Source: Bacteroidota bacterium (lineage in GTDB: Bacteria > Bacteroidota > Bacteroidia > Bacteroidales > GCA-2711565). Taken from it: a stretch of 64,000 bases of DNA. The translations under genes were made by a program, and so were the position numbers. The notes under the pieces are model-generated. The model was not told the DNA's origin. It did no database searches and was given only the letters and a program-made list of their open reading frames with translations. Shown one piece after another: positions 1 to 64,000 of the stretch (within the stretch, counting starts at the first letter, position 1; every line of letters begins with the position of its first letter). Where the stretch lies: NCBI GenBank assembly GCA_018816945.1, contig JAHIVC010000101.1, positions 124,001-188,000 of the forward strand. Direction: 5' to 3'.

Positions 1-1060
1 TTGGTACGAGCACTGCTAAATGAAAAACATACATAACATAGGTTAGCACAGGCAATCCGGTGAGCCTAAAGATATGTACGAGAATGCCGGTGATTGTTGT
101 CATGGCAAGCATCACTATAAAAATCCAATCACTTGGGTGTGAGAATTTGAACTTTACATCTTTTTTCTTGAATCGTCCTATGGTTGCAATTGTTAAAAAA
201 TATAAAATTCCAAATGTGGCATAATACCCTAAAAGACGTTGCCAATGATACCATGGCTTTATTTCTTCTATCTGGAATAAAGGCAATAACGCTACTATCA
301 CAATAAACATGATGGTATAACCGGTCATCAAAAAAAGATGCCCTGACCAATAATTTTTATTTTCGCATTTTGAGAATTTGGGCTGAACAGCAAAATTGTA
401 AATCAAATGCCAGAATTCGATAAAATATGCAGACAGAGGAATTCTTGTTTTATGATCCTTAATGATGACTTTATAGAACATACTAAAGATATTTGAAACA
501 AGTAACAGTGCAACAATGATCGCCATGGTCCAATCACCATAATGGATGATCTGAAGAAATTGACCAGCCGTAAACCCATCAACCATCTGATTGATCATTA
601 CACCACCTTCTGCATTAACAAACGCAGAAGGATTTGAAAACATTTGAGAGGATGGCGGAAGGAATGCCAGAAACAATACAACTATGAACACAAAGAGCAT
701 TCCAATTGCACCATATTCCCAAAGTGAAGAAGTATAAAACTTTTTTGACAAGCCTGTCCAATCATAAGCTGCGGTGAGATATCGTCTGAGAGTCATCATT
801 AATTCACCAGGATTTGCATCTCTGGGACATGTTTCACTGCACTCACCACAATAATAGCACATCCATGGATCAATATTTGATTCGATTTTCTGATCCATAC
901 CCATTTGGATTGCCCTAATTTCCTTTCGCGGGAATAAAAAACCATCCTCTGTTAAAGGACAGATAGCTGTGCAATTTCCACAATGGAAACACTCGTTCCA
1001 ATTTCCAGCCCCGTACTTTGATAATTCCTTTTTGAAATTAAGGTTGATCTTATAACTCAT
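1..1060 (-). CDS. QmoC-like HdrC/HdrE fusion, membrane electron-transfer subunit (3' end cut by window edge)
   Basis: The frame is open from ATG at 1060 to the left edge (about 353 codons), so the C-terminus is missing. A GGAGG ribosome site lies at 1068-1072. The N-terminus has two four-cysteine ferredoxin motifs, CFHCGNCTAICP (C24, C27, C30, C34) and CYYCGECSETCP (C68, C71, C74, C78), as in HdrC. Several hydrophobic segments with scattered histidines follow, as in HdrE/NarI-type cytochrome b. This fusion is the hallmark of QmoC, which passes electrons between an HdrA-like flavoprotein and menaquinone. The HdrA-like gene ends 21 bp upstream, so the two are co-transcribed. Family assignment is firm; physiological direction and partner are inferred. 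Further operon genes probably lie outside the window. Confidence 0.88.
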   Translation of the reverse strand, partial: MSYKINLNFKKELSKYGAGNWNECFHCGNCTAICPLTEDGFLFPRKEIRAIQMGMDQKIESNIDPWMCYYCGECSETCPRDANPGELMMTLRRYLTAAYDWTGLSKKFYTSSLWEYGAIGMLFVFIVVLFLAFLPPSSQMFSNPSAFVNAEGGVMINQMVDGFTAGQFLQIIHYGDWTMAIIVALLLVSNIFSMFYKVIIKDHKTRIPLSAYFIEFWHLIYNFAVQPKFSKCENKNYWSGHLFLMTGYTIMFIVIVALLPLFQIEEIKPWYHWQRLLGYYATFGILYFLTIATIGRFKKKDVKFKFSHPSDWIFIVMLAMTTITGILVHIFRLTGLPVLTYVMYVFHLAVLVP

Positions 1061-1081
1061 ATATTATCCTCCATATCTGAC

Positions 1082-2875
1082 TTAAATATTTTTTGTGGCT
1101 TCGCTTGCATACTCATTTACCGGAGCTTCCTTGTATTGGTCGATATTGCCGGTTAATAGATTTTCTAATACAATGGCAGCAGCTGCAGATCCTTGAGCCA
1201 CTGAATCGGGAATATCTTTAGGCCCCTGACAAGCTCCTGCTATTAAAATTCCGCTAACATTAGTACATTCAGAATCACTAGCAGATTTCAATTCTTTAAA
1301 CCATCCATCATTACTTAATTGAATCCCTGCCAAAGAAGCCAGTTTTGCAGCATCGTCTGCCGGCTCTAATCCAACAGAAAGAATAACCATATCGACTTCC
1401 GATTCGATTAATCGATCGTTTAAGATATCTTCTGATCGAAGTATCAATTTGTCATTTTTCTGTTTTACCGTGGCCGTCCTACCCCTTACCATATAAATCC
1501 CTTCAGCTTTGATACGCTCATAAAACTCTTCATAACCTTTTCCATAGGCCCTCATATCAATAAAATATTCCGATACTTCTGCTTCAGGTATTTTCTCCTT
1601 TATCAGATGTGCCAATTTCAACGAATACATACAACAAACCCTTGAGCAATAAGTTCGATGTTGTATGTCCCTGCTTCCAACACAATGAACAAGTGCAAAC
1701 TTTTGAGGTTCACCCTGCCCCTTTTGGAATATCCAGTTTCCCTTTTTATCCTGTGACCTATAGGTAATATCACCACCTGTTGGCCCACTTGCATTTATCA
1801 ATCGCTCTAGTTCCAAAGAGGTTAGTACATTAGGATATTTCCCATAACCATAACGTTCAATTTTTTTTGCATCGAATGGTTTAAATCCGGTTGCCATGAT
1901 GATATTGCCAACCATAATTTCCAAATATTCATCCTTCTCGTCCAAATCAATTGCATTGGCCGGGCAAACTTTGGCACAAACGCCACATTTACCACTTTGC
2001 ACATAGGTGCAGTTTTCAGGATCGATCAAATATTTATTTGGCACTGCTTGTGGAAAGGGAATATAAATAGCCTTTCGCATACTCATTCCTTCATCAAATT
2101 CATTAATGGTTTTTGATGGGCACTTTTCAGAACAAATACCACAACCGATACAAGTTGATAAGTTTACCCTTCTGGCTTTCTTCAATATTTTAACTTTAAA
2201 CTTACCAGGACGGCCATCAATGGAAACGATATCGCAATTTGTTAAAAGCTCAATAAATGAATGTTGCCCTACTTCCACCATTTTTGGAGTAAGGATACAT
2301 GCGGCACAATCAAGTGTTGGAAAAGTTTTATCAAACTTTGCCATATATCCACCGATAGTTCCACTTTTCTCAACCAAATAAACTTTATGTTTACTATTAG
2401 CAATCTCAAGTGAAGCTTGAATTCCGGCTATCCCCGCTCCGACAACCAGTGTTTCGGGCAGACTTTCTACCTTAAATCCTTTTATTCTGCTATCTTTATT
2501 TCCAACTGGATCAATTACCCTTCTTAACAATTCCTTAGAGTAGATATCAAACGACTGTTCGTTATCAAAATAATCCTGGAAGTCGAGAAAAATAATTTGT
2601 GATGGATCTTTACCTGCATTTGCTAATATTTCTGAAAAAAAAGATTTTAAAAAGCCTGGGTTTTCTCCAATTATTAAAATCTGTTCAATCTCTTTTTCAG
2701 TAATCTGCTTTATTTTAGCCTGCTTATCCAAAAAGCTAAAATCGTCAGAATTCCATACGATCTTTACTTTATCAATGGCGAAAGCATATTCTTCCAGTTT
2801 TTTAATTTTAAATTGATCGATTGTATCGCGTGATGGATAACTGAAAAAGACTGCGGTATTCTTTTTATCCTCCAT
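1082..2875 (-). CDS. HdrA/QmoA-like FAD iron-sulfur oxidoreductase
   Basis: 597 residues. A Rossmann FAD motif GAGIAG lies at 146-151, followed by the HdrA signature DCAACILTPKM (about 189-199). Two ferredoxin clusters follow (C242/C245/C248/C252 and C289/C297/C300/C304), then the second HdrA signature CVGSRD...YCSRVCCMYSLK. In methanogens and sulfate reducers HdrA/QmoA bifurcates or relays electrons between thiol/ferredoxin-type donors and quinone. Here it is the first gene of an operon with a QmoC-like subunit. The first 140 residues align in general layout with the HdrA N-terminal domain but lack that domain's cysteines: the stretch usually read as VVAACSPR is IIGENPGF here. QmoA, QmoB and HdrA are hard to separate from sequence alone; family confidence is high, substrate unknown. 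Confidence 0.9.
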   Translation of the reverse strand: MEDKKNTAVFFSYPSRDTIDQFKIKKLEEYAFAIDKVKIVWNSDDFSFLDKQAKIKQITEKEIEQILIIGENPGFLKSFFSEILANAGKDPSQIIFLDFQDYFDNEQSFDIYSKELLRRVIDPVGNKDSRIKGFKVESLPETLVVGAGIAGIQASLEIANSKHKVYLVEKSGTIGGYMAKFDKTFPTLDCAACILTPKMVEVGQHSFIELLTNCDIVSIDGRPGKFKVKILKKARRVNLSTCIGCGICSEKCPSKTINEFDEGMSMRKAIYIPFPQAVPNKYLIDPENCTYVQSGKCGVCAKVCPANAIDLDEKDEYLEIMVGNIIMATGFKPFDAKKIERYGYGKYPNVLTSLELERLINASGPTGGDITYRSQDKKGNWIFQKGQGEPQKFALVHCVGSRDIQHRTYCSRVCCMYSLKLAHLIKEKIPEAEVSEYFIDMRAYGKGYEEFYERIKAEGIYMVRGRTATVKQKNDKLILRSEDILNDRLIESEVDMVILSVGLEPADDAAKLASLAGIQLSNDGWFKELKSASDSECTNVSGILIAGACQGPKDIPDSVAQGSAAAAIVLENLLTGNIDQYKEAPVNEYASEATKNI

Positions 2876-3012
2876 AATTTTTATCTTAAAAAAATTGCTG
2901 AAAGATAAATTTGAAAAAATTAAAATAAAATGATGCTAATCAGTTTGAAAAATGACTGTTCTCAACTTCAAAACTGACAATTATCATATTGAGAATGGGT
3001 ATCTTTTAAACT

Positions 3013-3723
3013 TTAGAGATGAGTTTTAATGATCCTTCGGAGACCATCAGCGTTGTGTATTATTATTTTCCGGCCTTTTATTTCGATTAAATTTTCTTCT
3101 TTAAAATCCGATAATATCCGAATGACGGTTTCGGTGGCAGTTCCAACAATATTTGCAATATCTTCCCTTGATAAGCTAATTATTCCATTGCTAGGATCCT
3201 CACAATCCGTACTCCCTGTTTTAAAAAGACAGCTCAACATCAATAAGTTTTGCGCTAATCGCTCCCTCACAGATTTTTGTGCCATAGAGGTCATCTTATC
3301 TTCAGCTTCTCCTAAAAGATAACTTAGGCTTTTCATGATTTTCTGCGAAATATAAGGATACTTCAGACATAGCTTAAAAAATGCCCTCTTACCAACAAAA
3401 CATACCAGCGAGTCTTCTATTGCTGTGGATGTTGTCATGTATTTTTTATCAGCCATCATCGCCCTGATACCAAGCAATTCACCTGCTTTTGCAAATCTTA
3501 CAATTTGCTCTTTCCCATTTTCGCCTAGTTTTGAAAGTTTTATAATCCCATTACTTAAACAGTAAACACCTATTGGAGTCTGTCCCAAATGATAAATTTT
3601 CTGACCCTTTTTATAAAGTGTGGTGATTTTTTTTGAATCCAATTCAATCATGTCAGCTTTCTCAATGTTAGAGAAAATTGATTTCGACATAACAGCACAT
3701 CTATTGCAGGGTGAATTCCACAT
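3013..3723 (-). CDS. Crp/Fnr-family transcription regulator
   Basis: 236 residues. An N-terminal CxxC (C6, C9) opens the protein, as in Fnr-like redox sensors. A cyclic-nucleotide-binding-type jelly roll follows (about 35-150, with YHLGQTPIGVYCLSNGIIKL and GELLGIRAMMAD), then a winged helix with the recognition segment SREDIANIVGTATETVIRIL (about 184-203). Other cysteines in the sensor domain could complete an iron-sulfur site, but the full Fnr spacing is not obvious. It lies 137 bp upstream of the Hdr/Qmo-like operon on the same strand, so it is a plausible oxygen or redox regulator of that operon. That link is positional inference only. Confidence 0.9.
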   Translation of the reverse strand: MWNSPCNRCAVMSKSIFSNIEKADMIELDSKKITTLYKKGQKIYHLGQTPIGVYCLSNGIIKLSKLGENGKEQIVRFAKAGELLGIRAMMADKKYMTTSTAIEDSLVCFVGKRAFFKLCLKYPYISQKIMKSLSYLLGEAEDKMTSMAQKSVRERLAQNLLMLSCLFKTGSTDCEDPSNGIISLSREDIANIVGTATETVIRILSDFKEENLIEIKGRKIIIHNADGLRRIIKTHL

Positions 3724-3750
3724 CGCAAATAAATTATTGATATTCCGAAG

Positions 3751-3780
3751 CTAAGATAATTAATCTAAAAAAAATTGCAA
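3751..3780 (-). promoter_or_regulatory. Candidate promoter of the Crp/Fnr gene
   Basis: On the minus strand TTG (3780-3778) is followed after 19 bp by TATCTTAG (3758-3751). This is one base off the Bacteroidota -7 consensus TAnnTTTG with proper -33 spacing. It sits 27 bp upstream of the ATG at 3723. Confidence 0.4.
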
Positions 3781-3841
3781 GCTTTTAGTAACTAAAAACT
3801 GATAAAAGTCATTTTTTAGTTTTCTTATTCTTCATACTTAT

Positions 3842-3849
3842 TATCTTTG
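3842..3849 (+). promoter_or_regulatory. Bacteroidota -7 promoter box of the MFS gene
   Basis: TATCTTTG is an exact match to the Bacteroidota -7 consensus TAnnTTTG. It predicts a transcription start near 3854, about 20 nt before the TTG start codon at 3874, which supports that unusual start. No clear -33 TTTG is visible. Confidence 0.6.
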
Positions 3850-3873
3850 CCAATCATTTCAGAATAAAATCAC

Positions 3874-5067
3874 TTGCACAAAGAAATTTCAGGAATCGGT
3901 CAAAAAAAATTCCAAACAGGTAAAGTCATTTCAATTTCATTTGCCCACTTGGTTCATGATGTTTACTCATCATTCCTTGCTCCACTTTTGCCCCTTTTGA
4001 TAGAGAAGCTTGGGATTTCCTATTCAATGGCAGGTTTGCTTAGTATCTTTCAACAATTTGGTTCTTTAATGAGTCCAATCATTGGGATAGTCGCAGATAG
4101 AGCACCTGTAAGGTATTTTATAATTGCTACTCCTTTTATCACCAGCGTAATAATGAGTTTGATTGGAGTCGCGCCAAACTATACTGTCATAGCAATCCTT
4201 TTGTTTGTGATGGGTTTAAGTGCTGTCTTTTTTCATGTGCCGGCACCGGCTTTGATAAGAGGTGTTTCAGGAAATAGAATCGGGAAAGGAATGAGTTTTT
4301 ATATGATTGGTGGAGAAATAGCCGCAGCTATTGGTCCATTAATTATAATTGGAGCCGTTTCACTTTGGGGTCTCGAAGGAACTTACAAACTAATACCTTT
4401 TTCATTTGCCGCTTCAATTATTATTTATTTAAAGCTTAGGAAAATAGATAGGGTCAAACGCTTAGATTATCTTAATATGAATGGAACCGGTATTAAAAAA
4501 ACATTTGTTAAACTTTTACCAATATTTATCATTCTATTTGGCTTTTCCTTTTTCAGCCAATGCATGAAATCAGCACTAACGAGTTTTCTTCCTGTTTATC
4601 TGACCAATATAAAAGCAGAAAGCTTATGGTTTGCCGGAATTTCCCTTTCTATACTTCAAATTGCTGGAGTTTTTGGTACGCTCTTCGGAGGTTCAATTTC
4701 TGATCGTATTGGAAGAAAAAAAATGTTGTTAATTTCTTCAATCTCAGCACCTTTATTTATGATCCTATTTGTTTACACTTCAGGGATCAGCATGATTGTG
4801 CTATTACTGTTGAGCGGTTTTGCCATGTTTATCTCAAATCCTGTGTTATTAGCCTATGTACAAGAAATTGATCCCGACCATTCATCATTTGTCAATGGTA
4901 TTTATATAACCCTCAGTTTTGGGAGTGGTGCAATGACAGTATTACTAATCGGACTTATGAGTGATTGGATTGGTATGGATCTGACATTTAAAATTTTTGC
5001 TTTCCTGGCCTTACTCACTATTCCTTTTGTTGTAATGCTACCAGACACTAAGGGAAATGAGTTATGA
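3874..5067 (+). CDS. MFS transporter, fosmidomycin-resistance (Fsr)-like
   Basis: 397 residues with about 12 hydrophobic segments. The first signature is FAHLVHDVYSSFLAPLLPLL, typical of the Fsr branch of the major facilitator family. GGSISDRIGRKKMLL at the start of the second half is the usual MFS cytoplasmic-loop motif. Start: an in-frame TAA lies 9 bp upstream and there is no ATG before the first membrane helix, so TTG at 3874 is the best choice and fits the promoter at 3842-3849. Probable drug or metabolite efflux in the inner membrane; substrate not predictable. The stop codon lies inside a 7-bp tandem repeat. Confidence 0.85.
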   Translation: MHKEISGIGQKKFQTGKVISISFAHLVHDVYSSFLAPLLPLLIEKLGISYSMAGLLSIFQQFGSLMSPIIGIVADRAPVRYFIIATPFITSVIMSLIGVAPNYTVIAILLFVMGLSAVFFHVPAPALIRGVSGNRIGKGMSFYMIGGEIAAAIGPLIIIGAVSLWGLEGTYKLIPFSFAASIIIYLKLRKIDRVKRLDYLNMNGTGIKKTFVKLLPIFIILFGFSFFSQCMKSALTSFLPVYLTNIKAESLWFAGISLSILQIAGVFGTLFGGSISDRIGRKKMLLISSISAPLFMILFVYTSGISMIVLLLLSGFAMFISNPVLLAYVQEIDPDHSSFVNGIYITLSFGSGAMTVLLIGLMSDWIGMDLTFKIFAFLALLTIPFVVMLPDTKGNEL

Positions 5068-5107
5068 GTTATGAGTTATGAGTTATGAGTTATGAGTTAT
5101 GAGTTAT
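5059..5107 (+). repeat. Seven perfect tandem copies of GAGTTAT
   Basis: Seven exact 7-bp units (49 bp). The first unit supplies the last two sense codons and part of the stop of the MFS gene (stop TGA at 5065-5067). It is followed by a looser run of about 7-bp ATTCTAT-like units to about 5143. Because the stop falls in the first two units, changes in copy number would mostly alter the 3' untranslated region. Confidence 0.95.
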
Positions 5108-5153
5108 TGGAAATTCTATATTCTATATTCTGTATTCTATCTTTATCATTTAC

Positions 5154-5564
5154 TTAAAAACTTTTAAATATCCTTGCCTGAGAATAACCCGGTGCTTGTA
5201 CGTTTAAATCCATAAAATAACCGAAGGCAGTTTGGTCGCATTCATAATCCACATTTTTCATTCGGGCCTCTGTTTTATCAAACAATTCTTTAGTAAACTC
5301 CGGACCGGCTTTACTTTCGGATAAATGAGCAAATGAATGAAGCAGTACATTTTTGGTATCGTTTTTCTTGGCAGCCCATTTCAGGTTTTTAACCAATTTG
5401 GTTTCAGCACCAACTAAATCAGCCTCATCACCCCCTTCAGCCTGGATGAATGCCACTAATACTTCTTTGAATATTTTGGTATCAGTGAGAATATCAGCTT
5501 CGTCAAGTGTTTTTATCCTAGGGGTATATCCGAATTCGGTGCAGTATATCATCAATAACTTCAT
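5154..5564 (-). CDS. Free-standing archaeal-type threonyl-tRNA synthetase editing domain
   Basis: 136 residues, the size of one editing domain. The order of conserved features fits the archaeal ThrRS N-terminal editing domain: MKLLMIYCTEFGYTP start, EVLVAFIQAEGGDE, NVLLHSFAHLSESKAGPEF (the HSFAHLS core) and a C-terminal QTAFGYFMDLNVQAPGYSQA. The fold is related to D-aminoacyl-tRNA deacylase and removes mischarged serine or D-amino acids from tRNA. It has no catalytic synthetase part, so it would act in trans. Transcribed divergently from rarA with a clear promoter. Family assignment is from recognised sequence pattern; function as a trans-editing hydrolase is inference. Confidence 0.8.
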   Translation of the reverse strand: MKLLMIYCTEFGYTPRIKTLDEADILTDTKIFKEVLVAFIQAEGGDEADLVGAETKLVKNLKWAAKKNDTKNVLLHSFAHLSESKAGPEFTKELFDKTEARMKNVDYECDQTAFGYFMDLNVQAPGYSQARIFKSF

Positions 5565-5581
5565 GTCAATTTTCCTTTTCC

Positions 5582-5606
5582 CAAATGTAAGAAAATCCTA
5601 CATTTG
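5582..5606. promoter_or_regulatory. Divergent pair of exact -7 boxes forming a 25-bp inverted repeat
   Basis: CAAATGTA (5582-5589) and TACATTTG (5599-5606) are perfect reverse complements separated by 9 bp. Read outward, each is an exact TAnnTTTG box: the left one for the editing-domain gene (ATG at 5564), the right one for rarA (ATG at 5610). The right box ends 3 bp before the rarA ATG, predicting a leaderless or nearly leaderless rarA message. Confidence 0.65.
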
Positions 5607-5609
5607 TTT

Positions 5610-6875
5610 ATGACAAATACAAAACCCCTTGCCGAAACATTACGTCCATCAAATCTGGATGAATATATCGGACAAGAACATCTCATTGGGAAAAATGCCA
5701 TCCTTCGTCAGGCTATCGAAGGCAATACCATTCCATCTATGATTTTATGGGGTCCTCCGGGTGTTGGAAAAACAACATTAGCCTATATCATTTCTCAGAG
5801 CTTAAGTCGACCATTTTATACTTTAAGTGCGATTAGTTCGGGTGTAAAAGATGTACGGAATGTAATTGATATCGCGAAAACCGGAAATCAGGCTATTTTA
5901 TTTATTGATGAAATTCATCGCTTTAGCAAATCACAGCAGGATTCGCTCCTGGGTGCCGTTGAAAAAGGGATTGTTACTCTAATTGGTGCAACCACCGAAA
6001 ATCCATCTTTTGAAGTGATATCCCCTCTTCTATCCCGATGTCAGGTTTATATTCTAAAACCGCTCGAAAAAGAGCATCTTGATACGCTGGTTAAAAGAGC
6101 AGTTCAGTATTATCTGATCGAAAAGAAGATTGAGATAAAGGTTGAGGAACACGAAGCACTTTACAGGATTTCGGGAGGTGATGCACGTAAACTTTACAAC
6201 GCAATCGAATTGATCGTCAGCACTGAAAACAAGGCAAAAGTCATTATCACTAACAAAAGCGCTTTACACATTATCCAACAAAACCTAGCGATTTACGATA
6301 AGCAGGGCGAGATGCATTACGATATTATTTCCGCCTTTATTAAATCGATGCGGGGCAGCGATCCAAATGCAGCTGTTTACTGGCTTGCACGTATGGTTGA
6401 AGCAGGTGAAGACCCAAGATTTATTGCCCGTCGGATGTTGATTTTAGCCGCTGAAGATATTGGGAATGCGAACCCAAATGCACTTTTGCTCGCCAATACC
6501 TGTTTTGATGCCATTAATAAAATTGGCTGGCCCGAAGGCAGGATCATTTTATCGCAAACTGCCGTTTATCTTGCAACCTCCCCAAAAAGCAATTCTACTT
6601 ACCTTGCTATTAAAGATGCAGAACAATTAATCAGAAAAACAGGTGACTTGGCGGTTCCTCTTGCGCTCCGTAATGCTCCGACCAAATTGATGAAGGACCT
6701 TGGTTATGCAAAGGATTATCAATATGCCCATCAATTTGACGGGAATTTTGTTGAACATGAATTTCTTCCTGACAAGATTCAAGGAACCAAATTATATGAT
6801 CCCGGTAATAATCCTCATGAGTTGAAGACACGCTCATGGCTTAAAAGTCTCTGGAAAAAGAAATACGGATATTGA
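5610..6875 (+). CDS. rarA: Replication-associated recombination ATPase RarA (MgsA)
   Basis: 421 residues from ATG at 5610; a TTG six bases upstream is possible but lies within the promoter box. It is an AAA+ ATPase: Walker [10 protein letters not shown] (about 47-55), Walker [10 protein letters not shown] (about 98-106), sensor 1 [12 protein letters not shown] and sensor 2 GDARKLYN. The RarA C-terminal region follows with the family motifs [20 protein letters not shown] and [11 protein letters not shown]. RarA acts at stalled replication forks and at single-stranded DNA ends. Full length for the family. It ends 2 bp before the convergent PQQ-protein gene. Confidence 0.95.
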
Positions 6876-6877
6876 TT

Positions 6878-8143
6878 TTAGTTTTTTTTGATATCCAATT
6901 TAGAAACATCAACACATACAAGCTCGCCCAGACTTGTTCGCACATAGAGTTTGCCATTTGTGAGAACCGGAGCCGTCCAGCATCTGATTTCATCCGAAGT
7001 TTCGACAATTTTAGCATGTGCTAAATCCCTGTATCCATTCTCGTCAGCTTCCATAATTGTAATCTCGCCCCATTGGTTGAGGATTATAAATTTGTTGTCA
7101 ATATAAATTATTGAACAGTGGCCGGTATCCCTGCTCCACTTCTCTTCCCCTGTATTAAAATCAACACACTTTAAGTAAGCTGTCCGATCACGTGTATCCC
7201 CATGAGGTACATATAAATAAGAATCAGCGTAAATGGTACTACCAAATTCATTTTGGATTTCTTTTTTAAACCATTTCTGTACAGGTTTATTATCCTCAAA
7301 ATCTATCATTGTAGCTCCATTGCGATAAGCTGTTGAAATAAACACTCGGTTCCCCACCACAACAGGATCGGGCGAATCGGCACCATCACTAAATACCCAA
7401 GGAAATGACCATAATAATTCTCCGTTGCTAATTTTTACTGCATTAAGGCATCGATGACTAAAGATCATAGCGCATTTTTCGCCTTTATACTCATAAATGA
7501 CCGGAGTTGCATAACCTGCTTTACCTGTGCCGCTCCCCCAAACTTTTTTACCATTACGTTTATTAAGTGCAATACCTTGCCCACCAGCATTTAGAATGAC
7601 CAAATCATTTTCTATTACAGGACTGCCGCTAAATCCATATTTCGGCTTTTCAGCCTTAAATTCATCTATAATATTTACATACCAAATCTGTTTGCCGGTT
7701 TTTGCATCAAGACAATAAACTTGCCCGTTTCTTTCAGAAATATAAATATAATTGTTGTCATAAACAGGGGTCGATAAAGAACCATAGTGGTACCGATCTG
7801 CACTTTCAAATTCAAAGCTCCAGACTCCTTCTCCTGAATGGGTATTTATACAAAGAACTTTATTTACCTGACCATTATTACCCATTGTGTATAAATAATC
7901 CCCAACCACCGTAACCGACGAATAGCCCTTTCCGACATTTCTTTGCCATAATATTTTCGGTTTATCTGTTAGCGTTTGATAGGCCCAATTTTTATCTTCA
8001 GTTATTCCATTTCGATTAGGCCCTCTCCAACTGGGCCAGTCCTGTGCACCGGCAAAAAATGGATTTAGCAATAAAAAAAAGAGTATTAATTGAATAGATG
8101 CCCTTTGGCTGTTATGCCATAAAATTCTGCCCATAGGATTCAT
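6878..8143 (-). CDS. Secreted PQQ-type beta-propeller protein
   Basis: 421 residues with an N-terminal signal peptide (hydrophobic stretch about 18-33, ending FAGAQ), then DWPSWRGPNRNGITED, the start motif of a widespread secreted PQQ-repeat family. Repeated blade motifs follow, such as CINTHSGEGVWSF, CLDAKTGKQIWYV, ALNKRNGKKVWG and DFNTGEEKWS. This is a BamB-like fold; no quinone-dehydrogenase active site is evident, so a binding or scaffold role in the periplasm is likely. The start lies 3 bp after the stop of the upstream ABC permease, so it is the last gene of a three-gene operon. Its function in the ABC module is unknown. Confidence 0.85.
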   Translation of the reverse strand: MNPMGRILWHNSQRASIQLILFFLLLNPFFAGAQDWPSWRGPNRNGITEDKNWAYQTLTDKPKILWQRNVGKGYSSVTVVGDYLYTMGNNGQVNKVLCINTHSGEGVWSFEFESADRYHYGSLSTPVYDNNYIYISERNGQVYCLDAKTGKQIWYVNIIDEFKAEKPKYGFSGSPVIENDLVILNAGGQGIALNKRNGKKVWGSGTGKAGYATPVIYEYKGEKCAMIFSHRCLNAVKISNGELLWSFPWVFSDGADSPDPVVVGNRVFISTAYRNGATMIDFEDNKPVQKWFKKEIQNEFGSTIYADSYLYVPHGDTRDRTAYLKCVDFNTGEEKWSRDTGHCSIIYIDNKFIILNQWGEITIMEADENGYRDLAHAKIVETSDEIRCWTAPVLTNGKLYVRTSLGELVCVDVSKLDIKKN

Positions 8144-8146
8144 ATT

Positions 8147-10543
8147 TTATTCACTTTTTAACGAATCCACTGGATTTGATTTAGCAGCTATATAAGATTG
8201 ATATAGAACTGTACAAATAGCAAGTATTAATGAAATAAATCCTGCAAGAGCAAATATCCACCAACTAAATGTGGTTTGATATGCAAAATTTTCCAACCAT
8301 TTTTTTAGAAGATAGAACGACACGGGCCATGCAATTATATTTGCCACCAATATCCATATTGAAAAACTGCCTACTAAGAGTGATAAAATATTAGGGATAC
8401 TGGCACCATTTACTTTTCTAATGCCAATTTCTTTGGTTCTTTGCTGAGTCATAAATGAGGCTAAACCTAATAAACCAATACAAGCGATAAAGATTCCAAG
8501 TAATGACAATACGGTAAGAAATTGTCCCATTTGTTCTTCACTTTTATATTGTTTATCAAAATTTTGATCAAGGAAGAAATACTCAAAAGGATAGTTGGGC
8601 ATTAAGCTATTATAGGTTGTCTCAATTTGCTTTAATGTTGCAAGATAATCAGCATATTTAATGTCCAAGACAAACAATTTAAAATCATCTGTCATTTGAT
8701 AAATTCCCATCGGGCCAACACTTTCCTGCAAGCCTTTGAAATGAAAATCTTTAAAAACCCCAACGATTCTGGTCCTATCGTTCCAAATATACTTCCCTAT
8801 GGCTTCTTCAGCATTACTCCAACCAAAGGTTTTTAATGCAGACTCATTTATCATCATTTCATTTATTCTGCTACCTTGATTACCAGGCTTAAATGAATTT
8901 CCTGCGATAAATTGAAGATCAATCAAATCGGTAAAATCTTCGTCAACCTGATAATAATTCACCAGAAATGTTCGAATATTTTCTTCTCCCGGCAAATAGG
9001 TTCGCCAGCCATAGTTCCATTCGCCGGGAATGGATGAACAAAATGCGCTTTTATTCACCTGGGGTATTTTTAAAAACTCCTGCTTAATTTGTTTATACTC
9101 ATTTAAACCGATTACTTCTCTTGGAAATCTCAAAACCAACTTTTGTTCTTTATCGAAGCCCAGCGGGTAATTCTTCATGAAATTCAATTGTTTATATATC
9201 AGCATCACACTAATAATAAGACCTACCGATACTGCAAATTGAAAAATGACCAGTCCCTTCCTGATCCATACAGATACAAAACCAGTCTTGATGTTTCCCT
9301 GAAAAATCAATATTGGCTTTAAAGATGAAAGAAACAATGCAGGGTAACTACCCGACAGAAGACTGGTAAAAAGGATTAAAATTCCGATTGAAATGAGGAG
9401 TGCAGGGTTTGAATAATCCACCTTTAATCGGGCATCAAGAAGTTGATTTACACTCGGAAGAAAAAATTCAACCAAAAACATGGCGATCACATGTGCAATA
9501 AAAACATAAATAAAAGATTCGAAAAGAAACTGAACGATCAAAGTTTTTCTGCCGGCACCAACTGTCTTACGGATTCCGATTTCACGAACCCTATTCATAA
9601 ATTTTGCAGTGGTGAGATTCATATAATTAATACATGCAATGAATAATATCAACATGCCAATAGTCATGAAAACTTTGAGGTAGGAGAGATTTCCTGATGG
9701 TTTCATTTCAAATTCATCATGCGATTGCAAATGAATGTCTTTTAAAGGCTGCAGGTAATGATAAACTATACGTTTCATTCCTTCCCTATCTTGTGGATCT
9801 ACATTGTATTTTGCTTCCAGGGGTTTAAGAGTCTCAGCAAAAGCGCTGACATCCGTTCCTTCTCTGAGCTTGATATAAGTCATCGATTGCCCGCCCCATC
9901 CTTCATCCATCCAGAGCATATCGGTATTTATGAAAGGAGATGGATGCCATGAGCATATCAAATCGGGATTCATATGGCTGTTATCAGGCCAATCCTCTAT
10001 TACTGCGGTTACTTCATATTTTAAGGTATCATTGATAATAACCTTACCGATTGGATCAATGTTTCCAAACAGAATTTTTGCCAGGTTTTCGGTTATCACA
10101 GCTGTGCTGGGCCTGGTTACCTGGTCCTTTGTCAACCCTTTCACAATTTTTTGAGGAAATAATTCAAAGAAATCCTGATCCACCCTGAGGGGTCGGTCGA
10201 TGTTTACTTTTGAATCATTGAATCTCACCGGTGTTTTCATTTGCCCCCTGCTGAATCGTATGGCTTTCTCAACCTGAGGAAAGTCTTCCCTTAATACTTT
10301 AGCCAGTGGAGGCGATGCAGCAATTCGCTCATAGGTAAGGGTATTGGTTTGGATTTTTGAGATTACACGGTAGATTCTTTGATAGTCGGGATAATATTTA
10401 TCATAGCTAAATTCCTGATAAACATATAGGTAAATAAATATTGCACAGGCAATTCCAATGGACAACCCCAAAATATTTATGATAAAAAATCCTTTGGTGC
10501 GGATGATATTCCTACCTGTGATCTTGAGATAATATTTTAGCAT
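8147..10543 (-). CDS. FtsX/MacB-type ABC transporter permease (second of tandem pair)
   Basis: 798 residues. Layout typical of Bacteroidota FtsX-like permeases: N-terminal helix (about 18-42), a MacB-type periplasmic domain, three central helices with the FtsX signature TAKFMNRVREIGIRKTVGAG (about 310-329), a further helix, a second periplasmic domain and three C-terminal helices with QQRTKEIGIRKVNGAS. Such proteins usually work with a separate ATPase to move lipids, peptides or drugs, or to signal mechanically; none is encoded in this window. It starts 18 bp after the upstream paralogue's stop. Likely expressed from the sigma-54-type promoter at 12991-13005. Confidence 0.92.
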   Translation of the reverse strand: MLKYYLKITGRNIIRTKGFFIINILGLSIGIACAIFIYLYVYQEFSYDKYYPDYQRIYRVISKIQTNTLTYERIAASPPLAKVLREDFPQVEKAIRFSRGQMKTPVRFNDSKVNIDRPLRVDQDFFELFPQKIVKGLTKDQVTRPSTAVITENLAKILFGNIDPIGKVIINDTLKYEVTAVIEDWPDNSHMNPDLICSWHPSPFINTDMLWMDEGWGGQSMTYIKLREGTDVSAFAETLKPLEAKYNVDPQDREGMKRIVYHYLQPLKDIHLQSHDEFEMKPSGNLSYLKVFMTIGMLILFIACINYMNLTTAKFMNRVREIGIRKTVGAGRKTLIVQFLFESFIYVFIAHVIAMFLVEFFLPSVNQLLDARLKVDYSNPALLISIGILILFTSLLSGSYPALFLSSLKPILIFQGNIKTGFVSVWIRKGLVIFQFAVSVGLIISVMLIYKQLNFMKNYPLGFDKEQKLVLRFPREVIGLNEYKQIKQEFLKIPQVNKSAFCSSIPGEWNYGWRTYLPGEENIRTFLVNYYQVDEDFTDLIDLQFIAGNSFKPGNQGSRINEMMINESALKTFGWSNAEEAIGKYIWNDRTRIVGVFKDFHFKGLQESVGPMGIYQMTDDFKLFVLDIKYADYLATLKQIETTYNSLMPNYPFEYFFLDQNFDKQYKSEEQMGQFLTVLSLLGIFIACIGLLGLASFMTQQRTKEIGIRKVNGASIPNILSLLVGSFSIWILVANIIAWPVSFYLLKKWLENFAYQTTFSWWIFALAGFISLILAICTVLYQSYIAAKSNPVDSLKSE

Positions 10544-10561
10544 AACTGAAAATTATTTTTT

Positions 10562-12934
10562 TTATTCACATTTCAACGCATCTACAGGGTTTGCTTTTGC
10601 AGCTTTTAATGCCTGGAAAATTGTGGTTAAATTTGCAATAACTAATGTGATCAGTCCGGCCATAATAAATGGCCAAATACTTATATTAATGTGATATGCA
10701 TATTTTTCCAACCACCTTGAAAGAAAATAATAAGCCAACGGCCATGCAATTATATTTGCCAAAAGCACCCATTTCGAAAACTCTTTGCTTAACAACATGA
10801 CAATACCCAAGATGGAAGCACCATGAACTTTTCTCACCCCAATTTCCTTGGTTCGGCATTGAGCCATAAAGGAGGTTAAACCTAGTAATCCGAGACAACC
10901 TATGAAAATTCCCAAGCCAGATAGTCCGGTAAATATTTCAGCCATTAGTTCTTCCGATCTATATTGTTTATCAAATTCCTGATCAAGGAAAAAGTATTCA
11001 AACTGGGTATTTGGGAACAGATTATCAAATACTTTCTCAGTCGCTATGATACTTTGCTTATGATCAGAATTGCCAATATCCAGGATTAAATACTCAAAAC
11101 AACAATTATTGAAATTAAAAAATAAATTCTCGATCTTTTCGTGTAATCCTTCATGATGATAATCCTTTACAACTCCAATTATTCTTGATCGATTATTAAA
11201 TATCCTTTTACCAATCGATTCTTCTGGAGATTCAAAACCAAGGGTTTTTACAGCTGTTTCATTGATAATACAGTCATATTGACCTTTACTAATAAATCTA
11301 TCATCAGGATGAAAATCCCTTCCTGCAACAATTACTAACTTTAAAGTAGTACAAAAATCTTCATCAATTAGACATTCTATTGCAGGAAACGCACGGGTAT
11401 TGCCTTCTCCAGGAAAAAACATATAGACATCCTGACTGGGCCTACCAGGAATAATACTAGAAAAAGAGCAGAATTTAACATTGGGTATTTGCATGAATTG
11501 TGACTTTACGCCAGATTGTATATCATTATTAATCAAATTCTTAGGAAATTGAATTATCAACTTATGGTCCCTGTCAAAACCCAACTCATAATCTTTCATA
11601 AATAACATTTGTTTGTAAATTACGAGAACTGTAATTACCAAAATAATAGATATTACAAATTGAAAAATTACGAGCATACGCCTGATAGTCCCTGAACCTG
11701 ATCCGATATGTACAACCCTTTTAAGAATTCGATCAGGTTTTGAAGAAGATAAAAGGAAAGCGGGATAAGTACCTGAGATTAGTGTGGTAACTAAAATCAA
11801 GGAAATAATACACATTCCAACTCTCATATTCAAATAATCAATCTTCAAACTCATTTGCAATAATGTATTCAAATATGGTAAGGTGATCTCTACCAAGAAA
11901 ATGGCAATGACATGTGCAATAAAAGTAAAAATTAAAGATTCGAATAAAAACTGAAAAAACAATATAGATTTATTTGCTCCTATTGTTTTCCTGATTCCAA
12001 TATCCTTTGCCCTGCTGACATGTTTTGCAGTGGTGAGGTTCATATAATTAATACATGCAATTAATAATATCAAAATCCCAACAAACGAATACAGATATAG
12101 TCGGTTACTATTTCCAGATACTGTTACATCTGCAGAAAGACTCGAATTAAAATGAATATCCGATAATGCCTGAATAAAGAATACTTTGTTATACTCAGGA
12201 TTAAATTTTGCACCCATTTCCGATTTATAAATATCCCTGATTTCATTATTAAAAACCCTTACATCTGTTTTGGGCTTAAATTTCACGTAGACATACGCAA
12301 ATGCTGCCCACATTGTTAAATCATATTCATGAGGTTCAAATGATAAAATAAAATCAAAATTAATATGAGTGTTTATAGGCCAATCATTAATCACTCCCTT
12401 TATTTCATAGTTGATATCATTATAAATAAAGATTTCACCCAGAGGGTTCTTATTTTTGAAATATCGCTCTGCAATTTTTTTTGTGACAACACAAGTATTT
12501 GGTTCACCGATAGCATTACTATTTCCATAAACAAAATCAGCAGCAAATAATTGAAAAAAATTAGGGTCAGCTTTTACTCCATTATAACTACTGATTAATT
12601 CATTGTGTAACGACATGGAACCATCATTTAATTTAGTGAAATAACATAAGCCTTCAATTTGAGGATAATTGTTTTTTATAACAGGGATTAATCCTAAAGA
12701 ACATTTGGCCTTATGGGTTGGCTCACTGGTACCAAACTGATAGTCATCAGTTATGATACGGTATATTTGTTTGTGGTCCTTAATGTTTTTATCATAACTC
12801 AATTCAAAGTCTGCATAGAGGTATACTACAAAGGCACAGGCAATCCCAATGGACAACCCCAAAATATTTATGATAAAAAATTCTTTAGTGCGAACAATAT
12901 TTCTACTTACGATTTTAAGATAATATTTTAGCAT
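10562..12934 (-). CDS. FtsX/MacB-type ABC transporter permease (first of tandem pair)
   Basis: 790 residues with the same architecture as its downstream neighbour: MLKYYLKIVSRNIVRTKEFF start, the FtsX signature TAKHVSRAKDIGIRKTIGAN, and the C-terminal CRTKEIGVRKVHGASILGIV. The two genes are tandem paralogues that have diverged widely but keep near-identical DNA patches over their first codons and around the first FtsX motif. It is the first gene of the operon. The divergent regulator/kinase pair and the sigma-54-type promoter indicate signal-dependent expression. Transported substrate unknown. Confidence 0.92.
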   Translation of the reverse strand: MLKYYLKIVSRNIVRTKEFFIINILGLSIGIACAFVVYLYADFELSYDKNIKDHKQIYRIITDDYQFGTSEPTHKAKCSLGLIPVIKNNYPQIEGLCYFTKLNDGSMSLHNELISSYNGVKADPNFFQLFAADFVYGNSNAIGEPNTCVVTKKIAERYFKNKNPLGEIFIYNDINYEIKGVINDWPINTHINFDFILSFEPHEYDLTMWAAFAYVYVKFKPKTDVRVFNNEIRDIYKSEMGAKFNPEYNKVFFIQALSDIHFNSSLSADVTVSGNSNRLYLYSFVGILILLIACINYMNLTTAKHVSRAKDIGIRKTIGANKSILFFQFLFESLIFTFIAHVIAIFLVEITLPYLNTLLQMSLKIDYLNMRVGMCIISLILVTTLISGTYPAFLLSSSKPDRILKRVVHIGSGSGTIRRMLVIFQFVISIILVITVLVIYKQMLFMKDYELGFDRDHKLIIQFPKNLINNDIQSGVKSQFMQIPNVKFCSFSSIIPGRPSQDVYMFFPGEGNTRAFPAIECLIDEDFCTTLKLVIVAGRDFHPDDRFISKGQYDCIINETAVKTLGFESPEESIGKRIFNNRSRIIGVVKDYHHEGLHEKIENLFFNFNNCCFEYLILDIGNSDHKQSIIATEKVFDNLFPNTQFEYFFLDQEFDKQYRSEELMAEIFTGLSGLGIFIGCLGLLGLTSFMAQCRTKEIGVRKVHGASILGIVMLLSKEFSKWVLLANIIAWPLAYYFLSRWLEKYAYHINISIWPFIMAGLITLVIANLTTIFQALKAAKANPVDALKCE

Positions 12935-12990
12935 AATTAAAGGTATTTATTTTATTAATAGCACTATATATACCAACAGGATTAGTCATG

Positions 12991-13005
12991 ACAATGAGCA
13001 TGCCA
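12991..13005 (-). promoter_or_regulatory. Candidate sigma-54 promoter of the ABC permease operon
   Basis: Minus-strand sequence TGGCATGCTCATTGT fits the -24/-12 sigma-54 pattern TGGCAYR-N4-TTGCW, with GT in place of GC at -12. It lies 57 bp upstream of the permease ATG, in the direction of the permease operon and next to the divergent gene for a sigma-54 activator. Consensus comparison only. Confidence 0.55.
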
Positions 13006-13089
13006 TCCTTTTATAAGCCTGATTATCTGAAACATGAATGATTCTTTAACTACATATAAAGAGAATTTTGTTCAATATCCGTCACCCTT

Positions 13090-13107
13090 ATGTTGTATTC
13101 TGAACAT
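13090..13107. promoter_or_regulatory. Inverted repeat ATGTT-N8-AACAT, candidate activator site
   Basis: An 18-bp imperfect palindrome lies about 85 bp upstream of the sigma-54-type promoter, the usual range for an enhancer-binding protein. It also sits just upstream of the -7 box for the regulator gene, so occupancy would be expected to affect the regulator's own transcription. Inferred target of the response regulator at 13143. Confidence 0.4.
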
Positions 13108-13113
13108 TTTATC

Positions 13114-13121
13114 TATTTTTG
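13114..13121 (+). promoter_or_regulatory. Bacteroidota -7 promoter box of the regulator/kinase operon
   Basis: TATTTTTG is an exact TAnnTTTG match with TTG 18 bp upstream (13093-13095). It predicts a transcript start near 13126, about 17 nt before the ATG at 13143. Confidence 0.6.
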
Positions 13122-13142
13122 AAAGAAGAATAAAAATTATAT

Positions 13143-14519
13143 ATGAGCAGTAAAACAGGAAATATTTTAATAATAGATGACAATTTAGATATTTTGAGTT
13201 CTCTGACTCAACTATTAAAATATGATTTCAATTCGATCAAAACACTGGCGAACCCCAATCTAATTCTTGAAACAATTCAACAACAAACATTTGATGTTAT
13301 TTTATTGGATATGAATTTTTCGGCCGGAATCAATACCGGAAATGAAGGAATTTTTTGGCTAAGAGAAATTTTAAAAATTGATCCAGGTTCGGTAATCATC
13401 CTGATAACTGCTTATGCCGACATCAGCCTGACTGTAACCGCAATTAAGGAAGGTGGGTTTGATTTTATAGTTAAGCCCTGGGATCCGCAAAAACTCATCA
13501 CCTCATTAAAAGCCGGGGTTAAATACAAAAAAACTTTGAGGGAGGTCAAAAACCTAAAATCGAAACAAAAATCCATTTCAGAAAATTTAAATCAACAGCA
13601 TGATCCAATTATTGGAAATTCAACAAAAATTTTAGAGTTGCACAGAACGATTGCTAAAATTGCCCCAACCAACGCCAATGTGTTTTTATACGGAGAAAAT
13701 GGAACAGGCAAGGAGTTAATTGCCCGTGAAATTCACCGAAAATCAAACCGATCGAATGCTGCATTCATCAGCATTGACATGGGAACGATTAGCGAATCAC
13801 TTTTTGAAAGTGAACTTTTCGGACACACCAAAGGATCATTCACCGATGCAAAAGAAGATAAAATGGGACGAATCGAAATTGCATCGGGAGGAACCCTTTT
13901 TTTAGATGAAATAACCAATTTAAGCCTACCCTTGCAGGCAAAATTATTAACCGTTTTACAAAACCGTGAAGTGATAAAGGTTGGAAGCTCCACCCCTATT
14001 CCAATTGACATACGGTTGATTTGTGCAACAAATATGAATATTAATGATCTTATTACAGGAAATTTATTCCGAGAAGATTTATACTATAGATTGAATACCA
14101 TTGAACTTAATATTCCGCCTTTGAGAGAACGAGTTTCAGATCTTCATTCCTTAACCGATTACTTCATTAAAAAATTTGAGAAAAAATACAATAAGGGACC
14201 TTTCAAAATCAGTCAGGATGCAATTTCAGCGCTGGAAAACCATCACTGGCCGGGAAACATCAGGGAATTAAAACACAGCATTGAACGTACCATCATCTTA
14301 TCTGAATCAAATATTATCAGGCAAGAAGACATTTTTCAATCGCAGTTGAGCAATAGAAAAGCAAAAACATTGAACAATATCCAAAGTCTAGCTGAAATTG
14401 AAAAAGAAACCATTAACCGTGCCCTTAAAATTTCAGAAGGCAATTTGAGTCAGGCTTCAAAAATTTTGAAAATATCGCGTACTACTTTGTATTCAAAAAT
14501 GGAAAAACATGGTTTATAA
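13143..14519 (+). CDS. NtrC-family sigma-54-dependent response regulator
   Basis: 458 residues. Receiver domain: acidic pair D12/D13, phospho-acceptor D56 in ILLDMNFS, conserved K in VKPW. Central AAA+ domain: Walker A GENGTGKE, sigma-54 contact loop GSFTDA (a variant of GAFTGA), Walker B GGTLFLDEI, and RLICATN. C-terminal Fis-type helix-turn-helix: GNLSQASKILKISRTTLYSK. This protein activates sigma-54 promoters after phosphorylation by its kinase, whose gene overlaps by 11 bp. The divergent ABC permease operon with a sigma-54-like promoter is the obvious target; that is inference from position. Confidence 0.94.
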   Translation: MSSKTGNILIIDDNLDILSSLTQLLKYDFNSIKTLANPNLILETIQQQTFDVILLDMNFSAGINTGNEGIFWLREILKIDPGSVIILITAYADISLTVTAIKEGGFDFIVKPWDPQKLITSLKAGVKYKKTLREVKNLKSKQKSISENLNQQHDPIIGNSTKILELHRTIAKIAPTNANVFLYGENGTGKELIAREIHRKSNRSNAAFISIDMGTISESLFESELFGHTKGSFTDAKEDKMGRIEIASGGTLFLDEITNLSLPLQAKLLTVLQNREVIKVGSSTPIPIDIRLICATNMNINDLITGNLFREDLYYRLNTIELNIPPLRERVSDLHSLTDYFIKKFEKKYNKGPFKISQDAISALENHHWPGNIRELKHSIERTIILSESNIIRQEDIFQSQLSNRKAKTLNNIQSLAEIEKETINRALKISEGNLSQASKILKISRTTLYSKMEKHGL

Positions 14520-15855
14520 AAATTTTTACTTCCAACTCATCGGACGCATCATCCTCATCAGTCTTAACATATTTTGGGTAAGTATTGCCATTCAGGATTT
14601 GAATAGGGTGTATACCTTTATTGTCGCTTTCAGTTTGGTAATAATTCAAATCGTTGCATTTGTTCATTACTTTAACAAAACCAACCGCAACCTGACTAAC
14701 TATTTCTCATCGCTTTTATCCAAAGATTTTTCCCAATCATTAACCAGACAACCTATTAAATCTTTATCCGATTTGAACGTGATTACAGAAGGAATTAAAG
14801 AATTAATCCGCTCTTCGGTTATTGAAAAAGAAAATCATTACAACTATTTAAAACATGTAGTTTCGCATATCGAAACCGGATTAATTTCTGCAACAAGCGA
14901 AGGTAAAATTCTGCTGATGAATAATGCTGTTAAGAAACTGTTCAACATTCTTCCCTCCGTCGAGATTTTTCAAATCAACAATTTACCTAAAGAAATTACT
15001 TCGATTTTAAAACAAATAAAAAACGACCGGCAGTTAAGTTTAAGCCTAAATCGCAATACTGAAAAAGTGCCCGTTTTAGTTCGTAAAACTACTTTTATAT
15101 TGAATGAACAGGAAGTATTCATCGTCACTTTTCAGAACATCAAAAACGCGATGGAAGAAAAAGAACTGGAATCGTGGCAAAAGCTGATCAGCATTTTGAG
15201 CCATGAGATCATGAACTCCATGACCCCAATTACCACTTTAACGCATGCGATAAAAAAATCAATTGAAGTGGAAGCTGAAAATTTGAAAAATTCTCAAATT
15301 CAAAATTCAACCATCGAAGATATTTTAAGCAATACCAATACTATTGAAAAAAGAAGTTTGGGTTTGATCGACTTTGTGAACAATTATCGGAATTTAACCA
15401 AAGTAAAATCCTTACAAGTAGAAAACTTCAATATCGGGCATTTATTCAGGAATGTAATCGACCTGTTCAAACCTGAATTCGATAAACTCAACATCAGGCA
15501 TGAAATCAAAATAGAATCAGAAAATCACATGGTATCGGCTGATTTCAAGCTTTTGGAACAGGTACTGATCAATCTTATTAAAAACGCTTTGGAATCATTT
15601 AGCAACACGGAAAATAAACAAATTCAATTCAAAGTATTTTTTGAAAATGAATCTAATTTTATTCAAATTTCCGATAACGGATGTGGCATTTCAAAAGAAC
15701 AAATAGATCAGGTTTTCATTCCATTTTATACTACTAAAACGAATGGTTCAGGAATAGGTTTAAGCTTATCTCGCCAAATCATGCGTTTGCATGGCGGAGA
15801 AATCAGCATTCGATCGGAAGAAAATAAAGGCACCATTGTGACGCTACGATTTTAA
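14509..15855 (+). CDS. Membrane-bound sensor histidine kinase (NtrB/NtrY type)
   Basis: 448 residues. Two transmembrane helices at about 9-28 and 33-53 with almost no periplasmic loop suggest sensing in or at the membrane. A PAS-like region (about 115-215) follows, then the phospho-acceptor motif LSHEIMNSMTPI with H232, N-box QVLINLIKNALES, G1 SDNGCGIS, F-box FIPFYTTK and G2 GSGIGLSLS. The start overlaps the regulator gene by 11 bp, so the pair is translationally coupled and the kinase is the cognate partner. A decayed second copy of a kinase tail follows at once. Confidence 0.94.
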   Translation: MVYKNFYFQLIGRIILISLNIFWVSIAIQDLNRVYTFIVAFSLVIIQIVAFVHYFNKTNRNLTNYFSSLLSKDFSQSLTRQPIKSLSDLNVITEGIKELIRSSVIEKENHYNYLKHVVSHIETGLISATSEGKILLMNNAVKKLFNILPSVEIFQINNLPKEITSILKQIKNDRQLSLSLNRNTEKVPVLVRKTTFILNEQEVFIVTFQNIKNAMEEKELESWQKLISILSHEIMNSMTPITTLTHAIKKSIEVEAENLKNSQIQNSTIEDILSNTNTIEKRSLGLIDFVNNYRNLTKVKSLQVENFNIGHLFRNVIDLFKPEFDKLNIRHEIKIESENHMVSADFKLLEQVLINLIKNALESFSNTENKQIQFKVFFENESNFIQISDNGCGISKEQIDQVFIPFYTTKTNGSGIGLSLSRQIMRLHGGEISIRSEENKGTIVTLRF

Positions 15856-15882
15856 AATGAATCCTTATATTTCCTGATTTAG

Positions 15883-16056
15883 GATGCAAATGCAACAATC
15901 AATAATGTTTATATTCCTTTTGATACCGCCAAAGATGAGGGATCGGGAATAGGTCTAAGCCTCTCAAAGCAAATTGTTCTATTACATAAGGGCAGCATCA
16001 TTCTTGAATCGGAATTGGGAAAAGGAACGGATGTCTACATTCTTTTAAATAACTAA
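15883..16056 (+). pseudogene. Remnant of a histidine kinase C-terminal ATPase domain
   Basis: A frame open only from just after a TAG (15880-15882) to TAA (16054-16056) encodes about 57 residues matching the end of an HATPase domain: VYIPFDTAKDEGSGIGLSLS (F-box plus G2), then KQIVLLHKGSI and a final ELGKGTDVYILLNN. It parallels the last 60 residues of the intact kinase 28 bp upstream but is clearly diverged. No start codon or upstream kinase parts are present. Confidence 0.8.
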
Positions 16057-16095
16057 ATTTTATTGCTCAAATTTTTTTATAAAACCCAAAATTTC

Positions 16096-16103
16096 TATCT
16101 TTG
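16096..16103 (+). promoter_or_regulatory. Bacteroidota -7 promoter box of kdsA
   Basis: TATCTTTG, an exact TAnnTTTG. The predicted transcript start (about 16108) is downstream of the TTG at 16101 and 17 nt before ATG 16125, which decides the kdsA start in favour of 16125. Confidence 0.6.
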
Positions 16104-16124
16104 GAACAAACCAAAAAGAAAAAT

Positions 16125-16937
16125 ATGCTACCAAATATCCCCAACCTAAAGTACCAGGACAGTACTAACTTTTTCCTGATTGCAGGTCCCTGCGTTGTTG
16201 AAAATGAAGCAGTTTCGTTCATTATTGCTGAACAATTGGTTAAAATTGCCAATAAATATCAGATTCCACTGATTTTTAAAGCATCATACAAAAAAGCAAA
16301 CCGTTCGAAAATTGAATCTTTTACAGGTATTGGTGATTTTGAAGCACTCAAGATTATTGAACAAATTGGGTTTGAATTTAACATCCCAACTTTAACCGAC
16401 ATCCATTCGGAAGCTGAAGCCGTAGTTGCTGCCGAATATGTTGATATTTTACAAATTCCGGCTTTCTTATGCCGACAAACCGAATTATTGGTTGCAGCTG
16501 CTTATACCGGAAAGTTCGTGAATATCAAAAAAGGCCAGTTCCTTTCACCCGAAGCCATGAAATTTGCGGTTGAAAAGATCAAACAATCGGGCAACGATAA
16601 CATCATGCTTACCGAAAGGGGAACCATGTTCGGTTATCAGGATTTGGTGGTTGATTATCGTGGAATTGCAGAAATGCAGAAAAATAAGGTCCCTGTTATT
16701 TTGGATATCACCCATTCATTGCAGCAACCGAATCAATCGAGCGGTGTTTCGGGCGGTAAGCCCGAATTGATTGAAACCATAGCCAAAGCAGGTATTGCCG
16801 TTGGAGTTGACGGTATTTTTATTGAAACACATCCCGATCCCGAAAATGCAAAATCAGATGGTTCGAACATGTTGCACCTTGATTATTTAGAAGATCTGAT
16901 CGAAAAACTGGTGAGGGTAAGGGAAGCTATCTCCTAA
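16125..16937 (+). CDS. kdsA: 3-deoxy-8-phosphooctulonate synthase
   Basis: 270 residues, normal for the family. Motifs: FLIAGPCVVENE near the N-terminus, FKASYKKANRSKIESFTG (phosphate/PEP binding), DILQIPAFLCRQTELL, NIKKGQFLSPEAM, LTERGTMFGYQDLVVDYR and DGIFIETHPDPENAKSDG. It condenses arabinose-5-phosphate with PEP to make KDO-8-phosphate for lipopolysaccharide. An in-frame TTG at 16101 would add eight residues but lies inside the promoter box. A degraded piece of a second kdsA lies 2.8 kb downstream, on the far side of hppA. Confidence 0.95.
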   Translation: MLPNIPNLKYQDSTNFFLIAGPCVVENEAVSFIIAEQLVKIANKYQIPLIFKASYKKANRSKIESFTGIGDFEALKIIEQIGFEFNIPTLTDIHSEAEAVVAAEYVDILQIPAFLCRQTELLVAAAYTGKFVNIKKGQFLSPEAMKFAVEKIKQSGNDNIMLTERGTMFGYQDLVVDYRGIAEMQKNKVPVILDITHSLQQPNQSSGVSGGKPELIETIAKAGIAVGVDGIFIETHPDPENAKSDGSNMLHLDYLEDLIEKLVRVREAIS

Positions 16938-17318
16938 TATTTTTTAAATAATTTTACTTTTCACATTTAGAAAAATTTGTCTAATATCTAAAGTCTAACG
17001 TCTTATATCTCCGACTGACTGAAGACCCCTTGATGGTGGCAACTAAAAAGTAAGATCGGACATCAATATCACTGATTTCGGACCGCCCTTTTTTGAGAAA
17101 AATCATCGCCCCTCAATCTATATTTTATACAGCACTTTTTTGTATTTGATCTGCTTGGTTAAAATTGTGTTTTACGGCATTTATTTAGTTAGTTTCTAAA
17201 TACAAATTTCCTAACTTTAAGGCTTCGATAAATCAGGTTCATTGATTATCAGCTTGTCTGTCAATGACACTGGTTAACAATGAATTAACTTTTTATGAAA
17301 AATTAAACTTTTAAAATT
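16938..17318. other. Gene-free spacer between kdsA and hppA
   Basis: About 380 bp without a coding frame I can support. The only site noted is TAACTTTA at 17212-17219, one base off the Bacteroidota -7 box and a weak candidate for the hppA promoter, which would leave a leader of about 95 nt. No terminator hairpin is obvious after kdsA. Confidence 0.4.
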
Positions 17319-19625
17319 ATGAATGACATTTATGAATTGTTCTGGATTGTACCATTAGCTGCAGTGATAGCTCTGGTATTTGCTTATCTCTTCTTCAAGA
17401 ATATGATGAAAAGCTCTGAAGGCACACCAAGAATGAAGGAGATTGCTCAGTATGTAAGAGAAGGTGCAATGGCATACCTCAAGAGCCAGTACAGGGTTGT
17501 GGCCATGGTATTTTTAGTATTGGTTGTTCTTCTGGGTGTATTGGCATACCTCGGAGTGCAAAATCCATTTGTTCCAATAGCCTTTCTCACAGGTGGTTTC
17601 TTTTCAGGTTTATGTGGTTTTCTGGGAATGAAAACTGCTACATTTGCATCTGCACGAACTGCGCAGGGCGCTTCCGAGTCGCTTAACAAAGGATTAAAGG
17701 TGGCTTTCCGCAGCGGTGCCGTAATGGGACTTGTTGTTGTTGGTTTTGCCCTTATGGATATTGCAGCCTGGTTTTATTTGCTTGATAAAGTGATCTTCAC
17801 CGCTGATAATATGCTGAATGGAGTACATTTTCTTGGGTTAACCTTTGTACATGAAGGAACCTCAGAGCATCAGAAACTTGTTGAAATCACTGCAACTATG
17901 CTGACATTTGGTATGGGAGCATCCACACAGGCCTTATTTGCCCGTGTTGGCGGTGGAATTTTCACAAAAGCTGCTGACGTTGGAGCTGATCTTGTAGGAA
18001 AGGTTGAAGCAGGAATACCTGAAGATGACCCACGCAATCCGGCTACAATTGCTGACAATGTTGGAGACAATGTAGGCGATGTTGCAGGTATGGGTGCAGA
18101 CCTTTATGAATCATATGCTGGTGCTATCCTTGCTACTGCTGCACTTGGAGCTGCTGTTCCACTCATTGGAAATTATGAAGGAATGACACAGCAAACCGCT
18201 GTGCTCGCACCAATGATGGTTGCTGCTGTCGGTATTATTCTGTCTATTGTGGGTATTTACATGGTGAGAGCAAAAGAATCTGCTACCCAAAAAAACCTTC
18301 TTAATGCACTGCTTCTCGGTACAGGTGGTAGCTCAGTTTTTATTCTTATTGCTATTGCTATTATGGCATCGGCCGGATGGATCACCTGGGGGATTTTCGG
18401 AGCAGTTGTTGCCGGTCTTGTTGCCGGAGTGGTAATTGGACAGGGAACTGAATATTTTACTTCAGACGAATATAAACCTACTAAGGGTATTGCAAAGCAA
18501 ACCTTGGGAGGTGCTGCAACTACAATTATCGATGGTTTAGCTGTTGGAATGGTTTCAACATGGTTACCGGTTGTTACCATCGTTCTTGGAATTATAGCAG
18601 CATACGGCTCTGCCGGCGGATTTACAAATTTTGCTCATGGTGTATACGGAATTGGTTTTGCTGCAGTAGGCATGTTATCAACACTGGGAATAACCCTGGC
18701 AACGGATGCATTTGGTCCTATTGCCGACAACGCAGGCGGTAATGCAGAGATGGCAGAATTGCCAAAAGAGGTACGTGAGCGTACTGATGCTTTGGACATG
18801 CTGGGAAATACTACGGCTGCTACAGGTAAGGGTTTTGCAATTGGATCTGCTGCATTAACTGCAATGGCGCTTCTTGCCGCATATATGGAAGAGGTTCGCT
18901 TGTGGCTCGGAAAAATGGCCGCTCAAGCCGTTGATGGCGTTTTTACTGTTGGCGACACAGTTTTCTTCAGAGGAGAAGTGATTCCGGTTATTGAAGCGAG
19001 TCAGGTTGCAGTAAATCTTCAAACGGCAGAAATAAATGATTTTGTAACAGCATACAATCTTTCACTTTTTAACCCGATGTTGTTGGGTGGGATTTTTATT
19101 GGATCAATGATGGCATTTCTTTTTAGCGCTCTTACAATGAAAGCTGTTGGAAGGGCTGCCAGCTCGATGGTTGATGAAGTAAGAAGGCAATTCAGGGAGA
19201 TGCCCGGAATCATGAAAGGAGAACAGGTTCCTGATTATGCAAAATGTGTGGCTATTTCTACAAAAGGTGCACAACGCGAAATGATTCTTCCATCCCTGAT
19301 TGCAATTACAGTGCCTATTCTTATAGGTGTTCTGCTTGGTGTTGCAGGCGTAGTTGGATTACTGGTTGGTGGTCTGACATCCGGTTTTACACTGGCGGTA
19401 TTTATGAATAATGCCGGTGGTGCATGGGACAATGCAAAGAAATATATTGAGAAGGGAAATTACGGCGGAAAAGGAAGTGATTCCCATAAAGCTGCTGTTG
19501 TTGGTGATACAATTGGAGATCCATTCAAAGATACCTCCGGACCATCACTAAATATCCTTATTAAACTGATGACAATGGTCTCTGTTGTAATGGCAGGATT
19601 GACCGTGGCATTCAGTATTTTCTAG
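17319..19625 (+). CDS. hppA: K+-dependent membrane-bound ion-pumping pyrophosphatase
   Basis: 768 residues with about 16 membrane helices. The catalytic loop [20 protein letters not shown] and [20 protein letters not shown] (about 218-258) binds Mg-pyrophosphate, and the C-terminal [15 protein letters not shown] completes the site. The sequence [16 protein letters not shown] has alanine where K+-independent enzymes have lysine, so the K+-dependent class is predicted. Whether it pumps H+ or Na+ cannot be told safely from inspection. Hydrolysis of pyrophosphate drives the gradient in the inner membrane. A strong terminator follows. Flanked by kdsA upstream and a kdsA remnant downstream. Confidence 0.95.
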
Positions 19626-19646
19626 AAAAGAAAAACTTAATCAAAG

Positions 19647-19677
19647 AAGCCGGTTTTGAAAAGAACCGGCTTTTTTT
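19647..19677 (+). terminator. Intrinsic terminator of hppA
   Basis: A 9-bp perfect stem AAGCCGGTT/AACCGGCTT with an 8-nt loop, followed by a run of T, 21 bp after the hppA stop. Confidence 0.92.
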
Positions 19678-19681
19678 ATGT

Positions 19682-19697
19682 GTGCCCGACCGGGCAC
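19682..19697. repeat. Short GC-rich inverted repeat
   Basis: GTGCCCG and CGGGCAC are separated by two bases, immediately after the hppA terminator and immediately before the kdsA remnant. It contrasts with the AT-rich surroundings and marks the junction between native and decayed sequence. Confidence 0.7.
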
Positions 19698-19699
19698 TA

Positions 19700-19848
19700 A
19701 CTATTGGTTGCCGCTGCTTATACCTGAAATTTATGCAGATATCAGAATAGATCAGTTCTTATCTCCTAAAGCCGTATAATTTGCCGTTGACAATACCAAA
19801 AAATTGGGCAACCATAACATTTTGCTAGCCAAATAAGGCACCATGTTA
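19700..19848 (+). pseudogene. kdsA remnant (internal fragment with frameshift and stops)
   Basis: Translation gives VAAAYT, then a stop and a one-base frameshift, then DQFLSPKAV, a stop, FAVDNTKKLGNHNILLAK, a stop, GTML. These match in order VAAAYTGKFVNIKKGQFLSP, FAVEKIKQSGNDNIML and GTMFG of the intact KdsA. DNA similarity to 16490-16640 is plain but well below identity, so it is an old or foreign copy. It runs directly into the integrase remnant in the same frame. Confidence 0.85.
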
Positions 19849-19944
19849 GGGCTCGAAAGCAGCAGAGCCACTGAAACTTACACTCACTTTAGCACTAAAG
19901 AATTTGACCAAGTAAAAAGTGTGTTGGACAAGTTAAATATTTAA
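19846..19944 (+). pseudogene. C-terminal remnant of a tyrosine recombinase/integrase
   Basis: The last 33 codons read LGLESSRATETYTHFSTKEF followed by DQVKSVLDKLNI and a stop. Bacteroidota XerC/D-like integrases end in the same pattern (LGHxSSKTTExYTHxSxKE...SPLDxL), with the catalytic tyrosine in the YTH segment. The rest of the gene is absent; the upstream part has been replaced by the kdsA fragment. Confidence 0.75.
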
Positions 19945-20098
19945 CAAAGGCAAGTCCTGAATGAAAAGTATTATTTATTTTTGAGAAACTCAATCAGTAA
20001 AAATCTAAATAAAATGGAGTTAGATTTCTACCCGCAAATCCTACGATTTTCGCAATCAATTAATCTTCAGTCAATTAATTTTTAAGCTATATTTGATA

Positions 20099-20129
20099 TA
20101 CCCGTAATTGGCGGGTACACAACGTTGGC
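20099..20129. repeat. Hairpin plus AACGTTGGC motif before the DJ-1 gene (cassette-boundary-like)
   Basis: TACCCG/CGGGTA forms a hairpin (20099-20117), followed by AACGTTGGC (20121-20129), about 50 bp before the coding start. A GCCCAAC (matching the integron attC left box RYYYAAC) lies after this gene at about 20820. The rest of 19945-20179 is AT-rich with nothing I can identify. Confidence 0.35.
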
Positions 20130-20179
20130 TATAAGGCGAGAATAGCAAAACTTACAGGAATTTAAACAAATTGATAATT

Positions 20180-20776
20180 ATGAAAAGTATGCAAAAAAAG
20201 AAAGTATTAGTATTTCTAGCAAAAGCATTTGAAACTATGGAGTTTTGTGTTTTCATAGATGTAATTGGTTGGTCTAGAGTTGATTATGGACATAATTTAT
20301 TCGTTGATACATGTGGTTTTACTGATAAAGTTATAAGCACTTTTAATGTACCTGTTATTGTAGATAAAACCATAGGAGAAATAAATGTTGACGAATATGA
20401 CGCTTTAGCAATACCTGGTGGATTTGGGGAATTTGGTTTTTATGAAGAAGCATATGATGAAAGGTTTTTAAAATTAATTAGGGAATTTAATGCAAAAGGT
20501 AAAATCATTGCGACAGTTTGTAGTGGGGCATTCCCCGTAGGGAAAAGTGGAGTTCTTAAGAATCGGAAAGCAACTACATACCACTTAAAGAACGGATATT
20601 GGCAAAATAAACTGAAAGAATTTGGCGTGGATGTTGTGAATGAGCCAATGGTAGTTGATGGTAATATTATTACCTCTTATTGTCCTGAGACAGCTCCAAA
20701 TGTTGCATTTGAATTATTAAAAATGCTGACTTCAGAAGAAGAAATGGCAGTAATAAAAAAAGCTATGGGATTTTAA
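20180..20776 (+). CDS. DJ-1/PfpI-family protein
   Basis: 198 residues from ATG 20180; a TTG nine bases upstream is less likely. Class I glutamine-amidotransferase-like fold: VLVFLAKAFETMEFCVFIDV (with the conserved glutamate of the DJ-1 site), DALAIPGGFGEFGFYEEAYD, and the nucleophile elbow IATVCSGAFPVGKSGVLKNR followed by the conserved KATTYH. Members act as glyoxalase/deglycase or stress proteins; exact activity not predictable. It stands alone between boundary-like spacers and the IS110 element. Confidence 0.85.
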   Translation: MKSMQKKKVLVFLAKAFETMEFCVFIDVIGWSRVDYGHNLFVDTCGFTDKVISTFNVPVIVDKTIGEINVDEYDALAIPGGFGEFGFYEEAYDERFLKLIREFNAKGKIIATVCSGAFPVGKSGVLKNRKATTYHLKNGYWQNKLKEFGVDVVNEPMVVDGNIITSYCPETAPNVAFELLKMLTSEEEMAVIKKAMGF

Positions 20777-20874
20777 GAAAAATGCTGTCAAAATTATTGA
20801 AAGATTAAGTTATAGAAACGCCCAACAGCCAACAATGAACTGTGGTAAAATCCAAACAAATTTTAAAATATATT

Positions 20875-21852
20875 TCACTGAATCACTGGCTTCCTGCTTT
20901 TAAACCCTTCATCATAAACCAAACCTGATTTTGCAATTGCAAAAGATTGCTTGAGTAATTTATTAGAAACTGCTACTAATGCAAGCTTTTTACTCTTTCC
21001 TTTTGCTATAATTCTCTCAAATTGGTCTTTACATGCTTTATTAGACTTACATGCATTGAAGCTGCATAAAAATAGTAAATTGCGCAACTTTCCATTTCCT
21101 TGTTTACTAATCCCGCCACGACCTCTTATACTCGAACCTGAGCTCTTTTCTACGGGTGATAAGCCAATGAAACATGTAAATTGTTTGGCACTTTCAAACT
21201 TTGTGAAGCCCTCACTGAGAATGATCATAAACATTGCTGTGCTTTTTCCAATACCAGGTATGCTAAGAAGTCTACTGAACAATTCTTGTTCATGGGTCAT
21301 AATTAATTGTCTCATCTCGTCTTCAAGTTTTTGGATTTGAACACTCAATTCCTTTATTGCTTTTTTTAATGGATTGATGATTATCAGACGATGTTTATAT
21401 TGCTTATAACTGAGTGCATGTAGTCGGTTCTTTAACATAGTCCTATTCTTAAGCAATAAATCAATATTCTCTTTTAGTATCCTACATTCACGGATATAGA
21501 TGTGAGGCGGTCGGTAAGCCTGTTGATCATTCATCTTGGCATAGCGACATATCATCTCAGCATCAGCTTTATCAGTCTTAATTCTACGTAGATTCATCTG
21601 TATAAATCTTTTAATGACAAGAGGATTTACCACGGATACGAATATCCCTTGTTCATACAAATAATCAGCCAACTGAACATGATAAACTCCTGTAGCTTCC
21701 ATCACACAGCAAGCATCCTTTAATAAAACTTTCTTAAAACTACCAAAGCCCTTTAACGTATTTTCATACTGATGATAAGTACCCTGATCATCAATCACAT
21801 CAAAAACATCTTTTGATATGTCAATTCCATAATAATGTTTAAATTTATTCAT
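20875..21852 (-). CDS. IS110-family transposase
   Basis: 325 residues, intact. The N-terminal DEDD RuvC-like domain begins YYGIDISKDVFDVI (first catalytic Asp) and contains MEATGVYH (Glu) and RRIKTDKADAEMICRYAK (Asp pair). A coiled-coil-like middle (about 150-190) is followed by the Transposase_20 domain: SIPGIGKSTAMFMIILSEG, TCFIGLSPVEKSSGSSIRGR and GGISKQGNGKLRNLLFL with the conserved serine region. In this family the protein is guided by a bridge RNA made from the element's non-coding end. No frameshift, so the element may still be active. Confidence 0.95.
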   Translation of the reverse strand: MNKFKHYYGIDISKDVFDVIDDQGTYHQYENTLKGFGSFKKVLLKDACCVMEATGVYHVQLADYLYEQGIFVSVVNPLVIKRFIQMNLRRIKTDKADAEMICRYAKMNDQQAYRPPHIYIRECRILKENIDLLLKNRTMLKNRLHALSYKQYKHRLIIINPLKKAIKELSVQIQKLEDEMRQLIMTHEQELFSRLLSIPGIGKSTAMFMIILSEGFTKFESAKQFTCFIGLSPVEKSSGSSIRGRGGISKQGNGKLRNLLFLCSFNACKSNKACKDQFERIIAKGKSKKLALVAVSNKLLKQSFAIAKSGLVYDEGFKSRKPVIQ

Positions 21853-21866
21853 GATATTTTTATTAG

Positions 21867-22016
21867 AAAGAACGAAACTATGTGATCCAACAACCTGAAA
21901 CAGGCTTGATGCCTAATGAACTGTCCGGATTTAAATAGTAAAAGAGAGGGGACTGCCATTGTTGACGGGTTTAATCCTCGTGTATAAAATAGTCTTATTC
22001 CTCTCTTTCGTTCTTT
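21867..22016 (-). ncRNA. Candidate IS110 bridge RNA in the non-coding end
   Basis: The region upstream of the transposase holds nested inverted repeats: AAAGAACGAAA (21867-21877) with its exact complement at 22006-22016; AAAGAGAGG (21941-21949) with its exact complement at 22000-22008, enclosing a 50-nt loop; and small hairpins CCTG-AAA-CAGG (21894-21904) and GGC-TTGAT-GCC (21903-21913). IS110-group elements encode a structured bridge RNA of roughly this length at this place. That this segment is the RNA is inference from position and foldability; the guide loops cannot be assigned. Confidence 0.5.
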
Positions 22017-22084
22017 TGATTTAATCTAATATAAAGAATTGCAAACTTAGGATGTATAAAAATAATAGCCGTGACAGCAGTAAA

Positions 22085-22142
22085 CCTGTCTGCCGACAGG
22101 CAGGTTCTAGGGGTGTATCCCCTGCCTTTGCCGGCAGGCAGG
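22085..22142. repeat. Two GC-rich palindromes of the CCTGCC..GGCAGG type
   Basis: Palindromes at 22085-22104 and 22121-22142, with a small GGGG/CCCC hairpin between them. The same core occurs at 24525-24549, 29506-29526 and 49211-49227, always between genes. The spacer continues with CGCCCGCAATCCGCC and GAACATTAGC (22206-22215), similar to other cassette-boundary-like spots in this zone. Apparent coding potential here comes from the palindromes. Confidence 0.8.
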
Positions 22143-22222
22143 CGCTACAACTTTCGTGTAACTTGATAGGTGATTCGCCCGCAATCCGCCACTACTTATA
22201 CACGCGAACATTAGCAGGAAGG

Positions 22223-22253
22223 TTGAAAACCATTACAGAAAGTATTAACTTTA
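22223..22253 (+). promoter_or_regulatory. Candidate katG promoter
   Basis: TTG (22223-22225) is followed after 20 bp by TAACTTTA (22246-22253), one base off the Bacteroidota -7 box, ending 25 bp before the katG ATG. The gene therefore has its own promoter inside the acquired segment. Confidence 0.45.
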
Positions 22254-22254
22254 G

Positions 22255-24456
<2,202 letters not shown>

Positions 24457-24524
24457 ACCCGACTACTAATAAGGTTTTCAGTGATATGCGAAGGTCAGAA
24501 GTCCGCTTTAACTTTTCGAGTAAC

Positions 24525-24549
24525 CCTGCCTGACAGCAGTGCAGGCAGG
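24525..24549. repeat. GC-rich palindrome, CCTGCC..GGCAGG type
   Basis: CCTGCCTG...CAGGCAGG around a short loop, in the katG-photolyase spacer. It is followed by a bulged hairpin (AACGGCAA...TTGCC) ending in AAACGTTAATTG (24592-24603) just before the photolyase gene. Confidence 0.7.
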
Positions 24550-24610
24550 TTGATAGAAAATTGCCCGCAAACGGCAACTTTTCATATTGCCAAACGTTAA
24601 TTGACTTGTG

Positions 24611-25912
24611 ATGAAAGAAAAAATCTCAATATTTTGGTTCAGAAGAGACTTGCGCCTAAAGGATAATCGCGGATTAAGTGAAGCTCTTAAAGATCACTAC
24701 CCTGTATTACCCATTTTTATTTTCGATAAAAACATTATAGAGGAACTAGAAGAGAACGATCCAAGAATCACCTTCATTTATAACCAACTCCTGTATCTGT
24801 CATCCGAATTAAAGAAAAATTCGTGCTCCCTATATTGCAAAAAAGATGATCCGGAGAAAATCTGGAGAAACCTAATCGATGAATTCAGTATCAAAACCGT
24901 TTATACCAACGAAGATTACGAGCCATATGCTATTAACCGGGATTTAGAGATTGAGAAACTACTTCTCGCCAATGGAATCGAATTTAAGGCATTTAAAGAT
25001 CAAGTGATCTTTGCCAAAAATGACATTCTAAAAAATGACGATTCTCCATATACCGTTTTCACCCCATATAAAAACAAATGGATTGGCAAGTTAAAAATCA
25101 ATGAGACCATTTTAACTCCCCTCTCTTCAAACGAATCTAACTATGCCAATATCCAGTTGGATTTTCCAAGTCTCAAAGAACTGGGGTTTAAACGATCGAC
25201 CATAAAAGTGCACGATTACCAACTTGACCACCTTGAAAATTATAGTGAAGCAAGAAATTTTCCGGCACTCGGACAAACAAGCTTTCTGTCTCCGCATCTT
25301 AGGTTCGGAACAATTAGCATACGCAGCATAGTGAAACAAGTGTTATCCAATCAAGTCTTTTTGTCTGAACTCATTTGGCGTGAATTTTTCATGCAAATCC
25401 TCTATCACTACCCGGAGGTCGTTCATTTTAATTTCAAACGTAAATACGATCATATTCTATGGCGAAACAACTTGAAAGAATTTGAAAAATGGACCAATGG
25501 GAAAACCGGATATCCCATGGTTGATGCAGGCATGCGGGAGCTGAATGCTACAGGCTATATGCACAACAGGGTACGAATGGTGGTTGCCGGATTCCTGTGC
25601 AAGCACTTATTAATTGACTGGAAATGGGGAGAAGCTTACTTTGCTCAAAAACTACTGGATTACGAGCTTTCTTCAAACAATGGAAATTGGCAATGGGCTG
25701 CAGGAACAGGCTGCGATGCTGCTCCATATTTTAGAGTATTTAACCCTACCGAACAGATTAAGAGATTCGATCCAAAAATGGTTTACATCAAAAAGTGGAT
25801 ACCTGAATTAAGCTCATTAGACTATCCGGCTCCAATGTTAGATCACAAACAAGCGAGAGAAAGAGCCATTGAAACTTATAAGAAAGGATTACAACTAAAT
25901 GCATTCGAGTAA
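24611..25912 (+). CDS. Class I cryptochrome/DNA photolyase
   Basis: 433 residues from ATG 24611; a GTG directly before it is possible. N-terminal photolyase domain starting ISIFWFRRDLRLKDNRGLSE (antenna-binding fold, to about 130). The C-terminal FAD-binding domain has ELIWREFFMQILYHYP, TGYPMVDAGMRELNATGYMH, NRVRMVVAGFLCKHLLIDW and the hallmark NGNWQWAAGTGCDAAPYFRV. It uses blue light to split cyclobutane pyrimidine dimers. Full length and intact. A lone gene in the accessory zone, with boundary-like hairpins on both sides. Confidence 0.93.
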   Translation: MKEKISIFWFRRDLRLKDNRGLSEALKDHYPVLPIFIFDKNIIEELEENDPRITFIYNQLLYLSSELKKNSCSLYCKKDDPEKIWRNLIDEFSIKTVYTNEDYEPYAINRDLEIEKLLLANGIEFKAFKDQVIFAKNDILKNDDSPYTVFTPYKNKWIGKLKINETILTPLSSNESNYANIQLDFPSLKELGFKRSTIKVHDYQLDHLENYSEARNFPALGQTSFLSPHLRFGTISIRSIVKQVLSNQVFLSELIWREFFMQILYHYPEVVHFNFKRKYDHILWRNNLKEFEKWTNGKTGYPMVDAGMRELNATGYMHNRVRMVVAGFLCKHLLIDWKWGEAYFAQKLLDYELSSNNGNWQWAAGTGCDAAPYFRVFNPTEQIKRFDPKMVYIKKWIPELSSLDYPAPMLDHKQARERAIETYKKGLQLNAFE

Positions 25913-26252
25913 GGTGTCTGACGGACTGAAAGTCAGCCAGCACACCTCTCACCTGGTTGCAGGCATTCAGATACCACTGTATCCCGAACTTCGTTCATCG
26001 GGACAGGCTGTATGGGTATCCGTTGGCACGGACTTGCAGTCCTTGCCTAATAATCTTTAATGTACAGAACTCTAAGATGGTATTTAAAAAGATGGCTTAA
26101 TTTGTTGTTTTACCTGCAGACTTATTTTAGTGCCAAACATTCCAGTTGGGCAGAGATACAGAAACCAAAGTTTTTCGTATTTTAGTTTTTTAATTAACGG
26201 GGGATAAAGAAACGGTTCTTTGCTCCCAAACGCAATTTAGCGTGGAACCGTT
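25912..26252. repeat. Hairpin-rich spacer before the GNAT gene
   Basis: About 420 bp without a gene (25913-26336). Visible structures: AGGTGTCTGAC/GTCAG..ACACCT (25912-25947), CCCGA/TCGGG (25983-26002), CCGT/ACGG (26020-26031), and a two-step stem AACGGTTC/GAACCGTT with inner ACGC/GCGT (26211-26252) that ends in CCGTTGTGC. The last resembles a folded integron attC site, but the consensus boxes are imperfect. Confidence 0.6.
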
Positions 26253-26336
26253 GTGCGTCATGCAGGAAAACCGACCTGCAACCTTGACACAATAAAATAA
26301 ATAGAGAGTAAAGCATCGTTGTGAGGGAGCAGAATT

Positions 26337-26783
26337 ATGATGAAAATAAAAAAAATTATCAAAAACAAGAAGCAGTTTCTTGACTTATTGTTGTTGGCAG
26401 ATGAGCAGGAGAATATGATTGACAAGTATTTGCCGCTTGGAGACTTATTTGCTTTATTTGACGATGATTTGAAAAGTGTTTGTGTTGTAGTGCCGATAAA
26501 TTGCAAAACCTGTGAATTGAAAAACATTGCGACATATGCAAAATATCGTGGCAAAGGATATGGTAGAGCATTGATAAATTATATTTTTGATTTCTATCAA
26601 AATGACTACAAAACTATACTTGTCGGGACAGGCGAGACACCGTCAATTTTGTCGTTTTATGAAAGTTGTGGATTTGAAAAGTCACATAGAGTAAGAAAAT
26701 TTTTTACCGACAATTACGACCACCCTATGTTCGACGGCGATATACAACTTATTGATATGATTTATCTTAAAAAAGAATTATAG
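26337..26783 (+). CDS. GNAT-family N-acetyltransferase
   Basis: 148 residues. The acetyl-CoA-binding motif is clear: [20 protein letters not shown] (R/Q-x-x-G-x-G/A, about 60-80), followed by [20 protein letters not shown], the usual motif B region. Substrate unknown. ATG-ATG start at 26337/26340. The next gene, a methyltransferase, begins 35 bp later on the same strand, so the two may be co-transcribed. Confidence 0.85.
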
Positions 26784-26818
26784 GAATACAAGATTGTATT
26801 ACAAAAACAGATAACAAT

Positions 26819-27577
26819 ATGAAACAATGGTACGAAACATTATTTGAAAACTATGGTCAGAAATACGACAACGAATGTTTCACACAGGGAACAATTGGCG
26901 AATGCGATTTTATTGAGAAAGAGATTAATTACAACAAGGAGCTAAAGATTATTGATATTGGATGCGGCACAGGTCGTCATTCCATAGAGTTATCAAAAAG
27001 AGGTTATTCAGTTACAGGGATCGATTTATCTGAATCATTACTCGAAAAAGCGAGAGAAAAGGCAAAACAGAACGGTTTACAATTAGATTTTTTAAGGCAC
27101 GATGCACGTAATTTGCCTTTTGAAAACGAATTTGACATGGCTATAATGTTGTGTGAAGGCGGTTTTCCATTAATGGAAACCGATGAAATGAATTACGAAA
27201 TTCTTAAGAATGTTTCTAAATCATTGAAGAACAAGTCAAAATTTATTTTCACAACGTTAAACGGATTGTTTCCCTTGTTTCACTCTATCAATGATTTCCA
27301 CGCCAATGGCAAGACAGAAGGCAATGCTGCATACGACAGTAAGAATTTTGATTTGATGACCTTCAGGGACTTCAACATTACTAAAGTCGCTGATGACAGC
27401 GGACTAGAAAAAGAACTCGAATGCAACGAACGATATTATGTGCCATCTGAAATAACCTGGTTGCTTAAATCGCTTGGGTTTACGAAAATTGAAATTTTTG
27501 GAGCCAAACTCGGTGCTTTCTCAAGGGAGGATAAATTAAGAACCGAAGACTTTGAAATGCTGGTAATTGCAACATAA
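26819..27577 (+). CDS. Class I SAM-dependent methyltransferase
   Basis: 252 residues. Motif I IIDIGCGTGRHSIELSKRGY (about 41-60), motif II acidic end VTGIDLS, and the post-I HDARNLPFENEFDMAIMLCE. Methyltransf_25-like. Substrate unknown. Followed 23 bp later by the AbgT transporter gene, so a three-gene transcript with the GNAT gene is possible. Confidence 0.85.
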   Translation: MKQWYETLFENYGQKYDNECFTQGTIGECDFIEKEINYNKELKIIDIGCGTGRHSIELSKRGYSVTGIDLSESLLEKAREKAKQNGLQLDFLRHDARNLPFENEFDMAIMLCEGGFPLMETDEMNYEILKNVSKSLKNKSKFIFTTLNGLFPLFHSINDFHANGKTEGNAAYDSKNFDLMTFRDFNITKVADDSGLEKELECNERYYVPSEITWLLKSLGFTKIEIFGAKLGAFSREDKLRTEDFEMLVIAT

Positions 27578-27600
27578 TAATAAAATACAAGATACAAATT

Positions 27601-29121
27601 ATGAAACGATTTTTCGAAAACGCACTTAATAAATTTATAACCATTGTTGAAAAAGGCGGCAATGCGCTTCCTCATCCTGCAGCCTTATTTGGAATCATTG
27701 CATTAATTACACTGGTGATTTCTGCAATTGGATATTACTTGGGATGGCAGGGAGTAAATCCTGCTACAGACGAAACAATTAAAGTGATAAACCTGTTATC
27801 GGTTGAAGGTTTGCACCGGATATTACTAGAAATGGTTGACAATTATACAGGATTCGCACCTCTCGGAATTGTTATGGTAGCCATGCTCGGAATTGGTATT
27901 GCCGAAAGCAGCGGGCTAATAAAAACTGCCATCAATGCATTATTAATAAAAGCCCCAGAGAAGTGGGTAACTTTTATTATTGTATTTGCAGGTATTATGT
28001 CCAACATTGCCTCCGACCTTGGTTATTTGCTAATAATCCCTCTTGCCGGAGTAATTTTTCATTCACTGGGCCGTCATCCTATAGCCGGTATGTCGGCGGC
28101 TTTTGCAGGTGTTAGTGGAGGATTCAGCGCAAATCTTTTAATCGGTACGATTGATCCGCTTTTGGCAGGTCTTTCGACTGAGGCTGCACGAATTATTGAT
28201 CCGAATTATTATGTAATGCCAACAGCCAACTATTATTTTATGGCAGTTTCTACCTTTGTTATTTCATTTGCTGGAACATGGGTTACTAATGCTTGGGTTG
28301 AACCACGACTTGGGAAATACAGCGGGAATGTTGAAATGGAGCCTGTTAAACCATTGATGCCGGGTGAAAAAAAAGGCCTGAAATGGGTATTGTATATTTT
28401 TATTGGCTGGTTGGCAATATTTGCTGCAGGACTTATTCCGGAGCATGGCTTTCTAAGAGGAGAGGATAATTCGGTGCTACATTCTCCATTGCTAAAAGGT
28501 TTTATTGCAGTTCTTTTTTTACTTGCAGCCAGCTGCGGTATCGTTTTCGGTTACATTACCAAAACTTTTAAGAAACACAACGATGTAATAACCGGAATGA
28601 ACAGCAGCTTTAAAAGTCTTGTTTCCTTTCTGGTACTGGTTTTTTTCGCAGCACAATTTGTTGCCTGGTTCAAATGGAGCAATCTGGGTCTAGTTCTGGC
28701 TATCAAAGGAGCTGAAATATTACAGGCCATGGATATTGGCCTGATTCCGCTGGTATTACTGTTCGTGCTTTTCAGTGGATTTATTAATCTTTTTATGGGA
28801 AGTGCTTCAGCAAAATGGGCAATTATGGGCCCGGTTTTCATTCCGATGTTCATGTTGCTCGGATACTCTCCCGAACTATCGCAGGTAGTTTTCCGCATTG
28901 GCGACAGCGTAACTAATGTAATATCCCCTATGATGAGTTTCTTTGCTCTTATTATTGTGTATTACGAGAAGTATGATGCAAAAGCCGGCATAGGTACTTT
29001 AATCGGAACAATGCTTCCTTATTCCATTGTATTTTTTATTGCATGGACATTGTTATTGATTGTTTGGATTTTAGCAGGTTTACCTTTAGGTCCTGAAGCT
29101 GGTCTATATTATGTTAAATAA
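27601..29121 (+). CDS. AbgT-family transporter
   Basis: 506 residues with about 11-13 hydrophobic segments. The family-typical N-terminal GNALPHPAALFGIIALITLV is present, as are the conserved GFAPLGIVMVAMLGIGIAES and the C-terminal NLFMGSASAKWAIMGPVFIP and RIGDSVTNVISPMMSFF. E. coli AbgT imports p-aminobenzoyl-glutamate; MtrF and YdaH members export sulfonamides. Which applies here cannot be told. Intact, inner membrane. Confidence 0.92.
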   Translation: MKRFFENALNKFITIVEKGGNALPHPAALFGIIALITLVISAIGYYLGWQGVNPATDETIKVINLLSVEGLHRILLEMVDNYTGFAPLGIVMVAMLGIGIAESSGLIKTAINALLIKAPEKWVTFIIVFAGIMSNIASDLGYLLIIPLAGVIFHSLGRHPIAGMSAAFAGVSGGFSANLLIGTIDPLLAGLSTEAARIIDPNYYVMPTANYYFMAVSTFVISFAGTWVTNAWVEPRLGKYSGNVEMEPVKPLMPGEKKGLKWVLYIFIGWLAIFAAGLIPEHGFLRGEDNSVLHSPLLKGFIAVLFLLAASCGIVFGYITKTFKKHNDVITGMNSSFKSLVSFLVLVFFAAQFVAWFKWSNLGLVLAIKGAEILQAMDIGLIPLVLLFVLFSGFINLFMGSASAKWAIMGPVFIPMFMLLGYSPELSQVVFRIGDSVTNVISPMMSFFALIIVYYEKYDAKAGIGTLIGTMLPYSIVFFIAWTLLLIVWILAGLPLGPEAGLYYVK

Positions 29122-29130
29122 GCTACACCG

Positions 29131-29340
29131 ATGAAACCTCTGAAAGAAAGCGAAGTTATTGTAATGGATGGTTCTGATATGAAGCTATACCCTTTTTTGC
29201 CATTTATACTGCAGGACATTTGGAAAATTGGGGCAGACCCTGATGCAATAATCATTTCGATAAGTAAGCATTTTGACAATGTGTCCGGCCTCAAAGTTTT
29301 TGATTTAGGATGCGGTAAAGGAGCAGTATCCATATTGCGG
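29131..29340 (+). pseudogene. Truncated class I methyltransferase (N-terminal part only)
   Basis: About 70 codons from ATG 29131 look genuine and end in the SAM-binding motif LKVFDLGCGKGAVSI. The frame then runs into palindromic repeat sequence (to a stop at 29514) that has no protein-like character. Everything after motif I is gone, so it cannot fold as a methyltransferase. It starts 9 bp after the AbgT stop, so it was probably the next gene of that operon before the repeat array replaced its 3' part. Confidence 0.75.
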
Positions 29341-29382
29341 CCTAAAGTGTGTGTAATAAAGAAAATTCATAAAGTTGACTAT

Positions 29383-29578
29383 CCCCGTGGCAGAGCCAAG
29401 GGGTACTTGCCTGCGGCAAGCAGGTTTCGCCAACTTTATTTCAGCAAAATGCTGAAAACCGAATTTTCATTATTTCACCCCTCTGTCAGTCTTTCGACTG
29501 ACATCCCTGCCTGACGGCGAGGCAGGTCCCCTGAATATCAGGGGAGAGTAATAGGAAACCTCGCGGCAAGCCACGAGG
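29383..29578. repeat. Array of seven consecutive perfect or near-perfect hairpins
   Basis: Stems at 29383-29403 (CCCC-GGC/GCC-GGGG), 29406-29420 (CTTGC/GCAAG), 29439-29457 (TTTCAGCA/TGCTGAAA), 29484-29503 (TGTCAGTC/GACTGACA), 29506-29526 (CCTGCCT/AGGCAGG), 29527-29545 (TCCCCTGA/TCAGGGGA, touching the previous one) and 29559-29578 (CCTCG-GGC/GCC-CGAGG). They replace the end of the methyltransferase gene and stop 38 bp before the antiporter gene. Looks like a composite of intergenic palindromic elements. Confidence 0.85.
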
Positions 29579-29616
29579 AATTGTTTGATTAAAAAACTTA
29601 AATACCGAAACAACTA

Positions 29617-31599
29617 ATGCACTTACCATTACTTCAAGACATACTCATCCTTTTAGGATTTTCGGTCGTTATAGTATTTGTACTTCAACGACTGAAACTT
29701 CCTTCTATAATAGGTTTTCTGCTGACAGGAGTCATAATTGGCCCCTATGGATTAAGCCTCGTAGAAGCGGTTGAACAAGTAGAAATTTTATCAGAAATTG
29801 GGATAATACTGTTGCTATTTGTTATAGGAATGGAATTATCTATCAAACAACTGGTTTCAATCAAAAAAACGGTCTTCGTTGGTGGATTTTTGCAGGTCGG
29901 TATTACCGTTCTCGCAGCAGGACTTATTTATTACGTTTTAGGTCATTCATGGAACGAATCGGTTTTTATTGGTTTCCTTTTTTCTTTGTCAAGTACAGCA
30001 ATCGTACTAAAAACCTTACAAGACAGACAGGAGATTTCAACACCACACGCAAGAAATGCGTTGGCGATTTTAGTCTTTCAAGATATCATTGTGGTACCAA
30101 TGATGCTTATTACCCCGCTAATCGCAGGTGAATCAACAAATCTAACTTTAAGTATTCTTTCCCTACTTGTAAAATCGGCAGTTGTTCTCGTAATCACTTT
30201 TATTAGTGCACGGTATATTGTACCAAAGTTGATGCATACGGTTGCAAAAACTAACAGTAAAGAACTTTTCCTGTTGGTTACCTTCACTCTCTGTTTTGCG
30301 GTTGCCTTTCTTACATCAGAAGCTGGCTTATCTTTGGCACTAGGTGCCTTTATTGCAGGGCTAATCGTTTCTGAGTCAGAGTACAGCCATCAAGCAACAA
30401 GTATTATCCTGCCTTTTCGAGAACTATTTACCAGCTTCTTTTTCGTTTCTGTGGGTATGTTACTCGATTTTAGCTTTTTTCTGAATAATATTCCCGTTAT
30501 CTTGCTATTGGTTATAGTTGTATTCTTGCTTAAATCATTGATTGCAGCAATAGCTGTTGCAATTCTCAAATATCCAACAAGAACTGTTCTTTTGACAGGT
30601 TTATCACTTTTTCAAGTTGGGGAGTTTGCATTTATTCTTTCAAAAGTAGGCATAGAATACAACCTATTAAATACTCAATCCAATCAATATTTCTTAGCCG
30701 TTTCAATTGTGTCGATGATATTGACACCGTTTGTGATTATTGCTTCCGAGAAAATTACCAGCAGATTTATAGGAGTTTCAAAAAAGCTAGGACTTAAGGG
30801 TATCTTTTTCTCAGAACAGGGTAGAGTAGAAATTCCTGACAAAGAATTAGAAAATCATTTAGTTATAATTGGATATGGGGTGAATGGTAGCAATTTGGCA
30901 AAAGCAGCCGCTTCGAGTGACATTCCCTTTATCGTTATTGAAATGAATGCTGAAACGGTTAAACATGAAAAAGAAAAGGGTCTGCCTATTATTTTTGGTG
31001 ACGCAACTCAAGACCATATTCTCGAAACTGTACATCTTTCAAATGCCCGAGCTGCTGTAATAGCCATATCAGACAACCTTGCTACAAAAGCCATCATAAA
31101 AAATATTCGGACTTATTCTGATTCGCTGTATTTAGTTGTAAGGACAAGGTATGTTAATGAAACATATGAATTAATTGCTTTAGGTGCAGATGAAGTAATT
31201 CCAGAAGAGTTTGAAACTTCGGTACAAATATTCACTTATGTTCTTCAAAATTTTCTTGTAACAGAAGGCGAAATTGACCAACTCATCGAAAAGGTCAGGG
31301 CCGACAATTACCAATTATTCAAAGGTGAATTAAAACGTCCTAAAACCTACCGACCGAAAAACTTCGCAGACTTCAATATCACATGTTTAAGAATGACCGC
31401 TGACAGTAATAAATTTTTAGGAAAACCACTAAAAGAATTGAACCTAAGAGCCGAATATGGAATAAACATCTTGGGTATCAAAAGAAGAAATAAAATGATG
31501 GAAAGCATACAGCCGGAAGAAATATTAAAACAAGATGATGTGATTTATATTCAAGGAAATCAAAGAAATATAGAACAGTTCCATAAATTGATAAAATAA
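29617..31599 (+). CDS. KefB-type monovalent cation:proton antiporter with RCK domains (CPA2)
   Basis: 660 residues. Sodium/hydrogen-exchanger membrane domain of about 12 helices (1-380) with RLKLPSIIGFLLTGVIIGPY, GLSLALGAFIAGLIVSESEY and LSLFQVGEFAFILSKVGIEY. Then comes a TrkA-N nucleotide-binding domain with VIIGYGVNGSNLAKAAASSD (about 412-431), and a TrkA-C domain at the C-terminus (about 580-660). Predicted K+ (or Na+) efflux in exchange for protons, gated by ligand binding to the RCK part. Intact. Confidence 0.93.
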   Translation: MHLPLLQDILILLGFSVVIVFVLQRLKLPSIIGFLLTGVIIGPYGLSLVEAVEQVEILSEIGIILLLFVIGMELSIKQLVSIKKTVFVGGFLQVGITVLAAGLIYYVLGHSWNESVFIGFLFSLSSTAIVLKTLQDRQEISTPHARNALAILVFQDIIVVPMMLITPLIAGESTNLTLSILSLLVKSAVVLVITFISARYIVPKLMHTVAKTNSKELFLLVTFTLCFAVAFLTSEAGLSLALGAFIAGLIVSESEYSHQATSIILPFRELFTSFFFVSVGMLLDFSFFLNNIPVILLLVIVVFLLKSLIAAIAVAILKYPTRTVLLTGLSLFQVGEFAFILSKVGIEYNLLNTQSNQYFLAVSIVSMILTPFVIIASEKITSRFIGVSKKLGLKGIFFSEQGRVEIPDKELENHLVIIGYGVNGSNLAKAAASSDIPFIVIEMNAETVKHEKEKGLPIIFGDATQDHILETVHLSNARAAVIAISDNLATKAIIKNIRTYSDSLYLVVRTRYVNETYELIALGADEVIPEEFETSVQIFTYVLQNFLVTEGEIDQLIEKVRADNYQLFKGELKRPKTYRPKNFADFNITCLRMTADSNKFLGKPLKELNLRAEYGINILGIKRRNKMMESIQPEEILKQDDVIYIQGNQRNIEQFHKLIK

Positions 31600-31689
31600 A
31601 ACAACGAAGGCATTCTACTTTAAATTATAATACCCCTTTAGATAAACTAAAAAAAATAGTTAATTTATTACCCGAATTATGAAGTATGA

Positions 31690-32058
31690 CACGGCTGCTG
31701 GTGCAGGGGTTTAGATAAATATCACGAAGATAAAGAAGTAAATGACCTCCTCGGCAAATACTTCTACTTTGTGAAAATGGATATTGAAAAAAATGCAGAT
31801 GGAAAGACTATTTATGAGATTTATGGCACCGGAGGTACACCCTCGTGAACCATATTTAATACAGCGGGAGAAGTTTTGATTAACAGCGATAGTGGAACCG
31901 GAAATATAGGTTTTCCGGCAACTGAAATTGAACTTGCACACTATGTTATTGCAATGAAGAAATCCATTCCAAATTTAGGTGATCAGGAAAGTGTATTTTT
32001 GGTTTCAAAGTTGAAAGAATACAGAAAGAGAAAATTGGAAGGGCAATTGGAGAAGTAG
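31690..32058 (+). pseudogene. Thioredoxin-like protein remnant with in-frame stop
   Basis: The frame reads HGCWCRGLDKYHEDKEVNDL (active-site-like CWC, normally CGWC), then GKYFYFVKMDIEKNADGKT, GTGGTPS, TGA, TIFNTAGEVLI and on to LKEYRKRKLEGQLEK. The TGA replaces the tryptophan expected in PSWTIF, a single-base nonsense change. A further stop precedes the CWC motif. The order matches thioredoxin-fold proteins of the Thioredoxin_7 type. No start codon survives. Confidence 0.75.
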
Positions 32059-32060
32059 CT

Positions 32061-32507
32061 GGAGTTATCGAAGGAAGTTACAAACATATTTACAATAATA
32101 GAATTCACTACCTATCCCTCGACTTTCTCATAAAATTCAAGATCAAGACATGGGATAAGTTTGCCATTTATTTCCAAACAGGGATGAGAAATGACATCCT
32201 TTTAGGTCATTCCCTTGAATATGATCTGGAAGAATTTTCAGGTAATGATTTCCAACGTCCGATGGAATAAGAGGGCAACCTGAAGCATACCAATTATCCG
32301 GAGAATTCAGGATATGTAATGTTTAATAAACACACAATTGGGTTTACCAACAGTATTGGGGTTGAATTTGTAAAAGGCTTAAGTCTGGGTTTTGAAGTGA
32401 ATCCTGATTTAGGCTATTTGGTTAGAAACGATAAGTTGAAAGTGCGAAATTTGTTATTTTCGATCAACATAGCATACAGGATTAAAAACGATAAAATATC
32501 TCGTTGA
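32061..32507 (+). pseudogene. Outer-membrane beta-barrel (PorT-like) remnant with in-frame stop
   Basis: One frame runs from 32061 to the stop at 32507 except for TAA at 32268-32270. It encodes alternating-strand barrel sequence such as YLSLDFLIKFKIKTWDKFAI, FNKHTIGFTNSIGVEFVKGL, LGFEVNPDLGYLVRNDKLKV and the terminal LLFSINIAYRIKN. This is the C-terminal part of a Bacteroidota small outer-membrane barrel protein; signal peptide and first half are gone. Confidence 0.7.
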
Positions 32508-32744
32508 AAATCAATCATTATCATAAATCTTTCCAATTTTTTAAGACCATATTCTCAAAAGGAATCCTTTTTCTAAAAACTCATCATGGAGGTTATTTTC
32601 CGAAATGAGAAATTAATATTATTGACAATTTAGTTGCTTTATGTCCATTTTGACACAAAAAAATTCATAACTTAAATATAGAATCCGATAAAAAGCACAA
32701 GATAAACTTAGCAAGAATATAAATAAGATCTCTTTCGATTCTTT

Positions 32745-34376
32745 TCATCTCCTTGGACTCTCTTTAAGACTGGATTTAATTCCGGACAATATGGATTTGA
32801 AGCAATAATTAATAAGAAAATGTTCAGGCTCTCTTTCGTAATAAATTAGTCCCTCTCTTACTACTTTTCCTGGAACCGGATTCGAATCGATGATTTTCAT
32901 GTTGGCGATAAATGACATGATTTTCTCTTTAATGGCAGTAGATTCATCGGTCCTTTTATTAATAAGTTCAATTTTCAACCCATGATAAAGCATGGTCATT
33001 TTGCCGGTTGCATTTGAGTTGTTTGCCATAAAGCTGAAATTCATTTTATCTAATTTACCTACCTTTACATGAATAAAAGCATTATGTTCAAGCACCGAAT
33101 TCAATTCATTCGTTTCCATTTCCGAAAAGGTCCCATTCACTGAGAAGGTGTTCTGCTCATCGAATATTTTCGCTTTTAATACAATATCCATCTTGCTTTT
33201 TCCCATGAATAATGCTTCGGCCCTCAGTTCCAAAAATGCGCTTTCTGTTTTGTAAACAGCATCGTTTGTAATATTGTAGATTTTCGCATGGATCTCATTA
33301 AAGCTTGAACTTCCGGGTTTATTTGCCTTTTCAGGATGTTGAGTATAAGATACATTTCCGGTTAAAAGGCCAATTGAATCAATTTGTATTAGACCGGGAT
33401 AGTTGTATATCATGTCCTGAAATGCAGGTTTGTTCATTCGCTTAAATTCTTTTCGTTTATCACGAAAAATATTCATATCCAATTTCCCGATTTCGATATA
33501 GGAACTTACCAGATTTTTATCATTTAAATAAGCAATGGCTGAAAAATTGTGAACAAAAATATGGTTGAAGCTAGCTTCAATACGCTCTTTTTGAAACGCA
33601 TACCGTGATGTGAAATCATAATCGGTATAATTCGGTTGAAGCGTGAATTTATTTACCGATAAAGTGTTAGAAGAGGATGAATAAATAATGCCATTAACAG
33701 TGTATGTATGCATGCTATCTGCTGAAACCTTCTTTAGTTCTTCCGCTTTGAAATCAAACTGTTTAATTATGCCGGGATTTATCGTATCCTTTTTCTTAAC
33801 TTCGACATTCCACAACTTTAAAACGCCTTCTTTTACAGAATAAGCCTCGAATGTTGAAGCATTTTTCAAAAAACAATCAATTTTATTAAATGTAATGCTT
33901 CCAATCCTCAAATTGAATGACGAAACCAATTGTAGTTCAGCTTCTTCAGGAAATCGAACTACACCTATAATCCGACTATCGGAAATAGTTATTTCCCTGA
34001 TGTTGAGATTGTTGCTAAAGATGGCTTTTATAAGGTCTATTCCGCTAAATTTCATGAACGCTATCTCTACTTTTAATTCCCTGAGATTTTCATGCATCCT
34101 TTTTGAATAGATTGTAATATTCTTAAGTTCTATCCCCGGTCTGATCAATACAAGATGAACCTTGTCAACTACAACGATATAATTTTTATTCTTCTCATTG
34201 AATGCTGTTTGTATTTTTTTTCTAACCCAAGGTTCAACAAAAACAGTTGTCAATAAAATAACTAATAGCAAAAATATAACTGTCCCAAGTAGAATTTTAA
34301 AAAATGAATTCATGTTCATGATAGGACACTTAAATTTCCAATTATTTAAAGTCGGAAAATGTTTGGAAATTTTCAT
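32745..34376 (-). CDS. AsmA/DUF748-like membrane-anchored protein
   Basis: 543 residues. One N-terminal membrane helix (about 24-46), then a long region with weak AsmA-like features: VVDKVHLVLIRPGIELKNIT (the opening beta-strand motif of AsmA-type proteins), SFNLRIGSITFNKIDCFLKN and repeated strand-rich segments. No catalytic residues. ATG 34376 is used, but ATG at 34319 or 34313 would remove a hydrophilic lead and put the helix at the N-terminus. AsmA-like proteins bridge the envelope and may carry lipids; role here unknown. 32508-32744 holds nothing I recognise. Confidence 0.6.
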   Translation of the reverse strand: MKISKHFPTLNNWKFKCPIMNMNSFFKILLGTVIFLLLVILLTTVFVEPWVRKKIQTAFNEKNKNYIVVVDKVHLVLIRPGIELKNITIYSKRMHENLRELKVEIAFMKFSGIDLIKAIFSNNLNIREITISDSRIIGVVRFPEEAELQLVSSFNLRIGSITFNKIDCFLKNASTFEAYSVKEGVLKLWNVEVKKKDTINPGIIKQFDFKAEELKKVSADSMHTYTVNGIIYSSSSNTLSVNKFTLQPNYTDYDFTSRYAFQKERIEASFNHIFVHNFSAIAYLNDKNLVSSYIEIGKLDMNIFRDKRKEFKRMNKPAFQDMIYNYPGLIQIDSIGLLTGNVSYTQHPEKANKPGSSSFNEIHAKIYNITNDAVYKTESAFLELRAEALFMGKSKMDIVLKAKIFDEQNTFSVNGTFSEMETNELNSVLEHNAFIHVKVGKLDKMNFSFMANNSNATGKMTMLYHGLKIELINKRTDESTAIKEKIMSFIANMKIIDSNPVPGKVVREGLIYYEREPEHFLINYCFKSILSGIKSSLKESPRR

Positions 34377-34560
34377 GCGCTAAAGCTACTAACTATGGTT
34401 TTCAATTCCTTTACAAAACACTGTAAATAAGTTACATCATTCACACATTATCCATGATCCTTTAATTTGTAAAGTTATATTGTGATTTTCTTAAATTAGT
34501 TCGAAATAATCCCGGAATTTATCTGTTATATATTCTATTAAAAGCGAAATACATTGATAC

Positions 34561-34710
34561 CATGCTCTTAACCAAACTGCCAAATATTGGAAACCGCTTG
34601 CCGATAAGCTTAATAATGAGTTGGAATGTATAATTCAAGGAGCTATTTAGTACGATTTTTAAGATTACTGAAATCAGGCATTTAAACTGTTTTATCATCC
34701 GCTATATTAA
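34561..34710 (+). pseudogene. Decayed second copy of the TfoX-C-like gene
   Basis: ATG is followed by LLTKLPNIGNRLPISLI, matching LTKLPNIGKTLAEKLI of the intact gene at 36056. The end also matches at DNA level (AACTGTTTTATCATC is shared). The 5' flank (34500-34560) aligns with 36000-36055 as well, so the duplication included the leader. An internal deletion and stops remove the middle. The two copies flank the lipoprotein gene. Confidence 0.8.
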
Positions 34711-34798
34711 AAAAGATAAATTAACATTTATTTTAAATAAGTTGTTAAATTTGAAATATATGCTGAGTAAATCAGTATTGAATTGAAACCAAAATACA

Positions 34799-35884
34799 GT
34801 GAAAATATACGTATTCAGATCATTCAGTTTTATAATAGTCCTTTTAATAATGGTAGCTTTCTCAACTTTAAGTTGTACCAAATCGGAAAGCACTAAAAAC
34901 ACTGCGCCAACATGCACCATAATCAGTCCAGCCAATGGAACTGAAATCTTACAAGGTCAAAAGATGATGATATTGGTTGATGCAAATGATATTGATGATG
35001 GCATCAATCAGGTAAAGTTCGAAATTAATGGAATCGGGGTACATTCGGATGGTGAATATCCCTATGAATATAATTGGAACACAGAAGATAAAAGCATAGG
35101 TAGCCATACTATTATAGCAACGGCAAAAGATAACGCAGGAAGTAAAACTTCAAGTGAAATCACAATCTTTATAGGCGAAGATAATTCTGAACTAATTACC
35201 GGAAAAGTAACTGATTTTGACGGAAATTCTTATAAAACAATTAAAATAGGATTCCAATGGTGGATGGCTGAGAATCTTAAAACCACTCATTTTGCTGATG
35301 GTACAGCAATTAATTTGACTGAAAGTAATTTTAGCTGGGACAGCTTAGGCGACACCGATAAATCCTATTGCTTTTATGCCAATTCATCGATCAATGAAAC
35401 TCTTTATGGAGCTTTATATACATGGGCCGCCGCCATGAATGGTGCGGAAAGCAATGACTTTGATCGTAGTCCTATTCAGGGTGCTTGTCCTGACGGATGG
35501 CATTTGCCAACCAATGACGAGTGGAAGGAACTTGAAATGTATTTAGGTATGACCTCCGCAGAAACAAGGGCATTTCTTTGGCGAGGAACTAATGAAGGTG
35601 ATAAACTGAAAGCACAAACAGGATGGTATCAAAATGGGAATGGCAATAATGAAACCGGATTTACAGCCTTACCGGCAGGCATCAGGATGAATACCGGTGA
35701 GTTTAGAGATTTAACAATATTAACACATTTCTGGAGCTCTACTGAAATTTTCGTGAATGAGAATCACTATGTCTGGAACCGAAGTCTAAGCTATGACCAA
35801 TCTAAAATTGGGCAGTTTTTTGGCTACCATTTCTACGGTTTACCTAAAGACTATGGATTATCTATAAGGTGTGTAAAAAACTAG
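34799..35884 (+). CDS. Surface lipoprotein with Ig-like and Fibrobacter-succinogenes major paralogous domains
   Basis: 361 residues from GTG 34799; no in-frame ATG fits before the signal peptide. Lipoprotein signal with lipobox FSTLSC (C26). An Ig-like domain (about 37-125) has APTCTIISPANGTEILQGQK and SHTIIATAKDNAGSKTSSEI. The FISUMP domain (about 133-361) has the hallmarks IGFQWWMAENLKTTHFADGT, GALYTWAAAMNG, GACPDGWHLPTNDEWKEL, TGFTALPAGIR and a C-terminal GLSIRCVKN. Exported to the envelope, function unknown. Genes of this type are often multicopy in Bacteroidota and Fibrobacter. Confidence 0.88.
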   Translation: MKIYVFRSFSFIIVLLIMVAFSTLSCTKSESTKNTAPTCTIISPANGTEILQGQKMMILVDANDIDDGINQVKFEINGIGVHSDGEYPYEYNWNTEDKSIGSHTIIATAKDNAGSKTSSEITIFIGEDNSELITGKVTDFDGNSYKTIKIGFQWWMAENLKTTHFADGTAINLTESNFSWDSLGDTDKSYCFYANSSINETLYGALYTWAAAMNGAESNDFDRSPIQGACPDGWHLPTNDEWKELEMYLGMTSAETRAFLWRGTNEGDKLKAQTGWYQNGNGNNETGFTALPAGIRMNTGEFRDLTILTHFWSSTEIFVNENHYVWNRSLSYDQSKIGQFFGYHFYGLPKDYGLSIRCVKN

Positions 35885-36055
35885 CCTTTTTAAATCAATA
35901 GGATTTACGAATGCTGTTTCTTTTAAATTTAAATTCGACCATTTTCAAAATAAATGGATTTTGGGTTTATTAAAATCTGTAATTAATGGTAAATTCGCTA
36001 TGTGAAATAATCTTGAAATTGATCTGTTTGAAAATTCTTTTAAAAAGCAAAATAT

Positions 36056-36322
36056 ATGGATGCCCTGCCCTTAACCAAACTGCCTAATATAGGAAAAACA
36101 CTTGCCGAAAAGCTGATTAGCGTGGGAATCACCAATGAGTTTGAATTAAAAAGTACCGGCAGTGAAAATGCAATAATCAAAATTCACACCTTTGATAAAA
36201 ACGACACCTGCATTAATATGCTTTATGCAATTGAAGGGGCAATCCAGGGGATCAGATGGCACAATCTTGAGAATTACAGAAAACAGGAATTGAAACTGTT
36301 TTATCATCAACTGACCAAATAA
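36056..36322 (+). CDS. TfoX C-terminal-domain protein
   Basis: 88 residues, the whole length of a TfoX_C domain: LTKLPNIGKTLAEKLISVGI (helix-hairpin-helix-like start), ENAIIKIH, NMLYAIEGAIQGIRWHNL. TfoX/Sxy regulates competence in Gammaproteobacteria, but stand-alone C-terminal domains have no established role. A degenerate duplicate lies 1.4 kb upstream. Confidence 0.8.
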   Translation: MDALPLTKLPNIGKTLAEKLISVGITNEFELKSTGSENAIIKIHTFDKNDTCINMLYAIEGAIQGIRWHNLENYRKQELKLFYHQLTK

Positions 36323-36337
36323 ACAGAAGACCTATTT

Positions 36338-36345
36338 TAAGTTTG
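36338..36345 (+). promoter_or_regulatory. Candidate -7 box of the amino-acid permease
   Basis: TAAGTTTG, an exact TAnnTTTG, 53 bp before ATG 36399. No -33 element seen. Confidence 0.4.
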
Positions 36346-36398
36346 ATTAGGTATCCAAACAAATCGATCACGCGAGGATAACAACAATATTTTTTTAA

Positions 36399-37706
36399 AT
36401 GAATACTGAAGAAGGATTAAAAAGAGAAATCGGGTTTTGGGGATTGACGGCCAATATCATCAATGTTGTAATTGGATCCGGAATTTTTGTGTTGCCTGCA
36501 TTGGTAAGCGAAGGATTAGGCTCAGCAGGCATACTGGCCTATCTTTTTTGTGGATTCCTCATCACTTTAATCATGCTTGGGTTTGCCGAACTTGGAAGTA
36601 AAATCAATGTTACAGGTGGTGCCTATGCTTACATTGAAATTGCATTTGGAAAATATTTCGGTTTTTTGGCCACTAACTTATTGATTTTCGGCACCTCTTT
36701 GATGGCAACAGCAGCTGTGGCCAATGCCCTTGCCGGTACACTAGCCTATTTATTTCCCATTTTTAACGATCAGTTGGTGAGAATCGCTTTCTTCATAGCC
36801 ATTTTTTCCGGCTTGGCAATTACGAATGTTATTGGCGTTAAGAAAGGGATCACTCTTGTGAAATTCACCACCATTGCTAAACTTGCACCTCTTTTGCTAT
36901 TAGTGATTTGGGGCTCGACCCGAATCGTGTTTGATAATTTAACATGGCACGAAATCCCAGCGTTTAGTGATATTGGAAAAATATCGCTCATTTTATTCTT
37001 TGCCTTTCAGGGTGCTGAAAGCAGTTTAAGCGTAGGAGGAGAAGTTAAAAATCCAAGGAAAACAGTACCTAAAGCCATCCTGTTGAGCTTTATGATAATC
37101 CTTTTGCTCTACATTGCTGTGCAGTTGGTTTCTCAAGGAATACTTGGTGATTCGTTCCCGAATTATAAAGATGCGCCTTTAGCAGAAGTTGCCAAAAGGA
37201 TCATGGGACCTTTGGGTTTGACCATTATGATTTCAGGTGCCGCAATCTCCATGTTCGGATATTTAAGCAGTGATACGTTGAACATGCCCAGAGTACTGTT
37301 CCGTTCTGCAAAAGATAAAGTAATCCCGATTAAAGCTTTATCTCTTGTCCATTCGAAATATGCCACCCCTTACATTGCAGTAATTGTCTATACTTACCTG
37401 GGATGTTTTTTTGCGATAACAGGTGAATTCAAGCAATTGGCAATTCTTTCTTCATCGTCCGTTTTACTTGTTTATTTGGGAGTTGCATTCGCAGTTATGA
37501 AGTTAAGATCCAAGACATTTGAAGCATCAAATTCATTTAAAATACCGGGTGGTATAACTATTCCCATTCTTTCAATACTTACCATTTTATGGCTCCTCTC
37601 AAACCTGACTAGTCAGGAAATGAAAGGCATCATCATTGCTTTGGGAATCTTAAGTTTTCTTTTTTTAGTGATTAAATATTTTAAACTTGACAAGCAAAAT
37701 TATTGA
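36399..37706 (+). CDS. APC-family amino acid permease
   Basis: 435 residues with about 12 helices. The APC signature helix 1 GLTANIINVVIGSGIFVLPA includes the substrate-binding glycine segment GSGIF. LGFAELGSKINVTGGAYAYI and FFAFQGAESSLSVGGEVKNP complete the pattern for LeuT-fold amino-acid transporters. Substrate not determinable. The HutD gene follows 47 bp downstream on the same strand and may share the transcript. Confidence 0.92.
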   Translation: MNTEEGLKREIGFWGLTANIINVVIGSGIFVLPALVSEGLGSAGILAYLFCGFLITLIMLGFAELGSKINVTGGAYAYIEIAFGKYFGFLATNLLIFGTSLMATAAVANALAGTLAYLFPIFNDQLVRIAFFIAIFSGLAITNVIGVKKGITLVKFTTIAKLAPLLLLVIWGSTRIVFDNLTWHEIPAFSDIGKISLILFFAFQGAESSLSVGGEVKNPRKTVPKAILLSFMIILLLYIAVQLVSQGILGDSFPNYKDAPLAEVAKRIMGPLGLTIMISGAAISMFGYLSSDTLNMPRVLFRSAKDKVIPIKALSLVHSKYATPYIAVIVYTYLGCFFAITGEFKQLAILSSSSVLLVYLGVAFAVMKLRSKTFEASNSFKIPGGITIPILSILTILWLLSNLTSQEMKGIIIALGILSFLFLVIKYFKLDKQNY

Positions 37707-37753
37707 ACAAATAATAGCGTTTCTATAGGCAACCATCTAATCATTTTGACTTA

Positions 37754-38341
37754 ATGCAAAGTACAATTCTCCATTCGGCTAATTTTAAAACCATTAATTG
37801 GCCGGGAGGAACAACAACTCAACTTTTTATTTACCCACCGACCGCTGAATATCTGCAACGAAATTTTATTTTCAGGTTGAGTACTGCAAACGTAAACACA
37901 GAAACATCTGATTTTACTTCACTACCCGGAGTTTCAAGGCAACTCATGGTTTTAGAAGGAGAAACTTTATTGATCCATGAAAATCATCATAGCAAAAAGC
38001 TGGGCAAATTTGATATGGATGAATTTAAAGGAGACTGGAAAACCTCTTCCATTGGCAGGTGCACTGATTTCAATCTCATGACCAAAGAAAAAGCAAGTGG
38101 GGAATTATCCGCCATTACCATTGAAAAATATCATTTAACTGAATATCAAATTGACAAGAAACTTAGCTGGCTCTTCATTTACGCTTTTTCAGGAAAAATC
38201 AGAATTGGGTTAAATGATGGGACCCATGACTTAAATCAAGGAAGTTTATTGGTAATAAAACATCCTGATGGTACAAAAATCGCGATTGAAGGAATCGAAA
38301 AAAGTGAATTGATTTTTGCTGAAATTTTAACGAAGAAATAA
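37754..38341 (+). CDS. HutD-family cupin protein
   Basis: 195 residues. INWPGGTTTQLFIYP (about 16-30) is the family's conserved N-terminal motif, followed by FRLSTANVNTETSDFTSLPG, RQLMVLEGE and FNLMTK. HutD proteins are often encoded with histidine-utilisation genes; here the only neighbour is an amino-acid permease, so involvement in amino-acid use is a weak inference. Confidence 0.8.
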   Translation: MQSTILHSANFKTINWPGGTTTQLFIYPPTAEYLQRNFIFRLSTANVNTETSDFTSLPGVSRQLMVLEGETLLIHENHHSKKLGKFDMDEFKGDWKTSSIGRCTDFNLMTKEKASGELSAITIEKYHLTEYQIDKKLSWLFIYAFSGKIRIGLNDGTHDLNQGSLLVIKHPDGTKIAIEGIEKSELIFAEILTKK

Positions 38342-38356
38342 TTGGTTTTGAACCAA
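38342..38356. terminator. Hairpin between convergent genes
   Basis: TTGGTT-TTG-AACCAA directly after the HutD stop, facing the convergent membrane-protein gene. No clear T tract, so termination is uncertain. Confidence 0.35.
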
Positions 38357-38365
38357 CCCAGCTGA

Positions 38366-38971
38366 CTAAGCAGCTTTAATGCTCCTTTTCTTCAATATTT
38401 CAATCCTTAGCATCAGAACAAGAAAAATTCCGGTACATAAAATTGCACGATAGGCATACAGGTCGGCCAACATTCCTTTATTTACAATCAATGAGATAAA
38501 AGGAGTGATAAATAATGCGATCCAAATTGAAAAAGCTTCTGTATTCTTTTGCTGATTAATCATCCTTTTTACCACAGGGAAATAGGAAATTACCATTATA
38601 CTTTGTATCGAAAAATTGGTAACCAAATGATTATTGGATATGGCCCAATAAAGAATAATTAATAAAACTGCAACTAAACATCCCAAATCAAATCGGTTGA
38701 AGCGCGTAGTCGGGTCCCCCCAAATAAGGATTGCAATTGAAACCCCAACGACCAAAATAAGATCCGCAAAATTTAACATGTTGTCGCTGATATTATAATC
38801 TCCATCAGCAAAATAAGTAAACATACTTATCCCAACAGCCAAACTAAAAAATACCCACATGGCAAGCGATGGACTAATTCTTTTATGATAAAGCAGGTAG
38901 ATATACCGGGATAAAATAAAAACGTTGAACCCCGAAATGATGATATTTATAATTAATTTTTCAGTAGGCAT
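38366..38971 (-). CDS. Polytopic membrane protein, possible PQ-loop type
   Basis: About 201 residues from ATG 38971; a TTG 15 bp upstream would add five residues. Six to seven hydrophobic segments fill nearly the whole length. Two segments resemble PQ-loop motifs: YLLYHKRISPSLAMWVFF near the start and SYFPVVKRMINQQKNTEAFS at about 130-150. PQ-loop proteins include sugar and amino-acid carriers, but the match is loose. Function unknown. Confidence 0.6.
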   Translation of the reverse strand: MPTEKLIINIIISGFNVFILSRYIYLLYHKRISPSLAMWVFFSLAVGISMFTYFADGDYNISDNMLNFADLILVVGVSIAILIWGDPTTRFNRFDLGCLVAVLLIILYWAISNNHLVTNFSIQSIMVISYFPVVKRMINQQKNTEAFSIWIALFITPFISLIVNKGMLADLYAYRAILCTGIFLVLMLRIEILKKRSIKAA

Positions 38972-39103
38972 ATTTTGTTTCCACAATCATCAATAAGAAC
39001 GCAAATGTATGGAAAATAAGCACTACAAATGGAAGGATATTAGGGATCTTTCTCACTTTTTAATTAATACTAACGAAACTTTAATCTCTAAACTTAAAAA
39101 GCA

Positions 39104-39138
39104 TAAAAAAACCCGCCTTGATCGGGCGGGTTTCATTT
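39104..39138 (-). terminator. Intrinsic terminator of the peroxiredoxin gene
   Basis: Stem AACCCGCC/GGCGGGTT with a 7-nt loop, with A-runs on the left and T-runs on the right, so it could work in both directions. It ends 1-2 bp from the peroxiredoxin stop. Confidence 0.88.
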
Positions 39139-39139
39139 T

Positions 39140-39793
39140 TTATATGCTTTTCTTTGCCAGATAAAAATCAACTTTTTCAAGACTGGTATCTGCAATCCTT
39201 GCATTCATTTCGTCAAGGGTTTTTGGTGGCGGGACGATTACCTTATCCCCTTTTACCCAATTTAACGGAAGAGCGACTTTATATTTATCGGCTACCTGTA
39301 ATGCTTCGAGTACCCTTAAAATTTCGTTCATATTTCTGCCCACATTCAACGGATAGTACATGATCAACCTTATTTTTTTGTTTGGATCGATAAAGAATAC
39401 TGCACGAACGGCAGCGGTCTCACTTTCATTAGGTTGAAGCATCCCATAAAGTTTTGACACTTTCATATCAATATCTGCGATGATTGGGAAATCAAAATAA
39501 ACGCCTGTTTTTTCTTTTACATTGTTAACCCATGCCAAATGTGAGTGAATACTATCGATACTTAAACCCAATAGCTCAGCATTAAATGCATCGAATTCAG
39601 ATTTACGTTCAGCAAACCCGCTCATTTCTGTTGTACATACCGGTGTAAAATCGGCCGGGTGTGAAAACATTACAACCCATTTATCTTTCGCAAAATTTGA
39701 GAATTGGATTGATCCTTTGGTTGTTACTGCCTTAAAATCAGGAGCTATATCCCCAATTCTTGGCATCATTGTGTTGATTACTTCTTGTTCCAT
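39140..39793 (-). CDS. 1-Cys (Prx6-type) peroxiredoxin
   Basis: 217 residues. Peroxidatic site HPADFTPVCTTEMSGFAERK with the catalytic cysteine at about 53, preceded by WVVMFS. The Prx6-type C-terminal arm is present: LPLNWVKGDKVIVPPPKTLD. It reduces hydrogen peroxide and organic peroxides in the cytoplasm. It lies 80 bp downstream of dps on the same strand and close to oxyR, so it is probably part of the OxyR response. Length and motifs are normal. Confidence 0.93.
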   Translation of the reverse strand: MEQEVINTMMPRIGDIAPDFKAVTTKGSIQFSNFAKDKWVVMFSHPADFTPVCTTEMSGFAERKSEFDAFNAELLGLSIDSIHSHLAWVNNVKEKTGVYFDFPIIADIDMKVSKLYGMLQPNESETAAVRAVFFIDPNKKIRLIMYYPLNVGRNMNEILRVLEALQVADKYKVALPLNWVKGDKVIVPPPKTLDEMNARIADTSLEKVDFYLAKKSI

Positions 39794-39873
39794 AATTGAC
39801 TTTTTTAATGTTTATTGTTAATTTTTTAATACTAATTGATTATCTTTTTTATTGATCTGATTACAAATGAATC

Positions 39874-40338
39874 TTAACTGATGTAAGCATTATACATCCA
39901 AACCAGTTTTTCCTGCTCACGGATATAATCGCTCATCAATGCATTCGTTCCTTCATCTTCTGCCTCTCCGGCCAATGAAAGAATCTCTCTTTGTTTTTTG
40001 ATGAGAATTTCAAATGCATCCAGGATAATGCGAATCCCATCCTTGCCATTACTTACGCCTTTGATCTCTTTTATTTCGGAAATATTTAAATAATTTGTAT
40101 AAGTATGCAGGGGTTCTTCTCCTAAGGTCAGGATCCGTTCAGCAATCTCGTCAACTTTAATTAACAGGTTATTGTACAGTTCTTCAAATTTCAGGTGCAA
40201 TTCAAAAAAGTTATTACCCTTTACATTCCAATGAAAACCCCGTACATTCATATAATATACCTGATAATTTGCCAGTAATTCATTTAATTTTGCTGAAAGT
40301 AAATCAGCCTTTGTTTTATTAATTCCTATTTTATTCAT
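39874..40338 (-). CDS. dps: Dps-family ferritin-like DNA/iron protein
   Basis: 154 residues. The ferroxidase-site pattern is visible: NVRGFHWNVKGNNFFELHLK (His) and LLIKVDEIAERILTLGEEP (Asp, Glu). It forms dodecamers that oxidise and store iron using hydrogen peroxide and protect DNA. Divergent from oxyR with a strong promoter and an OxyR-like half-site between them, so peroxide induction is likely. Confidence 0.93.
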   Translation of the reverse strand: MNKIGINKTKADLLSAKLNELLANYQVYYMNVRGFHWNVKGNNFFELHLKFEELYNNLLIKVDEIAERILTLGEEPLHTYTNYLNISEIKEIKGVSNGKDGIRIILDAFEILIKKQREILSLAGEAEDEGTNALMSDYIREQEKLVWMYNAYIS

Positions 40339-40379
40339 GATTTTATATTTTTTGTGGTTTTTTATGTTAATTGATAGTT

Positions 40380-40411
40380 CAAAAATACAACAAACCTATA
40401 TATATGTCAAA
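40380..40411 (-). promoter_or_regulatory. dps promoter (TTTG-N20-TATTTTTG)
   Basis: On the minus strand TTTG (40411-40408) and TATTTTTG (40387-40380) are separated by 20 bp, an exact match to the full Bacteroidota -33/-7 promoter pattern. The transcript start is predicted near 40375, about 37 nt before the dps ATG. Confidence 0.75.
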
Positions 40412-40422
40412 TCAATATTTAT

Positions 40423-40446
40423 TATCTTTGTATAGATATAATCTAT
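40423..40446 (+). promoter_or_regulatory. oxyR -7 box overlapped by an OxyR-type half-operator
   Basis: TATCTTTG (40423-40430) is an exact -7 box placing the oxyR start near 40435. ATAG-N7-CTAT (40432-40446) is an exact copy of the repeated unit of the classical OxyR operator and covers the predicted oxyR start, fitting auto-repression. It also lies upstream of the dps -33 element, fitting activation. Only one of the two units of a full operator is clear. Confidence 0.6.
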
Positions 40447-40450
40447 AATC

Positions 40451-41380
40451 ATGACCATTCAACAACTCGAATATGTGGTAGCACTCGATCACTACCGCCA
40501 TTTTGTAACCGCAGCTTCAAGATGTTACGTCACTCAACCAACATTAACAATGCAGGTCAAAAAACTGGAAGATGAAATTGGATTTCTACTATTCGACAGG
40601 ACTAAACTTCCTTTAAAACCAACAAAAGCAGGGATAAACTTTATTGAGAAGGCAAAATCAATCATCAGAGAAGTGAGACAGCTGAAAGAAATGGTCTCAA
40701 ATGACAAAGAAGCAATTGAGGGTGAATTTACGCTTGCAATTATTCCCACCATCGCACCTTATCTTTTACCAGGATTTTTAAAACTCTTTACAAAGAAGTA
40801 TCCGAAATCGGTTTTATCGATCAAAGAGCTACAAACTCATGAAATTGTAAAGCAAATTAATAATGATCAACTCGACCTTGGAATACTGGCTACTCCCCTA
40901 TTGGAATCATCCATAAGGGAAATCCCTGTTTATTATGAGCCATTTGTTTTGTATCTATACGAGGGTCATAAACTGATGCAGAAAGAATTTATCGAAGGTA
41001 AAGACATTCGAACTGAAGAGCTGTTATTATTGAGTGAGGGGCATTGTTTCAGGGAGCAGGCTCTTGAAGTATGCAATTACTCGGGATATAAGGATCATGA
41101 AGGGTTCCGTTACGAAAGCGGCTCAATTGAAACCATTAAACAAATGGTTAATAAAGGCATTGGAATTACACTGATTCCTGAATTAGCAATACTTAACTAT
41201 AATGATCAAAAATTTAGTCGTCGATTTGCCAAACTCGAACCAAGCCGTGAAATAAGTATCATTACACATAAAAGCTTTGCAAAGGAATCCTTAATTGATA
41301 TTATTCATCAAACTATCAAGGAAGTTGTGCCGGAACATATGGAAAAAAAAGAAAGAGGAATACGTGTAAAATGGAGGTAA
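40451..41380 (+). CDS. oxyR: LysR-family peroxide sensor OxyR
   Basis: 309 residues. The N-terminal winged helix MTIQQLEYVVALDHYRHFVT and CYVTQPTLTMQVKKLEDEIG is typical of LysR. The effector domain holds SEGHCFREQALEVC, matching the redox-active cysteine pair of E. coli OxyR (GHCLRDQAMGFC), which forms a disulfide on contact with peroxide. Divergent from dps, with katG-type and peroxiredoxin genes in the wider window. One of the safest functional calls here. Confidence 0.94.
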   Translation: MTIQQLEYVVALDHYRHFVTAASRCYVTQPTLTMQVKKLEDEIGFLLFDRTKLPLKPTKAGINFIEKAKSIIREVRQLKEMVSNDKEAIEGEFTLAIIPTIAPYLLPGFLKLFTKKYPKSVLSIKELQTHEIVKQINNDQLDLGILATPLLESSIREIPVYYEPFVLYLYEGHKLMQKEFIEGKDIRTEELLLLSEGHCFREQALEVCNYSGYKDHEGFRYESGSIETIKQMVNKGIGITLIPELAILNYNDQKFSRRFAKLEPSREISIITHKSFAKESLIDIIHQTIKEVVPEHMEKKERGIRVKWR

Positions 41381-41440
41381 ATAATTGGCTTCTTACTTAC
41401 TTTCATTTATTATGAGGCAATTTATTTTGGTATTCCCGGC

Positions 41441-41629
41441 TTGGATATATACGAACCATTATTTTCACAGGAATTAAGACATGTTAAACGGAAGTTCCCT
41501 AAAATGGATAGATTGCTTATTAATACCGGTGAATGCATCAATACTTTCATTTCAGGTTCTGATTCCAATCTGATTAAGATTGAACTAGAATATGTGACCA
41601 AACTGGATGAGAAGTCTGAAGTAAAATAA
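41441..41629 (+). CDS. Possible small protein of unknown function
   Basis: An open frame of about 62 codons from TTG 41441 (no ATG). The translation is protein-like in composition (KRKFPKMDRLLINTGECINT) but I recognise no family. It could be a remnant or chance. Confidence 0.2.
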   Translation: MDIYEPLFSQELRHVKRKFPKMDRLLINTGECINTFISGSDSNLIKIELEYVTKLDEKSEVK

Positions 41630-41712
41630 ATTATAATAGATGTAACTATTAGTTGTCTTCAAACGTCTTAGGGTGTTATTATTCAATATTATCAAAGCAA
41701 ATAAAATAAAAG

Positions 41713-43413
41713 ATGACATTGATAAAAAAAATAATACCATTAATATTCATAGCATTGGTATCATTCAGTTGCCAAGAATCTAAAAAGGAAAAAAAAGAAC
41801 TTATTGCCCAACTTGACAGCATTATGACGTCAGCATACAAACCTGATGAGCCGGGGGCTTCAGTTCTCGTATTTAAAGAAGGGGAGATATTGCTCAAAAA
41901 AGGCTATGGTTTAGCCAATTTAGAAATGAAAGTGCCCATTAATCCAAAGAGTGTTTTCAACATCGGATCGATTACAAAACAGTTCACGGCACAAGCTATT
42001 CTGTTGCTCGGGGAACAAGGAAAATTGTCTCTAACAGATCCCATCCAGAAATATTTGCCGGATTATCCTCATGCAGATAAAAAGATCACCATTGAAAACC
42101 TGCTCACACATACATCCGGGATCATAGATGTTTTTGAGGTATCGCAATGGTTTTCCATGTGGGAAAAAGAATTGACACCCCAACAATTTGTTGATGTTTT
42201 TAAGGACATCCCTTTGTTATCGGAACCGGGTACTCAGTACCATTACAGCAATGTAAATTATGGCATACTTGGTTTGATCATTGAAAATATTTCGGGGGAA
42301 AGCCACAAAGACTTTCTAATTGAGAATTTCTTTAAACCCATAGGAATGAACAATACATATATCTTAAAAAATAATGATAAAATTGAAAATACTGCTATGG
42401 GGTATTTTAAAGCAAATGAGTCTATCGAAAATGCCCCCACCATCAACTACTCTCATCTGCTTGCCGCCGGAAGCATTTGGTCGTGCACCGATGATATGGT
42501 TAAATGGTATGAGTGGTTATCGGAAAAGTACAAATCCAACGATCCAAAGATTAAAAAAGCATTGACACGTTACATTTTAGCTGATGGATCAGAAACGAAT
42601 AACGGGTACGGGATGATGCTTTATCTTCTCCAAGGTTGCCCTGTTGCTGGAAACAATGGTAGCATGCTGGGATATACAAATTACACCCTTTGGCTCTATG
42701 AAGATGATATTGTTGTTGTGCTATTGAGCAATTATAGATACGAAGGTACTGATCCTGATTTAACTGCGGCATACGATGTAACTGCACGAGCTAAAAAGTT
42801 AGCCGAAACCGTAATGGGAAAAACCAGTGTCACTGCTAATTTCATTACACTCCCCGAAAACGAATTGGATAAATATACAGGGGTTTACAAAATTGAAGAA
42901 AATGCATTCAGGATCATCACCCGAAAAGGCAACCAATTGTATTCAAAAAGAAGTGGTTCCTCAAAAAAAGCCATGAACCCAATAACGCAAACTTTGTTCC
43001 AAACCACCGATGGATCTAATATAGAATTTGTTTTTAATGAAAAAGGTGAAGCCGTTGAAGCAAATTGGCGTCAACCAGATGGTACCTTATCCATAGCCCA
43101 ACGAACAGATATCCCTCTTCCCGAAGAGAAAAAACCGGTTGTCATCACTGACGACGAATATAAAGCGGTATGCGGACTTTACAAAATGATGGTCGTTTTC
43201 AATGTAAATGTTTACATGAACGATCGCAATAGCATTATTGTAGAGTCCAAGCAACGCGGAAAGTCGGTTTTCTATCCGGAATCACCTACTAAGTTTTTTT
43301 TAAAAGACGATGATGACATTGTAATCGATTTCTTAAAGAATAAGCAAGGAGTTGTTAATGAATTTAAGATGACAACCGGTGGCAGGACATTTTCGGCAAA
43401 GAAAGCGGATTGA
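41713..43413 (+). CDS. Lipoprotein serine hydrolase of the beta-lactamase/PBP4 type
   Basis: 566 residues. Lipoprotein signal with lipobox LVSFSC (C20). The class C beta-lactamase fold has SITK nucleophile motif (in FNIGSITKQFTAQAILLLGE, serine about 81) and YSNVNYG as the YxN motif. After about residue 370 come two beta-rich C-terminal domains (DUF3471-like). Such proteins are D-aminopeptidases, esterases or carboxypeptidases; resistance to beta-lactams is not implied. A second related protein lacking the C-terminal domains is at 62422. Confidence 0.88.
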   Translation: MTLIKKIIPLIFIALVSFSCQESKKEKKELIAQLDSIMTSAYKPDEPGASVLVFKEGEILLKKGYGLANLEMKVPINPKSVFNIGSITKQFTAQAILLLGEQGKLSLTDPIQKYLPDYPHADKKITIENLLTHTSGIIDVFEVSQWFSMWEKELTPQQFVDVFKDIPLLSEPGTQYHYSNVNYGILGLIIENISGESHKDFLIENFFKPIGMNNTYILKNNDKIENTAMGYFKANESIENAPTINYSHLLAAGSIWSCTDDMVKWYEWLSEKYKSNDPKIKKALTRYILADGSETNNGYGMMLYLLQGCPVAGNNGSMLGYTNYTLWLYEDDIVVVLLSNYRYEGTDPDLTAAYDVTARAKKLAETVMGKTSVTANFITLPENELDKYTGVYKIEENAFRIITRKGNQLYSKRSGSSKKAMNPITQTLFQTTDGSNIEFVFNEKGEAVEANWRQPDGTLSIAQRTDIPLPEEKKPVVITDDEYKAVCGLYKMMVVFNVNVYMNDRNSIIVESKQRGKSVFYPESPTKFFLKDDDDIVIDFLKNKQGVVNEFKMTTGGRTFSAKKAD

Positions 43414-43464
43414 TTTTTGCAAGCTATAGTAAATTCCAGTTAATAATAATATAGAAATCATACG

Positions 43465-44325
43465 ATGAAAATTACATTTTTTTTAAAAACAGCAATTTTA
43501 GGATTATTTCTAATAATCTCATCTGACATGTTGGGTCAAATAACAATAATTAGCCCAAATACGAATAGTATTTTATATTTAGGAGAAGGGAAAAATCAAC
43601 CATTGATAGTTGCTTTGGGCGGATCGGAGGGAGGAAATGCATGGGCAGAATCAAAGCGGTTGATTGGAATCAAGGATCAATTTCTTGAAAAAGGCTATGC
43701 TTTTCTAGCGGTCGCATTTTTTGGTGCAAGTGGATTACCGGACACCTTAAGTCGAATTTCCATTGAAGATATTCATAACGCAATAACAGAAGCAACTAAA
43801 AACCCCCAAGTAAATAAAAAGAAAATAGCAATTCTTGGAGGTTCAACAGGTGGCGAATTGGCATTAGTCATGGGAAGCTATTTTAAAGATATCAAATGTG
43901 TTGTTGGGCTTATCCCAAGCCATGTTGTATTTCCAGGGCATACCATGCAATTTAATACATCGAGTTGGTCATTTAAAGGAAAAGAGTTACCATTTGTACC
44001 TGTTAATAAGGAAGCATTAGAATACATCAGTAAAGGAGATGATTACTATAGATTGGCTTTTGAAGCTGTCCTTAAAGATTCTCTAGCAGAGGAGAAAGCA
44101 TTAATAAAAGTGGAAAAAATAAACGGCCCAATTTTGCTTCTTTCTGCAACCAAGGATGAAGTTTGGCCATCGACACCAATGTGCGAAAAAATAATGAATC
44201 GGCTTCAATCAAAGAAGTTTAAGTATTACTATAAGCATATCCCAACTGATGGAGGACATGGTGAGCCCTTAAAGCATTTTGATCAGATATTTTCATTTTT
44301 CGAACAACATTTTCCAAGTAAATAA
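43465..44325 (+). CDS. Exported BAAT C-terminal-type alpha/beta hydrolase
   Basis: 286 residues with a signal peptide (to about 25, DMLGQ). BAAT-C hydrolase domain: LIVALGGSEGGNAWAESKRL, the nucleophile elbow ILGGSTGGELALVMG, the acid in LLSATKDEVWPSTPM and the histidine in DGGHGEPLKHF, giving a complete Ser-Asp-His set. The family includes acyl-CoA thioesterases and acyltransferases, but export makes an esterase role likelier. It follows the beta-lactamase-type gene by 51 bp. A large hairpin ends the unit. Confidence 0.82.
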   Translation: MKITFFLKTAILGLFLIISSDMLGQITIISPNTNSILYLGEGKNQPLIVALGGSEGGNAWAESKRLIGIKDQFLEKGYAFLAVAFFGASGLPDTLSRISIEDIHNAITEATKNPQVNKKKIAILGGSTGGELALVMGSYFKDIKCVVGLIPSHVVFPGHTMQFNTSSWSFKGKELPFVPVNKEALEYISKGDDYYRLAFEAVLKDSLAEEKALIKVEKINGPILLLSATKDEVWPSTPMCEKIMNRLQSKKFKYYYKHIPTDGGHGEPLKHFDQIFSFFEQHFPSK

Positions 44326-44344
44326 ACACTGACACCTGATTTAT

Positions 44345-44390
44345 AATGAACCTTGTTGAAAGTGCGAAGCAGTTTTCAGCAAGGTTCATT
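44345..44390 (+). terminator. Large hairpin after the BAAT-type gene
   Basis: AATGAACCTTGTTGAAA (44345-44361) pairs with TTTTCAGCAAGGTTCATT (44373-44390) with one mismatch. The stem is long for a terminator and the T tract is weak, so it may be an mRNA-stabilising hairpin instead. Nothing else is visible to 44593. Confidence 0.6.
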
Positions 44391-44593
44391 TATAGCGTTT
44401 GTACAATCTTTCAATTTTAGGAAACCTGTTTCCCTTTGGTACAATTAACCTGTTGGCGGGCTAAATACATATTTTAATTCATCCCGATAGTTAATCGCTT
44501 TTTTTACGTAATATCAGTAATCATATTTCTTTTTCCATGCTTTTATGCCAAGCACGTTTTTTATTTTCATTATACTAAATTTTCTTATAAAAC

Positions 44594-45358
44594 TTACCAT
44601 GTTACTTCGGCAGTTTTTACATTTTTATTATTGGTTTTTTCGTACCCGATAGTGGATGATTTTCCATGTCCGGAATGTATGATTGTTTCATCAGGTAATA
44701 TATTATATAACATTCTGATGGATTTAACTATTTCATCTTTTGAACACAGGAAATAATCAAGATAACCGGTTGAATGGTACAAAAGCAAATCACCGGGAAA
44801 AATCATGTTTGCAATTGAAAATGTTAAACTTCCGTTTGAGTGACCGGGGGTTTTGATAACTTTAAGGGTGGTGTTGCCAATTTTATATTCCTGGTCATCA
44901 TCGAGATAAATATCCGGTTTTTTGACCCTTTTATAATCAAAGTCCATTAGTTTTGCTATGACAGCGTCTTTCTTCCATCCATCTACAGATGTAGAATCAA
45001 AAATTTCTTTCCATCTCAGATAATGTTTAAAATCTTTAAATTCCTCTTTACTAAAACAGACTTTTGCTTTTGGATATCTCTTTTTTAAAGCATTTAAGCC
45101 AACAATATGATCCTGATGGGCATGAGTCAAAAAGATGTATTTTAGATTCAGGGATTCAGTTTTCATTCTATAAATCAGTGAATCAATGTTGCTTCCTACA
45201 TCAATCACAGCGGCTTCCTTTGAGTAATTATCAAATATTAGGTAAGAATTAACATTAAAGGACCCACTTGTCTGTTTATTAATAATCAAATTTTGTTGGG
45301 CCGACAAGGAAATACCTAAAAGTAAGACGAGCGAGAGGGTAAAAAAATAATGTTTCAT
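44594..45358 (-). CDS. Secreted metallo-beta-lactamase-fold hydrolase
   Basis: 254 residues from ATG 45358, which places the signal peptide (MKHYFFTLSLVLLLGISLSA) at the N-terminus; an upstream ATG would add ten residues. The zinc motif FLTHAHQDHIVGLNALK (HxHxDH) is present, as are IKTPGHSNGSLTF (third His), FPGDLLLYHSTGYLDYF (Asp) and IHSGHGKSS (last His). Glyoxalase-II-like branch. Exported; substrate unknown. Confidence 0.87.
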   Translation of the reverse strand: MKHYFFTLSLVLLLGISLSAQQNLIINKQTSGSFNVNSYLIFDNYSKEAAVIDVGSNIDSLIYRMKTESLNLKYIFLTHAHQDHIVGLNALKKRYPKAKVCFSKEEFKDFKHYLRWKEIFDSTSVDGWKKDAVIAKLMDFDYKRVKKPDIYLDDDQEYKIGNTTLKVIKTPGHSNGSLTFSIANMIFPGDLLLYHSTGYLDYFLCSKDEIVKSIRMLYNILPDETIIHSGHGKSSTIGYEKTNNKNVKTAEVTW

Positions 45359-45406
45359 GCGTAAATAAATTTTAGTAAATGATATCATAAATAGTCTAAT
45401 ATTTTT

Positions 45407-46078
45407 TTAAAAAATACCCGGAATTACCCTGTATTTAATTTTTTTCAGATATTCTTTATAACCTTCAAGATTTGCTGAGAGAAATTTTTCTTCGCTAAAA
45501 ATTCTGACAATTATTAGGATAAATAAAAAAATCGCACCGGTTAGAGCCCAATATGACCCAAGCGCAATAGGAGTAAACCCATACATGAGTAGAATTCCAG
45601 AATACATTGGATGTCTGACAATTGCATAAGGCCCGCTTGAAATAACCTTTTGGTGAGAATTAACCTCAACCACTCTTGATGTATAACTATTTTCTTTGAA
45701 AACCCTTATAACTATTAAATACCCAACTAAGACCATTATATCAGCTATAATTATAATATAAGTTGGAATATCCGACCATCCATAATACTTATCAAATCCC
45801 GGGATAATGAAAGTAGGGAGAAACAGAAACCAGCCAAATTTGATAATCAATTTCTGCTCTTTTAACTTCTCTCTGGTTTTCATTCTTCGCTCCAAAAGAT
45901 CGGGATCATGTTTCGAAAAATAGGAAATAACACCGATTACACAGGTGAAAATAATTCCCATATAAACCCATGCTTCCCAAAATTTCAAAGTTCTTGCCGG
46001 TAAAAAGAACATGCAACCCATCACAAGTGCAGTCATCAATGTGCGGATCACTATTTGTTTTCTGACTTTTTCTTTCAT
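45407..46078 (-). CDS. ICMT/PEMT-type membrane methyltransferase
   Basis: 223 residues with about five helices. The SAM-site signature of isoprenylcysteine- and phospholipid-type methyltransferases is present: SSGPYAIVRHPMYSGILLM (about 144-162), followed by EEKFLSANLEGYKEY. Bacterial members methylate lipids or unknown small molecules in the membrane. The next gene upstream (46156) is a soluble methyltransferase. Confidence 0.85.
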   Translation of the reverse strand: MKEKVRKQIVIRTLMTALVMGCMFFLPARTLKFWEAWVYMGIIFTCVIGVISYFSKHDPDLLERRMKTREKLKEQKLIIKFGWFLFLPTFIIPGFDKYYGWSDIPTYIIIIADIMVLVGYLIVIRVFKENSYTSRVVEVNSHQKVISSGPYAIVRHPMYSGILLMYGFTPIALGSYWALTGAIFLFILIIVRIFSEEKFLSANLEGYKEYLKKIKYRVIPGIF

Positions 46079-46155
46079 ATATGACTTAATTTACTTTAAA
46101 CGAAAATTATCTATTTTCTATCCTTAATCTTATAAAACTAAAAATAATTTATTTG

Positions 46156-46845
46156 CTATATCTTCTTCTGAAAAATATTTACTCTAACATTTGAACGAAA
46201 TCTGCATGTTTCGATCGTTTCTTTCTTCTGAAGAACGATATTTTTTGCCTGTTGAATTATTCTTTCTCTCTGATTTTCATCCGGTACATAAACATTGATA
46301 AGCTTTATATAATCCTGAAATGATCTTTCAGTATAAAAGAATGATTCAATTATTTGTTCAAACATATTTTCCTTAGAAGACCTAAGGTATTCATAAGCTA
46401 TTCTCTGAATATCTGCTTCATCTTCAACCAAACGCGTAAGGTCATAATATGAATTCACTTCTGCAACTGGTTCAATAAAAACAGCATGCCCATCGGGCTT
46501 TAGTATTTGATGACAACTTTTAAGCGCTTTCAACATCATATTTTGTGGGATATGATGAAAGCTGGCCAAATAAATTATCAAATCGGCCGAATTCTTCTTA
46601 AAAACCAACTCTTGTGCAATTCCAACTTTATACTTTTCTGTTCCGACCCTTTTAAACTGTTCAGCTTTATCAATCAGTTCAGATAAATCTATGCCGGTTA
46701 CCGCAGCCCCTTGAGATGCCATCCATCTAACTAAATCACCTGTACCGCAACCCACATCAATTACTTTCAAGCCAGGAAAATGAAAATATTCCAATAGTAC
46801 CTCATTGAACGATTGCACTTTTTTAAATAATTGTTCATTTTCCAT
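46156..46845 (-). CDS. Class I SAM-dependent methyltransferase
   Basis: 229 residues. Motif I KVIDVGCGTGDLVRWMASQG, motif II VTGIDLSELI, motif IV LIIYLASFHHIPQNMMLKAL. Substrate unknown. The downstream neighbour, 77 bp away, is the membrane methyltransferase. Confidence 0.87.
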   Translation of the reverse strand: MENEQLFKKVQSFNEVLLEYFHFPGLKVIDVGCGTGDLVRWMASQGAAVTGIDLSELIDKAEQFKRVGTEKYKVGIAQELVFKKNSADLIIYLASFHHIPQNMMLKALKSCHQILKPDGHAVFIEPVAEVNSYYDLTRLVEDEADIQRIAYEYLRSSKENMFEQIIESFFYTERSFQDYIKLINVYVPDENQRERIIQQAKNIVLQKKETIETCRFRSNVRVNIFQKKI

Positions 46846-46871
46846 TTTAAATTCTATAATAATTTTTGATT

Positions 46872-47055
46872 AAGAGTACTTTTTCGTTTTCAGTTCTTCG
46901 ATGATTTTTACATCCGGTGATTTTATATCACTGACTCAGTTTTTACCCCACATCGGTTCAATGAATTTTAAATTTTCATTTAATATTTGACTAAATGCAG
47001 AAAACTGAATGACCAGAATAACTCCCAATACTAATAATTTGATTTGATTTTTCAT
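46872..47055 (-). pseudogene. Remnant of a small secreted protein, nonsense-interrupted
   Basis: ATG 47055 begins a signal peptide (QIKLLVLGVILVIQFSAFSQ), then NLKFIEPMWGKN, an in-frame TGA, and VSDIKSPDVKIIEELKTKKYS before a final stop. The TGA sits where the related motif EPxxGKTWxG would have tryptophan, so a TGG-to-TGA change is likely. The remainder of the usual domain is missing. Confidence 0.6.
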
Positions 47056-47109
47056 TGAATAAATTTAATACACTGACTTTAAGCAACATATTTTAGCTGT
47101 AAGCTAATT

Positions 47110-47967
47110 TCATTTTAGTATGATTTTTTTCTCCATTGGCTTCATAAAAACAAAAAATTCGGGAATGTCTTTAACGAAAGAATAATAATATTCTCTTCTA
47201 TTAGGCTCGATATGCATTAGAATAATGTTTTTGGAGTGGATGTATTCATTCATGATTTGCTGGCCTTCGCGGCCTAAATAAACCCTATCTAGAAATGCAA
47301 TATCCATTTTTTCATTTCCAATTCCATAAATTTTATATTGATCTTTATTTGTAGAAGGAGATCCATCACCTGTATGAAATATTTTGAAATCGTTAATTTC
47401 TATGTAATAAGCAAAATTCTCAATATTGCTATGTAAATCATAGGACTTCCCTGTTACAGAATCGGTCTCGAAATACGATCCATGGTTAAATCGCAAAATT
47501 TTGATATTCATATTATTAACTGATAATGTTGTATCAAATACGCCGTCCGATTTAAAGGAATGAATTCTACTTGACACTTGTGAATAACCTGTATTGCGTT
47601 TCAATAAATCATTTACCTGATCCGGACAGATCAAAACCGATTCATGATTATTCGCTAAAAAAGCCATTACCATTTCTTCCTTAAAATGGTCGCTATGCCT
47701 ATGTGTAACCAAAACAACATCGATATTAGCAAATGGAGCCAGCCCTTTTAACATAAGGTTTGAAACTGAATCATCAGGCTGATCACACCAGTTGCCCTTG
47801 ATGCCACCGAATAAGGCATCTATCAGAACTTTACCTGTTTTTGTTTCAAGAAGAAATCCTTCATTTGCGATGTAAGTTACAGAACATTGTGTTTTGGGTT
47901 CCTGTGACCACAGACATGTGGCTCCGAAGACAAGCATAATAAAAATGGGGATCGATTTTGTTTTCAT
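47110..47967 (-). CDS. Secreted metallo-beta-lactamase-superfamily protein (UlaG-like)
   Basis: 285 residues with a signal peptide (MKTKSIPIFIMLVFGATCLW). Zinc motif VVLVTHRHSDHFKEEM, then FNHGSYFETDSVT and FKIFHTGDGSPSTNKDQY, with a late histidine in ILMHIEPNRREYY. Lactonase-like branch; substrate unknown. Its start is 3 bp after the stop of the hydrolase gene upstream (47971), so the two form an operon. Confidence 0.85.
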   Translation of the reverse strand: MKTKSIPIFIMLVFGATCLWSQEPKTQCSVTYIANEGFLLETKTGKVLIDALFGGIKGNWCDQPDDSVSNLMLKGLAPFANIDVVLVTHRHSDHFKEEMVMAFLANNHESVLICPDQVNDLLKRNTGYSQVSSRIHSFKSDGVFDTTLSVNNMNIKILRFNHGSYFETDSVTGKSYDLHSNIENFAYYIEINDFKIFHTGDGSPSTNKDQYKIYGIGNEKMDIAFLDRVYLGREGQQIMNEYIHSKNIILMHIEPNRREYYYSFVKDIPEFFVFMKPMEKKIILK

Positions 47968-47970
47968 TTT

Positions 47971-49176
47971 TTATAAATTGTTATTGCGATTGTTAATCAC
48001 ATTATCATTTAACCAATTAATAAATATATTATCAATGCGGATCATTCTTTTCGTTTCAACATCTATCGGAGCATGTCCGCATTTTGGAATTACAGCAATG
48101 GAATAATCTTTGTTCCCGCTTAATGACATATAATAGATTATGTTTTTTACGCTGGCTTCAGTGGGTACTACCCGATCAACTTCACCAAATACTGCCAACC
48201 ATTTCTTATTGAAATATTTAAGCTCCGATAGGTAGTCATATTGCAAGGAATTCCAGGTTGGTAAAACCGCTCTAAATTCAGGAATACTATCCATTTCCTG
48301 CTTAGTATAGGGTAGAATTCTTTTATCGAATTTTTTTCGCCATTCAGCGATTTCCATATTGACCATTTCATGCTTTTTGGAATCATTGCTTGCCCATGCC
48401 ATAAAAGACCTTTCCCAAAGTGGTTTCACCTTGGCATATATAGAATCATTTATGGATCCATTGTCCAAATAGTTATTTAATTGAGCATTTAGCCAATCAT
48501 CGATTGCGCTTACGACGGTACCGGCCAGGCTTATTACAAATTTTATTTCAGGAAACCTGCAAGCAGCAATCACAGCAATCCTTCCACCCTCGCTGCCACC
48601 CATAATTCCTACCATTTCCGGATTAATTTTTTTATGTTTCGAAAGCCATTTAGCACAATTCCCCGCATCACGAATGTAATCCTCGTAAGTGGTTTTTACA
48701 AAATCACCTTCCGATTCACCGGTTCCCCTTTTGTCGTGCACAAATGCTGCAATTCCGCAGTGAGCAAATATTGGAGCAAGCCAGTCGGAAAGCACCCTAA
48801 TTGGTCTTGATCCATCACCACCACCATTTGTTAATACCACGAGAGGGAATCTGCCATCTCCCAATGGCAAGTAAAGCCATCCATTAATCATCAGACCATC
48901 GCTGGGTATCTTCATTTTTTCGACAGTAAAGGTGCTGTCATCTTTTTCTCCCGGTTTTTGATCAATCCTGCTTAACGGACCCGATTGGTTTGGTCGGTAA
49001 CCTTCAAGGCCTTGCGGTTTTTTTAGCAATTCTTCAAGTATTGATTCCGAAATTATTCGTGAATCTAAATTCTTTTCATTAACAACTTGCTGGCAATTCA
49101 ATCCGGAGCTTAAAAAGAAGATTTGAATTAAATAGGTCAGATATTTAACTCCATTCTTAATTATTTTACTTTTCAT
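47971..49176 (-). CDS. Exported alpha/beta hydrolase (BAAT/acyl-thioesterase type)
   Basis: 401 residues from ATG 49176. An upstream in-frame ATG at 49239 is rejected because its first codons read LPAGQAG, the translation of an intergenic palindrome. Signal peptide about 12-27. Hydrolase features: PLVVLTNGGGDGSRPIRVLS, FVHDKRGTGESEGDFVKTTY, nucleophile elbow GIMGGSEGGRIAVIAA, acid in LAVFGEVDRVVPTEASV and terminal His in PKCGHAPIDVETK. Complete triad; substrate unknown. Operon with the metal hydrolase that follows. Confidence 0.85.
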   Translation of the reverse strand: MKSKIIKNGVKYLTYLIQIFFLSSGLNCQQVVNEKNLDSRIISESILEELLKKPQGLEGYRPNQSGPLSRIDQKPGEKDDSTFTVEKMKIPSDGLMINGWLYLPLGDGRFPLVVLTNGGGDGSRPIRVLSDWLAPIFAHCGIAAFVHDKRGTGESEGDFVKTTYEDYIRDAGNCAKWLSKHKKINPEMVGIMGGSEGGRIAVIAACRFPEIKFVISLAGTVVSAIDDWLNAQLNNYLDNGSINDSIYAKVKPLWERSFMAWASNDSKKHEMVNMEIAEWRKKFDKRILPYTKQEMDSIPEFRAVLPTWNSLQYDYLSELKYFNKKWLAVFGEVDRVVPTEASVKNIIYYMSLSGNKDYSIAVIPKCGHAPIDVETKRMIRIDNIFINWLNDNVINNRNNNL

Positions 49177-49210
49177 CTGTATATGATTTGTTTTTATTTG
49201 CCAGATGCCA

Positions 49211-49227
49211 GCCTGTCCGGCCGGCAG
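49211..49227. repeat. GC-rich palindrome, CCTG..CAGG type
   Basis: GCCTGTCCGGCCGGCAGG core, same family as the palindromes at 22085, 22121, 24525 and 29506. It lies directly upstream of the hydrolase start and explains the false N-terminal extension. Confidence 0.75.
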
Positions 49228-49296
49228 GGAACTCGCCATTGATCATCATTCGCGTATATGAAATTATCTCTCATGGCTCGTTTCATTTTATCATTT

Positions 49297-49662
49297 TTAT
49301 AATCCCAAAGCATAACCCAGTTTCATAAAAAAAGTTTGATTCGCTTTTTGAAGATCAATATTATCATTTCCGATTGATTTGTTCGAATAACCCATATAAA
49401 TCATTGTTCTTGGGTTGTACTTATATGAAAACATAAACTGAATATATATACTTTTTGATAATTTTTCAACCGGGATGTAGTATTGCTCCGCATTTCTACT
49501 CACTGAACGATATTGTATATTGGCAAGGAAATTCATTTTTGTATTCATATTATATATCATGCCACCTTGTGAAATATTTGCTGTATATACTTTATTTTCA
49601 TTGTTTGAAAGATATTCAAAATTATGTATGAGCTGAATTTTTAAATGCCGACCCAAACCCAA
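49297..49662 (-). pseudogene. C-terminal fragment of a DUF5916-type outer-membrane protein
   Basis: 121 residues of barrel-like sequence: GLGRHLKIQLIHNFEYL, MNFLANIQYRSVSRNAEQYY, FMFSYKYNPRTMIYMGYSNK and the terminal KANQTFFMKLGYALGL, which fits the end of large DUF5916 proteins. There is no signal peptide and the remaining 500 or more residues are absent, so this is a fragment. Sequence upstream to 49740 does not continue it. Confidence 0.6.
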
Positions 49663-49872
49663 CTCGACCCTTGGTCAGAACCTGAAACAATTTGCCAATC
49701 GCGAGTTGTATAAATTAATACTATATACTGTATCTGCATTTTAGTCTTGAATTCATGAAATAACACTTAAATAAATAACTTTACTGATTACTTTTATATT
49801 AGAATTTGCGGTTTATTATAGTTCGAAATTATTAATTAAATTAATTTAATCGAATGAATAATAGCAAACTAC

Positions 49873-49964
49873 CATGTATTATACATGAGCTACCATAAAC
49901 TACCAATGAACAACATACCGTAATGATAATAAGGAACATACGTTTAAGAGCTATCATAAACGTA
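49873..49964. promoter_or_regulatory. Palindrome cluster in a 380-bp spacer
   Basis: 49663-50041 has no gene I can support. It contains a 15-bp palindrome CATGTATTATACATG (49873-49887), three CTACCA direct repeats around it, and an inverted repeat TACGTTTA/TAAACGTA with a 10-bp spacer (49939-49964). These could be operators or an old mobile-element end. No promoter box is obvious. Confidence 0.35.
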
Positions 49965-50041
49965 CAGAATTAATTGCTGTAAATTCTCTGAATCAAAATA
50001 CTAATTACTTAAGCCTTGATGGTAAAGATTTTACTATAAAT

Positions 50042-50725
50042 TTACTTTGCGCTTTCGAGTATATCTTCAATGTGTTTATCAAGTGTGTTGACTAATGTTG
50101 TTCCTACAATTGTTTCTGCATTAAAAAACACTGGCAGTCTCATACATCCAAGTATAACTCCATCAACCGGGTATCTTGAAATCATATTTAAAATACTATC
50201 CTTTGATACCTGATCTATTTCTTGACCATTTATTAATCTATTAAAAATAATATCATTTACTATCTCCTGATCTTCTGTGCTGGGGATTATCAACTCTATT
50301 GATCCTTTACTAAATTGTTCCTGATAAAAGGAAGATTGCATCGTGAATTTAATACCCAGCAATAGTCCTTTTTTGATATTAAGTCTTTTTGCCTCATTAA
50401 ATGCCGAATCAATAGCGCTAATTATTGGCAAATTAAATCTATCTCTCAACTCATTGATCACCCTATGCGGAGAATTAGCAGCCAAAGCAATAATCTCTGC
50501 ACCTGAATTAATTAAACCATCGATCCCTTCACTTAAATAGTTAAGATATTTATCAATCTCCTGATGATCCTCATATTGCTTAAATTTACCATGTGATAAG
50601 CTATATATCACAATTTCAGGATAGTCGAGGTTATTATACTGTTTTTTATACAAATCCATTAACCTCGCATAATACTCTATCGTAGTATAATGACCGATTC
50701 CTCCTAATATTCCAATTTTTTTCAT
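50042..50725 (-). CDS. Asp/Glu racemase-family protein with altered active-site motifs
   Basis: 227 residues from ATG 50725; a TTG 15 bp upstream is less likely. Family fold is clear: KKIGILGGIGHYTTIEYYAR, and the two half-site regions at about 76-85 and 190-200. The first catalytic motif, usually CNT-x-H, is ALAANSPH here, so the cysteine is missing. The second, usually GCTE, is LGCMRLP, keeping the cysteine but not Thr-Glu. The paralogue at 58319 keeps both standard motifs. It may be an isomerase or lyase with a one-cysteine mechanism or a non-catalytic form. Confidence 0.85.
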   Translation of the reverse strand: MKKIGILGGIGHYTTIEYYARLMDLYKKQYNNLDYPEIVIYSLSHGKFKQYEDHQEIDKYLNYLSEGIDGLINSGAEIIALAANSPHRVINELRDRFNLPIISAIDSAFNEAKRLNIKKGLLLGIKFTMQSSFYQEQFSKGSIELIIPSTEDQEIVNDIIFNRLINGQEIDQVSKDSILNMISRYPVDGVILGCMRLPVFFNAETIVGTTLVNTLDKHIEDILESAK

Positions 50726-50851
50726 AATTTTTCTTTTCAAAATTGGTTAATTAAACTATTTAAATTGATACTTCTTACATCCCTTCATGCTGGTTTGAGC
50801 GGCAGTTAGGAGTATTGAATTTATCTGTTTATATAAACAAAATTAGTAATT

Positions 50852-52258
50852 TCAAAAACCCTTATTTTTTGCCTTTTGATACGCATGGATAAATGCCTTA
50901 ACCGACCGGGAAATATCATCAGAAGTAGTTGCCCAGGAACAAACACTAATGCGAACTACTTTCTTGCCATTCCAAACTGCTCCACCACACCAGCATTCGC
51001 GTGATTCTTGTATAAACTCAATTGTTTTTGTGGTTAATTCATCGTTATCACATGCTACTAAAACCTGATTAAAAACCACATCATTTAATACCTGAAAGCC
51101 AGAATTTTTCAATTCTTCAGCGAATTGAACAGCTCTTTCATGCAGTCCTGTTACTAAATCATCCATCCCTTGTTTACCCAAGAATTTTATTGTAGCCCAA
51201 AGTTCCACAATCCTTGCTCGTCTTGACATTTCCGGGGTATATAGCATCCCATCTCTCTTGTCGCTATATACAATATATGAACCTGTTGCTTGCAAAGCTG
51301 ATATTAAAGCTTCTTTATCATTGCAGAGAATTATACCACAATCATAAGGAGTATTCAAAGTTTTATGACCATCGACTGACCATGAGTTTGCCTTTTCGAT
51401 ATCCTTTGTTAAATAATTAAGTTTTTCAGAACATGAAGCCCATAGACCAAAAGCGCCATCAATATGAATCCAAGCGTTAGCTTTTCTAGCTTTATCGCAT
51501 ATGACATTGAATGGATCAAAAGCACCGGAGTTAACATTTCCGGCCTGTAATATTAATATTGATGTATTATCCAGTTCAGGTATTTTCTCAGGTATAATTC
51601 TTCCCTGTTCATCAACCTCAATCCATTCAATATTATCCTTACCAAACCCTAATATTGCAATAGCTTTTAAAACTGTTCCATGAATTTGTCTGCTGGCAAT
51701 GACCCTTATTTTTGGTGCATTAAATAATCCCTTAGAATTAACGTCCCACCCAATATTTTGATATATCCTATACCTTGCTGCTGCCAAACCACATAGAATT
51801 GCCATTGAGGTTCCGCTTACAAAACCAGCAACAGTATCGGCTGGTAAATTAAAGATTTGTTTTAACCATCTCTCAACTACAGATTCAAGTTTTGAAACTA
51901 TTGGGGATGTAACATAGAGTGGAGTATTTTGATCCCAAAAATCCGAAAGCCATTTTACTGCTAATGCAGTTGGTACTATTCCACCATTTACTAAACCAAA
52001 ATATCTCCCCCCAATTTGAGAAACTGTTGCTGGTGATCCATAAGTGTGAAGTTTTTTAATAATAATTGACGATTGACCTGTTTCATTCGGCAGATCCTCA
52101 TCAAAATGCTCTAAGTTCTTGATTGCCTCTTCACTTGGAAATACATTTCTATTTAATGCCTTGTCTGCATAATCAAAAGCATATTCTCTTGCTTGATCAA
52201 AAATGCTCTTTTCAAGCATTTCCTTGAACATTTGATCTTGTAAAATAACCCTATTCAT
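50852..52258 (-). CDS. PLP-dependent group II amino-acid decarboxylase family
   Basis: 468 residues. PLP-binding lysine in SWSVDGHKTLNTPYDCG (about 310), the Asp-His region WIHIDGAFGLWAS, the N-terminal SPATVSQIGGRYFGLVNGG typical of decarboxylase-like members, and VAGFVSGTSMAILCGLAAAR. The family includes glutamate, tyrosine and aromatic-amino-acid decarboxylases. Specificity cannot be told. It follows a small cupin gene by 20 bp, so the two are co-transcribed and may act together. Confidence 0.88.
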   Translation of the reverse strand: MNRVILQDQMFKEMLEKSIFDQAREYAFDYADKALNRNVFPSEEAIKNLEHFDEDLPNETGQSSIIIKKLHTYGSPATVSQIGGRYFGLVNGGIVPTALAVKWLSDFWDQNTPLYVTSPIVSKLESVVERWLKQIFNLPADTVAGFVSGTSMAILCGLAAARYRIYQNIGWDVNSKGLFNAPKIRVIASRQIHGTVLKAIAILGFGKDNIEWIEVDEQGRIIPEKIPELDNTSILILQAGNVNSGAFDPFNVICDKARKANAWIHIDGAFGLWASCSEKLNYLTKDIEKANSWSVDGHKTLNTPYDCGIILCNDKEALISALQATGSYIVYSDKRDGMLYTPEMSRRARIVELWATIKFLGKQGMDDLVTGLHERAVQFAEELKNSGFQVLNDVVFNQVLVACDNDELTTKTIEFIQESRECWCGGAVWNGKKVVRISVCSWATTSDDISRSVKAFIHAYQKAKNKGF

Positions 52259-52278
52259 ATTTATTTATTAATTAAAAT

Positions 52279-52653
52279 TTATTCTCCTAATTTGGGTAAT
52301 TTATCAACTTGTCTTAGAAAAACACCATCAATTATTAGTAATTTAACTCCATTCTCAGTCATTGAACGATGCGAACTTAAATCGTCAGAAACAACATAAG
52401 TCATGCCTCTCCTCAAGTGAAAGTTATCGCCATTCTGAAGTTCACTTGTAAAATCACCATCAAGACAATGTACTATATGCCCTTTTTTACACCAATGATC
52501 AGCTAGATATCCTGATGAGTATTCGACTATTCTAACCCTTAACCCTTCGTACTGAATCGTTTGCCAAAAAGCCATTCCCTTTTCGCCAGAATGTTCTGTT
52601 TTGGAAATCTTGTCCCAATCAATTACTTGAAATGGAATTTTTAAATTTTTCAT
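52279..52653 (-). CDS. DHCW-motif-type small cupin
   Basis: 124 residues. QVIDWDKISKTEHSGEKGMA at the start, then SSGYLADHWCKKGHIVHCLD (the Asp-His-Trp-Cys patch and a cupin histidine) and GMTYVVSDDLSSHRS. A small family of metal-binding cupins of unknown role. It is the first gene of a pair with the PLP enzyme. A truncated duplicate of its N-terminus lies at 53406-53477. Confidence 0.8.
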   Translation of the reverse strand: MKNLKIPFQVIDWDKISKTEHSGEKGMAFWQTIQYEGLRVRIVEYSSGYLADHWCKKGHIVHCLDGDFTSELQNGDNFHLRRGMTYVVSDDLSSHRSMTENGVKLLIIDGVFLRQVDKLPKLGE

Positions 52654-52852
52654 AGTTGATTATATATTTTGTTATAATACTTTTTGTTTAATAATATAAA
52701 TCCTATCCTTTTTAATCTAAAACTTATGTACGCTCTCACCTCACAAATCCGGGTAGCTCTATATTTAGATTTTCCCTCATTTAAAATCCCATAATTGAAC
52801 ATACATCCTTTTCGCTATGCTTCGCCGAATTGAAAAGAGTGAATTACAATAA

Positions 52853-53350
52853 TCACTGATCTATTTTTCTCCCGTATATAAAATGTCCGCATGTAATTCC
52901 ATTTAAATTCGCAACATCAGGCATAAAACCCCATTTAGTAAATCCAAATCGTTCTAAAACTATTACACTTGTTTCGTTTATTTCCAATAACAATGCGAAT
53001 AAATTTTTTATCCCTAATCGTTTACAATCAGTTATTATGAAATCAATCAGTTTTTTCCCATATCCATGTCCATGATAATTATAGTCAATGTAATAGCTAA
53101 TCTCAGCCGTTGTCCTTAATCCAGCTCTGCCTTTACGATATGGACTTAAAGAACCCCAGCCAATGATTTTTTTATTTATTTCGAGCACATAAATTGGGTA
53201 TTCATTTTCATTATGTTCAATAAACCATTCTTTTCTATCACTGGGATATAATTCTGTTAAATCAGCTGTTGCATTACCTGCTTTGATAGCTTGATTATAA
53301 ATATCAACTATGCATTTTAAATCAACATTTATTGCAAATCTAATTTCCAT
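52853..53350 (-). CDS. GNAT-family N-acetyltransferase (phosphinothricin-acetyltransferase-like)
   Basis: 165 residues from ATG 53350, which gives the usual start MEIRFAINVDLKCIVDIYNQ; ATG at 53383 is possible. Features of the Pat/Bar-like branch: SYYIDYNYHGHGYGKKLIDF (acetyl-CoA loop), LFALLLEINETSVIVLERFG. Substrate unknown; relatives acetylate amino-acid analogues. 52654-52852 downstream is gene-free. Confidence 0.88.
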   Translation of the reverse strand: MEIRFAINVDLKCIVDIYNQAIKAGNATADLTELYPSDRKEWFIEHNENEYPIYVLEINKKIIGWGSLSPYRKGRAGLRTTAEISYYIDYNYHGHGYGKKLIDFIITDCKRLGIKNLFALLLEINETSVIVLERFGFTKWGFMPDVANLNGITCGHFIYGRKIDQ

Positions 53351-53405
53351 TATTTTAATATTTGTATTTATTATGTTCTGCATAACTACTTCCAGAATTG
53401 TTTAA

Positions 53406-53477
53406 TCATGAATCTCCTTTGTGTTCTGTTTTTGAAACGCTATCCCAATCAATAACCTGAAAATAAATATATTTCAT
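53406..53477 (-). pseudogene. Truncated duplicate of the small cupin gene (first 23 codons)
   Basis: ATG 53477 encodes MKYIYFQVIDWDSVSKTEHK, then GDS and a TGA stop. This matches the first 22 residues of the cupin at 52279 (QVIDWDKISKTEH). Beyond the stop there is no cupin sequence, and the GNAT gene begins. Confidence 0.75.
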
Positions 53478-53487
53478 AACAATTAAT

Positions 53488-54141
53488 TTAAATCATTAGT
53501 TTTTGTCCAATGGCAAAAATTCTTTCATTCTTAATCTCAAAATCGTATGGGTTTCGCTTTTCAATAAAATCAAGGTCAAAACCAGCATTTTTAAAATAAT
53601 CCATGATCTCCTTCAGTGTAAATAATGAAAAGTATATTTCTGTATCTATTCCAATAAGTTGACTTTGAATCCCTTCTTCTGTTCCAATTTTAACTGCTAA
53701 AAGCAAATATCCGTTAGGCTTTAAAATCCTATAAAATTCATTAAATAGTTTATTGACAAAACTTTTCGGGGTATGAATAATTGAGTAATATGAAATTACC
53801 GCATCGAAGTAATTACTTTCGAAGTCCATTTTTGCCATATCATTGCATTTAAATTTCATTTCAGGATTGAGGGTGGAAGCTAATTCAATGCAACGATCAG
53901 AAATATCAACACCAATTACATCTATTCCTTTATCAAATAAATATCTGCCGATATGCGCTGAAGGGCCACATCCGGCATCACAAATTAACGAACCCTTTGG
54001 CAGTTTACCGGCAAAATTGTCCAACAAACTCCTGTCAAACTCCTTTTCGCTCATTTCGTTATGAAACAGATTATGATACTTATCGGCGGCAAGGTTATAA
54101 GCATCCCTTGTTTTTGAATGAATTAAATCTAAATCTTCCAT
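53488..54141 (-). CDS. Class I SAM-dependent methyltransferase
   Basis: 217 residues. Motif I LICDAGCGPSAHIGRYLFDK, motif II VIGVDISDRCIELA, NDMAKMDFESNYFDAVISYY and the post-motif FYRILKPNGYLLLAVKIG. Methyltransf_11/25 type; substrate unknown. Stands alone with spacers of about 60-140 bp on each side. Confidence 0.88.
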   Translation of the reverse strand: MEDLDLIHSKTRDAYNLAADKYHNLFHNEMSEKEFDRSLLDNFAGKLPKGSLICDAGCGPSAHIGRYLFDKGIDVIGVDISDRCIELASTLNPEMKFKCNDMAKMDFESNYFDAVISYYSIIHTPKSFVNKLFNEFYRILKPNGYLLLAVKIGTEEGIQSQLIGIDTEIYFSLFTLKEIMDYFKNAGFDLDFIEKRNPYDFEIKNERIFAIGQKLMI

Positions 54142-54203
54142 TTTTCTGTTATAAAATAAATTTTAAGTTTTTATACTACTAATTGTTAGCGATTTAATAG
54201 TAT

Positions 54204-54545
54204 TTATATTTCAACCAATTTAGATTCACCTTTGCTAAAATCTTTACAGGTCCATTGCCATGTCTCATTCAGTACTATTTTTCCTGAATCATTAAAATTT
54301 GTTTTGGATTCACATATACCCGTCATCATTTCCATTGAATTATTTATATGCTGATAAACAAATTCCATGAACGTATCGTTTTTTATTTTCCCCACCAGAA
54401 ATCCTTTTTTGATATTTCCTCCTGAATATTCTGCCCATATTAGATCTTTTTCCTGATGATAATGAAATACTGTATCTCCCGTCACTTCTCCAATACTGCT
54501 ATTTGACGAGGCTTTAAATTTTTTGTTATTTAAATCAATATTCAT
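54204..54545 (-). CDS. Small N-acetylglutamate-synthase-like (so named) protein
   Basis: 113 residues. EVTGDTVFHYHQEKDLIWAE, then YSGGNIKKGFLVGKIKNDTF and a terminal WQWTCKDFSKGESKLVEI. Proteins of this size and pattern are often labelled N-acetylglutamate synthase, but they lack a GNAT fold signature, so the label is doubtful. Probably a small beta-barrel (lipocalin-like) protein of unknown function. Confidence 0.65.
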   Translation of the reverse strand: MNIDLNNKKFKASSNSSIGEVTGDTVFHYHQEKDLIWAEYSGGNIKKGFLVGKIKNDTFMEFVYQHINNSMEMMTGICESKTNFNDSGKIVLNETWQWTCKDFSKGESKLVEI

Positions 54546-54601
54546 TAAAATTATTTATTCGTTTAAAAGGTTTAACTGCTACAATGTGCAGGTGATATCG
54601 G

Positions 54602-55438
54602 TTATATTTTTATCATTCCTTTAATAATGGTTTTAGCTTCTCCTCCAATAAGAATTTCTTCATTATCATATTTTATTTGAATAATTCCATCTCGTTTTAC
54701 TGATTTTCCTTGGTAGGCTGTGTATTTATTCCCAAAAGTCTTATTGCCGCCTGTATGCTTCAGATGCCTGGCAACTGCAGCATTGCCCCCACCGCAAACG
54801 GGATCTTCCATAACTCCAACAATAGGAGCGAAAGTGCGAACAAAAACTCCTTTCCCTGGAATTGCTGAATAAATTGTTAATCCCGTTAAATTATATTTAT
54901 TACTAATTCTTATAATTTTTTCAGTATTTATATTAATCCCATCTAAAGTTTCACATCCATCAACACCTGCTACTCCCCATACTGGACCTGAAATAATGGC
55001 AATTGGTTCGCTGATTATTTTACATCCTAATGCATCTTCAAATTCCAGTTTATCAATCTTAGTTGAAAGTATTTCTATTTTAGGAACTAGGGCAAAGATG
55101 TTATTCTTTTCAATAGAAATTCGGACTAGTCCTGCTTTGCATTCTTGTAAAATTTCTTTCTTTTTGGGATTGATTAACCTCGATTTTAACACCGCATATG
55201 CACTTCCTATCGTTGGATGTCCGGCGAACGGAAATTCTTTCTGTGGAGAAAAAATTCTTAGTTTATAATCAGCTATTGAAGATGATTGGATAAATGTCGT
55301 TTCTGAAAGATTTATCCAGTTTGCAACCTGCTGCATCACTTCATCTGAAAAATGATCAGCATCGAAAATAACTGCTACTGGATTACCTCTAAATGCTTTA
55401 GATGTAAAAACATCGACTTGATAAAATTTGTGATCCAC
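54602..55438 (-). CDS. PhzF-family isomerase/epimerase
   Basis: 278 residues. Start YQVDVFTSKAFRGNPVAVIF, catalytic-glutamate motif WINLSETTFIQ, RIFSPQKEFPFAGHPTIGSA and the C-terminal MEDPVCGGGNAAVARHL. Diaminopimelate-epimerase-like two-lobed fold. Characterised PhzF makes phenazine precursors, but most relatives are uncharacterised isomerases. It starts 9 bp after the stop of the homocysteine methyltransferase gene, so the two form an operon. Confidence 0.93.
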   Translation of the reverse strand: MDHKFYQVDVFTSKAFRGNPVAVIFDADHFSDEVMQQVANWINLSETTFIQSSSIADYKLRIFSPQKEFPFAGHPTIGSAYAVLKSRLINPKKKEILQECKAGLVRISIEKNNIFALVPKIEILSTKIDKLEFEDALGCKIISEPIAIISGPVWGVAGVDGCETLDGININTEKIIRISNKYNLTGLTIYSAIPGKGVFVRTFAPIVGVMEDPVCGGGNAAVARHLKHTGGNKTFGNKYTAYQGKSVKRDGIIQIKYDNEEILIGGEAKTIIKGMIKI

Positions 55439-55447
55439 TTTTAAATC

Positions 55448-56398
55448 TTAAATATTAAACCCTAAATACGCGTTATGAATTTTACTCGATAAATCATTGA
55501 TAAATTGGTTGTTTGTTCCACAGCAACCACCTAAAATTTTTAGACCAAAATGTTGATGCAGCTGATACATTTCATCAATCATTATTTTATAATCATTCTG
55601 GTGCAATATGCCACAATTATTCAGTTCTTCAGGACTTAAAATTGATGCATTGGCTTGAATACCCCTGAATCTATTGAGTTCAGGTTTATTTATATTCTTT
55701 TCATGAGTCAATGCCAATTTTAGATTGGCAGGGTGCACACAATTTGTCATATAGCAAAATGGTTGCTTTTCTGTTTCATTATCAATTATTCTGATTGCAT
55801 CAGATATCGAAGTGCCATCTATTAAACATCCATCCTTTCGAATCATAAAACTAATGATATACGGTATTTCTGATTCTGCCATCGCTCTTGCCATACCTAT
55901 TATTTCATTAATTTCAGGCATTATACCCGCAAACAAAAAATCAATATTTTCTTTCTTAAATTCATTAACTTGAATTTTGTGAAATCCATATGATTCTTTA
56001 ACTTCCAAAGAATACTTGCTACTATAAGCATCTCCTTTACATCCCATTAACCCCCCAAGCAAAATGCGTTGTGAATAATCACCATAACTTTCTCTGATAT
56101 TATTTAAAAAAACACAAGAATCTTTAAAAATACTCCTACCCTTAAATTTTGATTTTTTTAATGATTCAAAATTCACTTTTCGTGTCGGAGTCATAACCAT
56201 TATTGGTAAATTGTACTTTTCAGCAATATCTATATATTGCCTGTATAGGAATTCAAGAATTTCAGGATTTGTATAAATCATCCCAGCATGATTAATATGA
56301 CTGTCGACATCTATATTAAACTCAGCTTTTAGTCGCTCAACTATTGCTCCTTCAGTCAAAATTATTTTTGATTCTCTAAATATCTTTTCAAAAGTCAT
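55448..56398 (-). CDS. Homocysteine S-methyltransferase family protein
   Basis: 316 residues. The zinc-binding cysteines are complete: YMTNCVHPANLKLAL (about 212-226) and KILGGCCGTNNQFI near the C-terminus. A TEGA start motif (IILTEGAIVERL) and AGIMPEINEIIGMARAM fit the family. It methylates homocysteine, or a related thiol or selenol, with S-methylmethionine or SAM. The closely following PhzF gene suggests a joint pathway; which one is unknown. 56399-56562 upstream holds a perfect ATATAAATA/TATTTATAT hairpin (56478-56500). Confidence 0.9.
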   Translation of the reverse strand: MTFEKIFRESKIILTEGAIVERLKAEFNIDVDSHINHAGMIYTNPEILEFLYRQYIDIAEKYNLPIMVMTPTRKVNFESLKKSKFKGRSIFKDSCVFLNNIRESYGDYSQRILLGGLMGCKGDAYSSKYSLEVKESYGFHKIQVNEFKKENIDFLFAGIMPEINEIIGMARAMAESEIPYIISFMIRKDGCLIDGTSISDAIRIIDNETEKQPFCYMTNCVHPANLKLALTHEKNINKPELNRFRGIQANASILSPEELNNCGILHQNDYKIMIDEMYQLHQHFGLKILGGCCGTNNQFINDLSSKIHNAYLGFNI

Positions 56399-56562
56399 GA
56401 TATGAATTATTTTAATATTATTACCCTGCTATTAATTGTTGAGAAGTTAACAATATGTCCATAGTCATCAATATCTTATATAAATAAAATCTATTTATAT
56501 GCTCATCAACTGCATAATATATTGCCAGATGTTAGTGGCTATGTATTTTTCACTCGGTCTTT

Positions 56563-57213
56563 TCATTTCTTACTTCTTGCTGTAATGACATATAAAGCAC
56601 TTTTTCTTCCAGTTTCAGGATGTATATTTTGAAGCATCCTATTATCCAATATCTCAAATCCTTTCAATTCCATTGACAATTCATTAGGTGAAAAAAAGTG
56701 AAAGATTTTACCTTTTCCATTATCGAAGGTATTTACATCTATTTCCTTCCATTCATTTCGTGGATATGATTCATCATCTATGGCCAAAACACTAACAAAT
56801 AGGCAACCATTTTTCTTAAGTACCCTATTTACTTGATTAAGAATATTAGACCTTTCTTTATTAGTTAAGCAATGATAGGAATTTAACATTATCACTGCAT
56901 CAATTGATTCATTAGGCAAATTGATTGGAATATGGTTATTGCATAAAAATCTACATCTATCATCTTTATGGTCCTGTTTATAGGATGTTGCTTTCTCAAT
57001 AGCCCTCACAGAATTATCAATTCCAATAACATTCAATCCACTTTCTCCAATTAGAAAAGAATATTTACCATCTCCACAACCAAAATCCAATACTGTTTTA
57101 ATTGATAAGTTGTGTAAAAATACTTGAAGCATAGTCCATAGAGGTTCATATATAGGGCCAATTTGACTCCCATTATATTCATCATCCCATGGACTTGAAA
57201 TGTTTGAATTCAT
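56563..57213 (-). CDS. Class I SAM-dependent methyltransferase (TehB-like)
   Basis: 216 residues. N-terminal WDDEYNGSQIGPIYEPLW, motif I VLDFGCGDGKYSFLIGESGL, motif II VIGIDNSVRAIEKA, AVIMLNSYHCLTNKERSNIL. Resembles the tellurite-resistance TehB group in layout. Substrate unknown. Confidence 0.88.
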   Translation of the reverse strand: MNSNISSPWDDEYNGSQIGPIYEPLWTMLQVFLHNLSIKTVLDFGCGDGKYSFLIGESGLNVIGIDNSVRAIEKATSYKQDHKDDRCRFLCNNHIPINLPNESIDAVIMLNSYHCLTNKERSNILNQVNRVLKKNGCLFVSVLAIDDESYPRNEWKEIDVNTFDNGKGKIFHFFSPNELSMELKGFEILDNRMLQNIHPETGRKSALYVITARSKK

Positions 57214-57320
57214 GTTCTTATCGTTACCGCTTATTAATGTATTTTTCCTACCATTTTATTTCATAACTATTTTATCTTGTAAGTTTTAATTCATTTTCAA
57301 TTATTTTCACTCATTCCTAT

Positions 57321-58127
57321 TTATCCAAAATTCCCAGCTATTCGGCTATACATCATTTTTGGCTTCCAGCTCAAATCTTTTCCCAAAATCATTCTAGTTC
57401 CTTTTGTCGGTAACTCAACAAATCCATTTTGTCTGAGAAATTCAATACCAATTTTATTTTCTGATGGTAAAACAGCTTTATCAATTGTAGCGTATTTTAA
57501 ATTCATCAATTCAAGACCGGCCACTTCTGTTTCAGCATAAATAAGTCCTTCCTTTAAAGCAGGCATATAAAAGCCTTCAAGTTTGTTATTGTTGATATAC
57601 AATTTTGATGTTGAAATGAATGGATCTAATAATTTCTCTCGTTTTTCACCAGAAACAAGGTAATCTAGTTTATAAATCTCTGATCGATAGTTCTCACTAA
57701 ATTCAACAATTTTTGAAGGAATAGGTATAGCTCGATTTGGAATTTCCCTTTTCATAAACAAATAGTTACTCACATCCTTAAAGCCAAATTTCAGATAGAC
57801 TGGCCTTCCAATCTCTGTGGCTATTAGCATGATTGTTTCTATAGATTTATTCAATTTGAGTTGTTCAATTAGCTCATTAACAATTTCGAAGCCAATTCCC
57901 TTATTTCTATAATTACTATCAACAATTATATGAGCAAGCCATGCTGATTTTTCAAATGCAATGGAAGCTCCAATGCCTGCAATTTTTCCATCCAGTTCAA
58001 TTTTAATAGGATTACACAACACAGATTGAATATAAAATTCAAATTCCTTAACTATGTCCGTCCAACCATCAGGTTGAAGATGTCTTATCCTTTCTAAATC
58101 ATATTGTGAAATAGCTTCTAAGTTCAT
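57321..58127 (-). CDS. Two-domain GNAT N-acetyltransferase
   Basis: 268 residues. The N-terminal GNAT domain carries the acetyl-CoA loop IIVDSNYRNKGIGFEIVNEL (about 68-87) and ETIMLIATEIGRPVYLKFGF. The C-terminal half (about 135-268) looks like a second, degenerate GNAT or YitI-type domain with no clear acetyl-CoA loop. Substrate unknown. 58128-58318 upstream is gene-free and AT-rich, with a palindrome ACTTATAAGT as the only pattern. Confidence 0.85.
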   Translation of the reverse strand: MNLEAISQYDLERIRHLQPDGWTDIVKEFEFYIQSVLCNPIKIELDGKIAGIGASIAFEKSAWLAHIIVDSNYRNKGIGFEIVNELIEQLKLNKSIETIMLIATEIGRPVYLKFGFKDVSNYLFMKREIPNRAIPIPSKIVEFSENYRSEIYKLDYLVSGEKREKLLDPFISTSKLYINNNKLEGFYMPALKEGLIYAETEVAGLELMNLKYATIDKAVLPSENKIGIEFLRQNGFVELPTKGTRMILGKDLSWKPKMMYSRIAGNFG

Positions 58128-58318
58128 CTTACTAATAATTATGGTTACTATCTATAAAAAAATATGCAGTTTATAATGCTCAAAAATATTGTTTTAGTCT
58201 TACCGATCATTTGAGATTTAGCAAACAACTATGTTTTACTTATAAGTGACTATAAATATCCTATAAGTAGTTTTAGTTATTTTTTAATTATCGGAATAAA
58301 AAACATCTTCGGAAAAAC

Positions 58319-59008
58319 CTAACTTAATGCAAAATCCACTGCTGCTAATGCATGAATTGAAAGGGTATCGAACAATGGAATATTCACGTATTCCTGTTTA
58401 AGAAGTAAAGGTATTTCGGTACATCCAAGAATGATTCCCTCCACACCCCTATTTATCAGATCATTACAAATAGAAACAAAGCGATCACGGCTTGAATTGT
58501 AAAAGACACCCTTTATTAGTTCTTCGGAAATTGTTTGTTGAATAAAATTCCGATCATCCAATTCAGGTATATAAACTTCAATTCCACTCGCATTTAATCT
58601 GGATTTGAAAAAATCCATTTCCATTGTTTGTTTTGTACCTAACAAACCTACTTTTTTAATATGATTTCCTTCAATTTGCTTAGCAGTTGCGCTCGCAATG
58701 TGAATAATGGGCACATTCAGCACCTGTTCAAGTTTATCTACAAATTGATGCAGTGTATTTGCACAAAGCACGATGCCTTCTGCTCCAATGTTAATAAGTT
58801 TGATCGATGCATCATAAATCAAATCATATACCCCAATTCGGTTATTGCTTTTATTTAAGTAATCAATCTCTCCATAGTTTATTGAATACAGTATGCACTT
58901 TGAAAATTCAAGACCTCCTAATCTTCGGTTTGTCTCTTCATTGATAATTCTGTAATACTCTACACTCGAGATCCATCCTGTTCCACCAATGAGTCCAATT
59001 GTTTTCAT
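58319..59008 (-). CDS. Aspartate/glutamate racemase family protein
   Basis: 229 residues. KTIGLIGGTGWISSVEYYRI start, first catalytic motif IVLCANTLHQFVDKLEQ (CANT-x-H), second IILGCTEIPLLLKQ (GCTE). These are the standard motifs for YgeA-type racemases: PLP-independent interconversion of L and D amino acids using one or two cysteines. Likely substrate aspartate or another small amino acid. Its distant paralogue at 50042 has lost parts of both motifs. Confidence 0.92.
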   Translation of the reverse strand: MKTIGLIGGTGWISSVEYYRIINEETNRRLGGLEFSKCILYSINYGEIDYLNKSNNRIGVYDLIYDASIKLINIGAEGIVLCANTLHQFVDKLEQVLNVPIIHIASATAKQIEGNHIKKVGLLGTKQTMEMDFFKSRLNASGIEVYIPELDDRNFIQQTISEELIKGVFYNSSRDRFVSICNDLINRGVEGIILGCTEIPLLLKQEYVNIPLFDTLSIHALAAVDFALS

Positions 59009-59124
59009 TTGTTTATCATTTAGTTTAATTTAAATCAGTCTTTGGTTCATACCACTTTCAATATCTTCCTAAGTTCCAATTAGCCATATATAGTCAATGG
59101 TTTGCTATTAAGACTTACCTAATT

Positions 59125-60048
59125 TTATTTCTTTTTTGGCTCGTATTTTATATTCATTTTTGCCAGATATTCAGCCAGTGGCTCAAGCCCTATTTCTTTT
59201 CGCCATTCATCCACTTTAGTTTCATCTTCGAGTGGATAAAGTTCCTGAGAATTAGTCTTTTCATTGTATACAGTGTGTGTGCCATATTTTTGCGGCTTGT
59301 CATTATTAGAGCTACAACGGTCGTATATATATGCATACCTTACCCAGGGAAGTTCTTTTTCTTCGCAAATCTGTTTAATAGTTGACATGTATTTATTTTG
59401 CAGATCACCATTAGAGTGCATAATTGTGAGGTATGCAGCCATTGCTGCTTCTGCACCAACATCCTTTATTCGGGGCCAACCATATTTTTCAATTAACGCT
59501 TCAAGTTCATTTTGGCTAATTTGTTGGATAAAAAACTTGCTTCTCCATAAAGCTTCAACAACCGATGATTTAAACCCTAATTTCCTGCCAGCTATCCCAA
59601 TTTCATTAAAATATGCCTGATCATAAGTGCGTAATTTCCACAATGCCCTGGCATAATCAACATTTTTAATCGGAATATTCAATTTGAGATTTAATAGAAC
59701 GATCAGATTGTCTTCAAATTCCTGCCATTGCTTATCTTGTCTTATTGTTAAAAAATCGGGTTCTGTCAATGGACGGATTGAGGTATCCAATTTAACAGCC
59801 ATATTCAGGTATTTGAAACAACTATCAATTTGCCTGTTTAGAGAAAGGGCACGAGTATAGTTATATAAATTTTGTTGATCATTAGGGTTTTTTTCATACA
59901 ACCTACGATACTCAACTATAGCTGCGGGGATTTCGCCTTCGGCCATTAAGCTGTCGGCAATACTCCTCTGATTATTCATGGCAGGTTGAGAAATTGCCGA
60001 CAAACTTATCATCAGCATTCCAATAACAATAATTAGTTTATTTTTCAT
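59125..60048 (-). CDS. Exported TPR-like protein with DUF6624 domain
   Basis: 307 residues. Signal peptide (to about 20, SAISQ), TPR-like helices (about 30-110: IADSLMAEGEIPAAIVEYRR, NLYNYTRALSLN). The C-terminal DUF6624 part has YGWPRIKDVGAEAAMAAYLT, RYAYIYDRCSSNNDKPQKYG and LEDETKVDEWRKEIGLEPL. Function of the domain unknown. The next gene downstream on the transcript is a metallo-independent envelope set of small proteins; no operon is evident. Confidence 0.82.
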   Translation of the reverse strand: MKNKLIIVIGMLMISLSAISQPAMNNQRSIADSLMAEGEIPAAIVEYRRLYEKNPNDQQNLYNYTRALSLNRQIDSCFKYLNMAVKLDTSIRPLTEPDFLTIRQDKQWQEFEDNLIVLLNLKLNIPIKNVDYARALWKLRTYDQAYFNEIGIAGRKLGFKSSVVEALWRSKFFIQQISQNELEALIEKYGWPRIKDVGAEAAMAAYLTIMHSNGDLQNKYMSTIKQICEEKELPWVRYAYIYDRCSSNNDKPQKYGTHTVYNEKTNSQELYPLEDETKVDEWRKEIGLEPLAEYLAKMNIKYEPKKK

Positions 60049-60078
60049 TCTTTTAAGTAATTTATTTTTATTGATTAA

Positions 60079-60543
60079 CTATTTTTTCTGTGGTAACATG
60101 CCCCATAAAACATTAATAATCTTCCATTCCCCATTAAACTTTGCTAATTGGCAATAGTCGAAGAACCCGTACTTCGTATTTATTGTTTTCGCAAGTGCAT
60201 AATCTCCCGTAATATCATAGATAAAAACATCAAGTTTGAAATTTTTATCTGGTTCAAGATCCCGGGCTTTATTACCGTCCTTATTCATTTTTGAGGCATT
60301 TATCAGTAAAGAAGCACCCATATTGTTTATAGAATTCGCCCCATCTTTATCCCGAGATAGGGTCCGTTTTACCAGTTCAGGAGAAACTCCCTGAGCAACT
60401 CTTTCCACATTGCCTTCGGCCCATCCTTCCACATAATTGCGGCAAGCCATTTCAATGGCCAGACTATCCTGTTTGGTTTGGGCATTAATAGTTAGTCCAT
60501 AAAACATTATGGCAATCATTGTTAAATAAATCGTTTTTTTCAT
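60079..60543 (-). CDS. Exported NTF2-like (putative lumazine-binding) protein
   Basis: 154 residues with a signal peptide ending TINAQ (about 22). NTF2-like fold: DSLAIEMACRNYVEGWAEGN, VSPELVKRTLSR, DVFIYDITGDYALAKTINTK and QLAKFNGEWKIINVLWG. Common secreted Bacteroidota protein; no catalytic residues assigned. It lies 30 bp upstream of the DUF6624 gene on the same strand, so the two could be co-transcribed. Confidence 0.82.
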   Translation of the reverse strand: MKKTIYLTMIAIMFYGLTINAQTKQDSLAIEMACRNYVEGWAEGNVERVAQGVSPELVKRTLSRDKDGANSINNMGASLLINASKMNKDGNKARDLEPDKNFKLDVFIYDITGDYALAKTINTKYGFFDYCQLAKFNGEWKIINVLWGMLPQKK

Positions 60544-60598
60544 TTTAAAGTGTTTTAATTATCAATCGATTAAGTAAGATGTTTTTTATACTGATTTT

Positions 60599-61324
60599 TT
60601 ATACTTTTCCGGTTCTTATCCAATGAGCCCAATCGGGTCTATTGTTTTTTACAGCGCAATTAGCGGCTTCATCAAAATCATAGGGCACAAATATTTGATC
60701 AATATGGATTTTTTTTTGAATTAATTCAATAATACAATATTGTGCGTAATTAGAATGATTTTCAACCTTATGGAATATTGGAATATCATCATCAAATGCC
60801 TGGCAACCAACACTTCCTGGATTTATTATAATTTTTTCTGTGATTTGCACAACCTTTGATAAATGGCTATGACCACATAAAATGATGTTATGATCAATAA
60901 ATTCCAATTCATTCTCAATCTCTCCGGAATCTTTTGTACTAATTTGATTGGTAGATAAGTCTTCGAGTAAATAAGTCGAATCGGATGCAGGTGTACCATG
61001 GCACAAGAATATTCCAGGAGCAAATGTATCTGTAAATTTAAGTGATCTTAGCCATAACAAAGCCTCATCATTCAGATCATTAATTACATACTCCAATGTT
61101 GGATTCATTGTGGTGTGGTTAAGAATTAGTCGATCCTCATTACCCGAAATACTGATAATTTTTCTTGATTTGATTAATTGAAATGTTTCCAATGGTTTAA
61201 GAGGACCATAAAGGCTATCACCTAAATTAACAAGCAGATCGGGCTTCCTTTTATCAATATCCTTTAAAACTTCTTTTAAAGCCCATGAATTTCCATGTAT
61301 ATCAGACAATACTGCTATTTTCAT
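60599..61324 (-). CDS. Calcineurin-like metallophosphoesterase (YfcE/MJ0936 type)
   Basis: 241 residues, cytoplasmic. Metal ligands in order: MKIAVLSDIHGNSWALKEVL (DxH), DLLVNLGDSLYGPL (GD), IISISGNEDRLIL (GNED, in place of GNHE), LCHGTP and ILCGHSHLSKVVQI (GHxH), then INPGSVGCQ. Likely phosphodiesterase on a small substrate. It starts 23 bp after the stop of the gene upstream. Confidence 0.92.
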   Translation of the reverse strand: MKIAVLSDIHGNSWALKEVLKDIDKRKPDLLVNLGDSLYGPLKPLETFQLIKSRKIISISGNEDRLILNHTTMNPTLEYVINDLNDEALLWLRSLKFTDTFAPGIFLCHGTPASDSTYLLEDLSTNQISTKDSGEIENELEFIDHNIILCGHSHLSKVVQITEKIIINPGSVGCQAFDDDIPIFHKVENHSNYAQYCIIELIQKKIHIDQIFVPYDFDEAANCAVKNNRPDWAHWIRTGKV

Positions 61325-61347
61325 ATTTAATATAATTTCAAATCTAT

Positions 61348-62358
61348 TTAATTTTGCTCTTTAAGCCTTAACTCCTCAATAATTAAAGCATCAATCCAGT
61401 AGATATCCGTACTTCCTTTTGATGGATTTTTAATATCTATATCAATAAGCTCCTGTAAGGAGTATTTACGATCGAGCGAGGGTATTATAGTGGTTGCAAC
61501 AATACCTTGAAAAAATAAATATTTGCCATCGAATGAGATTGAAGGAGCCCCTGCACAATAAACTGAGTTGACCTCTTTTCCCATGTTGATCAGGTCACTC
61601 CAAGTATTATTATTATTTCTGAAAGAGATGTAATAATTCCATCCGGCACCAATATTATCGGACCTGCCATAACATGGTCGAATTAAATAGCTTTCTTCAG
61701 GCGAAATGTATCCATGAAAATTATCCTTTAAAACATTCACATTATCAGGAAGCATTTCTAGTTTCTGGTAAACACCATCCCTCAACTCAGACCGACAGAG
61801 CTTTTCGCTGCCATCACTAAATCTTTTCGAGACATAGATATTGCCATTCAGTGAAACTGACGGGCAGGTTGAATTTTCACTTCCGTTCACTGGTGTATTA
61901 ACCAATCTGGGATCACTCCATGCATTATCAACTCTGTCCATGTACCAAATATTGAATTCTGCAGTAATACCATATGTTGTATCAGGAACAGGACGGGCTG
62001 AGTGAAAAAACATCCGCTTACCGTCTACTTGTATTGTAGGCCAGCCATCGTAATATTTACCTGAAAATGATGCTACTTCCGGTTTTGTCCACTTCCCATT
62101 TTCAAGCCTGCTGGTTACTATGGTTTCAAAACCAGAGAAAAGAACGCTCCAATAACACTCTTTACCATCGGGAAAAAAGGTAATAGTACCTTCGTTTAAT
62201 CCAGTAGAAACAATTCCCGGAGCAAAAAGTTCAATTTTTGTAGATGGGGTTGTTTGCCCAAAATCCAACCGATTAAGAGTTTGCGAATCAAAATCTTTTG
62301 GAGAATTACACGCTACTACAAAAAGTGTGATGAATAGATATGGTATAAAATTTTTCAT
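61348..62358 (-). CDS. Lipoprotein with PD40/WD40-like beta-propeller
   Basis: 336 residues. Lipoprotein signal with lipobox FVVACN (C17). Propeller-blade motifs of the WD40-like (PD40) family repeat along the chain: GTITFFPDGKECYW, WPTIQVDGKRMFFHSARP, CPSVSLNGNIYVSKRFSDGS, GAPSISFDGKYLFFQG. Envelope protein of unknown function, resembling surface propellers found in many Bacteroidota. Confidence 0.85.
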   Translation of the reverse strand: MKNFIPYLFITLFVVACNSPKDFDSQTLNRLDFGQTTPSTKIELFAPGIVSTGLNEGTITFFPDGKECYWSVLFSGFETIVTSRLENGKWTKPEVASFSGKYYDGWPTIQVDGKRMFFHSARPVPDTTYGITAEFNIWYMDRVDNAWSDPRLVNTPVNGSENSTCPSVSLNGNIYVSKRFSDGSEKLCRSELRDGVYQKLEMLPDNVNVLKDNFHGYISPEESYLIRPCYGRSDNIGAGWNYYISFRNNNNTWSDLINMGKEVNSVYCAGAPSISFDGKYLFFQGIVATTIIPSLDRKYSLQELIDIDIKNPSKGSTDIYWIDALIIEELRLKEQN

Positions 62359-62421
62359 TGGTTTAATATCGGGTTAGTTATCATTATCTTAGCGTAATTA
62401 ATCACATAAATTCTGATATAA

Positions 62422-63459
62422 TCAATTCAGAATAGGCAAAATCGATTCTTGAATAAATAGTGGACTAACCTGAGGTGTATTGTAGTTTTGCTCAGTAAAA
62501 GCTACAATCAGTTCATATTCGGGGAATATATAAAGTTTTTGTCCTCCGGCTCCTTCAGCAGATATTACCTTCGTTGATTTCCCATTTGCAAGATTCCTAT
62601 CTCTAATCCACCAGTAATAACCATATGTGCTGATATCAAAAGAGGTCGGCATGTATGAACTTGTTGCTTTAGTGATCCAGTTTTCCGAAATTAATTGCTG
62701 ATTCTGCCATTTTCCATTATTCATAACCAATATTCCTATTTTCATCATATCCATTGGTTTCAGGAAAAGACCACCACCTGCATGGCAAAAACCTGTCTGG
62801 TCTTCGAGCCATCGATAATCCTTTATTTGCAGTGGTTCAAATAAATATTTCACAGCAAAATTCTTTAGTTTCATTTTGGTTGCCTTTTCAATAATTCCAG
62901 CAACAATCATAGGATTCCCGCTGTTATACTTAAATTCGGTGAAGGGCTTTTTGGCCATTGGACGTGTTAATGCATAACTCAGCCATTTATCTGATCTAAA
63001 CATGTTCATGTTATCATTTTTGGGATCATCAAATGGCAACATCTCTTCCCATTCAAACCCGGCGGACATGGTCAATAGATCTCTGATTGTAACAGTTTTC
63101 TTTAGCTCGTTTTCATTATTAAAATATTCAGGGAAATATTTTGAAACCGGCTCATTCTCACTTTTAACAAATCCCTTATCAATTGCTATTCCTATCAAAA
63201 GTGCCACAATACTTTTGGTCTGGGATTGAATTTGATGCAAAGAATCTTTTTTAAATCCGTTATAGTACTTTTCAAATTTTATTTCACCGTCAGAATAAAC
63301 GATGATACTTTCAACATTTTTAAAGAACACACGATTATCTGTTGTGATAATACTATCGGCCTTTAAAATGGCAGCATCGAGTTTCGAACTATCAATCTTT
63401 TGACCGAATGAATTGCATGCCATTAAAAGACTGCTTACTATTACTATTATTTTCTTCAT
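62422..63459 (-). CDS. Serine hydrolase of the beta-lactamase class C fold
   Basis: 345 residues with a signal peptide (MKKIIVIVSSLLMACNSFGQ, possibly a lipoprotein through C15). Nucleophile motif SQTKSIVALLIGIAIDKGFV (SxTK), the YNSGN tyrosine motif in FKYNSGNPMIVAGIIEKA, and a late AEGAGGQKLYIFPEY. Esterase, amidase or D-peptidase roles are all possible. Same fold as the protein at 41713 but without the extra C-terminal domains. Confidence 0.88.
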   Translation of the reverse strand: MKKIIVIVSSLLMACNSFGQKIDSSKLDAAILKADSIITTDNRVFFKNVESIIVYSDGEIKFEKYYNGFKKDSLHQIQSQTKSIVALLIGIAIDKGFVKSENEPVSKYFPEYFNNENELKKTVTIRDLLTMSAGFEWEEMLPFDDPKNDNMNMFRSDKWLSYALTRPMAKKPFTEFKYNSGNPMIVAGIIEKATKMKLKNFAVKYLFEPLQIKDYRWLEDQTGFCHAGGGLFLKPMDMMKIGILVMNNGKWQNQQLISENWITKATSSYMPTSFDISTYGYYWWIRDRNLANGKSTKVISAEGAGGQKLYIFPEYELIVAFTEQNYNTPQVSPLFIQESILPILN

Positions 63460-63477
63460 AATTATTTGTATATTGAA

Positions 63478-64000
63478 TTAAAGTTCAATACTATACAATG
63501 TTTTATCTACACTTACTTTAGTGTATTTCAGATCAATTGTTATATTGTTATTTTTTATGATGATTTTGTTCTCATTATCGATAAATTTCGGAGATTCATT
63601 CAGCCCATTTAGTATCAGTTTAATTATTCGGAGCGAGTTGTCGAATTGTGTAATGCAGGGTTGGTTCATTATACGCAGTGTTCCGGCATCATTACCTGCC
63701 GAAAATATTAATCGATGATACACACTGCCATCATCGAGGATTTCGATCTCGAGAGGTTCAAATATTCCGATACCTAGTGGTTTTGATGATGCATTTATTT
63801 CAAGTCGATAACCAGGTAAATCCTTAAACTTGTTGATTTCCTGACTCTTATTCTCTTGCCATTTATCAAAATCAAGACTTGCTTTATCCTCGAGCCTTTT
63901 AATTTCCACATTTGAAAAACTTACTGATTTAGATTTTAAACCGGAAATTGAATTTTTTAAAATATTTTCAAGATATAATGTATCATTAGCTTCCAGAACG
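63478..64000 (-). CDS. Unknown protein, 5' end beyond the window
   Basis: The reading frame is open from the right edge to the stop at 63478. A GTG at 63909 could be called as a start, but the frame continues upstream with protein-like sequence (LYLENILKNSISGLKSKSVS), so it is probably internal. The C-terminal part is beta-rich (IEILDDGSVYHRLIFSAGND). I recognise no family. It precedes the serine hydrolase by 18 bp on the same strand, so the two are probably one operon. Confidence 0.55.
   Translation of the reverse strand, partial: VLEANDTLYLENILKNSISGLKSKSVSFSNVEIKRLEDKASLDFDKWQENKSQEINKFKDLPGYRLEINASSKPLGIGIFEPLEIEILDDGSVYHRLIFSAGNDAGTLRIMNQPCITQFDNSLRIIKLILNGLNESPKFIDNENKIIIKNNNITIDLKYTKVSVDKTLYSIEL

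Follow-up and report, generated by a model that had tools for sequence, protein, structure and literature searches.

The row of seven hairpins at 29383-29578 of the window (the whole 64,000-nucleotide stretch of DNA that was analysed) is, we conclude with high confidence, a PATE-like, non-autonomous element of IS200/IS605 type, presumably mobilised by a Y1 transposase acting in trans. This assignment has a computed basis in the dispersal of the copies, their ends, the mode of insertion, conserved folding, guide-target covariation and the presence of transposase-bearing relatives with the same left end; we infer, in addition, single-stranded transposition, the identity of the transposase and a role for hairpin 1 as the right-end signal. 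An earlier note on this DNA had offered, among other guesses, a composite of several palindromic elements; that guess came closest, as the stems do recur jointly, but they do so as one mobile unit. The features of the element and its surroundings are as follows.

29131-29334, + strand: first 68 codons of a methyltransferase gene, a 5' remnant cut short ahead of the element
29356-29588, - strand: the whole element, 233 bp, very probably non-autonomous and of IS200/IS605 type; placed by the ends of related copies and by empty sites
29356-29359, - strand: presumed site of cleavage at the right end, reading TTAT (ATAA on the + strand); placed by two clean empty sites
29383-29403, - strand: hairpin 1, presumed right-end imperfect palindrome, from its position and its resemblance to the right ends of transposase-bearing relatives
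about 29406-29424: hairpin 2, internal; missing, enlarged or interrupted in other copies
29439-29457, no strand assigned: hairpin 3, internal
29484-29503: hairpin 4, internal; shorter in one subfamily
29506-29526: hairpin 5, internal; many copies are without it
29527-29545, no strand assigned: hairpin 6, internal
29559-29578, - strand: hairpin 7, left-end imperfect palindrome
29579-29582, - strand: left-end guide AATT, the 5' foot of hairpin 7, from covariation with the target and the same placement in transposase-bearing relatives
29589-29592, - strand: target tetranucleotide TTAA, flanking host DNA; its letters vary among copies and it is present in empty sites

All seven stems that the earlier note had placed in 29383-29578 were located, each with a different sequence, and two of them do touch, hairpins 5 and 6 abutting at 29526/29527. 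The boundaries of that segment did not hold: the element runs from 29356 to 29588, and the seven-hairpin segment is most of it, not all. Its ends are ATAAAG... and ...GTTTGA, with no terminal inverted repeats in the aligned copies as judged by eye, and the - strand carries the left-end and right-end signals. The 233 bp contain no transposase ORF, and the element is therefore classed as an IS200/IS605 derivative and not as an IS; a 127-aa ORF that enters it had no Pfam match. Folding as RNA on both strands, a check that the note had proposed, gave structures for 29350-29620 far more stable than shuffles (z = -7.4 on the + strand and -8.2 on the - strand), and folding of 29356-29592 with DNA parameters gave z = -9.0 and -8.7, respectively; in both cases none of 200 shuffles was as stable. 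Arms at 29361-29377 pair with 29431-29438 and 29461-29468, thereby enclosing hairpins 1-3.

Copies of the element are dispersed in the window's own genome (G000) and in its sibling (G002), which rules out a plain local cluster of terminators. At least 24 matches to the segment were found in G000, where 40 of 77 first-look candidates were scored, and five of these, the window copy included, are 94-100% identical over almost the full length. A left-end pattern allowing up to three mismatches occurs 17 times in this genome, and the reversed control pattern 0 times. Among six genomes of the family, G000 has 24 matches, G002 has 41 and G004 has 2, with none in the other three; not every match in G000 and G002 is a separate copy, some copies being hit as two pieces, and the two matches in G004 (which, with G003, belongs to the same genus) are confined to a stretch of some 23 bases in hairpin 2. 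In the alignment, full-length copies start with ATAAAG, end with GTTTGA and are flanked on that side by TTAA or one of its variants. The stems thus recur together as one unit, in G000 and in other genomes, as the note had asked to be checked. Some copies are not shared between G000 and G002, indicating that the element moved after their split.

An alignment of 32 of the 36 near-full-length copies (termed A1; L078, L086, L087 and L102 were omitted) was used to build a covariance model, with which 393 genomes of the order were searched, five candidates being scored per genome. Matches with E <= 0.001 were obtained in 16 genomes, the strong ones in G000, G002, G180, G206 and G216, with four families represented. 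The other 11 gave weak matches of at most 56 bits and were excluded as members, since several that were inspected share no more with the family than a CCCCTCTG...AGGGGAGA core or the ends. A DNA search found 15 matches in G180 and at least 40 in G206 (40 candidates scored), and no match in the diverged G216. Many G206 copies lie at contig starts or ends (e.g., L212, L213, L220 and L221); as contigs of this genome often end in the element, its true copy number is probably higher than listed. This patchy spread fits a mobile element. Searches of plasmids and phages with the segment gave no match, nor did a scan of viral contigs with the exact 21-base left-end pattern.

Several copies are rearranged. 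In L088 (G002:C76) and L096 (G002:C158), a further non-coding element (ends GTGTCATACTTCA... and ...GAAGAAATACAC) splits hairpin 2, at a different position in each copy; it is perhaps a small element with a preference for this hairpin. A second hairpin repeat (...GAGGTATCAATTTGGAAATTCTTTTTATTGA...GCATCGGAGTACCTGCC...) is found at two places, upstream of the L009 copy and in L018, where it is fused to the element at a common hairpin as if by hairpin-hairpin recombination. Terminal-only versions of about 60 bp, L027 (G000:C24) and L163 and L164 (both G180), consist of the left arm, one hairpin and the right end, the core between the end hairpins being missing. Finally, L120 and L136 (G216), L121 (G282), L126 (G133) and L127 (G172) have similar ends (hairpin, GAATT, ATTAAA) and different cores, which suggests a wider group in the order.

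The fold is conserved among the copies. For hairpins 1, 3, 4, 6 and 7 and the two enclosing arms (the often-absent hairpins 2 and 5 were omitted), pairing is kept in 90.6% of the cells of A1 versus 33.6-49.4% when the partner is slid. Changes on both sides of a pair were found in 47 cells, compared to a shuffle mean of 19.7 (0/500 shuffles as high) and 8-23 with the partner slid. Two of the five covariation measures do not exceed shuffles: the number of pairs with a double change (12 versus 9.6 shuffled and 5-13 slid) is not outstanding, and further pair types show no excess (43 versus 43.3). The note had named a lack of recurrence and covariation as what would speak against its observation, and the opposite was found, relatives showing compensatory changes. 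A hint that conservation extends to higher rank comes from the G216 copies, from another family, in which by eye the layout is kept with quite different arm sequences. With DNA parameters, 29 of 32 copies fold more stably as the - strand, and mismatches that are A-C on the + strand (hence G-T on the - strand) outnumber the reverse, 84 versus 50. Hairpins 2 and 5 look dispensable, as copies without them exist.

On the - strand, the start of a copy reads TTAA (target), then TCAAAC, AATT and hairpin 7. The pairing rule that we applied to this arrangement was taken from IS608 and has three guide-target pairs, the third of which, formed by the last bases of each tetranucleotide, is general background. 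The other two (A+16:T-3 and A+17:T-4) are those given in the accessible text of PMC5934647, where the target pairs with the tetranucleotide just 5' of the left hairpin. The rule was counted on 96 left ends from G000, G002, G180 and G206, after 44 opposite-strand rows and 8 unparsed rows had been dropped (five of the latter are G216 copies, all having AATT with TTAA by eye). It held in 74 of the 96 and was violated in 22, whereas shuffles gave a mean of 44.2 (sd 3.8) and a maximum of 59 in 20,000. In G206 alone it held in 29 of 40 left ends, and 0/20,000 shuffles were as good. Within this genome, where base composition is identical for all copies, AATT copies have TTAA in 9/9 cases, and the 30 GATT copies have TCAA (20), TTAA (4), TGAA (3) or one of three other targets (one each); the association is significant for both TTAA (Fisher 3.4e-6) and TCAA (4.4e-4). 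A C at the first target base accompanies AGTT in 2/3 copies versus 1/56 for AATT (Fisher 0.005), and AATT is found with TTAA in 13/15 copies in G000, 19/22 in G002 and 6/10 in G180. Thus, guide and target change together. Visual inspection of some of these copies had suggested the covariation before it was counted, so that they cannot serve as an independent sample; transposase-bearing loci, described below, provide a separate one.

Empty sites were sought in G000, G002, G003 and G004 with ten flank pairs joined without the element. Unbroken empty sites were found in the sibling lacking that copy for five of them (L010, L012, L056, L063 and L065). Only one flank side was found for L059 and L011, and neither was found in the sibling for L061, L068 and L091, the flanks of L091 giving a single 29-base match in G004. 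The joins of L010 (TTTTA/TTCA on the + strand, the slash marking the join) and L056 (GA/TTAG) are clean, without loss or doubling of any base. At L012, L063 and L065 a few bases next to the join differ, and the L065 site is readable also as a 3-base duplication of TAA. The element inserts without clear target duplication, two of the five empty sites being clean.

The element's own genome was considered as a source of the transposase, and its Y1 genes failed as carriers of the element's ends, which were not found near any of the four Y1_Tnp loci of G000. One of the Y1 genes there, at L031 (G000:C73), is broken and has GTGCGAAGTTTCCAAACTTCGCAC-like palindromes on both sides, like an independent REP/RAYT pair. 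A scan of Y1 loci in related genomes revealed two decayed IS200-type genes in G003, each starting with a hairpin and AATT and one also with TTAA. An unbroken stretch of the G003 protein has relatives in 20 of the 393 genomes of the order, five of them weak; with this stretch as query, G000 and G002, both of which are assemblies of many contigs, yielded no cognate transposase. Ends were examined in 20 of 30 transposase-bearing loci, ten weak ones being omitted. The left end was readable in 17 of the 20, as AATT-TTAA (12, including four copies within one genome, G211), AGTT-CTAA (4) and TGTT-CTAA (1), with no motif in the other three, and the right end in 12 of these 17, as GATA-TCAT (9) and AATA-TTAT (3), with guide and cleavage site pairing in all 12; the left parse admits only targets ending in TAA and the right only T[TC]AT followed by T, so that these counts test one variable position per end. 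The right end of L284 can also be read as AATG-TTAT, with the fourth position unpaired. The L281 protein is an IS200/IS605 family transposase by NCBIfam (127 bits versus a cut-off of 55) and Y1_Tnp by Pfam, its REP model score being 24.7 versus a cut-off of 80 bits. Compared by eye with the accessible text of PMC6006769, its motifs DHVH, WT and YVEDQ resemble subclass 1.1, and those of L029 resemble subclass 1.2. Transposase-bearing IS200 elements of the order have the same left end and code as the hairpin element; a parent transposon type thus exists in the order. The right-end guide does not follow the rule cleanly in the non-autonomous copies (AATA in 6 of 32, AGTA in 14), and hairpin 1 is for this reason a presumed right-end signal.

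In the mechanism that we propose, the - strand would fold as a single strand, with hairpin 7 at the left end and, at the right end, a structure composed of hairpin 1 and the long arms on either side of it. Both end structures would be bound by a Y1 (HUH) transposase provided in trans, which would cut at the left after the target tetranucleotide and at the right after the last bases of the element. The element would then be joined as a single strand 3' of another TTAA, with the landing site set by pairing between this target and the guide AATT just 5' of hairpin 7.

Landing sites were analysed for 27 long-flanked copies, of which five are partial and some lie at sites common to both genomes. 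None of the 27 lies inside a called frame, and the surrounding genes are in tandem (7 and 8), divergent (6) or convergent (5) orientation, with one undetermined. In seven of 47 left ends, for many of which the flank is only some 80 codons long, a frame of 72 codons or more enters the element; this frame stops at the element's first TAA in five (L024, L056, L059, L065 and L091) and further inside in L001 and L011. At L056 and L059, the sibling genes without the element have GAT TAG or GAT TAA as their last codons, compared with GAA TAA in the filled genes, the insertion having altered one residue and restored the stop. A minus-strand frame of 199 codons or more is present at five of 25 right ends; it closes on the target's own stop in four (L007, L076, L043 and L048, the first two being one shared site) and does not in L038. 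With a target TTAA and an element-borne ATAA, insertion at a stop codon can leave a gene almost intact.

Beside the window copy, the truncation of a methyltransferase gene that the earlier note had seen is real. Compared with a relative of 257 residues, the ORF at 29131 aligns over residues 1-68 only, with 69% identity up to 29334, and the homology ends 21 bases before the element starts. Far from there in the window this relative matches other methyltransferase genes (26-38% identity), its other matches being at chance level (e.g., 31690-31836, E = 0.17). Matches to the methyltransferase occur in 15 other genomes of the 393, 13 of them in frames of at least 242 codons and some weak. In G003 and G004 the upstream transporter gene is present with no such methyltransferase, and a contig scan with the fragment gave one unrelated match. 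The gene is a remnant, the rest of which may have been lost by the insertion or by a later deletion.

Other origins were weighed against a Y1-mobilised element. A REP/BIME cluster spread by a REP-associated transposase (RAYT) would also be multi-hairpin, intergenic and present in many copies, with a guide-like tetranucleotide at the hairpin foot, and other Y1_Tnp genes do exist in these genomes. Yet the guide is mostly AATT, GATT or AGTT, with GTAG in 0/96 left ends; the unit is about 180-250 bp with fixed ends and not a hairpin of 21-65 nt; the element flanks none of the four G000 loci; and the end-sharing transposase is IS200-type, far below the 80-bit REP cut-off. We consider this reading very unlikely. 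A MITE of an ordinary DDE transposase, to which we give almost no credence, would account for a short, dispersed, non-coding unit and could draw on the L065 site, but it was rejected as failing both defining features: no terminal inverted repeats are seen, and two clean empty sites lack a duplication. Guide-target pairing also argues against it.

A structured RNA was another guess of the earlier note. Strong folding and compensatory changes would fit a conserved RNA of this kind, either an independent transcript or a leader of the antiporter gene. The guess found no support, the best match in Rfam 15 having 13.4 bits versus a gathering threshold of 50 (E = 0.66). Promoter-like sites are at chance (2 versus a shuffled mean of 1.8), the 27 copies stand in all gene orientations, and fixed ends, empty sites and guide-target pairing are transposon features, all of which makes an RNA gene highly improbable. 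Once landed, the element might be useful to its host by terminating transcription or stabilising mRNA 3' ends, which is possible though we would not expect it: several copies start exactly at a stop codon, and a consensus scan, which bears also on the note's third guess of a transcription block, gave one terminator-like match, on the - strand only (shuffled mean 0.4), but the stop-codon position follows also from the target TTAA and the element-end ATAA, and such a role would be a side effect and not an alternative origin.

The reading as a non-autonomous IS200/IS605-type element places the hairpins closest to the PATEs, palindrome-associated transposable elements of Haloquadratum walsbyi. As described in the accessible text of PMC3119063, PATEs likewise have no terminal inverted repeats and no target duplication, are too short for a transposase and have near-terminal palindromes in common with IS605-type transposons, the counterpart here being hairpin 7 with its AATT/TTAA; the right-hand palindrome matches IS605-type ends by resemblance only. 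That text also reports terminal-only forms arising by deletion between palindromes, as in L027, L163 and L164, and small elements inserted into palindromes, as in L088 and L096. Compared with what is described there, the present family is from another lineage, carries a number of additional hairpins in its interior and long paired arms at its right end, and shows guide variants with matching targets within one genome. Like IS608 and other IS200/IS605 members, it inserts on the 3' side of a tetranucleotide whose pairing partner is a guide at the left hairpin's foot, but it has neither tnpA nor tnpB, and its target is TTAA, TCAA or CTAA, not the TTAC of IS608 (PMC5934647, accessible text). Like the REP/BIME-RAYT systems covered in the accessible parts of PMC8266576, PMC6006769 and PMC3733652, it has non-coding intergenic hairpins, a foot tetranucleotide and Y1 enzymes, but it has no GTAG tag, its unit is larger and its ends are fixed, and its partner transposase is IS200-type, not REP-type. 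In the accessible literature, which mostly excluded subscription papers, we recognised no description of this element family.

Such elements could be mistaken for RNA genes or terminators. A more far-reaching proposal, which we regard as doubtful, is that the family spreads in genomes without its parent transposase by means of resident orphan, low-copy Y1 enzymes like those of subclass 1.2, and that its lineages repeatedly retarget in nature by mutation of their four-base guide, two guide types coexisting in one genome. Guide swapping has been demonstrated by engineering of IS608, according to the accessible text of PMC5934647. In the present family the swap is seen in natural variants, two of which share a single genome, and across dozens of insertions the target changes with it as predicted; such natural swaps make the pairing code testable from genomes alone.
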